From: Jiangella ureilytica
GTDB lineage: Bacteria; Actinomycetota; Actinomycetes; Jiangellales; Jiangellaceae
Direction: 5' to 3'
DNA length: 64,000 nt
NCBI RefSeq assembly: GCF_004348545.1
Contig: NZ_SMKL01000001.1
Span: 1 to 64,000, forward strand
This document shows positions 1 to 64,000 of the stretch, in pieces; positions within the stretch are counted from its first letter, which is position 1; each line of letters starts with the position of its first letter. The position numbers and the translations under genes are program-made. The notes beneath the pieces are model-generated. The model had not been told where the DNA came from. It did not search any database and worked only from the letters and a program-made list of their open reading frames with translations.

Positions 1-7130: not shown

Positions 7131-8261
7131 GTGGGGAAGAAGAAACTGATCGACCGTATCGCCGACGGGTTCGACGGCAACCGCGAGGTGGCGCAGCACG
7201 CTCTCGACTCCGTCGTCGAGGGCATCCAGCGCTCGCTGGCCGCGGGCGAGAAGGTCGTGGTCAAGGGCCTCGGTGTCTTCGACCGCGACAAGGCCGAGGA
7301 CAAGACCGACAAGGGCAAGGGCAGGAAGAAGACGGCCAAGAAGCGCACCGTCCCGACGTTCAGCCCGGCCGACGAGCTCAACGACGTCGTCGCCGGCGTG
7401 AAGAAGGCGCGTTCGCGCGTCATGGAGTCGCTGTCTCTCGTCCCGGCGCAGGCCGCGGCGGTCGCGGAGTCGGCGACCCGCTCGGTGTCGGCGGCGGCCA
7501 AGAAGGCGGCCGACGCCGTCCGCGGCGACTCCGACAAGGACGACGCCGCATCGACGGCGCCGGCCGAGAAGGCCGCGTCGACGGCGCGCAAGGTGCCCGC
7601 CAGCCGGCCACGCGCGCCGAGGAAGGCCGCCGGCCCCGCGCGCAAGACGTCGTCGACAACCAGCGCGGCGAAGAAGGCGGCGTCGTCCACGACGAGCGCG
7701 GCGAAGAAGACGGCCGCTCCGGCCGCGCGGAAGACCACGAGCGCCGCCAAGACGGCCGCGAGCCCGGCCCGCAAGACCGCCGCGACGGCGGCGAAGAAGA
7801 CTGCGGCGTCCGCGCCGGCGGCAGCGAAGAAGACCGCGTCGTCCGCGCCGGCGGCGGCGAAGAAGACCGCGTCGTCCGCGCCGGCGGCGGCGAAGAAGAC
7901 CGCGTCGTCCGCGCCGGCGGCGGCGAAGAAGGCGACCTCGTCCGCGCCGACGGCGACCAACGCTACGGCGTCGTCGACGGGGACGGCGGCGAAGAAGACG
8001 GCCGGCACGGCCGCTCGCAAGACGGCCACGGCGGCGAAGAAGGCGACGCCGTCGGCCGCTGCGGCCAAGAAGACCGCGGCGTCCACGACTCCGGCGGCCA
8101 AGAAGTCAGCCGCCAAGAAGTCGGCCGCTCCGGCCGCCACCACCAACGCGACGGCGGCCAAGAAGACGACCGCCACGCCGGCCAAGCGCGCCGCCGCCAC
8201 GCCGGTCGAGCCGGCCACGTCGGCGCCGGGCACCACCACCCCGCCCTCGACGCAGAGCTGA
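7131..8261 (+). CDS. hup: HU-family nucleoid protein with long Lys/Ala tail (HupB locus)
   Basis: Nucleoid-associated DNA-binding protein in the position of mycobacterial hupB (after leuCD, before cofC). Residues 1-95 form an HU fold (KKLIDRIADGFDGNREVAQH, KVVVKGLGVFDRD, VPTFSPADELNDVVAG). The remaining ~280 residues are KKTA/SSAP/AAAKK repeats resembling histone H1 tails. At 376 residues it is far longer than M. tuberculosis HupB (about 214). The β-arm has DKTDKGKGRKKTAKK where other HUs carry the RNPxTG tip with its DNA-intercalating proline; that motif is absent. The GTG start at 7131 follows gaggagcaac. The tail encodes 33-bp tandem repeats. Confidence 0.88.
   Translation: MGKKKLIDRIADGFDGNREVAQHALDSVVEGIQRSLAAGEKVVVKGLGVFDRDKAEDKTDKGKGRKKTAKKRTVPTFSPADELNDVVAGVKKARSRVMESLSLVPAQAAAVAESATRSVSAAAKKAADAVRGDSDKDDAASTAPAEKAASTARKVPASRPRAPRKAAGPARKTSSTTSAAKKAASSTTSAAKKTAAPAARKTTSAAKTAASPARKTAATAAKKTAASAPAAAKKTASSAPAAAKKTASSAPAAAKKTASSAPAAAKKATSSAPTATNATASSTGTAAKKTAGTAARKTATAAKKATPSAAAAKKTAASTTPAAKKSAAKKSAAPAATTNATAAKKTTATPAKRAAATPVEPATSAPGTTTPPSTQS
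7800..7931. repeat. 33-bp tandem repeats in the hup tail
   Basis: Three perfect 33-base units (7833-7865, 7866-7898, 7899-7931) follow one diverged unit (7800-7832). Each encodes TASSAPAAAKK, so unit gain or loss keeps the frame and changes tail length. Confidence 0.93.
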
Positions 8262-8289
8262 CGCGAGACGGCACCAGGAGCGACCCGGG

Positions 8290-8326
8290 GAGCCGGGCGG
8301 CCGCCACCGGGCGCGCCGCCCGGCTC
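8290..8326. terminator. Terminator between hup and cofC
   Basis: gagccgggcgg (8290-8300) pairs perfectly with ccgcccggctc (8316-8326) around a 15-base loop, followed by ttcgctt. It lies 28 bases after the hup stop and 71 bases from the stop of the convergent cofC, so it can serve both. Confidence 0.75.
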
Positions 8327-8397
8327 TTCGCTTGCCCTACCAGCCCGAGTTGCCTGACATGCCGGCCGGCAGGCAGGGCTACTCCGGCAGGGCCGCG

Positions 8398-9042
8398 TCA
8401 GAGGGCGACGTCGAGCTCCTCGAGGAGCGCGGCCGTGCGCGGGCCGACGCCGAGGCGGCGGGCGTCCCAGAGGTCGACGGCGGTGTCGACGTCGCGGCGG
8501 ACGGTCGGGATGTCGTCGAGCTCGAGCTCCACGGCGCCGGCCAGCCGGTGCGCCGCCCGCGAGCGGCCGCCGAACGCCGGCTCGAACACCGCGCCCGGCC
8601 CGGCGGCGTAGATGGTGGTCCCGATGCCGGCGGCGTCGGCGACGAACGACAGCGGGTGCTCCGCGGCCGCGTCCAGCACTCGCGAGAGCTCGTCCGGGCG
8701 CAGCGCCGCGAGGTCGGCCGAGAGCGTCGCGACCGCCACGTCGGCATCCGACGCCCGGGCCGCCTCGGCGCCGTGCCGCAGTGCCGCGTTGAGGCCGGCG
8801 TCCGGGGTGTCGGCCACGACCTCGGCGCCCAGCGCGCGGGCCTCGGCGGCGATCTCGTCGTCGTCGGTCACCACGAGGACCCGCGCGACGGACGGGCAGT
8901 CGAGGGCGGCCCGCACGGTGTCGGCGGCGAACGCGCGGGCGAACCTCGGGCGGGACTCGCCGACGGCGTCGGCGAGCCGGGTCTTGGCGTGCTCGGGTCG
9001 CTTGACGGGGACGACGACCGTCCAGCGCTGCGGTGTGCTCAT
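8398..9042 (-). CDS. cofC: 2-phospho-L-lactate / phosphoenolpyruvate guanylyltransferase
   Basis: Nucleotidyltransferase of coenzyme F420 biosynthesis (CofC; FbiD in actinobacteria), which makes the GDP-activated C3 acid attached to Fo. The 214-residue protein shows the GTP-binding N-terminus TVVVPVKRPEHAKTRLADAV, a VVTDDDEIAAEA segment and SADLAALRPDELSRVL, the counterpart of the family's DLPALR motif. ATG 9042 (MSTPQRWTVVVPVK) is chosen over an upstream GTG because it gives the normal family N-terminus. It is convergent to hup and divergent from the acyltransferase. Its presence implies an F420-using organism. Confidence 0.88.
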   Translation of the reverse strand: MSTPQRWTVVVPVKRPEHAKTRLADAVGESRPRFARAFAADTVRAALDCPSVARVLVVTDDDEIAAEARALGAEVVADTPDAGLNAALRHGAEAARASDADVAVATLSADLAALRPDELSRVLDAAAEHPLSFVADAAGIGTTIYAAGPGAVFEPAFGGRSRAAHRLAGAVELELDDIPTVRRDVDTAVDLWDARRLGVGPRTAALLEELDVAL

Positions 9043-9156
9043 CGGGATCCAGTCTGGCGCATCGGGCGACGCGGCGCGCCGGTGGCCGGTTCGACGCGCG
9101 CGCCTCGGGGGAGCGACACTGTCTGCGGGCATTCACGTGGGCGGAGGGAGAGGTAC

Positions 9157-9957
9157 GTGGCAGGACCGGGTCCAGATGCGCGGGCGGAGGCGGGGTTCGC
9201 GTTCAGGTTCATCGCGGGCCTGCTCCGTCCCTTGCTCATGGCGTTCACCCGTCAGAACTGGCGCGGGGGCGAGCACATTCCGCCACCCGGCACCGGGGTG
9301 GTCGTCGCGGGCAACCACATCTCGCACTTCGACCCGCTCTCGTTCGCGCACTTCCTGTGGGACAACGGCCGCGCCACCCGCTATCTCGCGAAGTCCGGGG
9401 TGTTCCGGGTCCCGGTCTTCGGCCGGCTCATCACGGCCGCCGGGCAGATCCCGGTCTACCGCGAGTCGCGCGACGCGTCGCAGGCGTACCGGGCCGCCGT
9501 CGCCGCCGTCCGGTCCGGTGAGCTGGTCGCCATCTACCCCGAGGGCACCATCTCGCGCGACCCCGGGCTCTGGCCCATGGTCGGCAAGACCGGGGCCGCC
9601 CGGGTCGCGCTCGAGACCGGCTGCGACGTCATCCCCGTCGCGCAGTGGGGCGCCAACCACGTGCTGCCCCCGTACTCCAAGCGCATCCGGCTGCTGCCGC
9701 GCAAGACCATGTACGTGACGGCGGGGCCGCCGGTCGACCTCGACGACCTGCGCGACAAGCCGGTCGACGGCGTCGCGCTGCGGGTCGCGACCGACCGCAT
9801 CATGGCCGCCATCACCGCCCAGCTGGCCGAGATCCGCGGCGAGATTGCGCCGGTCGAGCGGTTCGACCCCAAGGCCGTCGGGCTGCCGCCGGTCGGCGAC
9901 CCCAAGCAGCAGCCCACCGGGCAGCAGCCGGAGCAGCAGCCGGAGGAGCAGCCGTGA
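9157..9957 (+). CDS. plsC: 1-acyl-sn-glycerol-3-phosphate acyltransferase (PlsC-like)
   Basis: Transfers an acyl chain to lysophosphatidic acid in phospholipid synthesis at the membrane. The 266-residue protein has the LPLAT blocks in order: GNHISHFDPL (the HX4D motif), VFGRLITAAGQIPVYRES, and YPEGTISRDPGLWPMVGK. GTG 9157 is preceded by ggagggagagg and gives MAGPGPDARAEAGFAFRF. The C-terminus is Gln/Pro-rich (QQPTGQQPEQQPEEQP). The next gene, gpsA, overlaps it by four bases (GTGA), which couples glycerol-3-phosphate supply and acylation in one operon. Confidence 0.88.
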   Translation: MAGPGPDARAEAGFAFRFIAGLLRPLLMAFTRQNWRGGEHIPPPGTGVVVAGNHISHFDPLSFAHFLWDNGRATRYLAKSGVFRVPVFGRLITAAGQIPVYRESRDASQAYRAAVAAVRSGELVAIYPEGTISRDPGLWPMVGKTGAARVALETGCDVIPVAQWGANHVLPPYSKRIRLLPRKTMYVTAGPPVDLDDLRDKPVDGVALRVATDRIMAAITAQLAEIRGEIAPVERFDPKAVGLPPVGDPKQQPTGQQPEQQPEEQP

Positions 9958-10961
9958 CCCGCGCCGCGGTCTTCGGCGCCGGCTCGTGGGGCACGGCGTT
10001 CGCCCTGGTCCTCGCCGACGCGGGCGCCGACGTGACGATGTGGGGCCGCCGGCCGGAGCTGTGCGAGGCCATCAACGACGCCCACGTCAACCCCGACTAC
10101 CTGCCCGGCGTCGCGCTGCCGCCGCTCATCCGGGCCACCCACGACCCCGCCGAGGCCGCCGACCACGCCGACCTCGTCGTGCTGGCCGTGCCGTCGCAGT
10201 CGCTGCGCGCCAACCTGGCCGAGTGGGCGCCGGTGCTGCCGCCGTCGTCGGCCCTGGTCAGTCTGATGAAGGGGGTCGAGCTCGGCACGGCGAAGCGGAT
10301 GAGCCAGGTCATCGACGACGTCACCGGCGCAGGCCCGAAGCGCATCGCCGCCGTGTCCGGGCCGAACCTGGCCGGCGAGATCGCCCAGCGCCAGCCGGCC
10401 GCCAGCGTCGTCGCCGCCGAGTCCGAGGAGCTGGCGCAGCAGATCCAGCGGGCCTGTCACTCCCCGCACTTCCGTCCGTACACCAACCACGACCTCGTCG
10501 GCGCGGAGCTCGGCGGCGCCGTCAAGAACGTCATCGCGCTGGCCGTCGGCATCGCCGCGGGGCTCGGGTTCGGCGACAACGCGCGGGCCAGCGTCATCAC
10601 CCGCGGGCTGGCCGAGACCGCGCGGCTCGGCGCGGCCCTGGGCGCCGACGCGTACACGTTCTCGGGGCTGGCCGGGCTCGGCGACCTCGTCGCCACCTGC
10701 ATGTCGCCGCTGTCGCGGAACCGCACCTTCGGCGAGAAGCTGGGCCGGGGCATGACGGTCGCCGAGATCGTCGCCGGCACGCGGCAGGTCGCCGAAGGCG
10801 TCAAGTCGTGCGAGTCCATCCTCGACCTCGCCGGCCGCCACGGCGTCGACATGCCGATCGTCGAGCACGTCACCGACGTCGTGCGCGGTGCGCTCACGCC
10901 GGCCGAGATGGTGGGGTCGCTGCTGTCCCGATCCGCCAAGCCCGAGCGTCACGGGCACTGA
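9954..10961 (+). CDS. gpsA: Glycerol-3-phosphate dehydrogenase [NAD(P)+]
   Basis: Reduces dihydroxyacetone phosphate to sn-glycerol-3-phosphate, the phospholipid backbone. At 335 residues it has normal length. The Rossmann signature AVFGAGSWGTAFALVLADAG, the VSGPNLAGEIA segment, the catalytic-lysine region GAVKNVIALAVGIAAG and the GLAGLGDLVATC motif are all present. The GTG start at 9954 overlaps the acyltransferase stop by four bases, indicating translational coupling. The same gpsA-ddl order occurs in mycobacteria. Confidence 0.96.
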   Translation: MTRAAVFGAGSWGTAFALVLADAGADVTMWGRRPELCEAINDAHVNPDYLPGVALPPLIRATHDPAEAADHADLVVLAVPSQSLRANLAEWAPVLPPSSALVSLMKGVELGTAKRMSQVIDDVTGAGPKRIAAVSGPNLAGEIAQRQPAASVVAAESEELAQQIQRACHSPHFRPYTNHDLVGAELGGAVKNVIALAVGIAAGLGFGDNARASVITRGLAETARLGAALGADAYTFSGLAGLGDLVATCMSPLSRNRTFGEKLGRGMTVAEIVAGTRQVAEGVKSCESILDLAGRHGVDMPIVEHVTDVVRGALTPAEMVGSLLSRSAKPERHGH

Positions 10962-10969
10962 GGACGGGT

Positions 10970-12100
10970 ATGGTCGGCGCGATGAACGCCTCGCAGGACC
11001 GCCGCATCAGGGTCGCCGTCGTCTACGGGGGCCGCAGTTCCGAGCACGAGATCTCGTGTGTCACGGCAGGGGGGGTGCTCGCCGCGCTCGACCCGCGCCG
11101 CTACGAGGTGCTGCCCATCGGCATCACCACGTCCGGCCGCTGGGTGCTGACCGGCGGCGATCCGCAGACGCTGGCCATCGGGAGCGGCGGCCGCATGCCG
11201 CACGTCGACGACTCCGGCGGCACCGTCGTCCTGCCCGGCCGGGGTGAGCTGGCGGTCCAGTCGCCGGGCCAGGTGCCGCGCGCCCTCGGCGAGGTCGACG
11301 TCGTGTTCCCGCTCCTGCACGGCCCGTACGGCGAGGACGGCACCATCCAGGGGCTGCTCGAGCTGGCCGACGTCCGCTACGTCGGCTCCGGCGTGCTGGC
11401 CTCGGCCGTCGGCATGGACAAGCACGTCATGAAGCTGCTGCTGGCCGGCGCCGGGCTGCCCGTCACCCGGCACGTGCTGGTGCGCGCGTCGGCGTGGGAG
11501 CCGCAGCGCGACCGCGTCGTCGCCGAGGTCGAGCAGGCCTTCGGGTACCCGGTGTTCGTCAAGCCGGCCCGCGCCGGGTCGAGCATGGGCGTCAGCAAGG
11601 TGCACGACGCGTCCGAGCTGGAGGCCGCCGTGCTGTCCGCCCGCGAGCACGACCCGAAGGTGCTGATCGAAGAGGCGGTCGTCGGCCGCGAGGTCGAGTG
11701 CGGCGTGCTCGAGGGCCCGGCCGGCGGCGAGCCCGAGGCCAGCGTCGTCGGCGAGATCCGGCTCGGCTCCGCGCACGAGATGTACGACTTCCAGGCCAAG
11801 TACCTGCCCGGCGACGACGTCGGCCTCGACATCCCCGCCGACCTGCCCGCCGACGTCGCCGAGCGGGTGCGCCGGATGTCCATCGACGCGTTCCAGGCGC
11901 TGTCCTGCGAGAGCCTCGCCCGGGTCGACTTCTTCCTCCGCGAGGATGGGTCGCTGCTGGTCAACGAGCTGAACACGATGCCGGGCTTCACGCCCACATC
12001 GATGTTCCCGCAGCTGTGGGCCAAGACCGGCATCGACTACCCGTCGCTGGTCGACCGCCTCGTCGACACCGCGCTGCGGCGGCCGACGGGGTTGCGCTGA
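10970..12100 (+). CDS. ddl: D-alanine--D-alanine ligase
   Basis: ATP-grasp ligase that makes the D-Ala-D-Ala terminus of the peptidoglycan stem. It has 376 residues from ATG 10970; an in-frame ATG at 10982 is the alternative. I prefer 10970 because gagga lies five bases upstream. Motifs: VYGGRSSEHEISCVT, HGPYGEDGTIQGLLEL, the ATP-grasp loop AGSSMGVSKV, and LVNELNTMPGFTPTSMFP. It sits eight bases behind gpsA in the same operon. No substitutions suggesting D-Ala-D-Lac specificity were noticed, but this was not tested. Confidence 0.95.
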   Translation: MVGAMNASQDRRIRVAVVYGGRSSEHEISCVTAGGVLAALDPRRYEVLPIGITTSGRWVLTGGDPQTLAIGSGGRMPHVDDSGGTVVLPGRGELAVQSPGQVPRALGEVDVVFPLLHGPYGEDGTIQGLLELADVRYVGSGVLASAVGMDKHVMKLLLAGAGLPVTRHVLVRASAWEPQRDRVVAEVEQAFGYPVFVKPARAGSSMGVSKVHDASELEAAVLSAREHDPKVLIEEAVVGREVECGVLEGPAGGEPEASVVGEIRLGSAHEMYDFQAKYLPGDDVGLDIPADLPADVAERVRRMSIDAFQALSCESLARVDFFLREDGSLLVNELNTMPGFTPTSMFPQLWAKTGIDYPSLVDRLVDTALRRPTGLR

Positions 12101-12117
12101 CGGGGTCGCCGACGGCG

Positions 12118-12636
12118 TCAGCTCGCGCCCGGCGCCTGCCGGGCGTAGACGACGACGTCGAGGTCGTCGTGCGTCGCCTGCTCCCGGAGTTCGAAACCGA
12201 GCCGGCGCATGACGGCGATCGACTTGAGGTTCTCGGGGACCGTGATGGAGATGAGCCGGGGCAGGCCCACCGTGGCGAACGCGTGCTCCATCCACGCCGT
12301 CGCCGCCTCCGTCGCGTAGCCCCGGCCCCAGGCGTGCGGGGCGAGCCGCCAGCCGATCTCGACGTCGTCGGGGTACCAGCGATGGCGGTGGATGCCGGTG
12401 AAGCCGAGGAACACGCCGTCGGCCGTGCGCTCGACGGCGGCCAGGCCGAAGCCGTCGCGCAGATGGTGCTCGCGCATGGTGGCGAGCATCCGGTCGGAGG
12501 CGTCGCGGGTCATGGGGCCGCTGGTGAAGTGCTCCATGACGGCCGGGTCGGCGTTCATGGCGGCGAACGCGTCGGCGTCGCGCGACTCGATGGGGCGAAG
12601 GGTCAGGCGGTCGGTGCGGAGAGTGGTCGGCTGCAT
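12118..12636 (-). CDS. GNAT acetyltransferase, RimJ/RimL-like
   Basis: Probable N-acetyltransferase of 172 residues using acetyl-CoA. The start MQPTTLRTDRLTLRPIESRD is typical of RimJ/RimL-type GNATs; the acetyl-CoA loop is APHAWGRGYATEA and the C-terminal strand is VMRRLGFELREQ. ATG 12636 is preferred to a GTG three codons upstream. The substrate is unknown. It converges on ddl with a 17-base gap and no visible terminator. Confidence 0.82.
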   Translation of the reverse strand: MQPTTLRTDRLTLRPIESRDADAFAAMNADPAVMEHFTSGPMTRDASDRMLATMREHHLRDGFGLAAVERTADGVFLGFTGIHRHRWYPDDVEIGWRLAPHAWGRGYATEAATAWMEHAFATVGLPRLISITVPENLKSIAVMRRLGFELREQATHDDLDVVVYARQAPGAS

Positions 12637-12654
12637 CGTCGGCACCGTTCGACG

Positions 12655-13125
12655 TTAACGCAGCTCGCGTTCGGGGACGGTGCCGAGGATGGCGGACGCG
12701 AGGTCGCCCAGCACGTTCGCCTCAGGGGCGTAGTCGTCGGGGACGGCGACCTCGACCAGGATCTCGCGGTCCACGGCGGTGAAGAACATGCCGCCGTCGC
12801 CCTCGTCGGGCAGCCAGCCGACGCCGTCGATCTCGAACAGCTGGGCGTCCGGGCGGTACGAGGCCGGCATCGCGACGCCACAGCGCAGCACGACGGCCGG
12901 CTGCCCCCACGCGGCCACGTACTCCGAGGGCGGGTCGACGTCGCGCTCGACGGCGTCGTCGACGGTGTTCGGCAGCGCGTCGTGCAGGGCGGCGCACACG
13001 TCGGCGCTGCCGGGCTCGGGCTCGTGCGGCGTCACCTCGACGGCGCCGTACCCGCAGCCGGCCAGCGCCGTCGGCCCCGTGACCAGCAGGATGGCGGCGA
13101 GGGTCAGATGTGGACGACGGGGCAC
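12655..13125 (-). CDS. DUF3515 lipoprotein
   Basis: Secreted lipoprotein of 156 residues and unknown function, a DUF3515 member found in this position in several actinobacteria. The signal peptide HLTLAAILLVTGPTALAGC ends in a lipobox (LAGC). The mature domain contains VCAALHDALPNTVDDAVERD and VLRCGVAMPASY. Start GTG 13125 lies inside the preceding RAM-domain gene (22-base overlap), which implies translational coupling. The annotation rests on the lipobox and recalled family similarity. Confidence 0.75.
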   Translation of the reverse strand: MPRRPHLTLAAILLVTGPTALAGCGYGAVEVTPHEPEPGSADVCAALHDALPNTVDDAVERDVDPPSEYVAAWGQPAVVLRCGVAMPASYRPDAQLFEIDGVGWLPDEGDGGMFFTAVDREILVEVAVPDDYAPEANVLGDLASAILGTVPERELR

Positions 13126-13340
13126 GTGAGGGTGCGAGTGATGCCGTCGACCGCCTGCACCTTCGCGACCACGAGCTTCCCCAGGTCGTCGACGTTGCCG
13201 GCCTCGGCGCGCACGATGACGTCGTACGGGCCGGTGACGTCCTCGGCGAGAGTGACACCGTCGATCTCGGCGATCTTGCGGGCCACCTCGGCGGCCTTGC
13301 CCACCTCGGTCTGGATGAGGATGTAAGCCTGTACGACCAC
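13104..13340 (-). CDS. Stand-alone Lrp/AsnC ligand-binding (RAM) domain protein
   Basis: A 78-residue protein made only of the effector-binding domain of Lrp/AsnC regulators (AYILIQTEVGKAAEVARKIA; DVTGPYDVIVRAEAGNVDDL), with no helix-turn-helix. Such small ligand-binding domains form βαββαβ oligomers and are thought to bind amino acids. GTG 13340 is the start. It is the first gene of a minus-strand pair with the DUF3515 lipoprotein and diverges from thiL. Confidence 0.85.
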   Translation of the reverse strand: MVVQAYILIQTEVGKAAEVARKIAEIDGVTLAEDVTGPYDVIVRAEAGNVDDLGKLVVAKVQAVDGITRTLTCPVVHI

Positions 13341-13432
13341 GGGTTGGCCCTCCCACGCGCTGTGTGAACGGTGTGCGAAACGGCAAACCTACCTGGTCGA
13401 GGAAACGTGCGGGAGAAGAGGGAGCGCAGAGA

Positions 13433-14380
13433 ATGCCCGACAGCGTCGGCGAGCTGGGAGAGTTCGGCCTCATCGGAGCCGTCACGGCGCGGCTGCCGCA
13501 GGGCCCGGACGTCCTGCTCGGTCCCGGCGACGACTCCGCCGTGGTCGCCGCCCCCGACGGCCGCGTCGTCGTCACCACCGACCTGCTGGTCGAGAACCGG
13601 CACTTCCGCCGCGACTGGTCCGACGCCGCCGACGTGGGTCACAAGGCGGCCGCCCAGAACCTCTCCGACATCGAGGCCATGGGCGCCCGCCCCACGTCGT
13701 TGGTGGTGGGGCTGGGGGTTCCGGCCGACCTGCCGGTGGACTGGGCGGTCGGGTTGATGGCCGGGCTGGGTGAAGAGGCGTCGCTGGTCGGGGCGTCCGT
13801 GGTGGGCGGTGACGTGGTCCGCTCGCCGCTGGTGGTGGTGTCGGTGACGGCGCTGGGCTCACTCGACGGCGTGCCGCCGGTGACGCGGTCCGGCGCGCGG
13901 CCGGGCGACGTGGTCGCGGTGTGCGGGCGGCTGGGGTGGGCGGAGGCCGGCTACCAGGTGCTGAGCCGCGGCTTCCGCACCCCTCGCGCCGTGGTCGAGG
14001 CGCACCGCCGGCCCGCGGTCCCGTACGGGGCGGGCCGCGAGGCCGCTGAGCTCGGGGCGACGGCGATGTGCGACGTGTCGGACGGTCTGCTCGGCGATCT
14101 CGGGCACGTGGCGTCGGCGAGCGGGGTGTCGGTCGATGTGGACGCCGCTTCGTTGGTGGTCGCGCCGCAACTGCGGGAGGTCGCGTCGGCGCTGGGGGCC
14201 GACCCGCTGGCCTGGGTGCTGACGGGTGGCGACGACAACGCGCTGGTGGCGTGTTTTCCGGTGGATGTCGAGGTGCCGGAGCGGTGGACGGTGATCGGGT
14301 CGGTGTCCGCCGGCTCGGGCGTGACCGTCGACGGGTCGGCCTATGACGGTGCGGCGGGGCACGACCACTTCGCCGGATGA
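13433..14380 (+). CDS. thiL: Thiamine-monophosphate kinase
   Basis: Phosphorylates thiamine monophosphate to thiamine diphosphate, the final cofactor step. The 315-residue protein has the AIR-synthase-like ATP-binding architecture: LLGPGDDSAVVAAPDGRVVV, TTDLLVENRHF, NLSDIEAMGARP, and CDVSDGLLGDLGH. The frame opens upstream, but ATG 13433 (MPDSVGELGEFGLIG) is preceded by gaggga and matches the family start. It is monocistronic here, with 458 bp of repeat-rich sequence downstream. Confidence 0.95.
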   Translation: MPDSVGELGEFGLIGAVTARLPQGPDVLLGPGDDSAVVAAPDGRVVVTTDLLVENRHFRRDWSDAADVGHKAAAQNLSDIEAMGARPTSLVVGLGVPADLPVDWAVGLMAGLGEEASLVGASVVGGDVVRSPLVVVSVTALGSLDGVPPVTRSGARPGDVVAVCGRLGWAEAGYQVLSRGFRTPRAVVEAHRRPAVPYGAGREAAELGATAMCDVSDGLLGDLGHVASASGVSVDVDAASLVVAPQLREVASALGADPLAWVLTGGDDNALVACFPVDVEVPERWTVIGSVSAGSGVTVDGSAYDGAAGHDHFAG

Positions 14381-14568
14381 GGGTGCCCAGTTGGGTGGGC
14401 CTTGCTGCCTCGATTCCCGAGAACCTGCAACAGCGCCAGGGCCTACTCCCCGGAATGGCCCCGGCCGCAGCCCCGCTGTGTCTCGGGTTGCGCCGCCCTC
14501 TGACGGCTTCGTGCGTGGTGTCGGCCACCGGTCCCGCTGTGGTGGTCCGCGTCCGCCGCTCGCCGCCT

Positions 14569-14764
14569 CGGAATGATCACGTTCACTGGGGGATTCCCTG
14601 CTGAACGAGGCCTGTAGGCCTCGTGTGGCTCGGGTGATCGTCGTGATGGCCCATCGCAGACGTCGGTCAGCGGTTGCCGGCGTGCTTCACGAGGAGATCT
14701 CCCGCTTCACCAGGCCCACAGGCCTCGTTCAGCAGGGAACAGGGTGGTGAACGTGATCATTCCG
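14569..14764. repeat. 196-bp palindromic element between thiL and rpmB
   Basis: The 18-base outer arms match perfectly (14569-14586 with 14747-14764). After a seven-base mismatch on each side, a 22-base perfect inner pair follows (14594-14615 with 14718-14739). The central loop is 102 bases. The left arm also contains its own small hairpin (cgaggcc/ggcctcg, 14606-14623). No reading frame and no target-site duplication were recognised. The surrounding 14381-14838 gap is otherwise empty except for the rpmB terminator. A MITE-like or long-hairpin element is the best description. Confidence 0.8.
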
Positions 14765-14784
14765 GAGAACCCCGGGGAACGACA

Positions 14785-14815
14785 ATGAGACGTCCCCCAA
14801 CCGGGGACGTCTCAT
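14785..14815 (-). terminator. rpmB terminator
   Basis: atgagacgtcccc (14785-14797) pairs perfectly with ggggacgtctcat (14803-14815) around a five-base loop, 24 bases beyond the rpmB stop on the minus strand. Confidence 0.85.
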
Positions 14816-14838
14816 GATCGTTCAGGCGAAGCCGAAGG

Positions 14839-15027
14839 TCAGCGGCGTGTGACCTTGCCGGCCTTGAGGCACGAGGTGCAGACGTTCAGCCGCTTCGGGG
14901 TGCCCCCGACGACCGTTCGCACGGTCTGGATGTTCGGGTTCCAGCGACGCGGGGTCCGGCGGTGCGAGTGCGAGATCGAATTGCCGAAGCCCGGGCCCTT
15001 GCCGCAGACATCGCAGGTGGCAGCCAC
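14839..15027 (-). CDS. rpmB: 50S ribosomal protein L28
   Basis: Large-subunit ribosomal protein, 62 residues. It reads [16 protein letters not shown] from the GTG start at 15027, then [16 protein letters not shown] and [10 protein letters not shown]. The two CxxC pairs form the zinc-binding (C+) version of L28; C- paralogues lacking them are made under zinc starvation. The GTG lies behind taggag. It is divergent from the DAK2 gene. Confidence 0.96.
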
Positions 15028-15103
15028 GGAGACTCCTACTGAGACGGATTGGGAAGACGACATGTGGTGCTCGCACCGGAAACCCGGTTCGAACAACCGC
15101 ATC

Positions 15104-15133
15104 AGGGTACCGGGCGGGCACGCCACATAACAA
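15104..15133 (-). promoter_or_regulatory. Candidate rpmB promoter
   Basis: On the minus strand TTGTTA (15133-15128), 18-base spacer, TACCCT (15109-15104), giving a 5' leader of roughly 70 bases before the rpmB GTG at 15027. Confidence 0.5.
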
Positions 15134-15154
15134 ACCGGCGCGGGATAGTCTCTC

Positions 15155-16798
15155 GTGGTGCCACCGGTCCCCGACGCCGAGATCGTCCTGCGCTGGTGCC
15201 GCGCCGGCCTGGACGCGCTCGCGGCGGCGCGGGAGGAGATCGATGCCCTGAACGTGTATCCGGTGCCCGACGGCGACACCGGGACCAATCTCTATCTCAC
15301 CTTCGAGGCCGCGGAACAGGCCGCCCGCGAGACCGCCCAGCAGGCCGGCGAGCAGGCCGGCGAGCCGACGCTGGCCGCGACCGCCGAGGCGATGGCGCGG
15401 GGCGCCCTCCTGGGCGCGCGCGGGAACTCCGGCATCATCGTCGCGCAGATGCTGCGCGGGGTGGCCGACGTGCTGAGCCGGCCCGGAGTCACGCTCGCCG
15501 ACGGCAGCGCCCTCGCCCACGGACTCACCCGGGCGGCCGAGGAGGCGCACCGTGCCGTGGCGGACCCCGTCGAGGGCACGATCCTCACCGTGGCAAGGGC
15601 CGCCGCCGACGCCGCCCGGCACCGCGCCACCCAACCCGGCTCCAGCCTCCCCGCCGTCGCCCTCGCCGCCGCGGCCGCCGCGCACGAGGCGCTCGACCGC
15701 ACGCCCGCACAGCTCGACGTCCTGGCCCGTGCCGGCGTCGTCGACGCGGGCGGGCGCGGGCTGACGGTGCTGCTCGACGCGTTCGACACGGTCCTGACGG
15801 GACGGCGGGCGCTGCCGAGGCCGCGCACCGTCGGCACCCACACCGTCCCCGCTCCGGCCATCCCCGTGCCCGAGCGCGCCGCCGGAGGCCCCGCCTACGA
15901 GGTCATGTACCTGCTCGACGCCCCGCAGCAGGCCGTCGACGCCCTCAAGCAGAACCTCGCGACGCTGGGGGACTCACTCGTGGTCAGCGGCGCGGGGGAG
16001 CAGTGGAACGTCCACGTGCACACCGACGACGCCGGCGCGGCCATCGAGGCGGGCATCGGCGCCGGCCGGCCGCACCGCATCAGCGTCACCTACCTCCCCG
16101 TCCAGCACCGCCCCCCGGAAGAAGCCCACCAGCGCGTCGTCGTCGCGTTCGCGGCGGGCGACGGGCTGGCCGAGCTGTTCGCCGAGGCGGGCGCCGTCGT
16201 CGTCGCCACGGCCACCGGGCACCGGCCGTCCACCGGCGAGATGCTGGCCGCCGTCGACCGCGGCGACGCCCGCCGCACCGGCGATGTGGTCATCCTGCCG
16301 AACGAGCGCGACGCGGTCCCGGTCGCCGAGGCCGCCGCCGCCGAGCTCCGGACCCACGGCAGGAGGGCGGCCGTCATCCCCACCGTCGCCCAGGTGCAGG
16401 GGCTCGCCGCGCTCGCCGTCCACGAGCCGAACCGGGCGTTCGACGCCGACGTCGTCGCGATGACGGCCGCCGCCGGGCAGACCAGGCACGGCGCCGTCAC
16501 CATCGCCGCGCGGCAGGCGGTCACCATGGCCGGGGTGTGCCAGCCGGGCGACGTGCTCGGCGTGGTCGACGGCGACTTCGCGGTCATCGGCGCGGACCTG
16601 CTCGACGTCGCCAGCGAGGTGGTCGCCCGTATGCTCGCGGCAGGTGGTGAGCTGGTCACCGTCGTCACCGGCGACGGCGCCGATCCCGGCCTCGCCGACG
16701 GCGTCGCGCGCGCGGTCCGCCGCGGGCACCCCGAGGCCGACACCGTCGTCTACCGGGGCGGACAGCCCCGCTACCCCTTACTGCTCGGAGTCGAGTGA
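15155..16798 (+). CDS. DAK2-domain phosphotransferase (FakA/YloV family)
   Basis: A 547-residue protein of the YloV/FakA family. The N-terminal DhaL (DAK2) nucleotide-binding domain shows [20 protein letters not shown] and [19 protein letters not shown]; a middle domain and a C-terminal DAK1/DegV-like domain follow ([16 protein letters not shown]). In firmicutes FakA phosphorylates fatty acids presented by FakB/DegV; the actinobacterial role is unproven. A gatagt hexamer seven bases before the GTG suggests a leaderless mRNA. It overlaps recG by one base (TGATG), the usual pairing. Confidence 0.88.
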
Positions 16799-18966
16799 TG
16801 GTCGGATTCGACACGAAGCTGGCCGCCGTGGTCGGTGACAAGACCGCCAAGGCGCTGGCGAGCACGCTGGACCTGCACACCGTCGGCGACCTCATGCGCC
16901 ACTACCCGCGCCGGTACATCCAGCGCGGCGAGCTGACGGAGCTGAGCTCGCTGCGCGAGGACGAGCTGGTCACCGTCGTCGCCATGGTGAAGAGCGTCTC
17001 GAAGCGGAGCATGAAGAACCGCCGCGGCTCGATCCTCGAGGCGGTCGTCACCGACGGCGCCGGCGAGCTGACGCTGACCTTCTTCAACCAGGCCTGGCGT
17101 GAGCGCGATCTGCGGCCCGGGCGCACCGGCCTGTTCGCCGGCAAGGTCGGCACGTTCCGCCATCAGCGCCAGCTCGCGCACCCCGAGTACGAGATGTTCC
17201 CCGACGACGCCGGCGACATCCGCGAGGCGGCGGAGAAGTACGCCGACGAGATCATCCCGGTCTACCCGGCGAGCGCGAAGGTGCCGTCCTGGCTGATCGC
17301 GAAGTCGGTCGACGTCGTGCTCCAGCAGCTCGGCGACCCGGACGACCCGATTCCGGCCGAGGTGCTGCGCGCCAGGCACCTCCCCGGCCTGGCCGAGGCG
17401 CTGCACGCGGTGCACCGGCCCAAGGCCATCGAGAAGGCCTGGGCGGCGCAGCACCGGCTGCGCTACGAGGAGGCGTTCGTCCTGCAGACGGAGCTGGCGC
17501 GGCGGCGGGTGTCGACGGCGGCTCTGGCGGCCACGCGGCGGCGCGCCACGCCGGGCGGGCTGGTCGACGTGCTGGACGAGCGGCTGCCGTTCGAGCTGAC
17601 CGAGGGCCAGCGCCGCCTGGGCGAGCAGATCGCCGCGGAGCTCGACACCGAGCACCCCATGCACCGGCTGCTGCAGGGCGAGGTCGGCGCCGGCAAGACC
17701 GTGGTCGCGCTGCGGGCGATGCTCGCCGTCGTCGACGCCGGGGGACAGGCCGCCCTGCTGGCGCCCACCGAGGTGCTGGCCCAGCAGCACTACCGGTCGC
17801 TGACCGCCTTGCTCGGCCCGCTGGCGCAGCGCGGCATGCTCGGCGGCTCCGACATCGGCACGCGGGTCGCGCTCCTCACCGGCTCCATGGGCACGGCCGC
17901 GCGCAAGGAGACGCTGCTCGACATCGGGGTCGGCGACGCCGGCATCGTCGTCGGCACGCACGCGCTGCTCGAGGAGAACGTGCAGTTCTTCGACCTCGGC
18001 CTGGTCGTGGTCGACGAGCAGCACCGGTTCGGCGTCGAGCAGCGGGCCGCGCTGGCCGCGAAGAGCCGCGACGGCACCCGCCCGCACGTGCTGGTCATGA
18101 CGGCGACGCCGATCCCGCGGACGGTCGCGATGACGGTCTTCGGCGACCTCGAGATCTCCACGCTCTCCGACGTCCCCCGCGGCCGCGCCGACGTCGCCAC
18201 GCACGTCGTGCCCGTCGGCGAGAAGCCGCACTTCCTCGACCGCGCCTGGCAGCGGGTCCGCGAGGAGGTCGAGAAGGGTCATCGCGTCTACGTCGTCTGC
18301 CCGCGCATCGGCGACGACGGCGACGAGCCGGCCGCGGCCGAGGACGAGAAGCGGCGCCCCGTCGCCGTCCTCGAGCTGGCCGAGCACCTGCGCACCGGCC
18401 CGCTGCAGGGCGTCGGCCTCGAGGTGCTGCACGGCCGGATGCCGGCTGACGCGAAGGACGCGGCCATGGCGGCGTTCGCGGCCGGGACCACGCCGGTGCT
18501 GGTCGCGACCACCGTCATCGAGGTCGGCATCGACGTCGCGACGGCGTCGATGATGGTCATCATGGACGCCGACCGGTTCGGCGTCTCGCAGCTGCACCAG
18601 CTGCGCGGACGCATCGGCCGCGGCTCGATCCCGGGCGTCTGCCTGCTGGTCACCGAGGCGCCGCCGGACACTCCGGCGCGCGAGCGGCTCGACGCCGTCG
18701 CCGGCACCCGCGACGGGTTCGAGCTCTCGCAGGTCGACCTCGAGCAGCGGCGCGAAGGCGACGTGCTCGGCGCGTCGCAGTCCGGCCGGCGGTCCAGCCT
18801 CAAGCTGCTCAAGGTGATGCGCCACGTCGAGATCATCGAGCAGGCCCGCGAGGACGCCTCCGCCGTCGTCGAGGGCGACCCGGACCTGGCCCGCCACCCG
18901 GCGCTGCTCGACGCCGTCGAGGCGGTCCTGGCCGAGCAGGAGGCGGACTACCTCGACAAGGCCTGA
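16798..18966 (+). CDS. recG: ATP-dependent DNA helicase RecG
   Basis: Branch-migrating helicase that remodels stalled forks and Holliday junctions. It has 722 residues. The N-terminal OB/wedge domain is followed by the SF2 motor: Walker A GEVGAGKTVVALRAM, motif II VVDEQHRFGVEQR (DEQH), motif III MTATPIPRT, and motif VI QLRGRIGRGSIPG. ATG 16798 overlaps the DAK2 stop by one base, so the two are probably coupled. Confidence 0.97.
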   Translation: MVGFDTKLAAVVGDKTAKALASTLDLHTVGDLMRHYPRRYIQRGELTELSSLREDELVTVVAMVKSVSKRSMKNRRGSILEAVVTDGAGELTLTFFNQAWRERDLRPGRTGLFAGKVGTFRHQRQLAHPEYEMFPDDAGDIREAAEKYADEIIPVYPASAKVPSWLIAKSVDVVLQQLGDPDDPIPAEVLRARHLPGLAEALHAVHRPKAIEKAWAAQHRLRYEEAFVLQTELARRRVSTAALAATRRRATPGGLVDVLDERLPFELTEGQRRLGEQIAAELDTEHPMHRLLQGEVGAGKTVVALRAMLAVVDAGGQAALLAPTEVLAQQHYRSLTALLGPLAQRGMLGGSDIGTRVALLTGSMGTAARKETLLDIGVGDAGIVVGTHALLEENVQFFDLGLVVVDEQHRFGVEQRAALAAKSRDGTRPHVLVMTATPIPRTVAMTVFGDLEISTLSDVPRGRADVATHVVPVGEKPHFLDRAWQRVREEVEKGHRVYVVCPRIGDDGDEPAAAEDEKRRPVAVLELAEHLRTGPLQGVGLEVLHGRMPADAKDAAMAAFAAGTTPVLVATTVIEVGIDVATASMMVIMDADRFGVSQLHQLRGRIGRGSIPGVCLLVTEAPPDTPARERLDAVAGTRDGFELSQVDLEQRREGDVLGASQSGRRSSLKLLKVMRHVEIIEQAREDASAVVEGDPDLARHPALLDAVEAVLAEQEADYLDKA

Positions 18967-19035
18967 CGACCCGCCGAGCGACGTCCAGCGGCCTCTTGGC
19001 GGCGGCCGCGGCCGACCCGTGCTGGAATCGTCCCT

Positions 19036-20007
19036 GTGATCGTGGACAAGGCCATCTATCTCGACGGCGAGCGCCAGGAGATCGAGGGCGACATCAGCGA
19101 GGCGTTCGAACGGGCCAAGGAGCGCGGCAACGCCTTCCTGTGGGTCGGCCTGTTCGAGCCCACCCACGAGGAGTTCGACGTCATCGTCGACGAGCTGAAG
19201 CTGCACCCGCTCGCGGTCGAGGACGCCCTCAACGCGCACCAGCGGCCCAAGCTGGAGCTCTACGGCGACACCCTCTTCGCCGTGCTCAAGACGCTCGAGC
19301 ACCACGAGGACGACGCCCTGCTCGTCGTCGGCGAGATCATGCTGTTCATCGGCGACGACTTCGTCATCACCGTCCGCCACGGGGCGATCAACCCGCTGGA
19401 CATCGTCCGCGAGCGGGTCGAGTCGGAGAAGTGGCTGCTCGACGCCGGTCCGCCCGGCGTGCTGTACGCCGTCTGCGACCTGGTGGCCGACAGCTACACG
19501 CGGCTGGCCCGGCAGGTCGAGGCCGACGTCATCGAGACGGAGCGGCGCGTGTTCGAGCCGGGCGCCGCCGACGCCACCGAGCTGATCTACTCGCTGAAGC
19601 GGCAGGTGCTGCAGTTCCGCATCTCCGTCGACCCGCTGGTCCCCGTCATGGAGGACCTCACCCAGGGCCGGGTCGCGCTGTGCGCCGGGCTCAGCGAGTA
19701 CTTCCGCGACATCCTCGACCATCTGCTGCGCGTCGACCGCATGGCGGAGGCGCAGAACGACCTGCTGACGGGCGCGCTCGCGGCCAACCTGTCGCTGGTG
19801 ACCATGCAGCAGAACATCGACCTGCGCAAGATCTCGGCGTGGGCCGCGATCGTCGCGGTCCCCATGATGATCGCCGGCGTCTACGGCATGAACTTCGACC
19901 ACATGCCCGAACTGCACTGGTCCTTCGGCTACCCGCTCGTCCTGGCCGTCATGATAGGGGCGTGTCTGTTGCTCTATCGGAAGCTGCGCAGCAGCGGCTG
20001 GCTCTGA
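19036..20007 (+). CDS. corA: CorA-family magnesium/cobalt channel
   Basis: Inner-membrane divalent-cation channel of 323 residues. The long acidic, helical cytoplasmic domain leads to two C-terminal membrane spans; between them is the signature YGMNFDHMPEL with Gly284-Met285-Asn286, the selectivity motif. The GTG start at 19036 gives MIVDKAIYLDGERQEIEGD. It stands alone between recG and rsmD. Confidence 0.95.
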   Translation: MIVDKAIYLDGERQEIEGDISEAFERAKERGNAFLWVGLFEPTHEEFDVIVDELKLHPLAVEDALNAHQRPKLELYGDTLFAVLKTLEHHEDDALLVVGEIMLFIGDDFVITVRHGAINPLDIVRERVESEKWLLDAGPPGVLYAVCDLVADSYTRLARQVEADVIETERRVFEPGAADATELIYSLKRQVLQFRISVDPLVPVMEDLTQGRVALCAGLSEYFRDILDHLLRVDRMAEAQNDLLTGALAANLSLVTMQQNIDLRKISAWAAIVAVPMMIAGVYGMNFDHMPELHWSFGYPLVLAVMIGACLLLYRKLRSSGWL

Positions 20008-20047
20008 GGTCCGTACCACCCGGAGCGGTGACTGGTCCGGTCCGCCG

Positions 20048-20608
20048 ATGACCCGCATAGTGGCCGGCGCGGCGCGCGGACGGCGGCTGTCCGTCCCGCC
20101 CGGCGACCGTACCCGGCCGACGTCGGACCGCGTCCGGGAGGCGCTGTTCTCGGCGCTGGAGTCGATGTACGGCGGCGCGCTCGGCGGGGTACGGGTCCTG
20201 GACCTCTACGCCGGCACCGGCGCGCTCGGCCTCGAGGCGCTGTCGCGCGGCGCGGCGCACTGTCTGCTGGTCGAGTCCGACGGCCGTGCCGCGGCCGTGA
20301 TCAGGGCGAACGTCAAGGCCGTGGGGCTGCCGGGCGCCGTCGTGGTCGCCTCGACGGTCGAGCGGGCGCTGACGGAGCCGCCGGACGCCCCGTACGACCT
20401 CGTCCTGGCCGATCCGCCGTACGCGATGGTTGACGCCGACCTGTCTGGGGTACTCGTGTCCTTGACCAAGGGCTGGCTCGCGCCCGAGGCGGTCGTGGTG
20501 GTCGAGCGTGACCGCCGCAGCGCCCCGGTGACCTGGCCCGACGGCATCACCGGCTCGCGCGAACGCCGGTACGGGGAGACCATGCTCTGGTACGGTCGCG
20601 CCCGGTGA
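20048..20608 (+). CDS. rsmD: 16S rRNA (guanine966-N2)-methyltransferase
   Basis: SAM-dependent enzyme that methylates G966 of 16S rRNA. It has 186 residues with the N-terminal RIVAGAARGRRLSVPPG, the SAM-binding VLDLYAGTGALGLEALSRGA and the catalytic LADPPYAMVD (Asp122-Pro-Pro-Tyr). rsmD directly before coaD is conserved across actinobacteria; the gap is 21 bases. Confidence 0.96.
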   Translation: MTRIVAGAARGRRLSVPPGDRTRPTSDRVREALFSALESMYGGALGGVRVLDLYAGTGALGLEALSRGAAHCLLVESDGRAAAVIRANVKAVGLPGAVVVASTVERALTEPPDAPYDLVLADPPYAMVDADLSGVLVSLTKGWLAPEAVVVVERDRRSAPVTWPDGITGSRERRYGETMLWYGRAR

Positions 20609-20629
20609 TGTGACAAGCAGGAGGACGTG

Positions 20630-21109
20630 TTGCGCCGCTGTCTCTGCCCCGGCTCGTTCGACCCGGTGACGAACGGGCACCTGGACGTCATCGAGCGGGC
20701 TACGAGCCTGTTCGACGAGGTCGTCGTGGCGGTGCTGGTCAACGTCTCCAAGAAGGGCCTCTTCTCCGTCGACGAGCGCATCGACATGCTCGAGAAGACC
20801 TGTGCCCATCTGCCCGAGGTCCGCATCGTGAGCTTCGAGGGCCTCTTGGTCGATTTCGCCCGTCAGCGCGGCATTTCCGCTGTCGTGAAAGGCCTGCGGG
20901 CGGTCTCGGATTTCGACTATGAACTACAGATGGCACAGATGAACCACCGCATGACGGGCTTGGAGACGTTGTTCGTCGCGACCAATCCGGATTACTCGTT
21001 CCTTTCGTCCTCATTGGTCAAAGAGGTGGCGTCCCATGGCGGTGACGTCGCTGGACTGGTACCCGATGTGGTGCTGCAGCGACTTCATGAGAGATTGGGA
21101 CGCCGGTGA
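20630..21109 (+). CDS. coaD: Phosphopantetheine adenylyltransferase
   Basis: Penultimate step of coenzyme A synthesis. The nucleotidyltransferase signature CPGSFDPVTNGHLDVIERA, VVKGLRAVSDFDYELQMAQMN and the SSLVKEVA motif are intact. I choose TTG 20630 (MRRCLCPGSFDP) rather than the in-frame GTG at 20627: it leaves five bases after the aggagg at 20619-20624 and reproduces the family N-terminus. Length 159 residues, as expected. Confidence 0.96.
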   Translation: MRRCLCPGSFDPVTNGHLDVIERATSLFDEVVVAVLVNVSKKGLFSVDERIDMLEKTCAHLPEVRIVSFEGLLVDFARQRGISAVVKGLRAVSDFDYELQMAQMNHRMTGLETLFVATNPDYSFLSSSLVKEVASHGGDVAGLVPDVVLQRLHERLGRR

Positions 21110-21139
21110 TCCCACTCCGGCACTCATGGGGGGATGGTC

Positions 21140-21796
21140 ATGGAAGTTCATGACAAGATCGCCGAGATCGTCGCACTCGTCGACTCGGCGCGGACGATGC
21201 CTATGTCGTCCACCGCAATGGTGAACAAACAGCAGCTGCTCATTCTGCTCGACGAGGTCCGCGAAGGTCTGCCGGCGAACCTGCAGGCCGCCGAGGCGGT
21301 CCTGGGGCAGCGCGAGGCGCTGCTCATCGAGGCGCGCGGCAACGCCGAGCGGGTCCTGGCCGGCGCCCAGGCCGAGCAGGCCCGGCTGGTCGCCGACCAC
21401 ACGGTGACGCAGGCCGCACGCATCGAGGCCGAGGAGATCCTCCGTCAGGCCCGGGAGCAGGCCGAGAACATCCGCAGCGACGCCGACGACTACGTCGACG
21501 CGAAGCTGGCGCGGCTCGAGATCTCGGCGGCGCGCATCGTCGAGACCGTCCGCGACGGCCGCGAGCAGCTGCGCCACCCCACGGCGTACGAAGAGCTGTC
21601 GCAGCGGCGCAACGGCCACCCCGTCGTCGTGCCCGAGCTCGACAACGCACAGAACGGGGCCGACGAGTTCGCGCCGGGGTCCGACCCGCGGGTCGAGCGG
21701 TTCGCCCCCGACGACACGTCCGGCGACCCGCGTCCCGGCGATCAGCACGAGGCGCGTGACGCCGAGACACACCAGCTGAAGTCTGGTTTGGGCTGA
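21140..21796 (+). CDS. sepIVA: SepIVA-like coiled-coil septum/cell-growth protein
   Basis: DivIVA-like cytoplasmic protein occupying the place of mycobacterial sepIVA (upstream of the DUF177 and rnc genes). The N-terminus contains MEVHDKIAEIVALVDSAR and MVNKQQLLILLDEVREGLP; a central Ala/Glu/Gln/Arg coiled coil (residues ~50-115) leads into DDYVDAKLARLE and VRDGREQLRHP. At 218 residues it is slightly shorter than the mycobacterial protein (~245), with a shorter coiled coil and an added disordered acidic tail. ATG 21140 is preferred over 21134 by similarity. SepIVA is essential for septation in mycobacteria; the role here is by homology. Confidence 0.75.
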   Translation: MEVHDKIAEIVALVDSARTMPMSSTAMVNKQQLLILLDEVREGLPANLQAAEAVLGQREALLIEARGNAERVLAGAQAEQARLVADHTVTQAARIEAEEILRQAREQAENIRSDADDYVDAKLARLEISAARIVETVRDGREQLRHPTAYEELSQRRNGHPVVVPELDNAQNGADEFAPGSDPRVERFAPDDTSGDPRPGDQHEARDAETHQLKSGLG

Positions 21797-21850
21797 GGCC
21801 CTGGGTCTAGTACCATCGGTCGTCGGCCTCATGTCGAGGCCGAGATCTGC

Positions 21851-22474
21851 ATGCCCATACCAGCACGAGAGTTGACTACGCTGAGCACGCTCGATCCGCG
21901 CGCCCCGTTCGTCCTCGCGACACACGAGCTCGGACGACGGCCGGGTTCGACCCAGCGGGTCTCTCTCACGGTTCCGGCGCCTGCCGATCTCGGACTGGGC
22001 GAAGTGGTCGGGGTGCCCGAAGGGGCCGACCTCGAGCTGGACCTCCGGCTCGAGTCGGTCATGGAGGGCGTGTTGGTGTCCGGCACCGTCCGGGCTCCGT
22101 ACTCCGGAGAGTGCGTGCGCTGCCTGGAGCCCGTCGACGGCGAAGTCGTCGCCGAGGTCCAGGAACTGTACGTCTACCCGGAACGGGCCGACGATCCCGA
22201 CACCGAGACCGACGACGAGGAGATGCGGGTCGAGGACGACCTCATCGACCTCGGACAACCGGTCCGGGACGCGGTGGTGCTCGCACTGCCGCAGTCGCCG
22301 GTCTGCCAGGAGGACTGCCCGGGCCTGTGCCCGGACTGCGGCGCCCGGCTGGCCGACGACCCGGATCACGCGCACGAGAACACCGATCCACGGTGGGCGG
22401 CCCTGGCCGGGCTGGTCACCGATGACACGAACGAGACCGGCTCGCTGAGGGCCGGCCCGACTGAGGAGAGTTAG
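21851..22474 (+). CDS. DUF177 (YceD) family protein linked to rpmF
   Basis: A 207-residue YceD/DUF177 protein. Family members sit upstream of rpmF and are connected to 23S rRNA accumulation. The zinc-like knuckle VCQEDCPGLCPDCGARL and the GECVRCLEPV motif supply five or six cysteines. An acidic stretch (TETDDEEMRVEDD) occurs mid-protein. ATG 21851 is taken as the start; the true start could be a few codons later. The next gene is rpmF, 60 bases on. Confidence 0.88.
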   Translation: MPIPARELTTLSTLDPRAPFVLATHELGRRPGSTQRVSLTVPAPADLGLGEVVGVPEGADLELDLRLESVMEGVLVSGTVRAPYSGECVRCLEPVDGEVVAEVQELYVYPERADDPDTETDDEEMRVEDDLIDLGQPVRDAVVLALPQSPVCQEDCPGLCPDCGARLADDPDHAHENTDPRWAALAGLVTDDTNETGSLRAGPTEES

Positions 22475-22534
22475 CCAGGCGCCGACCGCGAGGTCCAGCT
22501 CTGGTGAGTCTCTCGAGGGAAAGGAAGAACAGCC

Positions 22535-22738
22535 GTGGCCGTCCCGAAGCGGAAGATGTCGCGCAGCAACACCCGCCACCGTCGCGCGCAGTGGAAGGCG
22601 AAGATGCCGCAGATCCAGAAGCGCACCGTCAACGGTCGCACCCAGTGGGTCGTCGCGCACCGCGCCACCGTGGTCGAGGACTCCCAGGGCACGCCGCTGT
22701 TCCTGGAGTACAACGGTCGCCAGGTCGGCGACGTCTGA
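22535..22738 (+). CDS. rpmF: 50S ribosomal protein L32
   Basis: Ribosomal protein of 67 residues beginning [20 protein letters not shown] from GTG 22535 behind gggaaagga. The internal CxxC zinc knuckles found in some L32s are absent, so this is the cysteine-free form. It lies between DUF177 and rnc as in most bacteria of this phylum. Confidence 0.95.
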
Positions 22739-22759
22739 GAGCTCGCGTAGGAGCTCCCT

Positions 22760-23506
22760 ATGACGGCTGAGACCCCATCCCTCTCCGTGCTGGAGGGGCG
22801 TCTCGGCGTGCCCATCGACCCTGAGCTGCTGCAGCTGGCGCTGACCCACCGCTCGTACGCGTACGAGAACGGCGGGCTACCGACCAACGAGCGGCTCGAG
22901 TTCCTGGGCGACGCCGTCCTGGGCCTGGTCGTCACCGACGCGCTGTACCGGCGGCACCCTGACCTCTCCGAGGGCCAGCTGGCCAAGCTGCGCGCCGCCG
23001 TCGTGAACATGCGGGCGCTCGCCGGTGTCGCCCGCGAGCTCGAGCTGGGCGGGTTCGTCCGGTTGGGCCGCGGCGAGGAGACCACCGGCGGGCGCGACAA
23101 GTCCTCCATCCTCGCCGACACCGTCGAGGCGCTGATCGGCGCCGTCTACCTCGACCGCGGCCTGGTCGAGACCTCCGCGCTGGTGCACCGCCTGGTCGAC
23201 GACCTCATCGAGGCGTCCGCGCTGCTCGGCGCCGGGCTGGACTGGAAGACGTCGCTGCAGGAGCTGACGTCGCGGCATGCGCTCGGGGTCCCCGAGTACC
23301 GCATCACCGAGGACGGCCCCGACCACGCCAAGACGTTCACCGCCGACGTCGTGGTCAGCGGCGAGGTACGCGGCACCGGCACCGGCCGCAGCAAGAAGGA
23401 GGCCGAGGCCCGCGCCGCCGAGCTGGCCTGGAAGGCGCTCAGCGAGGCGGCCGAGGCGGCCAAGAGCATCGCCCCGGCCGACGGTCCCGGTGCCCGAACT
23501 CCCTGA
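22760..23506 (+). CDS. rnc: Ribonuclease III
   Basis: Double-strand-specific endonuclease for rRNA and mRNA processing. It has 248 residues with catalytic signature [13 protein letters not shown] (residues ~39-51), the second metal-binding segment [15 protein letters not shown], and a C-terminal dsRNA-binding domain ending in [20 protein letters not shown] 22760 follows ggagct. Its end overlaps the mutM start by 17 bases. Confidence 0.97.
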
Positions 23507-24350
23507 GGTCGAGGTCGTCCGGCGTGGGCTGTCCGCGCATGTCGTCGGCCGCGTCATCGACCACGTCGAGGTCGCACACGACCGCGCCGTCCGCCGTCAC
23601 CTCGCCGGCGCCGCCGACTTCGCCGGCTCCCTGGCCAAGGCCTCCTTCACCGAGGCCCGGCGGCGCGGCAAGTACCTCTGGCTGCCCCTCGACGACGGCG
23701 TCCGCGCGGTCGTGGGGCACCTCGGCATGAGCGGCCAGCTGCTGGTCCAGCCGGCCGTCGCTCCCGACGAGACCCACCTGCGGGTCCGGTTCGTCTTCGC
23801 CGACGGCGACCCCGAGCTGCGCTTCGTCGACCAGCGGACCTTCGGCGGGCTGGCGGTCGCCGGCCTGGGTCCCGACGGCGTCCCGGTCCCCATCGCGCAC
23901 ATCGCGCCCGACCCGCTCGATCCGGCGTTCGACGACGACGCGTTCCGGCTGGCGCTGGCCCGCCGTCGTACCGGGATCAAGAGAGCGCTGCTGGATCAGT
24001 CGCTGATCTCCGGAGTCGGCAACATCTACGCCGACGAGGCGCTGTGGCGGGCTCGCCTGCACTACGCCCGGGCCACGGAGACGCTGCGCCGGCCCGACGC
24101 CACGCGGCTGCTCCAGGCGGTCCGCGAGGTCATGGCCGCCGCGCTGCAGCAGGGCGGCACCTCGTTCGACAGCCTCTACGTCAACGTCAACGGCGAGAGC
24201 GGCTACTTCGACCGGTCGCTGGACGCCTACGGGCAGGAGGGCCGGCCGTGCGGGCGCTGCGGCACCCCGATCCGGCGTGACCCGTTCATGAACAGATCGT
24301 CGTACACGTGCCCCCGCTGCCAGCCCCGTCCGCGGCATGCGCGCTGGTGA
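23490..24350 (+). CDS. mutM: Formamidopyrimidine-DNA glycosylase
   Basis: Base-excision repair glycosylase/AP lyase that removes 8-oxoguanine. From GTG 23490 it reads [14 protein letters not shown], placing the catalytic N-terminal proline at residue 2 after Met removal. The helix-two-turn-helix segment [18 protein letters not shown] and the zinc finger [11 protein letters not shown]...YTCPRCQ are intact. It has 286 residues. It starts inside rnc (17-base overlap), so translation is coupled. Confidence 0.96.
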
Positions 24351-24511
24351 GCGTGATGACCGATACCCGAGAACGTGTTGACCAAGAGGCATGCACAGTG
24401 CGATGCTGGTAAGTGCTGCGGCCTGTGCGTCTCGGTCAGACCTGCGCCCGCCGCAGCCTCGATGATGAATGTTTGATCATTTCTCTATGGCCTTTGTGGA
24501 GGGCTTCGACA

Positions 24512-24715
24512 ATGGCGAAGGCGCTGTTGGGTTATGTCGGGGGTACTGATCCCAGGATCGCAACCGAGGTTCAGCGCTTGCGCAGGCGGGTGACCGATCT
24601 CGAGGCGCAGGTGCTCCGGCTCCAGGCGGAGAACGACCACCTCGCCGAGGCGGCCGTCGATCACAGCCGCTTGGTGCTCGACGACACACAGGTGCCGCAA
24701 CCGGCCTTGACCTGA
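24512..24715 (+). CDS. Small coiled-coil protein upstream of smc
   Basis: A 67-residue protein starting MAKALLGYVGGTDPRIATEV. A heptad-like helix follows (RLRRRVTDLEAQVLRLQAEN, residues ~21-45), then an unstructured tail. I recall similar short MSKALLGHVGG-type proteins in other actinobacteria, but no function. The frame stays open upstream to 24413, though ATG 24512 gives the conserved N-terminus. It ends 46 bases before smc, so a role with SMC is possible but purely positional. Confidence 0.75.
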   Translation: MAKALLGYVGGTDPRIATEVQRLRRRVTDLEAQVLRLQAENDHLAEAAVDHSRLVLDDTQVPQPALT

Positions 24716-24733
24716 GGGTCGCGGTTGTAGGCT
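24707..24733 (+). promoter_or_regulatory. Possible smc promoter
   Basis: TTGACC (24707-24712), a 15-base spacer, then TAGGCT (24728-24733), 28 bases before the smc TTG. The hexamers are good but the spacer is short. Confidence 0.3.
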
Positions 24734-24761
24734 GACCCCCGAGTCCAGGGGAGTCGGTCTA

Positions 24762-27700
24762 TTGCACCTGAAGAGCTTGACGTTACGGGGATTCAAGTCC
24801 TTCGCGTCGTCGACGACGCTGCGCCTGGAACCGGGCATCACGTGTGTGGTCGGTCCCAACGGCTCGGGTAAGTCGAACGTCGTCGACGCCCTGGCCTGGG
24901 TCATGGGCGAGCAGGGCGCCAAGAGCCTGCGCGGCGGCAAGATGGAGGACGTCATCTTCGCCGGCACGGCCGGGCGCCCAGCGCTCGGCCGCGCCGAGGT
25001 CGTCCTCACCATCGACAACACCGACGGCGCTCTGCCCATCGAGTACTCCGAGGTCACCATCTCGCGGACGATGTTCCGCAACGGCGGCTCCGAGTACGCC
25101 ATCAACGGGCAGGGCTGCCGCCTCCTCGACGTCCAGGAACTGCTGTCCGACTCCGGCATCGGCCGCGAGATGCACGTCATCGTCGGCCAGGGGCAGCTCG
25201 ACGCCGTCCTCTCCGCCACGCCCGAGGACCGCCGCGGCTTCGTCGAAGAGGCGGCCGGCGTCCTCAAGCACCGCAAGCGCAAAGAGAAGGCGCTGCGCAA
25301 GCTCGAGGCGATGCAGGCCAACCTCACCCGCGTGCAGGACCTCACCGCCGAGCTGCGCCGCCAGCTCGGGCCGCTGGGCCGGCAGGCCGAGCTGGCCCGC
25401 AAGGCCGCCACCATCCAGGCCGACCTGCGCGACTCCCGGCTGCGCGTCCTCGCCGACGAGCTGGTGCAGGCCCGCGCGAGCCTCGAGCAGGAGGTCGCCG
25501 ACGAGACCGCGCTGAAGACGCGGCAGGCCGAGCTGGTCCGCGCGCTCGAGCAGGCGCGCGCCGCCGAGGCCCGGCTCGACGCCGAGGTCGCCCAGGTGGC
25601 CCCGCGGCTGGCCCAGGCCTCCGACGCCTGGTACCGGCTGTCCGGCCTGCGCGAGCGGGTCCGCGGCACGGCGTCGCTGGCGTCCGAGCGGGCGCGGCAC
25701 CTGTCCGCCGCCGGTGAGGTGCCGCGCACCGGCCGCGACCCCGACGAGCTCGAGCGGGAAGCGGCCGCCGTCCGCGAGCAGGAGGCCGAGCTCGCGGAGC
25801 AGATCGCCGCCGCCCGCGAGTCGCTCGACGACGCCCTCGAGGCGCGTCGCACCGCCGAGGAGGCCGCCGAGGCCGAGGAGCGCCGTCTCGCCGCCGCCGT
25901 CCGCGCCAGCGCCGACCGCCGAGAGGGCATGGCCCGCCTGTCCGGTCAGCTCGACGGCGCCCGCCGCCGCGCCGCCGCGGCCGAGGCCGAGCTGGCCCGG
26001 CTCACCGCCGCCCGCGAGGAGGCACGGCGCCGCGCCACAGCGGCCGAGCACGAGCACACCGTCATCGAGACCACCATCGCCGGGCTCTCCGTCGGCGAGG
26101 ACGGCCTCGACAGCGAGCACGAGCGGGCCGCGGCCGCGCTGGCCGCCGCCGACGACGTCCTGACGAAGCTGCGCGAGCAGGAACGCTCCGCCGAGGGCGA
26201 GCGGGCCGCGCTGGTGGCCCGGCACGAGGCGCTGCAGATGGGCCTGGCCCGGCGCGACGGGTCCGAGGCGCTGCTGGCGGCGTCGGACCGGCTGTCCGGC
26301 GTGCTGGGCTCGGTCGCCGCGCTGCTCACCGTCGAGCCCGGCTGGGAGGCGGCCGTCGCGACCGCGCTGGGGGCCGCGTCCGACGCCGTCGCCGTCGGAT
26401 CCGTCGACGACGCCGTCACCGCGCTGCGGCTGCTGCGCGACGAGGACCTCGGCCGGGCCGGCCTGCTGGTGGGCGGTGCCCCGTACGACGACCCCGGAGC
26501 CTGGCAGCCGCTGCCGGGCGGGCTGCGCTACGTGGTCGACCTCGTCACCGCACCGGCCGAGCTGCGGCCCGCGCTGACCAACCTGCTGCGCGGCGTCGCC
26601 GCCGTCGACGACCTCGCCACCGCCCGCGCGCTGGTCGCCGAGCTGCCCGAGCTGATCGCCGTCACGCGCGAGGGCGACCTGCTCGGCCGCGACCGCGCCT
26701 ACGGCGGGTCCAGCCGTGCGCCCAGCCTGCTCGAGGTCCAGGCCGCCGTCGACGAGGCCGCCGACCGGCTGGCCATCGCCACCGGCAAGGCCGAGGACCT
26801 CGCCCGCAAGCTGGCCGCCGCCGAGCGGGCCCGGGCCGAGGCGGCCGCCGCCGAGTCGCACGCCCTGACGAAGCTGCGCGAGTCCGACGCCGAGCTGTCC
26901 GCCGTCGCCGAACAGCTCGGCCGGCTCAGCGGCACCGCCCGCGCCGCCACCGAGGAGGCCGAGCGGCTGGCCGAGGCCGTCGCCCGCGCGGAAGAGACGC
27001 GCGATCGCGACCTCGGCGCGCTGGAGGAGATGGAGGAGCGGCTCGCCGCCGCCGAGGAGTCCGGCGACGACGAGGCCGAGCCGTCCACCGAGGAGCGCGA
27101 CCGGCTGGCCGAGCGCGTCCGCGCCCTGCGGCAGGCCGAGACCGAGGCGCGGCTGTCGCTGCGCACCGGCGAGGAGCGGGCCCGTGCCCTCACCGGCCGC
27201 GCCGAGAGCCTCGAGCGCGCCGCCCGGCAGGAGCGCGCCGCCCGCGAGGCCGCCGTCGCCGAGGCCCGCCGCCGTGCCCGCGAAGCACGCGTCGCCGACG
27301 CCGTCGCCCGCGGTGCCGCCGTCGTGCTCCGCCGGCTCGAGCGGTCCCTCGAGCTGGCGGCCGAAGAGCGCGACGAGGTCGCCCGGGTGCGGACGGAGCG
27401 TGAGCAGGCGCTGTCGGCCGAGCGGGTGCGCGTGCGCGAGGTGTCGGCTCAGCTCGACGAGATCACCTCCACCGTCCACCGCGACGAGCTGGCCCGCGCC
27501 GAGCACCGCATGCGGGTCGAGGCGCTCGAGGCCAAGGCCCTGGAGGAACTGGGCGTCGACCCGGTCACGCTGGTCGACGAGTACGGCCCGCACCTGCCGG
27601 TCCCTGTCCCGCCCGGCGACGACGGCGAGCCGCGCGAGCCGATCCCTTACGTGCGCGAGCAGCAGCTCAAGCGGCTCAAGGCCGCCGAGCGCGGGCTGTC

Positions 27701-28313
27701 GGCGCTGGGCAGGGTCAACCCGCTGGCGCTGGAGGAGTTCGCGGCGCTCGAGGAGCGGCACGCGTTCCTCACCGAGCAGCTCGAGGACCTCAAGAACACC
27801 CGCCGCGACCTCCTCGACATCGTCAAAGAGGTCGACGACCGCGTGCAGCAGGTGTTCGCGTCGGCGTTCGAGGACACCGCCCGCGAGTTCGCCGACGTCT
27901 TCTCCCGGCTCTTCCCGGGCGGCGAGGGCAAGCTGATCCTCACCGAGCCCGACGACCTGCTCGCCACCGGCATCGAGGTCGAGGCGCGTCCGCCCGGCAA
28001 GAAGGTCAAGCGGCTGTCGCTGCTGTCCGGCGGCGAGCGGTCGCTGGTCGCGGTGGCGTTCCTGGTCGCGCTGTTCAGGGCCCGGCCGAGCCCGTTCTAC
28101 ATCCTCGACGAGGTCGAGGCCGCGCTCGACGACACCAACCTCGGCCGGCTGCTGGGCATCTACGAGGAGCTGCGCGAACGCAGCCAGCTCATCGTCATCA
28201 CCCACCAGAAGCGGACCATGGAGATCGCCGACGCCCTCTACGGCGTCTCGATGCGCGGCGACGGCGTCACGGCCGTCATCTCGCAGCGAATCCGCGAGTC
28301 CGAGCCGGTCTGA
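24762..28313 (+). CDS. smc: Chromosome segregation protein SMC
   Basis: Condensin ATPase that organises and segregates the chromosome. It has 1183 residues, TTG start at 24762 (MHLKSLTLRGFKSFAS) with aggggag upstream. Walker A is GPNGSGKSNVV (~residues 32-42). Two long Ala/Glu/Arg coiled coils flank a hinge around residues 500-640 (RLSGVLGSVAALLTVEPGWE). The C-terminal head carries the ABC signature LSGGERSLVAVAFL and Walker B FYILDEVEAALDD. Actinobacterial smc is followed by ftsY, as here. The highly repetitive codon use of the coils gives long spurious frames on the other strand. Confidence 0.97.
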   Translation: MHLKSLTLRGFKSFASSTTLRLEPGITCVVGPNGSGKSNVVDALAWVMGEQGAKSLRGGKMEDVIFAGTAGRPALGRAEVVLTIDNTDGALPIEYSEVTISRTMFRNGGSEYAINGQGCRLLDVQELLSDSGIGREMHVIVGQGQLDAVLSATPEDRRGFVEEAAGVLKHRKRKEKALRKLEAMQANLTRVQDLTAELRRQLGPLGRQAELARKAATIQADLRDSRLRVLADELVQARASLEQEVADETALKTRQAELVRALEQARAAEARLDAEVAQVAPRLAQASDAWYRLSGLRERVRGTASLASERARHLSAAGEVPRTGRDPDELEREAAAVREQEAELAEQIAAARESLDDALEARRTAEEAAEAEERRLAAAVRASADRREGMARLSGQLDGARRRAAAAEAELARLTAAREEARRRATAAEHEHTVIETTIAGLSVGEDGLDSEHERAAAALAAADDVLTKLREQERSAEGERAALVARHEALQMGLARRDGSEALLAASDRLSGVLGSVAALLTVEPGWEAAVATALGAASDAVAVGSVDDAVTALRLLRDEDLGRAGLLVGGAPYDDPGAWQPLPGGLRYVVDLVTAPAELRPALTNLLRGVAAVDDLATARALVAELPELIAVTREGDLLGRDRAYGGSSRAPSLLEVQAAVDEAADRLAIATGKAEDLARKLAAAERARAEAAAAESHALTKLRESDAELSAVAEQLGRLSGTARAATEEAERLAEAVARAEETRDRDLGALEEMEERLAAAEESGDDEAEPSTEERDRLAERVRALRQAETEARLSLRTGEERARALTGRAESLERAARQERAAREAAVAEARRRAREARVADAVARGAAVVLRRLERSLELAAEERDEVARVRTEREQALSAERVRVREVSAQLDEITSTVHRDELARAEHRMRVEALEAKALEELGVDPVTLVDEYGPHLPVPVPPGDDGEPREPIPYVREQQLKRLKAAERGLSALGRVNPLALEEFAALEERHAFLTEQLEDLKNTRRDLLDIVKEVDDRVQQVFASAFEDTAREFADVFSRLFPGGEGKLILTEPDDLLATGIEVEARPPGKKVKRLSLLSGGERSLVAVAFLVALFRARPSPFYILDEVEAALDDTNLGRLLGIYEELRERSQLIVITHQKRTMEIADALYGVSMRGDGVTAVISQRIRESEPV

Positions 28314-28431
28314 GCCCGCGGCAACCGTTCGGACACGCCGCGCGTAATACCAGTACGGGGGTTCACCCTTGCGCTACCGTCGGTGGTGCGAGAGTGAATG
28401 ATGTTACTGCTGTGACCAACGGGGGTGTCAC

Positions 28432-28701
28432 ATGACGGCAGTGGTCGTGGCCATGCTGGTGATCGTGACGGTGGCGACGGTCGTGCTGGCCGCCGTCGGG
28501 GCCTATCACCACGTGGCGGGGTCCGCGGCGATGCAGCGCAGGCTGCGCCGCTGGCGATTTCTTGCGGTGACCCGCTCGGACGACTGGCGCGAGGCGGCCT
28601 TCCACGGCCTGCGCATGGCGCGTCGCGGACTGGCCCAGCGGCTGACCCGCCCGGAGCAGTCGCCGGCCGCCCCCCGGCCGGCGACCCCCCGCCTGGGGTG
28701 A
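28432..28701 (+). CDS. Small single-pass membrane protein between smc and ftsY
   Basis: An 89-residue protein not recognised. Residues 3-25 form one strong membrane span (VVVAMLVIVTVATVVLAAVG); the rest is a basic cytoplasmic-type tail with WRFLAVTRSDDWREAAFHGL and a Pro/Ala-rich end. ATG 28432 follows gggggtgtcac. The start, span and codon usage look real. It may be co-transcribed with ftsY, 56 bases downstream. Confidence 0.6.
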   Translation: MTAVVVAMLVIVTVATVVLAAVGAYHHVAGSAAMQRRLRRWRFLAVTRSDDWREAAFHGLRMARRGLAQRLTRPEQSPAAPRPATPRLG

Positions 28702-28757
28702 CGGCGGCGCCGCCGGCCCCCGGTGTGGGTCCGGCGGGCCGCTGAGAGCATGCGAGG

Positions 28758-29948
28758 ATGGCGGCCGTGGAGTACATCGTCATCGTCGTAGCCATCGTGG
28801 TCGTCGCGGCCGTCGCCCTGGCGGCCTTCCTGATCCCTCGCCGGCGACGGGGCCAGGTCGAGGCGCCGCCGCGGCCGGGGGTCGACTACCAGCCCGGAGT
28901 CGGTGACGACGCCACCGCGCCGGTCGAGGAGCACCGGGCGCCCATCAGCGACGTCACGCTGCCCGAACCCGTCGTCGAGGCCCCCGTCGAGGAGCCGGCG
29001 GCGCCGGCCGTCGAGCGGCCCGAGCCCGCGGCCGGCCGGCTGGTGCGGCTGCGCTCGCGGCTGGCCCGCTCGCAGACCAGCCTCGGCAAGGGGCTGCTGA
29101 GCCTGCTGTCGCGTGAGCGCCTCGACGACGAGACCTGGGAAGAGATCGAGGACACGCTGCTCACGGCCGACCTCGGCGTCGCGCCGGCCCAGGAGCTGGT
29201 CGAGCGGCTGCGCACCCGCGCCCGCGTCGAGGGCATCCAGAGCCCCGAGGACGCGCGCACCATGCTCCGCGAGGAACTGCTCGCGTTGGTCGACCCGTCG
29301 CTCGACCGCGAGCTGCGCACCGAGCGCCACGTCGAGGACGGCCGCCCCGCCGTCGTGCTGGTGGTCGGCGTCAACGGCACCGGCAAGACGACGACGGTGG
29401 GCAAGCTCGCCCGCGTGCTGGTCGCCGAGGACCGCGACGTCGTCCTCGGCGCCGCCGACACCTTCCGCGCCGCGGCCGCCGACCAGCTCACCACCTGGGG
29501 CGACCGCGTCGGCGTCGTCACGGTCCGCGGACCCGAGGGCGGCGACCCCGCCAGCGTCGCCTTCGACGCCGTCAAGGCCGGCATCGAGCAGGAGGCCGAC
29601 ACCGTCCTCGTCGACACCGCCGGCCGGCTGCAGACCAAGGTCGGCCTCATGGACGAGCTCGGCAAGGTCAAGCGCGTCATCGAGAAGCACGGCCCGGTCG
29701 ACGAGGTCCTGCTCGTCCTCGACGCCACCACCGGCCAGAACGGCCTGGTCCAGGCCCGCGTCTTCGGCGAGGTCGTCGACGTCACCGGCATCGTCCTCAC
29801 CAAGCTCGACGGCACCGCGAAGGGCGGCATCGTCGTCGCCGTCCAGCGTGAGCTCGGCGTCCCGGTCAAGCTGGTCGGCCTCGGCGAGGGCCCCGACGAC
29901 CTCGCCCCCTTCGACCCCGAGGCCTTCGTCGACGGCATCCTCGGCTGA
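28758..29948 (+). CDS. ftsY: Signal recognition particle receptor FtsY
   Basis: GTPase receptor that docks SRP-ribosome complexes at the membrane. It has 396 residues. Unusually for many FtsYs it begins with an obvious transmembrane helix (VEYIVIVVAIVVVAAVALAA) followed by RRRRG, then a ~70-residue Pro/Glu/Val-rich acidic linker. The NG domain follows: G1 VVGVNGTGKTTTVGKLA, the GAADTFRAAAADQL motif, G3 DTAGRLQTK, and G4 TKLDGTAKGG. Its partner ffh lies 26.5 kb away beyond the accessory region. Confidence 0.96.
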   Translation: MAAVEYIVIVVAIVVVAAVALAAFLIPRRRRGQVEAPPRPGVDYQPGVGDDATAPVEEHRAPISDVTLPEPVVEAPVEEPAAPAVERPEPAAGRLVRLRSRLARSQTSLGKGLLSLLSRERLDDETWEEIEDTLLTADLGVAPAQELVERLRTRARVEGIQSPEDARTMLREELLALVDPSLDRELRTERHVEDGRPAVVLVVGVNGTGKTTTVGKLARVLVAEDRDVVLGAADTFRAAAADQLTTWGDRVGVVTVRGPEGGDPASVAFDAVKAGIEQEADTVLVDTAGRLQTKVGLMDELGKVKRVIEKHGPVDEVLLVLDATTGQNGLVQARVFGEVVDVTGIVLTKLDGTAKGGIVVAVQRELGVPVKLVGLGEGPDDLAPFDPEAFVDGILG

Positions 29949-29979
29949 GCGTCCGCGCACCTGGGCGCCGAGCAGGTGC

Positions 29980-30027
29980 ATGGTTGAGGGATCGGTGTCG
30001 CCAGGGCGGCACCGATCCCTCAACCAT
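29980..30027. terminator. Strong bidirectional terminator after ftsY
   Basis: An 18-bp perfect stem (29980-29997 with 30010-30027) extends by one G·T and two further pairs to a six-base loop. It lies between the convergent ftsY and MmpL genes and probably stops both transcripts. Confidence 0.88.
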
Positions 30028-30040
30028 CGGCCGCGGGCGC

Positions 30041-32290
30041 TCAGCGGGCGACGGGTTCGGCCGCGGTGCGCAGCCCCGGTGCCGGAAGGAAGAGGTCCGG
30101 CCGGCCCTCGACGTAGAGCTGGGGGAGCCGGCGGTCCAGCCAGCGCGGCGCCCACCAGTTCGCCCGTCCGAGCACGTGCATCGTCGCGGGCACCAGGAGC
30201 ATCCGCACCACCGTCGCGTCGATGAGGATCGCCGCCGCCATGCCCAGCCCCAGCGACTTCAGCACCACGTCCGGGCTCGGGACCAATGCCGCGAACACCG
30301 TGACCATGATCGCGGCCGCCGCGGTGATGACGCGGCCCGTCCCCGCCAGGCCGTCGACGATCGAGCGGGCGTTGTCGCGGGTCCGCAGCCACGACTCGCG
30401 CATCCGGCTGATCAGGAACACCTCGTAGTCCATTGACAGCCCGAAGAGCACCGTGAACATCACCACCGGCACGTACGCGGGCATCGGCGTCTCGGTGTCG
30501 ATGCCGACCAGCCGCCCGGCCCAGCCGCCCTCGAGCACCAGCGCGACCACGCCGTACGCGGCGACGACGGAGAGCAGGTTCATCACCGCGGCGGTCAGCA
30601 TGACGACGACGCTGCGGAAGGAGACCAGCAGCAACAGCATCGACACCACCACGACGCCGCCGATGAGCAGCGGCAGCCCGTCGGCCATGGTCTCGTTGAC
30701 GTCGATGGCCGCGGCCGTCACGCCACCGACGTGCACGTCCAGCCCCGTCCCGGCCGCACCCGGCAGCACGTCGTCGCGCAGAGCATGGACGAGCGACTCG
30801 GTCGCCGCATCCTGCGGGCCGGCCGACGGCACGACGGTGAGCAGTGCGGTGTCGCCCGACGGGTCGAGGACGGGTGGCAGGACGGCGGCCACGCCCGGGG
30901 TCGCGGCGACGGCGTCGGCGACGGCGGGAAGCGCGCTGCCGCCGTCGACCCCCGGAGGAACCGACGTCACCAGCAGCAGCGGCCCGTTCGCGCCGGCCCC
31001 GAACCCGTCGGCGAGCAGGTCGTAGGCCTGCCGCGCGGAGTGGTCCTCGGGGTCGTTGCCGGCGTCGGGGAAGCCGAACCGCGTCCCCAGGAACGGCGCC
31101 GCCAGCGCCAGCATCAGCCCGGTCCCGAGCACGACGGCGACGACCCGGCGCCGCTCGATCAGCCTGCTCCACCGCAGCCACGCACGCGACGGCTCCACGT
31201 GCCCGCCGTCCGTCACGGTCACGGCGCCGGGCCCGCGGCCGCGCCGCAGGACCGGCAGCCGCCACCGCTCGATCCGGTGCCCGAAGAAGCCGAGCAGTGC
31301 CGGGAACAACGTCGCCGACGCGGCCAGCACGACCAGCACCGCCACCATCGTCACGACCGCCGTGCCCTGCATGAACGTCAGCCCGGTCGCGAACAGCCCG
31401 AACATGCTGATCATCACGGTGCTGCCGGCCACCATGACGGCGCGCCCGGCGGTGTCCAGCGTCGCCACCGTCGCGTCCGACGGCGACAGCCCGGCCGCCC
31501 GCCACTCGCGGAACCGCGTCACCATGAGCAGGACGTAGTCGATGCCCAGCGCGATCCCCAGCAGAGACGCCAGGATCGGTGCCCAGTTCGGCACGTCCAT
31601 GACGGCGGCGACGAGCCCGGTCAGGGTCGTGCTCACCGCCAGCCCGGCGACGGCGACGCCGATGGGCAGGCCGGCCGCGACCACCGTCCCGAACGTCACC
31701 AGCAGGATGACGGCGGCCGCGACGAGGCCGACCATCTCGCCGCCGAACTCGCCGGCCTCGGCGGTCCGGATCGTGTCGCCGCCCAGCGCGACGTCCAGGC
31801 CGGGTCGCGAGGCCGCCGACGCCGCGTCGAGCAGCCGTTCGGTGTCGGCGACCGGCATGTCCTCGGGCGCGTCGACGTCGAGGCCCAGGCGCGCGACCAG
31901 CGTCCGGCCGTCCGGCGCCAGCGCCCCGGGCGCCGTGTACGGGTCGTCGACGGCGGTGACGTGCGGCAGCGAACGCAGCGTGTCGAGCAGCGCGCCGACC
32001 TCGGCGCGCACCGCCGCATCGGTCACGGGAACGTCGGACGAGCGCACCACCACGTCGACCGGCTCGCCGGCCTGCGCCGGGAACCGCTCGGTGAGCAGCT
32101 GCTGCGCCTGCTGCGAGTCGCTGCCGGGCGTCGAGTAGTCGACCTCGTAGTCGCCGCCGAACGCGGCCGCCAGCCCGGCGGCGACGGCCAGGGCGGCGGC
32201 CCAGCCGGCCAGGACCCGGCCGCGGTGACGGAACGAGGCGCCCGCGAGCCGGCCGAGCGGCCCGGGCCTCACAGTCTCAGTCGGGGTCAT
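30041..32290 (-). CDS. MMPL/RND-family membrane transporter
   Basis: A 749-residue RND-superfamily exporter of the MmpL type (lipid or drug export). Its two halves each have one N-terminal span, an extracytoplasmic domain (VDYSTPGSDSQQAQQLLTER in the first) and about five clustered spans. The conserved TM4 Asp-Tyr pair is present in both halves (ALGIDYVLLMVTRF; GLSMDYEVFLISRMRE). ATG 32290. It diverges from a two-component system across 141 bp, so that system may control it. The cargo is unknown. Confidence 0.9.
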   Translation of the reverse strand: MTPTETVRPGPLGRLAGASFRHRGRVLAGWAAALAVAAGLAAAFGGDYEVDYSTPGSDSQQAQQLLTERFPAQAGEPVDVVVRSSDVPVTDAAVRAEVGALLDTLRSLPHVTAVDDPYTAPGALAPDGRTLVARLGLDVDAPEDMPVADTERLLDAASAASRPGLDVALGGDTIRTAEAGEFGGEMVGLVAAAVILLVTFGTVVAAGLPIGVAVAGLAVSTTLTGLVAAVMDVPNWAPILASLLGIALGIDYVLLMVTRFREWRAAGLSPSDATVATLDTAGRAVMVAGSTVMISMFGLFATGLTFMQGTAVVTMVAVLVVLAASATLFPALLGFFGHRIERWRLPVLRRGRGPGAVTVTDGGHVEPSRAWLRWSRLIERRRVVAVVLGTGLMLALAAPFLGTRFGFPDAGNDPEDHSARQAYDLLADGFGAGANGPLLLVTSVPPGVDGGSALPAVADAVAATPGVAAVLPPVLDPSGDTALLTVVPSAGPQDAATESLVHALRDDVLPGAAGTGLDVHVGGVTAAAIDVNETMADGLPLLIGGVVVVSMLLLLVSFRSVVVMLTAAVMNLLSVVAAYGVVALVLEGGWAGRLVGIDTETPMPAYVPVVMFTVLFGLSMDYEVFLISRMRESWLRTRDNARSIVDGLAGTGRVITAAAAIMVTVFAALVPSPDVVLKSLGLGMAAAILIDATVVRMLLVPATMHVLGRANWWAPRWLDRRLPQLYVEGRPDLFLPAPGLRTAAEPVAR

Positions 32291-32431
32291 ACCGTGATCC
32301 TCGAAGCGCGACCCGCGCGCCGTCGTCGCCCATCCGGAGCGTTCGCGCGCGTCCGGCTACGCCCCCGGGAGTAGGCCGATGGTCCCGCGGGCGGACGTTC
32401 CCACCAGTGCCGCATCGCTACGATCGATCCC

Positions 32432-33631
32432 ATGGAGCGGTTGGTGCGGCGCCTCCCGACGCTGTCGGCGCGGACGCAGGACGTGCTGATCGCCGGCTTC
32501 GTCACGCTGCTGCAGGTGCAGGGCACGCACGCGGCCGTCGTCGTGCAGGCCGAGCTCGACCAGCCGGCGGCCACCGCGCTCGGCATCGCGGGCAACGCCC
32601 TCCTGGCGCTCGGCGGCCTGGTGCTGCTGGTGCGGCGGCGCTGGCCGGTCCCGGTCTTCCTCATCACGGCCGCCATCAGCGTCGGCTACTTCTGGTCCGG
32701 GTATCCCGACGGCCCCGGCTGGCTGTCGCTGTTCGTGGCGACGTACACGCTCACTGCGCACGGCGACGGCCGCCGCTCGCTCGTCTTCGCCGCGAACGGC
32801 CTGTTCGTGCTGTTCGTCGGCTGGGTGCTCACGGCCGACCTCCAACCCGGCGAGCTCGGCTGGCTGGCGTTCCGCATCGGCGCGACCATCATGGCGGCGG
32901 CTCTGGGCGAGTCGGTGCGCTCGCGCCGGGTCATCGCCGCCGACGCGCTGCGCCGTGCCGAGGAGGCCGAGCGCACCCGCGACGAGGTGGCCCGCCGCCG
33001 GGTCGACGCCGAACGGCTGCGCATCGCTCGTGAGGTGCACGACACCGTCGCGCACGCCATCGCGATCATCAACGTGCAGGCCGGCGTCACGGCGCACGTG
33101 CTGGACAAGCGGCCCGAGCGGGCCCGCGAGACGCTGCTGACCATCGAGCAGACCAGCGCGCGGGCGCTGCGCGAGATGCGGGCCATCCTGGGCGTGCTGC
33201 GCGGCGACGACGACGGCCCCGGTCCCAGCCTGGCCGCCCTCGACGAGCTGCTGGCGGTGGCGCGGCGGGCGGGTCTCGACGTGACGGTGTCCGGCTCGGT
33301 GCCCGCCGGGGTGCTGCCCGAGGCCACCGACCGCGCCGCCTACCGGATCGTGCAGGAGGCCGTCACCAACGTCATCCGGCACGCGGGGCCGGCCCGGGTC
33401 GCGGTCACGCTCGACCTCGGCACCGACGAGCTGCGGGTCACCGTCGCCGACGACGGGGGAGACCTCACCGCCGCGCAGCAGGGGCCGCCGGTCGAGCCGG
33501 GCCGCGGCCTGGCCGGCATGCGCGAACGGTGCGAGCTGGTGGGCGGCGCGGTCGAGGCGGGCCCCGACGGCGACGGCTTCCGGGTGAGTGCGCGGCTGCC
33601 GCTCGAGCGCGCCGAGGTGGCCGTCCGTTGA
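32432..33631 (+). CDS. Sensor histidine kinase (NarL/DesK type)
   Basis: A 399-residue kinase with about four to five membrane spans in residues 20-165, then a short coiled coil. The HisKA_3 motif is RIAREVHDTVAHAIAIINVQ, and the HATPase domain includes IVQEAVTNVIRHAG, VADDGGDL and GRGLAGMRERCEL; spacing between the last two is normal, unlike the kinase at the left edge. Its stop overlaps the response-regulator TTG start by three bases. Likely target: the divergent MmpL transporter. Confidence 0.93.
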   Translation: MERLVRRLPTLSARTQDVLIAGFVTLLQVQGTHAAVVVQAELDQPAATALGIAGNALLALGGLVLLVRRRWPVPVFLITAAISVGYFWSGYPDGPGWLSLFVATYTLTAHGDGRRSLVFAANGLFVLFVGWVLTADLQPGELGWLAFRIGATIMAAALGESVRSRRVIAADALRRAEEAERTRDEVARRRVDAERLRIAREVHDTVAHAIAIINVQAGVTAHVLDKRPERARETLLTIEQTSARALREMRAILGVLRGDDDGPGPSLAALDELLAVARRAGLDVTVSGSVPAGVLPEATDRAAYRIVQEAVTNVIRHAGPARVAVTLDLGTDELRVTVADDGGDLTAAQQGPPVEPGRGLAGMRERCELVGGAVEAGPDGDGFRVSARLPLERAEVAVR

Positions 33632-34305
33632 CCGGCGCGGTCCGGGTGGTGCTGGCCGACGACCAGGTGCTGGTGCGCACCGGGTTCCGGGTGCTGCTCG
33701 ACGTCGAGGACGACATCGAGGTCGTCGGCGAGGCGGCCACTGGCGCCGAGGCCATCGAGCGCTGCCGCGAGTCGCGCCCCGACGTCGTGCTCATGGACAT
33801 CCGCATGCCCGTGCTCGACGGCATCGAGGCGACCCGCCGCATCGCCGCGATCCCGGGCCTCGAGCAGGTCAAGGTGCTGATCCTCACCACGTACGACACC
33901 GAGGAGTACGTGTTCGACGCGCTCGAGGCCGGCGCCGGCGGGTTCCTGCTCAAGGACGCTGGGCCGCAGGAGCTGCTGCACGCCATCCGCGTGGTCGCCG
34001 CCGGCGAGGCGCTGCTCGCACCCAAGATCACCCGGCGGCTGATCGCCCAGTTCACCGCCTCGCGGATGGCGCACCAGGTGGCCGAGGACCGCCTCGGCGT
34101 GCTCACCCAGCGCGAGCGCGAGGTACTCGCGCTCGTCGGCACCGGGCTGTCGAACGCCGAGATCGGCGCCTCGCTGTCACTCAGCCCGGCGACGGCGAAG
34201 ACGCACGTCAGCCGGGCGATGATCAAGCTCGGCGCGCGCGACCGGGCCCAGCTCGTCGTCATCGCCTACCAGACCGGCCTGGTGAGCGCCCGCTCGGCGA
34301 CCTGA
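33628..34305 (+). CDS. LuxR/NarL-family response regulator
   Basis: A 225-residue regulator paired with the kinase. The receiver domain has the acidic pair DDQ near residue 11, phosphoacceptor Asp in PDVVLMDIRMP, and the conserved Lys in GFLLKDAG. The C-terminal GerE/LuxR helix-turn-helix reads LTQREREVLALVGTGLSNAEI. TTG 33628 overlaps the kinase stop (TTGA); this start gives MTGAVRVVLADDQVLVRTG. Confidence 0.93.
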   Translation: MTGAVRVVLADDQVLVRTGFRVLLDVEDDIEVVGEAATGAEAIERCRESRPDVVLMDIRMPVLDGIEATRRIAAIPGLEQVKVLILTTYDTEEYVFDALEAGAGGFLLKDAGPQELLHAIRVVAAGEALLAPKITRRLIAQFTASRMAHQVAEDRLGVLTQREREVLALVGTGLSNAEIGASLSLSPATAKTHVSRAMIKLGARDRAQLVVIAYQTGLVSARSAT

Positions 34306-34378
34306 TGTCGTCCTGCCGGTCGGCTCCCGGTCACCTGACCACCCCGCGGTGTTCAACCGGCGTGGACACGATCGCGCC

Positions 34379-36427
34379 ATGTCGACAACCATGACCATCT
34401 GGCGGCCGATCGCCGCCGTCGCCGCCGTGGCGCTGAGCGCGGGCCTGCTCGCCGCGCCCGCCGAAGCGGCGAAGCCGGCGCCCGAGTTCGACCTGCAGGC
34501 GCACCGCGGCGGGCTGGGGCTGCGGCCCGAGAGCACGCTCGCCTCGTTCGGCAACGCCCTGCAGCTGGGCGTGTCGACTCTGGAGCTGGACATCCAGATC
34601 ACCAAGGACGGGTACGCCGTCGTGACCCACGACCGACGCATCAACCCGGCCAAGTGCGCCGACACCGCGCCCGTCACCCCGGGCGACCCGCAGTTCCCGT
34701 ACGCCCAGGGCAGGTACATCAAGGACCTCACACTCGCCCAGGTGCGCACGCTCGACTGCGGCGCCCGCCGGCTGGCCGGCTACCCGGAGCAGGAGGTCGT
34801 GCCGGGCGCGGGCATGCCGCTGCTCAGCGAGGTCTTCGACCTGGTGAAGCGGTACGACGCCGACGACATCACGCTCAACATCGAGACCAAGGTCGAGGCC
34901 GGCGCGCCGCACGAGACCGCGCCGCGCGAGCAGTTCGTCCAGGTCGTCGCCCGCGAGATCCGCGACGCGAGGATGGAGAAGCAGGTCACCATCCAGTCGT
35001 TCGACTGGGGCGCGCTGATGCGCATGGGCGAGGTGGCGCCGCGGCTGCCGCTGGTCGCGCTGACCAACTACGACTTCCTGCAGGTCGACCGGCCGGGCGC
35101 CTCGCCGTGGCTGGGCGGCATCGACATCGACGACTTCGGCGACGACCCGATCGCGGCGATCACGTCGTTCGGCGCCGACGCGTTCTCGCCGGTGCACGGC
35201 TTCCCGCAGGGCGGCTCGGTGAACGACCCGGACTACCGGCCCTACGTCACGCGCGACATGGTGCGCCACGCGCACCGCAACGGCATCGACGTCGTCCCGT
35301 GGACGATCAACGACCCGGCCACGATCGAGAAGCTCATCGACGACGGCGTCGACGGCATCATCACCGACTATCCTGACCGACTGCGCGCCATCATGGCCGA
35401 GCGGGGCTTCGCGCTGCCGGAGCCGGTCGCGTCGCCGCTGGACGTCCAGGCGCACCGCGGCGGGCGCTGGGACCGGCCCGAGAACACGCTGCCGGCGTTC
35501 TCGCTGGCGCTGGAGAACGAGGACATCTCGACGCTCGAGCTCGACACCGGCGTCACGGCCGACGGCGTCCTGGTGGTCACGCACGACCGCGCCGTCAACG
35601 GCTCGCACTGCATCGACACCGCGCCCGCGACGCCCGGCGACCCCGAGTACCCGTACGTCGGCGACCTGGTCCGCGACCTCACGCTCGCGCAGCTCAAGAC
35701 CATCGACTGCGGCACCAAGACGCTGCCGGAGCTGCCGGAGCAGGTGCCGGCGCCGGGCGCGCGGATCCCCACCCTGGACGAGGTGTTCGACCTGGTCGAG
35801 CAGAGCGGCCGCGACGACGTGCGGCTCAACATCGAGACGAAGATCAGCCCGCTGGTGAACGACACGGCGCCGTACCGGGAGTTCACCCGCAAGCTGGTCG
35901 ACGCGATCAACGATGCGGGCTTCACCGGACGCGCCACCATCCAGTCCTTCGACTGGCGCACCATCCGCTACGCCCGCGAACTCGACCGCGACATCGAGAC
36001 CGTCGCCCTGGTCTGGCAGTACGGCCCGGCCGAGTGCGCCTCGCTGGCCGACGAGTGCTCCCTGCAGGCGGCCTACGGCGACCCGTCGGTGAAGAGCCCC
36101 TGGACCGACGGCATCGACTGGTGGCGCTCGGAGAACCTCGGCCTCATGACCCGGCGGGCGGGCGCCTCGACGGTGTCGGCGAACTGGCAGGTCCACGACC
36201 CGTCGCAGGGCACCGTCGTGTCGTCGGACTGGTACCTGCGCGAGGACCCGTCCTACTTCCACAGCCCGGAGATCGGGGAGCTGCACCGGCTCGGCGTGAA
36301 GGTGGTCCCGTACACCGTCAACGACGCGTCGATCATGCAGCGCCTCATCGACCTGCGCGTCGACGGCATCATCACCGACGATCCGACCCTGCTGATCGAG
36401 GTGGCGAAGCTCAACGGCCTCCGCTGA
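34379..36427 (+). CDS. Secreted protein with two tandem glycerophosphodiesterase domains
   Basis: A 682-residue exported enzyme predicted to split glycerophosphodiesters into an alcohol and glycerol-3-phosphate. It has a signal peptide (TIWRPIAAVAAVALSAGLLA, cut near AEAA, residue ~31). The two GDPD barrels are homologous: domain 1 starts FDLQAHRGG (His42) with ELDIQITKDG and VVTHD; domain 2 starts LDVQAHRGG (His359) with ELDTGVTADG and VVTHD. Both keep the catalytic His, Glu and Asp residues and share CxDTAPxTPGDPxxPY. A single domain is the rule, so this is an internal duplication. ATG 34379. Confidence 0.92.
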   Translation: MSTTMTIWRPIAAVAAVALSAGLLAAPAEAAKPAPEFDLQAHRGGLGLRPESTLASFGNALQLGVSTLELDIQITKDGYAVVTHDRRINPAKCADTAPVTPGDPQFPYAQGRYIKDLTLAQVRTLDCGARRLAGYPEQEVVPGAGMPLLSEVFDLVKRYDADDITLNIETKVEAGAPHETAPREQFVQVVAREIRDARMEKQVTIQSFDWGALMRMGEVAPRLPLVALTNYDFLQVDRPGASPWLGGIDIDDFGDDPIAAITSFGADAFSPVHGFPQGGSVNDPDYRPYVTRDMVRHAHRNGIDVVPWTINDPATIEKLIDDGVDGIITDYPDRLRAIMAERGFALPEPVASPLDVQAHRGGRWDRPENTLPAFSLALENEDISTLELDTGVTADGVLVVTHDRAVNGSHCIDTAPATPGDPEYPYVGDLVRDLTLAQLKTIDCGTKTLPELPEQVPAPGARIPTLDEVFDLVEQSGRDDVRLNIETKISPLVNDTAPYREFTRKLVDAINDAGFTGRATIQSFDWRTIRYARELDRDIETVALVWQYGPAECASLADECSLQAAYGDPSVKSPWTDGIDWWRSENLGLMTRRAGASTVSANWQVHDPSQGTVVSSDWYLREDPSYFHSPEIGELHRLGVKVVPYTVNDASIMQRLIDLRVDGIITDDPTLLIEVAKLNGLR

Positions 36428-36493
36428 CGCTTCGACGCCGGATGGGTGGCGGTTCGCTGGTGCCACAGCGCCGGCACACCGCCCCCATCCAGC

Positions 36494-37093
36494 TCAGCCG
36501 AGCAGGAGGCCGGCGCCGATCGCGACCATGACCAGGGCGATCAGGCCGTCGAGCACCTGCCACGCGCGCGGCCGCTCGAACACCCCGCTGAGGCCGCGGG
36601 CGCCGAAGCCGAGCGCGGTGAACCAGGCGATCGACGCGGTCATCGCGCCGAGGCCGTAGAGCCAGCGGCCGTCGGCGCCGTGCTGGTTGGCCAGGGCGCC
36701 GAGCAGGACGACGGTGTCGAGGTAGACGTGCGGGTTGAGGAACGTGAACCCCAGACACGCGAGCACCGCGGCCCGCGCCGTCGTCGCCGAGCGGCCGGCC
36801 GACGACAGCGACGACGGCCGCAGCGCCCGCCGGGCGGCCAGGACGCCGTAGCCGATCACGAAGGCCGCCCCGCCGTACCGCGCCGCGTCGAGCGCCCACG
36901 GGTGCGCCGTCAGCGCCGCCCCGAGCCCCGCGATCCCGGCGCCGATGAGCAGCGCGTCCGCCGTCGCGCACACCAGCACCACCGGTAGCACGTGCCGCCG
37001 GGCGATGCCTTGGCGCAGGACGAACGCGTTCTGCGCGCCGATGGCGACGATCAGCGACAGGGAGGTGACGAACCCGATGACGGCACTGGACAC
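36494..37093 (-). CDS. lysE: LysE/ArgO-type basic amino-acid exporter
   Basis: A 199-residue membrane exporter with six spans for L-lysine/L-arginine. The N-terminus [20 protein letters not shown] and the motif [20 protein letters not shown] are diagnostic of LysE/ArgO. GTG 37093 gives [19 protein letters not shown]. It diverges from its LysR-type regulator across 70 bp, the classical lysE-lysG layout. Confidence 0.92.
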
Positions 37094-37163
37094 GTCCCCG
37101 ACGGTAGGGCCGTCGCCTGATGAAGACCAGCTCAAGTTTCTAAGCCTTCATTAGCATGGCTTC

Positions 37164-38090
37164 ATGATGCGGATCGATCTGGCCCAGCTGAGCGCGTTCG
37201 CCGCCGTCGTCGACGAGGGCAGCTTCGAGGCCGCCGCCCGCCGGCTGCACGTGACGCCGTCGGCAGTGAGCCAGCGGATCAAGGCGCTCGAGGCGCGCCT
37301 GGGCCAGATCCTGGTCACGCGCACGCGGCCCACGGGCGCGACACCGGCGGGGCAGGTGCTGGCGCGGTACGCGGGCCAGGTGCGGCTGCTCGAGACCGAG
37401 GCGCTGACGGCGCTGGCGGGCGCCGAAGGCGGTGCCGACGCCGCCGACGTGCGGCTGGCGGTCGCCGTCAACGCCGACTCGCTGGCGACGTGGTTCCTGC
37501 CGGCTCTCGCCGGGCTGGCCGCGGACCGGGCGGCCCGGTTCGAGATCCACCAGGAGGACCAGGACCACTCGGCGACGCTGCTGCGCGAGGGCGCCGTCGT
37601 GGCCGCGGTGACGGCCGACCAGCGGGCGGTCCAGGGCTGCACCGTCCGCCCGCTCGGGCGCATGCGCTACCTCGGGGTCGCCGCTCCGGCGTTCGCCCGC
37701 CGCTGGTTCCCCGACGGCCCGACGGCGACGGCGCTCGCTGCCGCCACGACGCTGGTGTTCAACCGGAAGGACGCCCTGCAGTCGCGGTTCGCCCGCGAGC
37801 TCGCCGGCCGCCGCGTCGACCCGCCCGTCACCGTCCTGCCGTCGTCGGTGGGCTTCGCCGACGCGACGGTGCTCGGGCTGGCCTGGGCCATGCTGCCGGA
37901 GTCGATGGCGCGCGATCCCCTCGCCGACGGCCGGCTGGTCGAGATCGCGCCCGGCCGGCACCTCGACGTGCCGCTGTACTGGCAGCGCTGGAAGCTGGAG
38001 TCGCCGCTGCTCACCGAGCTGACCGACGCCGTCGTCGCCGCCGCGGGCGCGGCCGGTCAGCTGCGAGCGCCCGCGGGCGCGGCTTCATGA
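37164..38090 (+). CDS. lysG: LysG/ArgP LysR-type regulator
   Basis: A 308-residue LysR-family activator. The winged HTH is at residues ~5-65 (LAQLSAFAAVVDEGSFEAAA; PSAVSQRIKALEARLGQIL) and a two-lobed effector-binding domain follows. It matches LysG/ArgP, which senses basic amino acids and activates the divergent lysE gene. The ATG is at 37164 (a second ATG follows at once). It is convergent to the ThDP enzyme gene. Confidence 0.92.
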   Translation: MMRIDLAQLSAFAAVVDEGSFEAAARRLHVTPSAVSQRIKALEARLGQILVTRTRPTGATPAGQVLARYAGQVRLLETEALTALAGAEGGADAADVRLAVAVNADSLATWFLPALAGLAADRAARFEIHQEDQDHSATLLREGAVVAAVTADQRAVQGCTVRPLGRMRYLGVAAPAFARRWFPDGPTATALAAATTLVFNRKDALQSRFARELAGRRVDPPVTVLPSSVGFADATVLGLAWAMLPESMARDPLADGRLVEIAPGRHLDVPLYWQRWKLESPLLTELTDAVVAAAGAAGQLRAPAGAAS

Positions 38091-38167
38091 GCGTCCACAC
38101 CCCGCCGCCGCCCGACGCGTTCGGCCCGGCTGCGCAGCACGATCGTCGCGCTGCGGGCGCTCGCCGG

Positions 38168-39829
38168 TCAGTGACCGCGGAAGGCCTCTTCCAGCCACCA
38201 GGAGCCCCGCGGCGCGGCGACCTTGGCGTCGATCAGCAGCGGCCGGGCGCGGTCGCCGTCGACCCAGGACCGCACGCCGGCCAGGTCCGCCACAGACCGC
38301 ACCGTCACCGCGTCGAAGCCGTAGCCCGCACCCACAGCGGCGATGTCGGTCTCCGGGAAGACCACTGAAGACAGGTCGGCATCGGCGCCGAAGTGGTGCA
38401 CCTCGGCGCCGTAGGCGTCGTCGTTGTAGACGACGACGACCATCGGCAGGCCCAGGCGCCGGACGGTGTCGAGCTCGGCGGCCGCCATCAGCGCGCCACC
38501 GTCGCCCAGCGCCGCGACGGGGAGCCGGTCCGGGCGGGCCAGGGCCGCGCCGATCGCCGTCGCCAGCCCGAGGCCGATCGACTGGAACGCCTGCGTGAAG
38601 CAGAAGCCGAACTCGTCGGGCACGGAGAGGAACATGCTCGGGTAGCCCATGAAGTTGCCGGAGTCGACGGCGACCATGCGCTCGGCGGGGAGCAGGTCGT
38701 CCAGGGCGATGGTCAGGGTCCGCGGGTCCACGTGACCGGAACCGCCCCAGTCGTCGTAGGGCACGTCGCGCCAGCGCAGGTCGCGCGCGATCCGCTCGCG
38801 GACGGCCTCGCTGCGATACCCGGGGCCCGACGGCGTCGGCTCGGCGAGCGCCGCGGTCACCAGGGCGGCCACCGCGGCGCTGTCGCCGGTCACGCCGACG
38901 TCGACGGGGCGGTTGCGGCCGAGCGCGTCCGGGTCGAGGTCGACCTGCGCCACCCGGGCGCCGGGGCCGATCAGCCGCCCGTGCCGCATGGTCCACATGT
39001 TCAGCGCGCAGCCGAACCCGACGATCACATCGGCCGACGAGATCAGCGACGCGGCCAGCGGCGACGCGAACCCGCCGGACACGTCCAGCGACCAGGGGCT
39101 GCCGTGGAACAGGCCGCGGGCGACGGCGGACGTGGCGAGCAGCGCACCGCACGCGTCGGCCAGCGCGAGCAGCTCGGCGCGGGCGTGCCGGGCACCCCGG
39201 CCGGCGATCAGCACCGGCCGCTCCGCCCCGGCCAGCAGGGACGCCAGCTCACCGACCTCCGGCGACGACGGCGGCGATGGCGACGACGACGGCGACGGCG
39301 GCGGCGCGACCGGACCACCGACCGGCCGCGGGCTGACGCCGTCGTCGATCGGGAGTCCCTGCACGTCGAGCGGCAGGTTGACGACGACGGTGCGCCGCTC
39401 GTCCCGGGCCAGGGAGAACGCCCGCGCCACCTCCGGCACCGCCGTCGACGGCGACGACACCCGCACCGACGACGCGCCCACCGCGGCGGCCAACCCCGGC
39501 TGGTCGACGAAGAAGTTCGAGCCGGGCACCGTCGCCTCGGCGGCCAGCACCAGCAAGGGCGTGCGGCTCTTGGCCGCCTCGGTGATGCCGGTCAGCGCGT
39601 TGGTGAGCCCGCAGCCCTGGTGGACGGTGAGCACCGCGACCTCGCCGCTCATTCGCGCGTACGCGTCGGCCATGGTCGCCGCGCCGCCCTCGTGCCGAGC
39701 CGCGACGAACCGCGCGCCACCGCTGACCAGCGCGTTCGTGACGTGGAAGTTGCCGCTGCCGACCACGCCGAACGCCTGCCGCACGCCGAGCTCCGCCAGC
39801 GCCCGGCCCACCGCCTCGCCGACCAGCAC
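38168..39829 (-). CDS. Thiamine-diphosphate enzyme of the acetolactate synthase family
   Basis: A 553-residue ThDP-dependent decarboxylase/ligase-type enzyme. The pyrimidine domain has the catalytic Glu in AARHEGGAATMADAYAR; the middle domain resembles that of acetolactate synthase; the ThDP motif is ALGDGGALMAA...VVVYND. A Ser/Pro-rich linker (PPPSPSSSPSPPSSP) joins the first two domains. There is no small-subunit gene nearby, so a biosynthetic IlvB role is unlikely. GTG 39829 is six bases behind the cyclase-family gene, so the two form an operon, probably catabolic. The substrate is unknown. Confidence 0.82.
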   Translation of the reverse strand: MLVGEAVGRALAELGVRQAFGVVGSGNFHVTNALVSGGARFVAARHEGGAATMADAYARMSGEVAVLTVHQGCGLTNALTGITEAAKSRTPLLVLAAEATVPGSNFFVDQPGLAAAVGASSVRVSSPSTAVPEVARAFSLARDERRTVVVNLPLDVQGLPIDDGVSPRPVGGPVAPPPSPSSSPSPPSSPEVGELASLLAGAERPVLIAGRGARHARAELLALADACGALLATSAVARGLFHGSPWSLDVSGGFASPLAASLISSADVIVGFGCALNMWTMRHGRLIGPGARVAQVDLDPDALGRNRPVDVGVTGDSAAVAALVTAALAEPTPSGPGYRSEAVRERIARDLRWRDVPYDDWGGSGHVDPRTLTIALDDLLPAERMVAVDSGNFMGYPSMFLSVPDEFGFCFTQAFQSIGLGLATAIGAALARPDRLPVAALGDGGALMAAAELDTVRRLGLPMVVVVYNDDAYGAEVHHFGADADLSSVVFPETDIAAVGAGYGFDAVTVRSVADLAGVRSWVDGDRARPLLIDAKVAAPRGSWWLEEAFRGH

Positions 39830-39835
39830 CAGGGA

Positions 39836-40612
39836 TCAGCCCCGCTCGACCAGCGCCAGCACCCGCGCCGGGCTGCCCGACCCGCCCACGATCGGCAGCG
39901 GCGCCGCGATGACCACCGCGCCCACAGGCGGCAGAGACGCCAGGTTCTGCAGTTGCGTCAGCCCGTACTTCCCGGCGCCGAGCAGGAACGAGTGACACGG
40001 GAACGCCGGGTCGAACGAGTGCGCCGCGCCCGCGTCGGTGCCGACGGTCTCGACGCCGATGCCCAGGACCGGCGCCTCGTCGGCGAGCCAGCGCGCGCAC
40101 TCGACGCTGACGCCGGGGGTGTGCGGGCCGGTCTCGTTCGCGTTGAGGAACGCCTCCTGGTCGTCCGACCGCGCGTCCCACCCCGTGCGGAGCAGCAGCC
40201 AGCCGCCGTCGGGCAGCGGGCCGTGCTCGGACTCCCACGCCTTGACGTGGTCGATCTCGAGCAGGAAGTCCGGGTCGGCCGCCGCCTGCTGCGTCACGTC
40301 GACGACGGCGGCAGGCGCGACCAGGCGGGGGAGCGGCACCTGCGCGACGTCGCCGCCGTCCTGCCCGGTGACCCAGTGCACGGGCGCGTCGAAGTGGGTG
40401 CCGGTGTGCTCACCGGTGGTGATGTTGTTCCAGTACCAGGCCGGGCCGCGGTCGTCGTAGCGGCTGATCTCCTGCAGCTGGAACGGGACCGTCTGGCCGA
40501 ACGGCTCGGGGAGCTTCAGGATCGGCGTCTGCGAGCTCAGCGGCGCGGTGAGGTCGAGCACCTCGATGCGGCCGCCGGCGACGGCGTCGAGCAGGTCGGC
40601 GAGAACGGTCAT
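39836..40612 (-). CDS. Cyclase/kynurenine-formamidase-like metal hydrolase
   Basis: A 258-residue member of the cyclase (KynB-like) family of divalent-metal hydrolases. The metal-binding signature HTGTHFDAPVHW fits HxGTHxDxPxH. ATG 40612 (MTVLADLLDAVAGGRIEVLD) is preceded by gaggag. It is the first gene of a two-gene operon with the ThDP enzyme; together they could hydrolyse and then decarboxylate or transfer an acyl group of an aromatic or keto acid. That pathway is inference. Confidence 0.85.
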   Translation of the reverse strand: MTVLADLLDAVAGGRIEVLDLTAPLSSQTPILKLPEPFGQTVPFQLQEISRYDDRGPAWYWNNITTGEHTGTHFDAPVHWVTGQDGGDVAQVPLPRLVAPAAVVDVTQQAAADPDFLLEIDHVKAWESEHGPLPDGGWLLLRTGWDARSDDQEAFLNANETGPHTPGVSVECARWLADEAPVLGIGVETVGTDAGAAHSFDPAFPCHSFLLGAGKYGLTQLQNLASLPPVGAVVIAAPLPIVGGSGSPARVLALVERG

Positions 40613-40773
40613 GTCGGCTCCTCTGCGGCGGTCCACGGGTCGCGCTCATCCTGGCCGGACCGGGCGCACGCCGTCCAGGGATGATCGAGCCGTGGACGCT
40701 GGACGTGACGTCCACAGGCCGAGCGAGATGCCCGCGGGTCGCGGACGGTGGGGGCATACGGGACTCCCCCGAG

Positions 40774-41376
40774 CTAGTGCACCACCGGGAACACGAGATG
40801 GGTGACGCGGTCGCCCTGAACGCAGACCGATGGGTTGCCGAGCAGCACGTCGTCGGCCGAGAGCTTGCCGAAGAAGGGGCGGTTGCCCTCGCCCATCACG
40901 ACCGGGACGAGGTCGACGGCCACGTCGTCGAGCAGCCCCAGCTCCAGGCTCTGCCGGGCGATGGTGCCACCGGTGACCGCGACGACGCGGTCGCCGGCGA
41001 GCGCCCGGGCATGGGCGACCGCGGCCGCCACTCCGTCGGTCACGAAGGTGAACGGTGCCTCCGGGTGTGCGTCGACCCAGTCGGTGGGGACCCGGTGCGT
41101 CACGACGACGACCGGGACGTCCAGGGTGTGGCGACCATGCCAGCCCTCGGTCACCTCGAACAGCGTCCGGCCGCAGACCAGCGCGCCGACCGAGGACACC
41201 CACCGCCGCCAGTGCTCCGAGCTCTGCGGGGACAGGCGGACGGCGAAGTCGCCGGCGGGAGTTGGAAGCTCGACCTCGCCGTTCTGCAGCCAGTCGAACA
41301 ACCGGCCGATGGAGTTGTCCTGCTTGGCGACGTACCCGTCGAGCGACATGATCGCCTGCGCCACCACCTTGCCCAC
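40774..41376 (-). CDS. RibD C-terminal/DHFR-like reductase (paralogue 2)
   Basis: A 200-residue protein of the RibD-C dihydrofolate-reductase-like family (YyaP/YwjB type), probably an NADPH-binding reductase of unknown substrate. Signatures: VVAQAIMSLDGYVAKQDNSI at the N-terminus, LVCGRTLFEVTEGW, and the cofactor loop VAVTGGTIARQSLELGLLDD. GTG 41376 follows gaggaggaga. It lies 14 bases behind its paralogue, so the pair arose by duplication or is maintained as a functional unit. Confidence 0.85.
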   Translation of the reverse strand: MGKVVAQAIMSLDGYVAKQDNSIGRLFDWLQNGEVELPTPAGDFAVRLSPQSSEHWRRWVSSVGALVCGRTLFEVTEGWHGRHTLDVPVVVVTHRVPTDWVDAHPEAPFTFVTDGVAAAVAHARALAGDRVVAVTGGTIARQSLELGLLDDVAVDLVPVVMGEGNRPFFGKLSADDVLLGNPSVCVQGDRVTHLVFPVVH

Positions 41377-41390
41377 GGTGTCTCTCCTCC

Positions 41391-41942
41391 TCAGGCGCGC
41401 TGCGGCCGGTAGGCGTGCGCCACGATGCCGCTGGGGAACGACACGGCCTCGACGAGGTCCAGGTGCCGCGATTCCGGCAGCTGGTCGAACAGCGCCCGCC
41501 CCTGGCCCAGCACCAATGGCTGGACGAGGAGACGGTACTCGTCGATCAGGTCCGCCGCGGCCAGAGCGCCGGCGAACCGTCCGCCGCCCCACGCGACCAC
41601 GTCCGGGCCGGGCGCGGCCTTGACCGCGGCGACCTCGGCCGCGAGGTCACCCCGAGCGACCTGAGTGACCGGCCAGGTCGCCTCGGCGTCGCTGAGCGTC
41701 CTGGAGAACACGACCTTGGGGATGTCGTTCATCGGAGCCGCGTACGGGTCGTCCGAGTGCTGCCAGAACGACGCCATCTGCTGGTACGTGACGCGGCCCA
41801 TGAGGTGGGCGCCGGCCGTGCTGATGCGGTCGAGCTTCCACTGCTTGAGCTCGGCGCCCTCGGGGATCGTCCCGGGGTGCTCCCGGTCGCTGTCGACGAA
41901 CCCGTCCAGTGACATCGACATGTACAGAATGACGTCTCGCAT
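41391..41942 (-). CDS. RibD C-terminal/DHFR-like reductase (paralogue 1)
   Basis: A 183-residue reductase-fold protein of the same family as its neighbour: VILYMSMSLDGFVDSDREHP, LMGRVTYQQMASFW, VVAWGGGRFAGALAAADLID and VQPLVLGQGRALFDQL. ATG 41942 is preceded by gaggagagatggg; the frame is open further upstream without support. Its promoter region now borders the left end of the IS element, which lies 115 bases upstream of the start. Confidence 0.87.
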   Translation of the reverse strand: MRDVILYMSMSLDGFVDSDREHPGTIPEGAELKQWKLDRISTAGAHLMGRVTYQQMASFWQHSDDPYAAPMNDIPKVVFSRTLSDAEATWPVTQVARGDLAAEVAAVKAAPGPDVVAWGGGRFAGALAAADLIDEYRLLVQPLVLGQGRALFDQLPESRHLDLVEAVSFPSGIVAHAYRPQRA

Positions 41943-42045
41943 GACCCATCTCTCCTCGACGACACGAGCGGCTGGCAAGCCGTTCCGTTCCCACCGCATC
42001 ATGAGGCTGCTTCATCTCTGCTTCATGCCGCTGCCGACCGGCAGC

Positions 42046-42061
42046 TAGAACATTCGTTCTG
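42046..42061. promoter_or_regulatory. Left remnant of an IS-split SOS-box-like sequence
   Basis: tagaacattcgttctg: the GAAC-N4-GTTC core of an actinobacterial LexA box survives here because the insertion duplicated the target, but the 3' outer bases now come from the IS. It lies about 104 bases upstream of the reductase gene read leftward. Confidence 0.45.
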
Positions 42062-42209
42062 CATATCTGCTTAGGTCAAGTGCGACAGTGGCGCGGGCGT
42101 TGATCATGGACTCGGGCCTGCTCCTTGCTGTGATCCGAGGTGCCGTGGGCGCCAGGCGTAAGCTCCGGGATATTGGCGGGGACTAACTGGTTGGCATGAG
42201 GGGCGGCGA

Positions 42210-42668
42210 GTGTACATAGGCGAACTGGTCCGTGCGAGTGCGTCCACGACGGATGAGGATCTCTCCTTTGGTCCTCCAGTCATCGCCGCGACGGTGGTGC
42301 TCATCGCGGGCGGGCTGTGGCTGCTGAGCCGCTGGCGCTCCGCGTGGTCCGGCGCTGGTTCGTCCCGCATCGTGCCGGCTGATCGTGGCGCGCTGGTCTT
42401 GGAATCGATTCACCCGTACGCGGGCATCCCCATCCTCAGTCTCGGCGTGATGCTGCTGGTCATTGGCGTGACGGCGTCGGTTTCCGGGCCAGTGTCAGAC
42501 GTCCTCTGGGCGATCACGAGTCTGGTCATGCTCGCCACAGCGGTCAGCTGGGGACTTCTCGCGACGATCGCCCTGTTCAACCGACCGAAGAGCCTGGTTC
42601 CCCCGCATGCCCGCGACTCCAACGGCTATCTGGGCGACCTCGGCACTGGGGGTAGGCGCGGCGGCTGA
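42210..42668 (+). CDS. IS passenger gene: three-span membrane protein
   Basis: A 152-residue protein of unknown function carried inside the IS, on the strand opposite the transposase. Three membrane spans: PPVIAATVVLIAGGLWLLSR, IPILSLGVMLLVIGVTAS, and LWAITSLVMLATAVSWGLLA. The tail is hydrophilic (RPKSLVPPHARDSNGYLGDL). GTG 42210 has a gggcggcgag stretch just upstream. It is less G+C-rich in codon choice than its neighbours, consistent with transfer. IS1595-family elements are known to carry unrelated passenger genes; I do not recognise this one. Confidence 0.7.
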   Translation: MYIGELVRASASTTDEDLSFGPPVIAATVVLIAGGLWLLSRWRSAWSGAGSSRIVPADRGALVLESIHPYAGIPILSLGVMLLVIGVTASVSGPVSDVLWAITSLVMLATAVSWGLLATIALFNRPKSLVPPHARDSNGYLGDLGTGGRRGG

Positions 42669-42780
42669 TCTTCTTGCCCGGCCGCTCATCGGTCGCCCTC
42701 CCGTCGGCTTGTGGAGGCCATGGCGGCACCCTGCAGATTCCCGCGATCGACAAGGTTCCGCGGATCTGCTTGTGTCAAAG

Positions 42781-43752
42781 TCACCATCCGGCGTCGCCGA
42801 GTCGTTGCAGGTCATGCAGTGGGTGGGGGTCGGTGGCGACGGCTTGCTGGAGGAGCCGGTAGAACAGCAGGCCGCGCTTGTGGGCGGTGCGGCGGTTGAA
42901 CCGGAAGATGTATTCGTGGAGGTAGTAGGGCAGCTGCTCGGTGCTGACGCGATGATGCAGGGTGCCGGCGATCCAGCGCTTGAGCAGGGACGCAATCAGG
43001 TGCACGCCGGGCAGCACCGCGGACTTGTCCGCGGCGTCGTAGCCGGTGGTGTCGTGGTGGGTGTAGCCCATGTCGGCCAGCCGGCGCAGCCCTCGGGCGC
43101 CGTCGGTGTGGATGGTCGAACCGGGCTCGACGACACCAGCGGCGAAGGTGACCAGCTGCAAGGTACCGGGCGCGGCGGCGATCTGGGCGCGCATGCGACC
43201 CAGCCGCTGGCCCTCGCTGCGCTCGACGGCAACCATGACGGGGACCTTGTCCCCGCCCGCGCCGGCGGTGCCGACGTCGACGCCGCCGACCATCACCTCG
43301 TCGACCTCGACCGTCCCGGACAGCCGGTCCCGGTCGGGTCGCACCATGGCTCGGCGCAGCTTGTGCAACCAGGCCCAGGCGGTCTCGTACGAGCCGAACC
43401 CCAGCACCCGCTGCAGACCCAGCGCGGACACGCCGTTCTTCTGGGAGGTCACGAACCAGATCGCGGCGAACCACGTCGCCAGCGGCGTGCGGGTCCGGTG
43501 GAAGATCGTGCCCGCGGTGACCGACGTCTGCCGCCCACAGGCCGCGCACATGAGCAGCCCCTTGCCGGTGCGCCAGCACGCGCCCGCGCCGCAACGCGGG
43601 CAGACGAACCCGTCCGGCCAGCGCAGCCGCTCTAGGTACTCCAGGCACGCACGGTTGTCCGGGAACCAGGCCAGCAGCTCCTGATACGTCCCCGGGTAGT
43701 CCGCGCCCGCCACCGGATGGCGGCATTCATGATCACCGCTCACGCCCACCAT
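42781..43752 (-). CDS. IS1595-family (ISXO2-like) transposase
   Basis: A 323-residue transposase. The N-terminal IS1595 zinc ribbon reads RWPDGFVCPRCGAGACWR...LLMCAACGRQ; an HTH region follows (FGSYETAWAWLHKLRRAMVR). The ISXO2-like catalytic core has VEVDEVMVGG, THTDGARGLRRL-type Asp, and YLHEYIFRFNRR. No frameshift or stop was seen. ATG 43752 lies within the right inverted repeat, leaving no room for an internal promoter; GTG at 43713, before the conserved ADYPGTYQELLAWFPDN, is an alternative start. Confidence 0.92.
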   Translation of the reverse strand: MVGVSGDHECRHPVAGADYPGTYQELLAWFPDNRACLEYLERLRWPDGFVCPRCGAGACWRTGKGLLMCAACGRQTSVTAGTIFHRTRTPLATWFAAIWFVTSQKNGVSALGLQRVLGFGSYETAWAWLHKLRRAMVRPDRDRLSGTVEVDEVMVGGVDVGTAGAGGDKVPVMVAVERSEGQRLGRMRAQIAAAPGTLQLVTFAAGVVEPGSTIHTDGARGLRRLADMGYTHHDTTGYDAADKSAVLPGVHLIASLLKRWIAGTLHHRVSTEQLPYYLHEYIFRFNRRTAHKRGLLFYRLLQQAVATDPHPLHDLQRLGDAGW

Positions 43753-43775
43753 CGTACTTGATTTAAGCAGATATG

Positions 43776-43791
43776 CAGAACATTCGTTCGA
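43776..43791 (+). promoter_or_regulatory. Candidate LexA (SOS) box before alkB
   Basis: cagaacattcgttcga fits the actinobacterial/Bacillus-type LexA consensus TCGAAC-N4-GTTCGA at 14 of 16 positions with a perfect GAAC-N4-GTTC core. It ends 19 bases before the alkB ATG. Its first bases are the IS terminus: the insertion duplicated the target and thereby recreated the operator. The uninterrupted site would have been TAGAAC-ATTC-GTTCGA (one mismatch). Confidence 0.6.
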
Positions 43792-43810
43792 ATACGGCTA
43801 GTGTGGACGA

Positions 43811-44446
43811 ATGAGCGTAGCGTTCCAAGCCTCTCTGCTCGACGGCGTCAGCGGCGGCGCCTCGCTGGGTCCGCTCGGCCACACCGTCGAGCGCACCGTC
43901 CTCACCCTCGGCGCCTGGGTCGACGTCCGGCGCGGCTGGGTCGACGGGTCCGACCAGCTCTTCACCGGCCTCGTCGAGTCGGTCCCGTGGCGGGCGGAGC
44001 GGCGCACCATGTACGACCGCGTGGTCGACGTGCCGCGGCTGGTCCGCTTCTACGGCGACGGCGAGCCGCTGCCCGACCCGCTGCTGACCGAGGCGCGCGA
44101 CGCGCTGAGCCGGCACTACGGCGCCGAGCTGGGCGAGCCGTTCACCACCGCCGGCATGTGCTTCTACCGCGACGGCCGCGACAGCGTCGCCTGGCACGGC
44201 GACACCATCGGGCGCAGCAGTACCGAGGACACCATGGTCGCCATCGTGTCGCTCGGGGCGCCGCGGTCGCTGCTGCTGCGCCAGCGCGGCGGCGGCAGCG
44301 CGACCCTGCGCTTCGCCGTCGGCCACGGCGACCTGCTGGTCATGGGCGGGTCGTGTCAGCGCACGTGGGAGCACGCGGTCCCGAAGACCGCCAAGCCGGT
44401 CGGGCCGCGCATCAGCGTCCAGTTCCGCCCCAGGGGAGTGCGCTAG
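43811..44446 (+). CDS. alkB: AlkB-type 2-oxoglutarate/Fe(II) DNA-repair dioxygenase
   Basis: A 211-residue oxidative demethylase homologue that repairs alkylated bases (1-methyladenine/3-methylcytosine type). Iron ligands are visible: WHGD (His129, Asp131) and WEHAVPKT (His188), followed by the 2-oxoglutarate-binding RISVQFRPRG. GDLLVMGGSCQRTWEH is the AlkB-type strand. ATG 43811 lies right behind the candidate SOS box, which fits DNA-damage induction. Its TAG shares bases with the stop of the opposing amine oxidase (ctag). Confidence 0.88.
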   Translation: MSVAFQASLLDGVSGGASLGPLGHTVERTVLTLGAWVDVRRGWVDGSDQLFTGLVESVPWRAERRTMYDRVVDVPRLVRFYGDGEPLPDPLLTEARDALSRHYGAELGEPFTTAGMCFYRDGRDSVAWHGDTIGRSSTEDTMVAIVSLGAPRSLLLRQRGGGSATLRFAVGHGDLLVMGGSCQRTWEHAVPKTAKPVGPRISVQFRPRGVR

Positions 44447-45453
44447 AAGCGGTCGAGGCGGCAGCCCGCCAGCATCGGCTCGACCGCGCCGTCGACCAGC
44501 TCCCGCGCGACCAGGCGGCCCACGGCCGGGCCGAGCGTGACCCCGGGGTGCAGCACCGCCACGTACAGGCCGGGCACCTCGGCGACCGGGCCGATGATCG
44601 GATCGCCGTCGGCCGGCATGGGGCGTGCGCCGACCCGGCTGCTGAGCAGCTCGACGTCCGCGGCGCCGCGGAAGGTCGACCGGATGGCGGCAAGGGTCCG
44701 CTCGGGCGAGTCCGCGGCGGCGATCAGCCGGTCGGCCGAGACCTGCCGCAGATCGAAGTCCCGGGTGTTGACCACGGTGCGGACCAGACCGGCAGGAGCG
44801 CGGAACCGGAAGAGCGTCGCCGGCGACGGGCCGACCGGGACGCTGACGCCGAGCGGCGCGGCCAGCGCGGCCGTGGCCACCCCCGCCGCCAGCACCACCG
44901 TCGCACCGGAGATCGGTCCCGCGGCCGTCTCGACCCCGGCGACCCCGCCCGCGGCGTCGCGGCGGACCGCGGTGACCGGGGTGTCCGGACGGACCCGGGC
45001 GCCGTGGGCCTCGGCGCCCGCGACCAGCCGCTCGGTCACGCCCACCGGGTCGACGGCGCCGTCGCCGGGTGCCCAGACGGCCCACTCCGGAGGCTGCCGC
45101 ACGGCGGGCTCGAGTCTCGCCACGGTGACGGCGTCCACGATCTCCTGCCCGGGCCCCGTCTCCGGCGGGCCGTCGGTCGTGCCCCAGGACAGAGAGCCGG
45201 ACCAGGTCACCGGGAGTCCCGGCAGCTCGGCCTGGAGCCGGCGGTACTCGTCCGTCGCGGCCGCCCGCAGCGGGGCGGCCGGACCGGTGCGCACGCCGGA
45301 CGATCCGATCCAGGCGAACGAGCCCGCCGTCACGCCGGCGCCCGGTCGCCCGGCGTCGACGAGCGTGACGGCGGCGCCGGCCCGGGCCGCGTGATAGGCC
45401 ACCGAGGCTCCGACGATGCCGGCGCCGACGACCACCAGGTCGCTGCTCACCAC
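44443..45453 (-). CDS. FAD-dependent amine/amino-acid oxidase (DAO family)
   Basis: A 336-residue flavoprotein. The N-terminal dinucleotide-binding motif is LVVVGAGIVGASVAYHAARAG with the acidic end of β2 in LVDAG. The C-terminal FAD-binding strand is PADGDPIIGPVAEVPGLYVA, then LHPGVTLGPAVGRLVAREL. It resembles glycine oxidase/D-amino-acid oxidase proteins; the substrate is unknown. GTG 45453 (or 45450) is the start. It converges on alkB with overlapping stop codons. Confidence 0.85.
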   Translation of the reverse strand: MVSSDLVVVGAGIVGASVAYHAARAGAAVTLVDAGRPGAGVTAGSFAWIGSSGVRTGPAAPLRAAATDEYRRLQAELPGLPVTWSGSLSWGTTDGPPETGPGQEIVDAVTVARLEPAVRQPPEWAVWAPGDGAVDPVGVTERLVAGAEAHGARVRPDTPVTAVRRDAAGGVAGVETAAGPISGATVVLAAGVATAALAAPLGVSVPVGPSPATLFRFRAPAGLVRTVVNTRDFDLRQVSADRLIAAADSPERTLAAIRSTFRGAADVELLSSRVGARPMPADGDPIIGPVAEVPGLYVAVLHPGVTLGPAVGRLVARELVDGAVEPMLAGCRLDRF

Positions 45454-45574
45454 CGGCTCAACTCCCCGCCGGCGCGCAGCCGGGCAGGTCGGTCATGCGT
45501 CGCAGGCCCATCAGCGGCACCGTATCGCGGTGCCGGCCCGGCGGCCACGGGATTTCGTCCCCGGCCGCGGCTCG

Positions 45575-46540
45575 TCAGAGCCAGCCCCGCCGAGCCGCCT
45601 GGACGCCGGCTTGGAACCGGTTGGTCGCCTCGAGGTCGTCGAACAGCCGGCGGGTCCGGCGCCGCATCGTGCGCGTCGACAGGCCGAGCTGGCGGGCGAT
45701 CGCGTTGTCGGTCAGCCCGGCCGCCAGCAGCTGCACGAGCTGCCGGTCGTCGTCGGGTACGTCCGCCACGGCGGCGGGGCCGAGCGGCGTCGCACGCGCC
45801 CAGTAGAGCTCGAACAACTCCACCAGTGCGTCGAGGAGCGTCGACTCGCGGACGATCAGTCCCTGCGCGTGGCCGACGTCCATCGACAGCGTGAGCAGCG
45901 CCACCCGGCGGTCGGCGATCGCCAGCTTCATCGGCAGCCCGGCCAGTACGCGGGCCTGCTCGCCGCGGCTGGTGAGGTCATTGACCTCGTCCATCGCGCC
46001 GGGGATCTCCAGCGCCTCGGGGGCGTAGATCGCCCGCCAGCGCACCCCGCTGTCGAGCCGGACGGGTTCGACGGGGTTGACGGCGGCCAGGACGTACGGC
46101 GGCCGGTCGAGCACCATCATCTCCGAGCGCACCTGGTGCTGCAGCCGCACGAACCAGCGGCCCTGCTCCTCGGGCCCGTTGAGCAGCTCGATCGTGCTGC
46201 CGCCGCCCTCCTGGCGGCGCACGGCGTGGAAGATCGACGACAGCGCGAGGGCGGAGCTGCGCACCTGGTCCAGCTCGCCGGCCCGTTCGCGCACGAGCGC
46301 GTCGAGGGCGGCCTCGGGGTCGACGGCGGTGTAGCGGCGGCGCCGTCCGGACATCCGGGTCACCAGGCCGAGTGCCCGCAGCCGCCCGAACGCGCGGTCG
46401 ACCCGGCCCTCGGGCTGCCCGAGCTGCTCGGCCAACGTCGCCGGGGTCGCGTCGGCGCAGGTCAGGAGCGCGCGGTAGACCTCCTCGTCGAACGGGGCGA
46501 GGCCCACGGAGGCGAGCGAGAAGTCGTCTTCTGTGCTCAT
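45575..46540 (-). CDS. TrmB-like/LuxR-type transcriptional regulator
   Basis: A 321-residue two-headed regulator. The N-terminal TrmB/winged HTH is at residues ~15-70 (YRALLTCADATPATLAEQLG; RAFGRLRALGLVTRMSGRRR), a middle ligand-like domain follows, and a C-terminal LuxR HTH reads LLAAGLTDNAIARQLGLSTRTMRRR. ATG 46540 (MSTEDDFSLASVGLAPFDEE) matches relatives. It diverges from the secreted protease across 130 bp and is the obvious candidate regulator for it. Confidence 0.85.
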   Translation of the reverse strand: MSTEDDFSLASVGLAPFDEEVYRALLTCADATPATLAEQLGQPEGRVDRAFGRLRALGLVTRMSGRRRRYTAVDPEAALDALVRERAGELDQVRSSALALSSIFHAVRRQEGGGSTIELLNGPEEQGRWFVRLQHQVRSEMMVLDRPPYVLAAVNPVEPVRLDSGVRWRAIYAPEALEIPGAMDEVNDLTSRGEQARVLAGLPMKLAIADRRVALLTLSMDVGHAQGLIVRESTLLDALVELFELYWARATPLGPAAVADVPDDDRQLVQLLAAGLTDNAIARQLGLSTRTMRRRTRRLFDDLEATNRFQAGVQAARRGWL

Positions 46541-46670
46541 GGGACCAATGTGGCCGAATTGTGCCACCGGCCGCAACCGGCCAGCCGCATCCATTGATAG
46601 GCGGAGTCCCACCCACTACGAATGTCGCAAACCCATGGCTACCCCCGGGCCGTGGTCTGACATCGGGAGC

Positions 46671-49600
46671 ATGATGATTGCTCGACGACTCCGCGCCGGA
46701 TCCGGCGCCGCACTCGCCGTCGCCCTCGCCGCAGCGGGCCTGACCCCCCTGGTCGCAGGCACGGCCCCCGAGGCCGGCGCGGCCCCCGAGGCCGAGCAGG
46801 ACACTCGCGTCATCGTCGTGATGGCGGGTCCCGACGGCGAACCCGGAGGTCCCGCCGCAGGGGCCTCGGCGACCGCGAGCGCGCAGACCGAGCGGGCCGC
46901 CGTCGCCGCCCAGCGCACCATGCTGACGGCCGCCGCCGACCAGGGCATCGACGCCGAGGTCGAGCACGAGTTCACCGGCCTCGTCCATGCCGTCGCGCTC
47001 ACCGTCGCCGCCGAGGACGTCGCCGCCCTCGACGACCTGCCCGGCGTCGCCGGCGTCGTTCCCGACGAGCGGATCCGCGCCGCCACCGACGTCAGCGTGC
47101 CGCTCATCGGCGCGCCGGAGGTGTGGGAGCGCCAGGCGCCCGGCGGGGCCCCGGCCGACGGCACTGGCACGATCGTCGCCGTCATCGACACCGGGATCGA
47201 CTACACGAACCCGTCGCTGGGCGGCGGCTTCGGCGAGGGCCACAAGGTCGTCGCCGGCTACGACTTCGTCAACCGCGACGCCGACCCCATGGACGACAAC
47301 GGCCACGGCACCCACGTCGCCGGCATCGTCGCGGGCACCGGCGCCGGCACCCCGGAGACCACCGGCGTCGCGCCCGGCGCGCTGCTCACCGCCTACAAGG
47401 TGCTCGACGGGTGGGGCGCCGGCTACGAGTCCGACATCATCGCCGGCCTCGAGGCCGCCGTCGACCCCGCGAACCCGTACCGCGCCGACGTCGTCAACCT
47501 GAGCCTCGGCGGCCCCGGCGACGGCACCGACCCGCTCGGGCTGGCCGCCACGGCCGCCACCGAGGCGGGCGTCGTCGTGGTCGCGGCCGCCGGCAACGCC
47601 GGTCCCGGAGAGCAGACCATGGGCAGCCCGGCACTGGCCGACGGCGTCCTCTCGGTCGGCGCGTCCGCCAGCGGCCTGGTGCTGCCGTCGGCCCGGCTGA
47701 CGGCGCCGCGCGACGAGCCCATCGACACCTTCCGCGCGCCGTTCTCGGCACCCGCGCCCACCACCCCGGTCGTCGGCGAGCTCGTCGACGTCGGCGACGG
47801 CTACGAGGAGGACTACGACCGCGTCGGCGACGTCACCGGCAAGGTGGTCGCGTACCGGCAGAACCTGCCGCGCAGCCTCGCCGACGTGGCGCCGTTCCTC
47901 GTCGAGCAGGCGCGGCTGGCCGAGGAGCGCGGCGCCCTCGCGCTCATCGCCTACACCGGCGGCGGTGGCGGCCCGGTCCTGTTCGACGAGCCCGCCGCGG
48001 CGGCGGCCGCCGAGCCCGGCGTGGTCGACGTCGCGCTCCCCGGCGTCCTGGAGGAACCGGGGGAGAGCTTCCGGCTGGACCGACTCGTCGTCATGGGCCT
48101 GCTGGAGATGCAGTGGGAGCAGCTCAGCCGCGACCTCGCCGCCGGCCCCGTGCACATCGAGATCTCCGGCCAGGACGTCACCGACCAGATCGCCTCGTTC
48201 AGCTCGCGCGGCCCGGCGCCGGACTTCGACCTCGAGCCCGACGTCGTGGCCCCCGGCGTGGAGATCCGGTCGACCTGGCCGCTGGAGTTCTGGGCGCCCG
48301 GCGTCTACCGCATCTCCGGCACCAGCATGGCCGCGCCGCACGTGGCCGGCGCGGCGGCGCTGCTGCGCCAGCTCCGGCCGGACGAGTCCGTCGCCGACAC
48401 GAACGGGCGGCTCACCGGCTCGGCCGTAGCGGTCGAGGGCACCGGCCCGACGACGTCCGGCGCCGGTCGTGTGGACGTCGCGGCCGCCGTCGACAGCGCG
48501 CTGATCGCCGCCCCGACCTCGGTCTCGCTCGGCCTGGCCGACCTGTCCGGCCCGACGATCGGCGGCAGCGGCACCACCACGCTGCGCAACCCCGGCGACA
48601 CCGACGTCGCGGTCACGCTCGCCGCCGAACAGGCGACGGCCGCCATCGGCACCGCCACCGTCACCCCGTCGCAGGCGACGATCCCCGCCGGTGGTGAGCT
48701 CGAGGTGACGGTCACGGTCGCCGCCGACACCCCGGCGCAGGACGCGGACCTGGCCGGCTGGATCGTCGCGACCACCACCGGCAGTAGCGGTGCCACCGGC
48801 GCCACTGTCAGAGTCCCGTACCTGCTGGCCGCCCGGCACCTCGTCGTGCAGACCTCGCCGGACCCCAGCGACGGCACCTCGGAGGCCTTCATCTGGAGCC
48901 CGGCGCCGCTGACCGAGCCGCCGACCGTGACGGTGACCCCGCCGCGCGGCCGCCCGGTCACCGTCCGGGCCGAGCACGACTACGACAGCTGGTACCGGGC
49001 CGAGCTCACCGGGTCGCGAGCCGGCGCGTACGCCGTCGCCGTCACCGCGGGCACGACGCTCGGCGCCACCGTCACCGGACGTACGTCCTTCGAGGTCACC
49101 GCCCCTACGGGCAACTCGGGCAACCCGGCCGCGTGGCAGCCGATCGGGCCCAACACGTCGGCCGGCCCCATCACCGTCAGCGGCGCGGACCCGGACGTCG
49201 CCGCCGTCACGCAGTACACGAAGGCGGGACCGTGGACCACGGACGACGGCGGTGAGACCTGGCGGCAGCACAACCGGCTGCCCGTCGCGGCCGGCAGCGG
49301 CAACGACAACCTCGTCATCGCCGCCGACGACCCCGACACCATGTGGTACGCCGTCAACGCCGCCACGGGCCTCAGCTTCGGCGTCCGGCTCGACAACACC
49401 TACGAGGGCCGGATCCTGCGCAGCGAGGACGGCGGCGCGACCTGGCGGCAGCTCGATGTGCCCGACGCGCACACGATCGCGCTGCTCAGCGACCCGCAGA
49501 CGCGGGTGCTGGTCGCCGTCCGGCCGGACTCGATCATCGTCAGCCGCGACGGCGGCGACGGCTGGGCGAGCTACCCGAACCCGGCCGGCAGCGACCTGAC

Positions 49601-50999
49601 CGGCGCGGCCGTCAGCGGCGACGACCTGTACCTGGCCGGCTTGGACGCCGTCTGGGCGGTCCGCGGCGTGCTGGCCGGCGAGCCGACCGGCAGCGACACC
49701 GTCTACACGACGCAGGACGGGTTCGTCGAGGGCCTGGCCGCCACGGGCGACGGCGAGACCGTCGTCGCGCTGGTCGACGACGTCGTCCACGGCACCAGCG
49801 ACGGCGGCGCCACCTGGGCCGAGCTGTACCCCGTCCCGGACGGCGGCGCCCTCGACATCCTCGTCAGCGACGACCTGATCACGGTGACGACGTACCGCGA
49901 CGTCCAGCACGTCAGCCGCGACGGCGGCGCGACATGGGAGCAGCTGCCCGAGCCGATCAACGGCGCCGTCGAGGACGACGTCCAGCCGTGGGCCGGCGGG
50001 CTGCTGTGGTCGTCGCCGGGCGCCGGGCTCTTCCTCACCGGCGACGACGGCGCCGACCCGCGGCGCATCGGCGTCCAGGGCAGCACCATCCACGACCTCG
50101 AGATCGCCGACGACGACGGCACGCCGCGGCTGCTCGCCGGCACCGACACCGACGTCTACGCGACCGACCTGCCGACCCGGCCGAAACTGCCGGCCGGCGG
50201 GGCGGAGTGGGGGCTGTCGGGCTACGAGGCCTACGTCGGCACCCGCATCGGCCAGCTCGCCGTCGACCCGCAGGACCCGCAGACGGTGTGGAAGATCCGT
50301 AAGGACGCGCTGTCGCAGTTCTGGGTCTACCGCAGCGGCGACGGCGGCAGGGAGTGGGAGCTGCGCGGGCGCACCTACGAGGTGCCGCTCGACCTGGTCG
50401 TGGGGACGGCTGACTCCGGCACCGTGGCGGTCTCGTTCTGGAGCCTCGGCGGGACCGGCCTCTACGTCACCCGCGACGGCGGCACCGTGTGGCGCAAGTT
50501 CTTCCACGACCAGCTGTTCTGGTCCGTCGCCACCGATCCCGCGACCCCCGAGCGGCTCTGGCTGGCCAGCGACGACGGCCTGTACCGCAGCGACGACTTC
50601 GGCATCACGGCGGAGAAGGTCGTCGACGGGCGGTACACGACGGTGGCCGTCCACGGTGACCGCGTGATCGCCGCCGGCCCGGCGATCCGGGTCAGCGACG
50701 ACGGCGGCGCCACCTGGCACGACGCCGACACCGGCGGGCTGCCGATGCTGGTCGGCGACCTGGTCGTGTCGCCGTCGGACCCGGACGTCTGGTACGCCGC
50801 GACCGGCTCGTTCGACGCCAACGGGCTGATCAAGGGCGGCCGAGGCGTGCTGCGCAGCACCGACGGCGGGCGCAGCTGGACGAACGTGTCCGGCGGCCTG
50901 CAGAACCTGTCGGTCGTGTCACTGGAGATCAGCCCGGACGGCCGGTGGCTCTACGCCGGCACCCAGCTCGGCGGCGTGCACCGGGTGCGCACGAGGTAG
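46671..50999 (+). CDS. Secreted subtilisin-like protease fused to an Asp-box β-propeller
   Basis: A 1442-residue exported serine protease. Order: signal peptide (~residues 1-40); I9-type propeptide (HEFTGLVHAVALTVAAEDVA); S8 domain with Asp173 (AVIDTGIDY), His212 (NGHGTHVAGI) and Ser552 (SGTSMAAPHVAG), interrupted by a PA domain; a β-sandwich; then from residue ~860 a propeller with about nine BNR/Asp-box repeats (DDGGETW, EDGGATW, SDGGATW, RDGGATW, GDGGREW, TDGGRSW). Sortilin/exosialidase-like propellers bind glycans or proteins, so the C-terminus probably targets the protease. ATG 46671 (or 46674) is the start; an upstream in-frame ATG at 46635 would precede the signal peptide. Confidence 0.9.
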   Translation: MMIARRLRAGSGAALAVALAAAGLTPLVAGTAPEAGAAPEAEQDTRVIVVMAGPDGEPGGPAAGASATASAQTERAAVAAQRTMLTAAADQGIDAEVEHEFTGLVHAVALTVAAEDVAALDDLPGVAGVVPDERIRAATDVSVPLIGAPEVWERQAPGGAPADGTGTIVAVIDTGIDYTNPSLGGGFGEGHKVVAGYDFVNRDADPMDDNGHGTHVAGIVAGTGAGTPETTGVAPGALLTAYKVLDGWGAGYESDIIAGLEAAVDPANPYRADVVNLSLGGPGDGTDPLGLAATAATEAGVVVVAAAGNAGPGEQTMGSPALADGVLSVGASASGLVLPSARLTAPRDEPIDTFRAPFSAPAPTTPVVGELVDVGDGYEEDYDRVGDVTGKVVAYRQNLPRSLADVAPFLVEQARLAEERGALALIAYTGGGGGPVLFDEPAAAAAAEPGVVDVALPGVLEEPGESFRLDRLVVMGLLEMQWEQLSRDLAAGPVHIEISGQDVTDQIASFSSRGPAPDFDLEPDVVAPGVEIRSTWPLEFWAPGVYRISGTSMAAPHVAGAAALLRQLRPDESVADTNGRLTGSAVAVEGTGPTTSGAGRVDVAAAVDSALIAAPTSVSLGLADLSGPTIGGSGTTTLRNPGDTDVAVTLAAEQATAAIGTATVTPSQATIPAGGELEVTVTVAADTPAQDADLAGWIVATTTGSSGATGATVRVPYLLAARHLVVQTSPDPSDGTSEAFIWSPAPLTEPPTVTVTPPRGRPVTVRAEHDYDSWYRAELTGSRAGAYAVAVTAGTTLGATVTGRTSFEVTAPTGNSGNPAAWQPIGPNTSAGPITVSGADPDVAAVTQYTKAGPWTTDDGGETWRQHNRLPVAAGSGNDNLVIAADDPDTMWYAVNAATGLSFGVRLDNTYEGRILRSEDGGATWRQLDVPDAHTIALLSDPQTRVLVAVRPDSIIVSRDGGDGWASYPNPAGSDLTGAAVSGDDLYLAGLDAVWAVRGVLAGEPTGSDTVYTTQDGFVEGLAATGDGETVVALVDDVVHGTSDGGATWAELYPVPDGGALDILVSDDLITVTTYRDVQHVSRDGGATWEQLPEPINGAVEDDVQPWAGGLLWSSPGAGLFLTGDDGADPRRIGVQGSTIHDLEIADDDGTPRLLAGTDTDVYATDLPTRPKLPAGGAEWGLSGYEAYVGTRIGQLAVDPQDPQTVWKIRKDALSQFWVYRSGDGGREWELRGRTYEVPLDLVVGTADSGTVAVSFWSLGGTGLYVTRDGGTVWRKFFHDQLFWSVATDPATPERLWLASDDGLYRSDDFGITAEKVVDGRYTTVAVHGDRVIAAGPAIRVSDDGGATWHDADTGGLPMLVGDLVVSPSDPDVWYAATGSFDANGLIKGGRGVLRSTDGGRSWTNVSGGLQNLSVVSLEISPDGRWLYAGTQLGGVHRVRTR

Positions 51000-51043
51000 C
51001 CCCACCTCCTGTGCCCGGTCCTCCCCAGGCGCCGCCGGGGCCT

Positions 51044-51089
51044 GTGACGAGTGGGACGACGTGTCCTCAGCCGTCGTCCCACTCGTCAC
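51044..51089. terminator. Terminator after the protease gene
   Basis: gtgacgagtgggacgac (51044-51060) pairs perfectly with gtcgtcccactcgtcac (51073-51089), 12-base loop. The right arm overlaps the last codons of the opposing small gene, so one stem serves both convergent transcripts. Confidence 0.8.
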
Positions 51090-51327
51090 GCAACTCCTTG
51101 CGCAACACGTCGACCTGCACCATCAGCGCGCCGAGCAGCTCTTCGCGGTTCAGCCGGTTGGTGGTGCGGTACGACCACGCCGGCCGCCCGTCGGCGTCGA
51201 GGACCTTGATCAGCACGAACGCCTCGATGGCCGTCTCGCCCTGGGCGAGCGGGTGCACCTCGAGGCCGCTGAGCACCTGAGCGACCGGCACGCGCTCGTC
51301 GCCGGTCGAGTCGGAGTCGCTGTCCAT
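51067..51327 (-). CDS. Small conserved-type protein of unknown function
   Basis: An 86-residue acidic cytoplasmic protein, not recognised. It begins MDSDSDSTGDERVPVAQVLS, contains a β-rich centre (AIEAFVLIKVLDADGRPAWS) and a helical end (RLNREELLGALMVQVDVLRK). Codon usage is that of a real gene. It diverges from the ABC transporter genes. No function can be proposed. Confidence 0.6.
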   Translation of the reverse strand: MDSDSDSTGDERVPVAQVLSGLEVHPLAQGETAIEAFVLIKVLDADGRPAWSYRTTNRLNREELLGALMVQVDVLRKELRDEWDDG

Positions 51328-51486
51328 GGGGACATCCAAACACTCGCGTCCTCGGCTGAGATGCGTACCTCGGCCGGCACCCCCTGAGGACGCCGTCAGG
51401 GGCGACCCCGAGATGTCCCTGAGCTGCCCCTGAAACCACCCTTGAACTGCTGTGATGCTGGTCGTGGCGGCCGTAGCGTAGCCGCC

Positions 51487-52416
51487 ATGATCACAGCGGA
51501 ACGGCTGACGAAACGCTACGGAGACACGACCGCGGTCGACGCGATCGACTTCACGGTCCGGCCCGGCTCGGTCACCGGGTTCCTCGGCCCCAACGGCGCC
51601 GGGAAGTCCACGACCATGCGCATGGTGATGGGCCTCGACCATCCGTCCGGCGGCCGGGTCACCGTCAACGGCCGCGCCTACCGCGACCTGCCCGCCCCGC
51701 TGCACGAGGTCGGCGCGCTGCTCGAGGCCAAGGCCATCCACGGCGGCCGGTCGGCGTACCACCACCTGCTGTGGCTGGCGAAGACCAACGGCATCCCGCG
51801 CCGCCGTGTCGACGAGGTGATCGGCCTGGTCGGGCTCGACGCCGTCGCGCACAAGCGGTCCGGCGGCTTCTCGCTCGGCATGGGCCAGCGGCTCGGCATC
51901 GCCGCCGCGCTGCTCGGCGACCCCGGCGTGCTGCTCTTCGACGAGCCGGTCAACGGGCTGGACCCGGAGGGCATCCGATGGATTCGGACCCTGATCCGGT
52001 CGCTGGCCGCCGAGGGACGGACGGTGTTCGTGTCCAGCCACCTCATGTCCGAGATGGCGCTCACCGCCGACCACCTGCTGGTCATCGGTCGCGGGCAGAT
52101 CCTCGCCGACACCGGCATGGCCGACTTCATCGCCCGCAACGCCGCGGCCCACGTGCGCGTGCGCTCGCCGCAGGGCGGGGTGCTGGCCGAGGCGCTGCGC
52201 GAGCGCGGCTGGACGATCCGCCGCGACGACGACGGCGCGCTGCTCGTCGAGGGCGCGTCAGCGGAGCAGGTCGGTGACGTCGCCGGCTCCCGCGGCCTCT
52301 ACCTGCACGAACTGAGTGTCGTCAACGCCTCGCTCGAGGAGGCGTTCATGCGCCTCACCGCCGACAGCGTCGAGTACCACGCCCGCACCGACCAGCCCGT
52401 TCCCGCCGGAGTGTGA
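51487..52416 (+). CDS. ABC transporter ATP-binding protein
   Basis: A 309-residue ATPase of the DrrA/BcrA/NatA group that energises export. Walker A GPNGAGKSTTMRMVMG, signature FSLGMGQRLGIAAALL, Walker B VLLFDEPVNGLDPEG and the H-loop VFVSSHLMSEM are all present; a C-terminal DUF4162-like extension follows. ATG 51487 (MITAERLTKRYGDTTAVDAI). The permease starts four bases after its stop. Such pairs export drugs, lipids or peptides; the cargo is unknown. Confidence 0.92.
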   Translation: MITAERLTKRYGDTTAVDAIDFTVRPGSVTGFLGPNGAGKSTTMRMVMGLDHPSGGRVTVNGRAYRDLPAPLHEVGALLEAKAIHGGRSAYHHLLWLAKTNGIPRRRVDEVIGLVGLDAVAHKRSGGFSLGMGQRLGIAAALLGDPGVLLFDEPVNGLDPEGIRWIRTLIRSLAAEGRTVFVSSHLMSEMALTADHLLVIGRGQILADTGMADFIARNAAAHVRVRSPQGGVLAEALRERGWTIRRDDDGALLVEGASAEQVGDVAGSRGLYLHELSVVNASLEEAFMRLTADSVEYHARTDQPVPAGV

Positions 52417-52420
52417 CCCC

Positions 52421-53257
52421 ATGACCACCGCGACCCTCGAACCGGCCGTGCCCAGCGCACGGCAGGCGGCCACGACCGGCCAGGCCCGGCTCACCTTCGG
52501 CCGCATCCTCGACGCCGAGTGGACCAAGATCCGCACCGTCCGCTCCACCGTCTGGACCCTCGTCTCGCTCTTCGTCGCCAGCGTCGGCCTGACGGCGCTG
52601 ATCTGCCTCGCCGCGGCCGGCGACCTCGCCAGCGGCGCCGGCGGTGACGAGCCGGTCGGCGCGTTCGCCACCTGGGGCCTGATGTTCGGCCAGATCGCCG
52701 CGCTGGTCCTCGGCATCCTGGTGGCGACCTCGGAGTACTCCAGCGGGATGATCCGCACCACGCTCGCGGCCGCGCCACGCCGGTGGTCGGTGCTCGTCGC
52801 CAAGACGACGGTCCTGGCGGGGCTGCTGCTGGTGCTCGGCACCATCACGTCGGCCGCCGCGTTCCTGGCCGGCAACTTCTTCCTCGGCCGCGAGGGCATC
52901 GGGTTCTCCGTCACCGACCCCGACGTGCTGCGGACCATGATCGGCGGCGGGCTGTACCTCGCCGTGCTGGGCGTCTTCGGCCTGGCCCTCGGCCTGCTGA
53001 TGCGCCACACGGCCGGTGCGGTCACCGTCGGCATCGCGCTGATCTTCATCGTCGGCAACCTGGTCGGGCTCGTCCCCGGCGCCGCCGGGGAGTGGCTGAC
53101 GAAGCTGATGCCGGGCAACGCCGGGTCGACCATCGCCACCGTCGAGTCCTTCAACCCCGACCTGCTGGGACCGTGGACCGGCCTCGGGGTGTTCGTCGGC
53201 GAGACGGCGCTCCTCCTGCTGCTCGCGGGCTGGCTGTTCCGCAAGCGCGACGCCTGA
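52421..53257 (+). CDS. ABC-2-type transporter permease
   Basis: A 278-residue membrane partner of the preceding ATPase. About six spans (for example VWTLVSLFVASVGLTALICL, GLYLAVLGVFGLALGLLM, AVTVGIALIFIVGNLVGLV). The N-terminal AEWTKIRTVRSTVW segment is typical of actinobacterial ABC-2 permeases. ATG 52421. Confidence 0.9.
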   Translation: MTTATLEPAVPSARQAATTGQARLTFGRILDAEWTKIRTVRSTVWTLVSLFVASVGLTALICLAAAGDLASGAGGDEPVGAFATWGLMFGQIAALVLGILVATSEYSSGMIRTTLAAAPRRWSVLVAKTTVLAGLLLVLGTITSAAAFLAGNFFLGREGIGFSVTDPDVLRTMIGGGLYLAVLGVFGLALGLLMRHTAGAVTVGIALIFIVGNLVGLVPGAAGEWLTKLMPGNAGSTIATVESFNPDLLGPWTGLGVFVGETALLLLLAGWLFRKRDA

Positions 53258-53306
53258 CGGCGCTGTCTGAAGGGCGAGGTGCGCGACGGCGGTCGCGTCG
53301 GTTTGA

Positions 53307-54224
53307 ATGACCGGCGTGACCGCCTTCCGCCTGCCCGCGCTGCTCGCCCGCGCCGCCGACCGCGGCCTCGAACCCGGCCTGACCACGTGGGCGGCGGACA
53401 CGCTGCCGTCCATGGTGCCGGCGCTGGTCGAGCGGTGGGGGCTCACGATGGGTGCGCCGTACGAACCGGGCGGGCAGTGCTCGTGGGTGGCGCCGGGCAC
53501 GACACCGTCGGGAGACGCCGTCGTCCTCAAGGTCACCTGGCGTCATCCCGAGGCCGAGCACGAGGCCGACGGCCTGCGGTTCTGGAACGGCGACGGCGTC
53601 GTCCGGCTGCACGACGAGGTCGCCACGGACGACACCCGGGCGCTGCTGCTCGAGCGGTGCACGCCGGGCACCTGGCTGAAGGACTCGATGCCGCCGCAGG
53701 ACCAGGACGTCATGCTCGCGGGTATGCTGCGCCGACTGTGGCGCCGCCCGCCCGACGGCCACCCGTTCCCGTCGCTGGCCTCGATGTGCGACCACTGGGC
53801 GCGCGACTACGAGTCGCGGGCCGACGCCGTCGCCGATCGGCGGGGGTGGGACCGCGGGTTGCTGAGCGAGGGCGTCGCGCTCTACCGCGAGCTGCCGCGC
53901 ACCAGCGACGACGACGTCCTGCTCTGCACCGACCTGCACCCCGAGAACGTGCTCGCCGCCCAGCGCGAGCCGTGGCTCGTCGTCGATCCGAAGCCGCACG
54001 TCGGCGACCGCACCTACGACGCGACCCAGCACATGTTCAACATGGACCGCCTGCACACCGACCCCGGGGCGTTGTCGGACCGGATGGCCGCGCTGCTCGA
54101 CCTCGACCCGGAGCGGCTGCGGCTCTGGCTGTTCGCCCGGTGCGTCCAGGAGGCACCCGAGTGGGACGGCATGTACGAGGTGGCGGCGCAGCTGGCGCCG
54201 TGGGTCAGAAGTCGATCCGCATGA
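53307..54224 (+). CDS. APH(6)/hydroxyurea-type antibiotic phosphotransferase
   Basis: A 305-residue small-molecule kinase of the aminoglycoside/hydroxyurea resistance family (APH(6)-like). Catalytic loop LLCTDLHPENVLAAQREPW (Asp and Asn) and metal-binding VVDPKPHVGDRTYDATQHM fit streptomycin 6-phosphotransferase and hydroxyurea kinase. The ATP-binding Lys is in VVLKVTWRHPEAEHEADGL. ATG 53307 has no RBS, and cggtttga upstream suggests a leaderless start. Whether it confers resistance is untested. It overlaps the opposing GNAT gene by 20 bases. Confidence 0.85.
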   Translation: MTGVTAFRLPALLARAADRGLEPGLTTWAADTLPSMVPALVERWGLTMGAPYEPGGQCSWVAPGTTPSGDAVVLKVTWRHPEAEHEADGLRFWNGDGVVRLHDEVATDDTRALLLERCTPGTWLKDSMPPQDQDVMLAGMLRRLWRRPPDGHPFPSLASMCDHWARDYESRADAVADRRGWDRGLLSEGVALYRELPRTSDDDVLLCTDLHPENVLAAQREPWLVVDPKPHVGDRTYDATQHMFNMDRLHTDPGALSDRMAALLDLDPERLRLWLFARCVQEAPEWDGMYEVAAQLAPWVRSRSA

Positions 54225-54789
54225 CCGTCCGGCGCGGCGTCGGGTGGCTGACCTCGGTGAAACCGGCGGCCGCGAACATGGCGACGGTGCCGACGTGCAG
54301 CTCCTCGAGAACCACCTTGGTCGTGGTGATCGGATAGCCCTCGACGGCCCGGGCGCCGTTGTCCTGCGCGAAGCCGGCGGCGGCCCGCGCGAGCGCCGTC
54401 GCGACGCCCCGCTTGCGGTACCCCGCGCGGGTCACGAAGCAGGTCACCGCCCACACGCCGGGGTCGGCGGAGTCCTCGTCGCGGTCCTTCCACGGCACCG
54501 TGAACACGCGGGCGAGTCCGGTGTAGTGCGGGCGCGGCTCGACGGCGCACCAGCCGGCCGGCTCGCCGTCGAGGTAGGCGAGCAGCCCGCCGGTGCCGTC
54601 CGCCGCCTGGTCGCGCAACCGGTCCGCGCGGTCCTCGGCCGGGACCGAGCCGAACGACTCCCGCGGCGCCAGCTTGTACCGCTGGCACCAGCAGCGCGCG
54701 GCCGATCCGCGGGTGCCGAACACCGCCCGCAGGTCGTCCCAGCTCGCCTCGCCGGCGGGGACGACGGTGACGCCCGGCGACGGCGTCAT
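54205..54789 (-). CDS. GNAT acetyltransferase (paralogue A)
   Basis: A 194-residue acetyltransferase. The N-terminal RGSAARCWCQRYKLAPRESF, the core GEPAGWCAVEPRPHYTGLAR, the acetyl-CoA-binding YRKRGVATALARAA and the C-terminal GFTEVSHPTPRRTVM align with the second GNAT at 55767-56381, so the two are paralogues flanking a hydrolase gene. The CWCQ motif is shared by a group of actinobacterial GNATs of unknown substrate. ATG 54789. Confidence 0.85.
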   Translation of the reverse strand: MTPSPGVTVVPAGEASWDDLRAVFGTRGSAARCWCQRYKLAPRESFGSVPAEDRADRLRDQAADGTGGLLAYLDGEPAGWCAVEPRPHYTGLARVFTVPWKDRDEDSADPGVWAVTCFVTRAGYRKRGVATALARAAAGFAQDNGARAVEGYPITTTKVVLEELHVGTVAMFAAAGFTEVSHPTPRRTVMRIDF

Positions 54790-54850
54790 ACCCGCGGCTC
54801 CGGCGCGAAGCCGGTCCGGCGCAGCGCGCCCGGCAGGCGGCGGGTCGCGG

Positions 54851-55774
54851 TCATCCTCGCGGCTCCAGCAGGGTGGCGACGGCGTCGAGGACGGCCGGCC
54901 AGGCGGCCGACGCGGGATCGATGAGTCCGAAGTGCTCGACGCCGGGCAGCTCTCGCAGAGTGATGCGCGGTCCGGCCGCGGCGGCGTAGCGGCGGCTGAG
55001 GCCGGGCGGGACCTGCCGGTCCTCGGTCCCGTGCAGCAGGACGACGGGGACGGCCGGCGGTACGAGCCGCATCGGATCGGCGACGGCGTACCGCTCCGGC
55101 CGCGTCGTGGGATCTCCGCCGAGGAGCTCCGGCGCCGCGCCGTCGCCGAGCTCCAGGGCGGCGGCCGCCGCGAGGTCGAGGACCCCGGCGAGCGAGACCA
55201 CCCCGGCGAGCGTGGCGTCGCCGGTGAGCGAGCCGCCCTCGATCGGCCGAGCCTGCCCGCCTGTCCGGCTCGCCCACCGGGAACCCGCCGGAAGCCGGTG
55301 CCGCGAGGCCGCCCAGACCGCGAGGTGCGCGCCGGCCGAGTGCCCCACGTGCACGACCCGGCTCAGGTCCACCGCGACCGGGCCGCCCGTCGTCGCCGCC
55401 ACGACGAGGCCGGGAACCGTGTCGAGCGCCAGCGCGACATCGTCGAAGGTGGCCGGCCAGCCGCCGCCCGCCCCGACTCGGCGGTACTCGATCGCGGCGA
55501 CGGCGTATCCGGCCGCCGCGAGCCCGGCACACTGCGGCCGCGCGTGGGTGCGGTCGTACTCCGCCCGCCAGAACCCGCCGTGCACCACGACCACCAGCGG
55601 CACCGTCCGTCCCGCGGCGCCGGTCGTGGTGCGGAGGTGGCCCGACGTGCCCGGGTCGCCCGCGGGCAACTCGGGCACCCACACGTCCGCCACCTGGTCG
55701 GGCACGTCTCCGTAGGCGACCGTGAGCATCGGCGGGGGAGCGGCCCGGGTCAGCACCTCGCGTGGGTCACCCAC
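54851..55774 (-). CDS. α/β-hydrolase (esterase/lipase type)
   Basis: A 307-residue serine hydrolase of the BD-FAE/hormone-sensitive-lipase-like group. Oxyanion-hole segment VVVVHGGFWRAEYDR, nucleophile elbow GHSAGAHLAVWA, a late Asp in LLHGTEDRQVP and His in PGVEHFGLID complete the triad. GTG 55774 overlaps the end of the upstream GNAT gene by eight bases, so the two are translated together. Substrate unknown. Confidence 0.87.
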   Translation of the reverse strand: MGDPREVLTRAAPPPMLTVAYGDVPDQVADVWVPELPAGDPGTSGHLRTTTGAAGRTVPLVVVVHGGFWRAEYDRTHARPQCAGLAAAGYAVAAIEYRRVGAGGGWPATFDDVALALDTVPGLVVAATTGGPVAVDLSRVVHVGHSAGAHLAVWAASRHRLPAGSRWASRTGGQARPIEGGSLTGDATLAGVVSLAGVLDLAAAAALELGDGAAPELLGGDPTTRPERYAVADPMRLVPPAVPVVLLHGTEDRQVPPGLSRRYAAAAGPRITLRELPGVEHFGLIDPASAAWPAVLDAVATLLEPRG

Positions 55775-56381
55775 CTGCGCCCCCCGCGAGATCGCGGCGC
55801 ATCACCCAGCGCGGCCGCCCGGCGCTGGTCGCGTCGGTGCCGGCGACTCGCCGGAACCCCGCCCGCTCGAACATCCCCGTCGTGCCCACGTAGGCCAGCG
55901 CCGTGCTGAGCCGTGCGCCGCCGGTGTCGACCGGGTAGCCCTCCAGCGCCGGCGCGCCGTACGACCCGGCGAACTCGACCGCCCCGTGCAGCAGCTCCTC
56001 CGCGAGTCCCTGCCGCCGGTACCCCGTCCGCACCACGAAGCAGACGACGGACCAGACCGGGAGGTCGTCGACCGCATGGATTGTCGTCGAGCGGACCAGC
56101 CGCTCCATGGCGGCCCGGGGCCCGACGTTGCACCAGCCCGCGGGCTCGTCGTCGACGTAGGCGAGCACGCCGGGCGGGGGTCCGCCGTCGACCATCGCCC
56201 GCAGCCGGTCCTCGCGGTCAGGGCCGGGCATCCGGCCGAACTCGCCCGAGGGCAGCCGCCAGGCGAGGCACCAGCAGGCGTCCGATCCCTCGCCGCGCGG
56301 AGCGAGCAGGACGCGCAGATCGTCCCAGCGGTCGGGCGTGGCGGGACGGACCCGCACCACCGGGGCGACGTCGGCAGCCAT
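55767..56381 (-). CDS. GNAT acetyltransferase (paralogue B)
   Basis: A 204-residue GNAT: GEGSDACWCLAWRLPSGEF, VDDEPAGWCNVGPRAAMERL, acetyl-CoA loop YRRQGLAEELLHGA and C-terminal ERAGFRRVAGTDAT. Its layout parallels the GNAT at 54205-54789. ATG 56381 (MAADVAPVVRVRPATPDRWD) is preferred to an ATG six codons upstream. It is first in a minus-strand run GNAT-B, hydrolase, GNAT-A and diverges from ffh. Confidence 0.85.
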   Translation of the reverse strand: MAADVAPVVRVRPATPDRWDDLRVLLAPRGEGSDACWCLAWRLPSGEFGRMPGPDREDRLRAMVDGGPPPGVLAYVDDEPAGWCNVGPRAAMERLVRSTTIHAVDDLPVWSVVCFVVRTGYRRQGLAEELLHGAVEFAGSYGAPALEGYPVDTGGARLSTALAYVGTTGMFERAGFRRVAGTDATSAGRPRWVMRRDLAGGAGG

Positions 56382-56475
56382 ACGGGCAGTCTGGCGCATG
56401 CCGTGGGCCAGGGCAGCGCGTTACCCTTGCGATGGACCCCCGCAACTCTGCCGACACCCGAGGACTCCAGCCGAC

Positions 56476-58077
56476 GTGTTCGCCACCCTCAGTGACCGCC
56501 TGACAGCGACGTTCAAGAACCTGCGTGGCAAGGGCCGCCTCTCCGAGGCCGACATCGACGCCACCGCGCGCGAGATCCGCGTCGCGCTGCTCGAAGCCGA
56601 CGTCGCGCTGCCGGTGGTCAAGGACTTCATCGCGGCCGTCCGCGAGCGCGCGCGGGGCGAAGAGGTCTCGCAGGCGCTCAACCCCGCCCAGCAGATGATC
56701 CAGATCGTCAACGACGAGCTGGTCCGCATCCTGGGTGGCGAGACGCGCCGGCTGCGGTTCGCCAAGCAGCCGCCGACGGTCATCATGCTCGCGGGTCTGC
56801 AGGGTGCCGGTAAGACGACGCTCGCGGGCAAGCTCGCCCTCTGGCTGAAGGACCAGGGCAAGCAGCCGCTGCTCGTGGCCGCCGACCTGCAGCGGCCCAA
56901 CGCCGTCACGCAGCTCCAGGTGGTCGCCGAGCGCGCCGGCGTGGCCGTGTGGGCACCCGAGCCGGGCAACGGCGTGGGCGACCCGGTCGCCGTCGCCAGG
57001 TCCAGCATCGAGCACGCCACCGCCAAGCTCTACGACGTCGTCGTCGTCGACACCGCCGGCCGGCTGGGCGTCGACGCCGAGCTCATGAAGCAGGCCGCCG
57101 ACATCCGCGACGCGGTGAAGCCCGACGAGACGCTGTTCGTCGTCGACGCCATGATCGGTCAGGACGCCGTCACCACCGCCCTGGCGTTCCAGGACGGCGT
57201 CGGGTTCGACGGCGTCGTGCTCACCAAGCTCGACGGCGACGCCCGCGGCGGCGCCGCGCTGTCGGTCGCGTCGGTCACCGGCAAGCCGGTCATGTTCGCC
57301 TCGGCGGGCGAGAAGCTCACCGACTTCGACGTGTTCCACCCCGAGCGCATGGCCTCGCGCATCCTCGACCTCGGCGACATGCTTACGCTGATCGAGACGG
57401 CGCAGAAGGCGTTCGACGCCGAGCAGGCCGAAGAGATGGCCCGCAAGCTGCAGGCCAAGGGCGGCAAGGAGTTCACCTTCGACGACTTCCTGCAGCAGAT
57501 GCAGGCGATCAAGAAGATGGGCTCGTTCAAGAGCCTGCTCGGCATGCTCCCCGGCGCCGGCCAGATGCGCGAGGCGCTCGAGTCGTTCGACGAGCGCGAG
57601 CTCGACCGCGTCCAGGCCATCGTCCACTCGATGACACCGGCCGAGCGCGACAACCCGAAGATCCTCAACGGTTCGCGCCGGGCCCGCATCGCGAAGGGCT
57701 CCGGGCGTCAGGTCAGCGAGGTCAACCAGCTCGTCGAGCGGTTCTTCATGGCCCGCGAGATGATGAGCCAGGCCGCGCGGGGCAAGCTCGGGGGCCTCGG
57801 CGGCATGCCCGGCATGGCGGGCGGCATTCCCGGGTTGCCCGGCATGGGGGGCAAGAAGAGCAAGGGCAAGCAGCCCAAGCAGGGCAAGAAGGGCAAGGGC
57901 GGGTCCCGGTCGGGCAACCCGGCCAAGCGCGCCGCCCAGCTCGCGGCAGCCGAGGAGAAGCGCTCCGCCGAGCCGCAGCCCGGCCAGGTGCCGTCCGCGT
58001 TCGGCGGCGACGCCGCCGGTGGCGACGGCAACTTCGAGTTGCCCGACGACATCGCGCAGTTCCTCAAGGGTCGGTGA
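56476..58077 (+). CDS. ffh: Signal recognition particle protein Ffh
   Basis: SRP54 GTPase that binds signal sequences and 4.5S RNA. It has 533 residues from GTG 56476 (MFATLSDRLTATFKNLRGKG). NG domain: G1 GLQGAGKTTLAGKLA, DLQRPNAVTQL, G3 DTAGRLGVD, G4 TKLDGDARGG. The Met-rich M domain follows (LQQMQAIKKMGSFKSLLGML, ARGKLGGLGGMPGMAGG) with a Lys/Gly-rich tail of about 70 residues typical of actinobacteria. The amidohydrolase gene overlaps its stop by four bases. Confidence 0.97.
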   Translation: MFATLSDRLTATFKNLRGKGRLSEADIDATAREIRVALLEADVALPVVKDFIAAVRERARGEEVSQALNPAQQMIQIVNDELVRILGGETRRLRFAKQPPTVIMLAGLQGAGKTTLAGKLALWLKDQGKQPLLVAADLQRPNAVTQLQVVAERAGVAVWAPEPGNGVGDPVAVARSSIEHATAKLYDVVVVDTAGRLGVDAELMKQAADIRDAVKPDETLFVVDAMIGQDAVTTALAFQDGVGFDGVVLTKLDGDARGGAALSVASVTGKPVMFASAGEKLTDFDVFHPERMASRILDLGDMLTLIETAQKAFDAEQAEEMARKLQAKGGKEFTFDDFLQQMQAIKKMGSFKSLLGMLPGAGQMREALESFDERELDRVQAIVHSMTPAERDNPKILNGSRRARIAKGSGRQVSEVNQLVERFFMAREMMSQAARGKLGGLGGMPGMAGGIPGLPGMGGKKSKGKQPKQGKKGKGGSRSGNPAKRAAQLAAAEEKRSAEPQPGQVPSAFGGDAAGGDGNFELPDDIAQFLKGR

Positions 58078-59180
58078 GCGCGCCCCCGTCGGCGTCGGAG
58101 GCGGCACCCGCGCTCCATCTGCGCGGCGTCGTGCTGCCCGACGGCGAGCACCGCGACCTCTGGGTGCGCGACGGCGTCGTCACCTACGAGCCCGTGCCGC
58201 ACGCTGACACCGTCGGCGCCGGGTGGATCCTGCCGGGCCTGGTCGACCTGCACTGCCACGTCGGCCTGGCCGCCGGCGGCGCCGTCCCCGATGACGTGGC
58301 GGAGGAGCAGGCGCGCACCGACCGCGACACCGGCGTCCTCCTCATCCGCGACGCCGGCTCGCCCGCCGACACCCGCTGGATCGACTCGCGCCCGGATCTC
58401 CCCAAGATCGTCCGGGCCGGCCGGCACCTCGCCCGCACCAAGCGCTACCTGCGCAACTTCGGCTGGGAGATCGAGCCCGACGAGCTCGTCGCCTACGTCG
58501 AGCAGGAGGCCCGGCGCGGTGACGGCTGGGTGAAACTGGTGGGCGACTGGATCGACCGCGAGAAGGGCGACCTGTCGCCGTGCTGGCCGCGCTGGGCCCT
58601 CGACGCGGCGATCGCGCGGGCGCACGAGCTGGGCGCCCGGGTCACGGCGCACGTGTTCGGCGAGGACGCGCTGCCCGACCTGCTGGGCGCCGGCATCGAC
58701 GGCATCGAGCACGGGACGGGGTTGTCGGCCGACCTCATCGCCTCAATGGCTTCGCGGGGCGTGTCGATGGTGCCGACGCTGGTCAACATCGCCAACTTCC
58801 CGACGTTCGCCGCACAGGGCGAGGCGAAGTTCCCCGCGTACGCCTCGCACATGCGAACGTTGCACGCGCGCCGGTACGACAACGTCCGCGACGCCTTCGA
58901 CGCCGGCGTGCCGGTGTTCGCGGGGACCGACGCCGGGGGTCAGCTGCCGCACGGCCTGCTCGCCCGCGAGGTCCTCGAGTTCGTGGCGGCCGGGATTCCC
59001 GCGGTGGATGCCGTCGCCGCCGCGTCGTGGAAGGCGCGGTCGTATCTGCTGGGCGGGAGCGGGCTGCTCGAGGAGGGCTCCGCCGCGGACCTCTGCGTCT
59101 ACGCCGCCGATCCGCGGGTCTCGCCCGAGGTGCTGTTGGAGCCGGTGCGGATCGTTCTGCGGGGGCGGGTCGTTCGCTAG
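58074..59180 (+). CDS. Amidohydrolase-family metal-dependent hydrolase
   Basis: A 368-residue TIM-barrel amidohydrolase. Metal-site elements are DLHCHVG (HxH), RVTAHVFGEDALPDLL, GIEHGTGLS and VPVFAGTDAGGQ (final Asp). The substrate is unknown; relatives include prolidase-like and imidazolonepropionase-like enzymes. GTG 58074 overlaps ffh by four bases, a conserved actinobacterial arrangement between ffh and rpsP. Confidence 0.87.
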   Translation: MSAPPSASEAAPALHLRGVVLPDGEHRDLWVRDGVVTYEPVPHADTVGAGWILPGLVDLHCHVGLAAGGAVPDDVAEEQARTDRDTGVLLIRDAGSPADTRWIDSRPDLPKIVRAGRHLARTKRYLRNFGWEIEPDELVAYVEQEARRGDGWVKLVGDWIDREKGDLSPCWPRWALDAAIARAHELGARVTAHVFGEDALPDLLGAGIDGIEHGTGLSADLIASMASRGVSMVPTLVNIANFPTFAAQGEAKFPAYASHMRTLHARRYDNVRDAFDAGVPVFAGTDAGGQLPHGLLAREVLEFVAAGIPAVDAVAAASWKARSYLLGGSGLLEEGSAADLCVYAADPRVSPEVLLEPVRIVLRGRVVR

Positions 59181-59278
59181 CCGGTTCGGCGGGGGAGTGC
59201 GGACGTGGGTCGGGCCCTGCTGTCCCGATCGTCGAGGGAGCGGCGGCGCGCCTCGAGTCCGCGCGCTCTGTGGGTGCG

Positions 59279-59343
59279 GGGTGCTGTGGCCGGGGCGCTC
59301 GGACGCGACCCGCACCGCCCGCGCCGCGCTCTCCACAGCACCC
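59279..59343. repeat. Inverted repeat, 11-bp arms
   Basis: gggtgctgtgg (59279-59289) is complementary to ccacagcaccc (59333-59343), with 43 bases between. It could be the terminator region of the amidohydrolase gene, though it starts about 100 bases after the stop. Confidence 0.6.
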
Positions 59344-59470
59344 GGGTCCTCCCGGGAAGGGCCCCGGCCTCAGTCCCGCTGGTGGTGAGTCGCGCCGGCC
59401 GCTGACGGTCGCACCGTGGTGTCCGGCAGGTGGCCCCGCCGAGGGTTGCTTCGCGTCGGCCGCTGGCTGT

Positions 59471-59527
59471 TGATCATGGAGAACGTCGGCCTCCGCCGCG
59501 CTGGTGGCCCTCCTTTCTCCATGATCA
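59471..59527. repeat. Inverted repeat related to the element at 4046-4119
   Basis: tgatcatggagaa (59471-59483) pairs with ttctccatgatca (59515-59527). The core ttgatcNtggag...ctccaNgatca is shared with the palindrome at 4046-4119, pointing to a dispersed repeat family in gene gaps. Confidence 0.7.
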
Positions 59528-59919
59528 TCCAAGTTTCGGGTCGTGATGGTGACCGTTTCTTTGATGATCATGGGTGTTCACCGCCGGCGGCCGGCGGGGC
59601 AGGGTCACGGCGGGACCGACTGCCGAACACCACAGCGGAACCGCCAGCGGCCATCGGAACAGGGCGCCAGCGGGCTCGGGGCCGTCTTCGGGGCGGCCCC
59701 CTGACGCTGCTCGAACGGGGGCGCGGGAGGCCGGGTCACGCGGTCCCGCCGCGCGAAGCGCCACATTCTGGTCCGCTCGAGCGACCTCCCTAGCCCCCAC
59801 GATGGACAGCAGCAGGGGCCGGCGACCCGGGCACACCCGGCCAACGCCACGCCCGGCCAACCTCCGTGCCCCACCAGCTCGCGCCCTGGGCACAGCTCTG
59901 CGGCCCATCCTCAAGAACC

Positions 59920-59955
59920 CTTGCTAAAGAAGTCTTTAGCAAGGTAGCTTTAGCA
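59920..59955 (+). promoter_or_regulatory. Operator of the ArsR-type regulator
   Basis: cttgctaaag (59920-59929) and ctttagcaag (59934-59943) form a perfect 10-bp palindrome around aagt. A third half-site ctttagca (59948-59955) ends two bases before the regulator's ATG. The position over the promoter/start indicates autorepression. Confidence 0.78.
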
Positions 59956-59957
59956 TC

Positions 59958-60587
59958 ATGAGCGACGACGAGACCCAGAGGATCACCGATCCGCAGTCCA
60001 TGCGGGCTCTCGCGCACCCGCTGCGCCTGCAGCTCATGGACCTGCTGGCCCTCGAAGCGGAACTGACCGCCACCCAGTGCGCCGAGCGCACCGGCGAGAG
60101 CGTCGCGAGCTGCTCGTTCCACCTGCGCATGCTGGCCAAGTACGGCTATGTCCGGCCGGGGGAGCAGCGCGGGCGCGAGAAGCCGTGGCGGTTGGTGAGC
60201 CGCAGCCGGACCATCGGTCCCGATGTCGACGATCCGGAGTCGGTCCGCGAGGCGGGGGCGTTCGCGCAGATCATCGTCGACCGCGAGGCGGCGAGGTTGC
60301 ACAAGGCCATCACGCGGGCCGCGGAGCTCGGGCCCGCCTGGCTCGACTCCATGACCATCCGGACGTCGTCGGTGTGGATGACGCACGAGGAGCTCGACGT
60401 GATGATCGAGCGCCTCGGCGAGTTCCAGGACGAGCTCAAAGAGCGCTTCTCCGGCCGCCGCGACGATCCTGCCCTGCGGCCCGACGGCGCCCGCGTCGTC
60501 CACTTCCTCGGCGCGCTGAGCCCCGACGTCGACGTTCCGGCGCACACGAGCACCGCAGACCACGCAGACGCCCACGACCAGTCGTAG
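59958..60587 (+). CDS. ArsR-type winged-helix transcriptional regulator
   Basis: A 209-residue regulator whose N-terminal winged helix (residues ~12-85) reads DPQSMRALAHPLRLQLMDLL, TQCAERTGESVASCSFHLRM and GYVRPGEQRGREKPWRL. The C-terminal ~100 residues are helical (EELDVMIERLGEFQDELKER), as in the larger ArsR/MFS-linked regulators. It starts at ATG 59958 directly under its own palindromic operator and lies upstream of a small protein and an MFS exporter, so it probably represses this three-gene cassette and is released by the exporter's substrate. Confidence 0.88.
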   Translation: MSDDETQRITDPQSMRALAHPLRLQLMDLLALEAELTATQCAERTGESVASCSFHLRMLAKYGYVRPGEQRGREKPWRLVSRSRTIGPDVDDPESVREAGAFAQIIVDREAARLHKAITRAAELGPAWLDSMTIRTSSVWMTHEELDVMIERLGEFQDELKERFSGRRDDPALRPDGARVVHFLGALSPDVDVPAHTSTADHADAHDQS

Positions 60588-60596
60588 GAGACCGCC

Positions 60597-60812
60597 ATGT
60601 TCGTCGACCCCAGCATCCACTACGACCCGCACGCCGAGCGTCGCAACGCCGCGGCCGCCCTCCGCACCCGCCGCGCCCTGGTCCGCAGCCGCCGGCTGCA
60701 CCGATGGGCCGAGCGCTCCGCTCGCCTGGCGATCCTGCTCGACCGCCGGGCCGGCGACGGCCGGCCGGCGCTGAACCTGTCCGCCGTCAACCGGCTGAGC
60801 AGCGCGGCCTGA
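60597..60812 (+). CDS. Small Arg-rich protein between regulator and exporter
   Basis: A 71-residue strongly basic protein beginning MFVDPSIHYDPHAERRNAAA and rich in RTRRALVRSRRLHRWAERSA. No domain is recognised. ATG 60597 follows aggag at good distance, nine bases after the regulator stop and four bases before the exporter start, so it is translated within the operon. Similar short basic proteins occur next to MFS genes in other actinomycetes as I recall, without known function. Confidence 0.65.
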   Translation: MFVDPSIHYDPHAERRNAAAALRTRRALVRSRRLHRWAERSARLAILLDRRAGDGRPALNLSAVNRLSSAA

Positions 60813-60816
60813 GCGC

Positions 60817-62040
60817 ATGCCGTCCGCGCTGGCACACCGGCCGTTCCGCCGGCTCACCGTCGCCTGGACGTTCAGCAACTTCGGCGACAGCGCGCTGTAC
60901 CTCACCGTCGCCGTCTGGGCCAAGGACCTGACCGGCAGCAACGCCGCTGCCGGTCTGGTCTTCCTGGCGCTCGGCCTGCCGGTGTTCCTGGCGCCGCTGG
61001 CCGGGCAGCTGGCCGACCGCGTGTCACGCAAGCGGCTCGTCGCCGTCGTCAACCTCGTCGCCGCGGCGGGAGTGCTGGCCCTGCTCGCCGTCGACGACGC
61101 CGCCGATCTGTGGATCGTCTACGTGGTCACGTTCGGCTACGGCTGGGTCGGCTACGTCACCAGCGCGGCCCAGTCCGGGCTGCTCAGGGACATGCTCGAC
61201 GACGGCGACCTGGCCGGCGCGAACGGCCTGCTGACCACGCTCGATCAGGGCCTGCGGCTGCTGACGCCGCTGGCCGGAGCCAGCGTCTACGCCCTGTACG
61301 GCGGGGGTGCGGTCGCCGTCCTGACGGCGTTCATGCTGGTCACCGCGGCGCTGGTGCTGCTGACCGTCCGCGTCGACGAGAGCCCGCCCACGCCGGCGGC
61401 GGAGCGCGAGGGGTTCCGGCGCGAGCTGACCGCCGGGTTCCGGCACCTGCGCTCCACGCGGCCGCTGGCCGACCTGATCCTGCTGATGGCCGTCGTGTTC
61501 GCCGTCACCGGATTCGCCAACTCCACGACCTTCGCGATCATCGACGACGGACTCGGCCTGCCGACCGAGTTCTTCGGCGTCGTGTCCAGCGTCCAGGGCG
61601 GCGGGTCCATCGTCGGCGGCCTGACGGCGGCACTGCTCATCCGGCGGGTGGGCGAGCGGGCCTCCGTCGGGGTCGGACTCGTCGCTCTCGGCGGCGGACT
61701 GGGGCTCGCGCTGGCCCCGTCGGCCGTCGTGGTCCTGATCGCTGCCGCCATCGTGGGGATCGGCGTGGTGTGGTCCGTCGTCGGCATGGTGACGCTGCGG
61801 CAGCGGCTGACCCCGCCCCGGCTGCAGGGCCGCACGTCGGCCGCCGCCAACATGGCGCTCAACGGTCCGCAGGTGGCCGGGACCGCCACGGGAGCCGCGC
61901 TGATCGCCGTCGTCGACTATCGGGTGCTCGTCGCCGCCATGACCATCACCATCCTGACCTGCGCCATCGTCCTTCTCGTCCGCAAGGTCGCGGTGCCGGA
62001 ACCGGTCGACGACGAGGAGCCGGTCGCCCAGACGGTGTAG
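60817..62040 (+). CDS. MFS exporter (enterobactin/macrolide-type, DHA3-like)
   Basis: A 407-residue, 12-span major facilitator. LTVAWTFSNFGDSALYLTVA and GQLADRVSRKRLVAVVNLVA (motif A) resemble DHA3 exporters such as MefA/EntS. ATG 60817 lies four bases after the small protein. The last gene of the ArsR-controlled cassette, it probably expels the compound sensed by the regulator. The substrate is unknown. Confidence 0.88.
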   Translation: MPSALAHRPFRRLTVAWTFSNFGDSALYLTVAVWAKDLTGSNAAAGLVFLALGLPVFLAPLAGQLADRVSRKRLVAVVNLVAAAGVLALLAVDDAADLWIVYVVTFGYGWVGYVTSAAQSGLLRDMLDDGDLAGANGLLTTLDQGLRLLTPLAGASVYALYGGGAVAVLTAFMLVTAALVLLTVRVDESPPTPAAEREGFRRELTAGFRHLRSTRPLADLILLMAVVFAVTGFANSTTFAIIDDGLGLPTEFFGVVSSVQGGGSIVGGLTAALLIRRVGERASVGVGLVALGGGLGLALAPSAVVVLIAAAIVGIGVVWSVVGMVTLRQRLTPPRLQGRTSAAANMALNGPQVAGTATGAALIAVVDYRVLVAAMTITILTCAIVLLVRKVAVPEPVDDEEPVAQTV

Positions 62041-62101
62041 CCGCCCGACGCCGACCGCGAGGTCTGGGCAGGGACGAGTCCGGCAACGGAAAGGCAGTGA
62101 G

Positions 62102-62131
62102 TTGGGTTCGGCCGCCGCAATCTGGCACAAT
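62102..62131 (+). promoter_or_regulatory. Candidate rpsP operon promoter
   Basis: TTGGGT (62102-62107), 18-base spacer, CACAAT (62126-62131), giving a leader of about 125 bases before rpsP. No other good hexamer pair was seen in the 223-base gap. Confidence 0.4.
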
Positions 62132-62263
62132 GGCCTGCTGAACCGGCGATCGTGCGGCCCTCTCACCCTCGAACACCGGATCCATCGAATCGTCGTCATC
62201 GGTGCCCCACTCAGGTGACGGCGACTCACCCGTGCGTGAAACATCCAAGGAGACTCCACCCCA

Positions 62264-62914
62264 GTGGCTGTCAAGATCAAGCTGAAGCGGATGGGCAAGA
62301 TCCGCTCGCCGCACTACCGCATCGTCGTCGCCGACTCCCGCACCAAGCGCGACGGCCGGGCCATCGAAGAGATCGGCCTGTACAACCCGAAGCTCGAGCC
62401 GAGCCTCATCAAGGTCGACTCCGAGCGCGCCCAGTACTGGCTGGGCGTCGGCGCGCAGCCGACCGAGCCGGTGCTGGCGATCCTCAAGGTCACGGGTGAC
62501 TGGCAGAAGCACAAGGGCCTTCCGGGCGCCGAAGGCACGCTGAGGGTCGCCGAGCCCAAGGCCGAGAAGCGCCTCGCGTTCGACGCCGCGCTGGCCGAGG
62601 TCCACGGCGAGCCGAAGTCCGAGGCCACCACGGCCAAGAAGAAGCCGGCCAAGAAGACCACGGCGAAGAAGGCCGAGGCCAAGGCCGACGACGCGGCGAA
62701 GGCCGACGAGGCTGCCGAGGCCCCCGCGGCCGACGCGCCCGCCGAGAAGGCCGACGGCGCCAAGACCGAGGCCAAGACCGAGGCGAAGGCCGAGAAGAAG
62801 GCCGACGCCAAGGCTGAGGCCAAGGCCGACGAGGCCCCTGCCGAGGCGCCCGCCGCCGACGAGGCCCCCGCCGCCGAGGCGAAGGCCGACGAGGCGAAGG
62901 CCGACGAGTCCTGA
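62264..62914 (+). CDS. rpsP: 30S ribosomal protein S16 with long C-terminal tail
   Basis: Small-subunit assembly protein. Residues 1-85 are canonical S16 ([40 protein letters not shown]). About 120 further residues of Ala/Lys/Glu/Asp repeats follow ([20 protein letters not shown], then [12 protein letters not shown]). Total 216 residues compared with ~82 in E. coli and ~160 in mycobacteria. GTG 62264 follows aaggaga. It is the first gene of rpsP-khpA-rimM-trmD. Confidence 0.95.
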
Positions 62915-63153
62915 TGCTGGCCGAGGCGCTGGAGCACCTGGTCGCCGGGGTGGTCGACCACCCCGACGACGTCAGCGTGCGCACGCGTCAGCTCCGCCGC
63001 GGCCGCCTGCTCGAGGTCCGGGTCCACCCCGACGACCTCGGCAAGGTCATCGGCCGCGGCGGCCGCACGGCCACGTCGTTCCGCACGGTCGTCGCGGCGC
63101 TGTCGTCCGACGGCGGCGTGCGCATCGACTTCGTCGACGTCGACGGGCGCTGA
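62914..63153 (+). CDS. khpA: KH-domain RNA-binding protein KhpA
   Basis: A 79-residue single KH domain that binds RNA, usually with KhpB. The GxxG loop is in VIGRGGRTATSFRTVVAAL. The ATG at 62914 shares one base with the rpsP stop (TGATG). The position between rpsP and rimM is conserved in Gram-positive bacteria. Confidence 0.94.
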   Translation: MLAEALEHLVAGVVDHPDDVSVRTRQLRRGRLLEVRVHPDDLGKVIGRGGRTATSFRTVVAALSSDGGVRIDFVDVDGR

Positions 63154-63160
63154 CGACGGC

Positions 63161-63673
63161 GTGATCGTCACCGTCGGGCGCATCGGGCGCGCGCACGGCA
63201 TCCGCGGCGAGGTCGGCGTCGAGGTCCGCACCGACACGCCCGACGAGCGGTTCGCCGACGGCGCCGTGCTCACCACCGACCCCGCTCAGCGGGGCCCGCT
63301 CACCGTACGCGGGTCCCGCTGGCACAGCGGCCGGCTGCTGGTGACGTTCGAGGGCGTCGCCGACCGCACCGTCGCCGAGGGTTTGCGCGGCACGTTGCTG
63401 CTGGCCGAGGTCGCCGACGACGAGACCACGGGCGACCCCGACGAGTTCTTCGACCACCAGCTGGTGGGGCTGAAGGCGGTCGGGGTCGACGGCGCTGCCA
63501 TCGGCGTGGTGCGCGAGGTCATCCACGCGCCCGGCCAGGACCTGCTGTCCATCGAGGTCGCGGGCGGTGGCGAAGCGCTGGTGCCGTTCGTCCTCGAGAT
63601 CGTGCCGGAGGTCGACGTCGCCGGCGCGCGGGTCGTCATCGACCCGCCGCCCGGGCTGCTCGAAGGGGATTGA
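63161..63673 (+). CDS. rimM: 16S rRNA processing protein RimM
   Basis: A 170-residue 30S maturation factor. The N-terminal β-barrel starts MIVTVGRIGRAHGIRGEVGV; the PRC-barrel follows from HQLVGLKAVGVDGAAIGVV to VPFVLEIVPEVDVAGARVVI. GTG 63161 lies seven bases after khpA. Confidence 0.95.
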   Translation: MIVTVGRIGRAHGIRGEVGVEVRTDTPDERFADGAVLTTDPAQRGPLTVRGSRWHSGRLLVTFEGVADRTVAEGLRGTLLLAEVADDETTGDPDEFFDHQLVGLKAVGVDGAAIGVVREVIHAPGQDLLSIEVAGGGEALVPFVLEIVPEVDVAGARVVIDPPPGLLEGD

Positions 63674-63681
63674 CGGTTCGG

Positions 63682-64000
63682 ATGCGGATCGACGTCGTCA
63701 CGATCTTCCCCGACTATCTCTCGCCGCTGGATCTGTCGCTGGTGGGGAAGGCCCGCGAGTCGGGCGTGCTCGACCTGCGGGTCCACGACCTGCGCGACTG
63801 GGCCACCGACCGCCACCGCACCGTCGACGACACCCCGTACGGCGGCGGCGCCGGCATGGTCATGAAGCCCGACGTGTGGGGCGCGGCGCTCGACGACGTC
63901 GTGGGCAGCGGCGACCCCGCCCGGGCCCCGCGGCTGCTGGTGCCGACACCGTCGGGCCGTCCCTTCACGCAGGATCTCGCGCACGAGCTGGCCGAAGAGC
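63682..64000 (+). CDS. trmD: tRNA (guanine37-N1)-methyltransferase, 5' part
   Basis: SPOUT-class enzyme that makes m1G37 and prevents frameshifting. Only the first 106 codons are in the window: MRIDVVTIFPDYLSPLDLSL, then the conserved RTVDDTPYGGGAGMVMKPDV. ATG 63682 is eight bases behind rimM. The gene is cut by the right edge, not truncated biologically as far as can be seen. Confidence 0.96.
   Translation, partial: MRIDVVTIFPDYLSPLDLSLVGKARESGVLDLRVHDLRDWATDRHRTVDDTPYGGGAGMVMKPDVWGAALDDVVGSGDPARAPRLLVPTPSGRPFTQDLAHELAEE

Follow-up and report, generated by a model that had tools for sequence, protein, structure and literature searches.

An insertion sequence (IS) that lies in the centre of a LexA box raises the question of whether it arrived there by chance or whether its transposase selects SOS operators. 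Such a case is present in the window, a 64,000-nucleotide stretch of the Jiangella ureilytica genome. A 1722-bp IS of the IS1595 family (42058–43779, minus strand, with the orientation taken from the transposase), recognised by its inverted repeat, its duplication and ends, and its transposase domains, interrupts the 8-bp centre ACATTCGT of a LexA box located 5′ of alkB. The IS begins with TCTGCATATCTGCTTA and ends with TAAGCAGATATGCAGA, inside a 36-nt inverted repeat with 86% identity; the terminal repeat distal to the transposase start (TCTGCATATCTGCTTAGGTCAAGT) occupies 42058–42081 on the plus strand, and the one at the transposase start, which includes the presumed −35 region, occupies 43756–43779 on the minus strand. 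The copies of the 8-bp target duplication are located at 42050–42057 and 43780–43787. The rejoined flanks form TAGAACATTCGTTCGA, that is, the box TAGAAC-ATTC-GTTCGA of the actinobacterial LexA-box type, with one mismatch to TCGAAC-N4-GTTCGA. Thus, the ends, the duplication and the rejoined flanks agree with the original prediction, which placed the IS in the centre of a LexA box with a target duplication.

The GAAC-N4-GTTC core is intact at both junctions (42048–42059 on the left and 43778–43789 on the right), because the IS termini contribute TC and GA. As for the full 16-mers, the left junction box TAGAACATTCGTTCTG (42046–42061) has three mismatches to the consensus, and the right junction box CAGAACATTCGTTCGA (43776–43791) has two. 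The right box is situated between the divergent transposase and alkB genes; the gap between it and the alkB ATG (43811) is exactly 19 bases, as had been predicted, and the first ATG of the transposase (43752, minus strand) is 23 nt away from it. The alkB gene (43811–44446, plus strand) encodes an alkB-like 2OG-Fe(II) oxygenase, assigned by PF13532 (E 1.8e-15) and by orthologues. Its presumed −10 element TAGTGT is at 43799–43804 (plus strand), and TAGNNT or a similar motif occurs at the equivalent place in relatives from the genus. The left box stands about 44 bp 5′ of a RibD C-terminal-domain gene (41391–42002, minus strand; PF01872), which is divergent from alkB on the far side of the original operator and is the same neighbour in the G002 and G006 genomes of the genus. 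Gene calls were based on GC-frame open reading frames and profile matches.

The transposase (42781–43752, minus strand) contains a zinc ribbon (PF12760, E 4.5e-12, 46.2 bits) and an ISXO2-like/IS1595-type DDE domain (PF12762, E 4e-23, 82.5 bits), both above the cut-off, and its D151, D217 and E280 residues are conserved in the alignment. The terminal inverted repeats and the 8-bp target duplication are also traits of the IS1595 family. The protein is 49% identical to the ISCsp2 transposase, yet the two belong to separate clades on the tree. ISPa75 was rejected as a member of this family since it is an IS66 element. The AlphaFold model (mean pLDDT 74.5) consists only of zinc-ribbon, helical and RNase-H-like parts, and according to this model the core is an RNase-H-like DDE fold. 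A fold search with the model produced nothing beyond generic DDE/integrase hits, whose TM-scores were low, and a sequence search among solved structures found no match except weak zinc-ribbon hits. Neither the window protein nor the actinobacterial alignment retrieved anything useful in searches of viral contigs. The passenger genes located 3′ of the transposase vary: a 152-aa open reading frame without a Pfam match in the variable part of the window IS (42210–42668, plus strand; a possible passenger), a methyltransferase (L075:3580-4356) and the immunity protein Imm8 (L127:3090-3446).

The operator without the insertion can be seen in the sister genome G001, which pairs with the J. ureilytica genome (G000) on the alkB tree with a support of 100/100. 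The G001 operator, GTAGAACATTCGTTCGAACACGG, is uninterrupted and has the identical central 8-mer, so that the empty site proposed as a check of the prediction exists and contains the palindrome. The RibD–alkB arrangement is also kept, without the IS, in G002. In G006, another species of the genus outside the G000–G001 pair, a decayed element of the same kind is found in the same operator; its end reads TTCAGA, followed directly by ACATACGTTCGAA. The G006 and G000 copies are 89–91% identical, about as diverged as their flanks, and the position of G006 in the genus is fixed only as outside the G000–G001 pair. A single ancestral insertion common to both genomes is disfavoured by the empty site of G001, the sister of G000; most simply, the G006 copy would be an independent insertion.

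That the operator is a LexA box and that alkB is under SOS control was part of the prediction, and both the conservation of the box and published data on relatives speak in its favour. A match to alkB was found in 93 of the 148 genomes searched, and a box with two or fewer mismatches was present in the 70 bp upstream of alkB at all 29 loci with upstream DNA examined, with its end 16–27 bp 5′ of the matched start; among the shuffled controls, two mismatches were reached in only 0.2%, and none scored better. The SOS-box match stands at promoter distance, with one mismatch in the empty site and two in the right junction, 19 bp before alkB. The strict motif TNGAAYN4RTTCNA occurs only five times in the 6.3-Mb genome of J. 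ureilytica, and a box of the alkB type also precedes recA and imuA′ there. For Streptomyces venezuelae, LexA control of alkB has been published, with a ChIP-seq peak, an altered RNA-seq signal and a box validated at −20 as evidence (PMC9380542); it has likewise been published for Mycobacterium tuberculosis, in which alkB, imuA′ and five HNH genes depend on RecA (PMC8151990). The sequence evidence and these relatives support the reading of the alkB box as a LexA operator. The right junction box is in a suitable position for the control of alkB and presumably also of the transposase.

Relatives of the IS were gathered from public genomes by transposase sequence alone, blind to the target, which gave 61 loci. 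At the 40 resolvable loci of the actinobacterial clade (tree support 100/99), among which are the window IS and a copy on a plasmid, the IS ends and the duplications were examined. An in-register half-box adjoining an end, matched at six or more of eight positions, was found at 33 of these 40 loci. At 55 of 71 ends, at least seven of the eight defined positions of ACN4GT+TCGA were matched, against a background of 0.0004 per position. Where the duplication is perfect, 23 of 25 insertions lie within two mismatches of TCGAAC-N4-GTTCGA, with the cut at an identical position. The genome of Humibacillus xanthopallidus has only six occurrences of the strict motif, and yet each of its four copies of the IS is in a box. 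These insertions, most of which are in LexA boxes, strongly support the suggestion that SOS operators are favoured targets.

The remaining seven loci, mostly Micrococcaceae copies, are outside recognisable boxes. Copies of Micrococcaceae and Cryobacterium (L084, L088, L094, L113, L117 and L118) show this mostly, which may be due to less strict targeting, to decay or to a host box of another kind. At five loci (L073, L074, L075, L080 and L095), the 8-mers on the two sides are unlike and half-boxes are present on both, a pattern that recombination between copies located in different SOS operators would produce. Tandem like copies with one 8-bp box centre between them can also be noted, ACATGCGA in the J. 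ureilytica genome outside the window (G000:C80, about 136032–142400) and ACACATGT in the right part of L089, the arrangement that would arise if a further copy inserted into the junction box of an earlier one. The L116 contig is deposited as part of an acidobacterial MAG, but it is probably a mis-binned actinobacterial contig, because its IS copy groups with the mycobacterial subclade and adjoins a DUF222 gene.

The genes behind the boxes were then compared. At 16 box loci, this is a DUF222/HNH gene of the 13E12 type, identified by Pfam or by the HNH motif CRxPGCxVPAxxCDLDH; the loci with a box near the HNH start are L066–L069, L072, L073, L076, L081, L085, L091, L101 and L116. At many of the 13E12-type loci, the start codon is in or beside the duplicated 8-mer, and the duplication therefore restores it after insertion. 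Genes of this type often have a LexA box on or beside the start codon, for example ACATATGTTCGAA, which is read as M F E. The target at L095 is imuA′ (NCBIfam E 9e-50), and alkB is the target in the window and in G006. HNH, imuA′ and alkB gene types are described as LexA-regulated in M. tuberculosis (PMC8151990, PMC4181829), and the identified targets of the actinobacterial clade are of LexA-regulon types.

A second box type is found in the ISCsp2 clade of Pseudomonadota (support 100/100), which is set among non-targeting lineages on the tree. At 11 of 12 ends, a CTGT is separated from the IS by exactly 8 bp; the twelfth has CTGG. The LexA consensus of beta- and gamma-proteobacteria is CTGT-N8-ACAG (PMC13393415), and the ISCsp2 clade inserts at the centre of this box. 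A perfect duplication, AATACTGT-GCATTTGT-ACAGTATT, is present in Diaphorobacter MNS-0; the same site is empty in plasmid pADP-1, where it is the promoter of ISPps1. ISPps1 is an IS91-like element with a perfect LexA box at its transposase start (L165, pADP-1 50000-50700; also L129 and L166), so here one mobile element uses the SOS operator of another. LexA binding and SOS control were demonstrated for an ISCR8 amplified from Pseudomonas sp. ADP (PMC13393415), and from the shared strain we infer that it is the same element as the present ISPps1. Other targets of the clade are umuD in pDCB3 and SRAP/YedK-type genes in L134 and L135; L137 has a perfect CTGT-ATGGATAT-ACAG site. From a CTGTN8AAGGGGTATC scan, only the L222 locus was used, which is the same contig as L135.

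The resolved ends of outgroup elements (Gemmatimonadota, Bacteroidota, Legionella, Methylocella, Methylomagnum and two Actinomycetota) score 1.86 of 8, which is the chance level, and no boxes were found at distant relatives on viral contigs. The characterised IS1595-family element ISEc69 has AT-rich 8-mers as its insertion sites (PMC7835479), whereas the present clade and ISCsp2 insert into LexA boxes. Since the outgroups are at chance and ISEc69 uses AT-rich sites, a palindrome preference general to IS1595 was rejected, and operator targeting is a property of particular clades, either gained at least twice or ancestral with losses. No earlier report of operator targeting in the IS1595 family was found among open-licence papers; subscription journals may hold one.

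The transposase promoter bears on what the insertion means for the element itself. A TANNNT −10 motif at about IS positions 24–29, with the start codon close behind it as in a leaderless transcript, is conserved in relatives; in the window, the presumed −10 is TACGAT (43751–43756, minus strand), placed by the equivalent IS position. This motif overlaps the first ATG of the window transposase, and for this reason translation may in fact begin three codons further on, at the GTG. With the −10 inside the IS, the IS terminus coincides with the −35 region, and the centre of the box comes to stand about 40 bp 5′ of the transcription start. The box thus overlies the expected −35 region, which makes a damage-inducible transposase plausible. 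The predicted survival of the operator was borne out in part: the core is kept at both ends here, but only the subgroup with TC...GA termini rebuilds it; this does not happen in the subgroups ending in AC...GT, AT...AT or CC...GG. Because the core is complete in this copy and incomplete in the AC, AT and CC subgroups, LexA control should differ in strength among subgroups. Likewise, SOS control of the transposase cannot be general in one form, since the transposase-proximal half-box is rebuilt only in the TC...GA subgroup.

With high confidence, the window can be regarded as containing one insertion of an IS1595-family (ISXO2-like) lineage whose transposase targets LexA operators with high fidelity. 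Two strand cuts 8 bp apart, symmetric about the operator dyad, duplicate the central ACN4GT. The operator would be recognised as the target either through bound LexA or through the box sequence itself. Because the IS terminus supplies the −35 region of the leaderless promoter and the −10 lies further inside, landing in a LexA box would place the transposase under LexA repression, and transposition should then rise after DNA damage. In the window copy, the TC...GA termini would rebuild GAAC-N4-GTTC at both ends, so that the box is proposed to keep acting on alkB. For an insertion into an SOS box by mere chance, it can be said only that every insertion lands somewhere; the census, with the same register in 33 of the 40 loci, and the second insertion in the same operator in G006 refute this explanation almost completely. 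It might also be supposed that the 5′ ends of 13E12/HNH genes are the true target, a repeatedly used safe site, and that alkB is an occasional exception, as the sixteen box loci at DUF222/HNH genes could indicate. This is very improbable: the two alkB insertions, imuA′ and other neighbours do not fit, nor does the ISCsp2 clade at umuD, SRAP and ISPps1, and the box is the sole feature common to the sites.

Two readings of how the operator is recognised are left to be weighed. The transposase or its complex may be drawn to DNA-bound LexA, with the symmetric LexA dimer setting the dyad of the insertion, which we consider a little short of an even chance. In each of the two separate clades, the box used is the LexA box of the hosts concerned, and the two boxes are unrelated. 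The hit sites are at LexA-regulon promoters, while of 15 loosely box-like sequences sampled from the J. ureilytica genome, 10 fall inside genes. However, the promoter bias could also be produced by selection against insertions within genes, the Pfam domains and the model of the transposase show no contact surface or extra domain, and no clade member has been seen with both box types. Alternatively, the transposase itself would recognise the palindrome, which is TCGA-8-TCGA for one clade and CTGT-8-ACAG for the second; lineages preferring LexA operators would have had an advantage, as insertions at such sites are mild and confer SOS control. The fixed cut positions within both palindromes are consistent with this direct recognition, as are the tandem copies in L089 and C80, where a junction with one native half-site can be re-hit; on the other hand, it requires two independent convergences on LexA boxes, and the outgroups and ISEc69 (PMC7835479) have no palindrome preference. 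Because two clades track two unrelated boxes, we lean slightly towards guidance by LexA, and direct recognition is nearly as likely. Tentatively, and with rather less than even confidence, it can be proposed that the transposase uses operator-bound LexA as an address, that the motif follows the host LexA (GAAC-N4-GTTC in Actinomycetota, CTGT-N8-ACAG in beta- and gamma-Proteobacteria), and that landing gives SOS control of the transposase.

With the ISXO2-like group of IS1595, including ISCsp2, the window IS shares the transposase domains, terminal inverted repeats, 8-bp duplications and variable passenger genes. Protein-guided target choice is known for yeast Ty1 and Ty3 at Pol III genes and for Tn7 with TnsD and TnsE. 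These systems would be a model for the window IS if bound LexA marks the site; in contrast to them, it has no accessory targeting gene, and the contact between LexA and the transposase is hypothetical here. The IS91-like ISCR1 and ISCR8 also have the transposase gene beneath a LexA box (PMC13393415), but there the box is part of the element, whereas the window IS obtains its box from the target on insertion, and the transposases are of unrelated classes, HUH and DDE, respectively. A possible link between SOS and transposase expression also exists in Tn5/IS50, for which LexA repression of the transposase gene was reported and is cited as disputed (PMC13393415); this element has its own site, and no SOS-box target preference is claimed for it there.

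The insertions of relatives at SOS switches in many bacteria suggest a mobile element that aims at damage-response operators. If this is true, the element picks its own regulation through its landing place, and the target site becomes the operator of the transposase, so that damage would trigger repair and transposition together. The copies would rewire or recombine SOS promoters, and they would provide a natural readout of LexA operators across genomes. Such a system would also suit a simple genetic comparison of protein-guided and sequence-guided target choice in bacteria.
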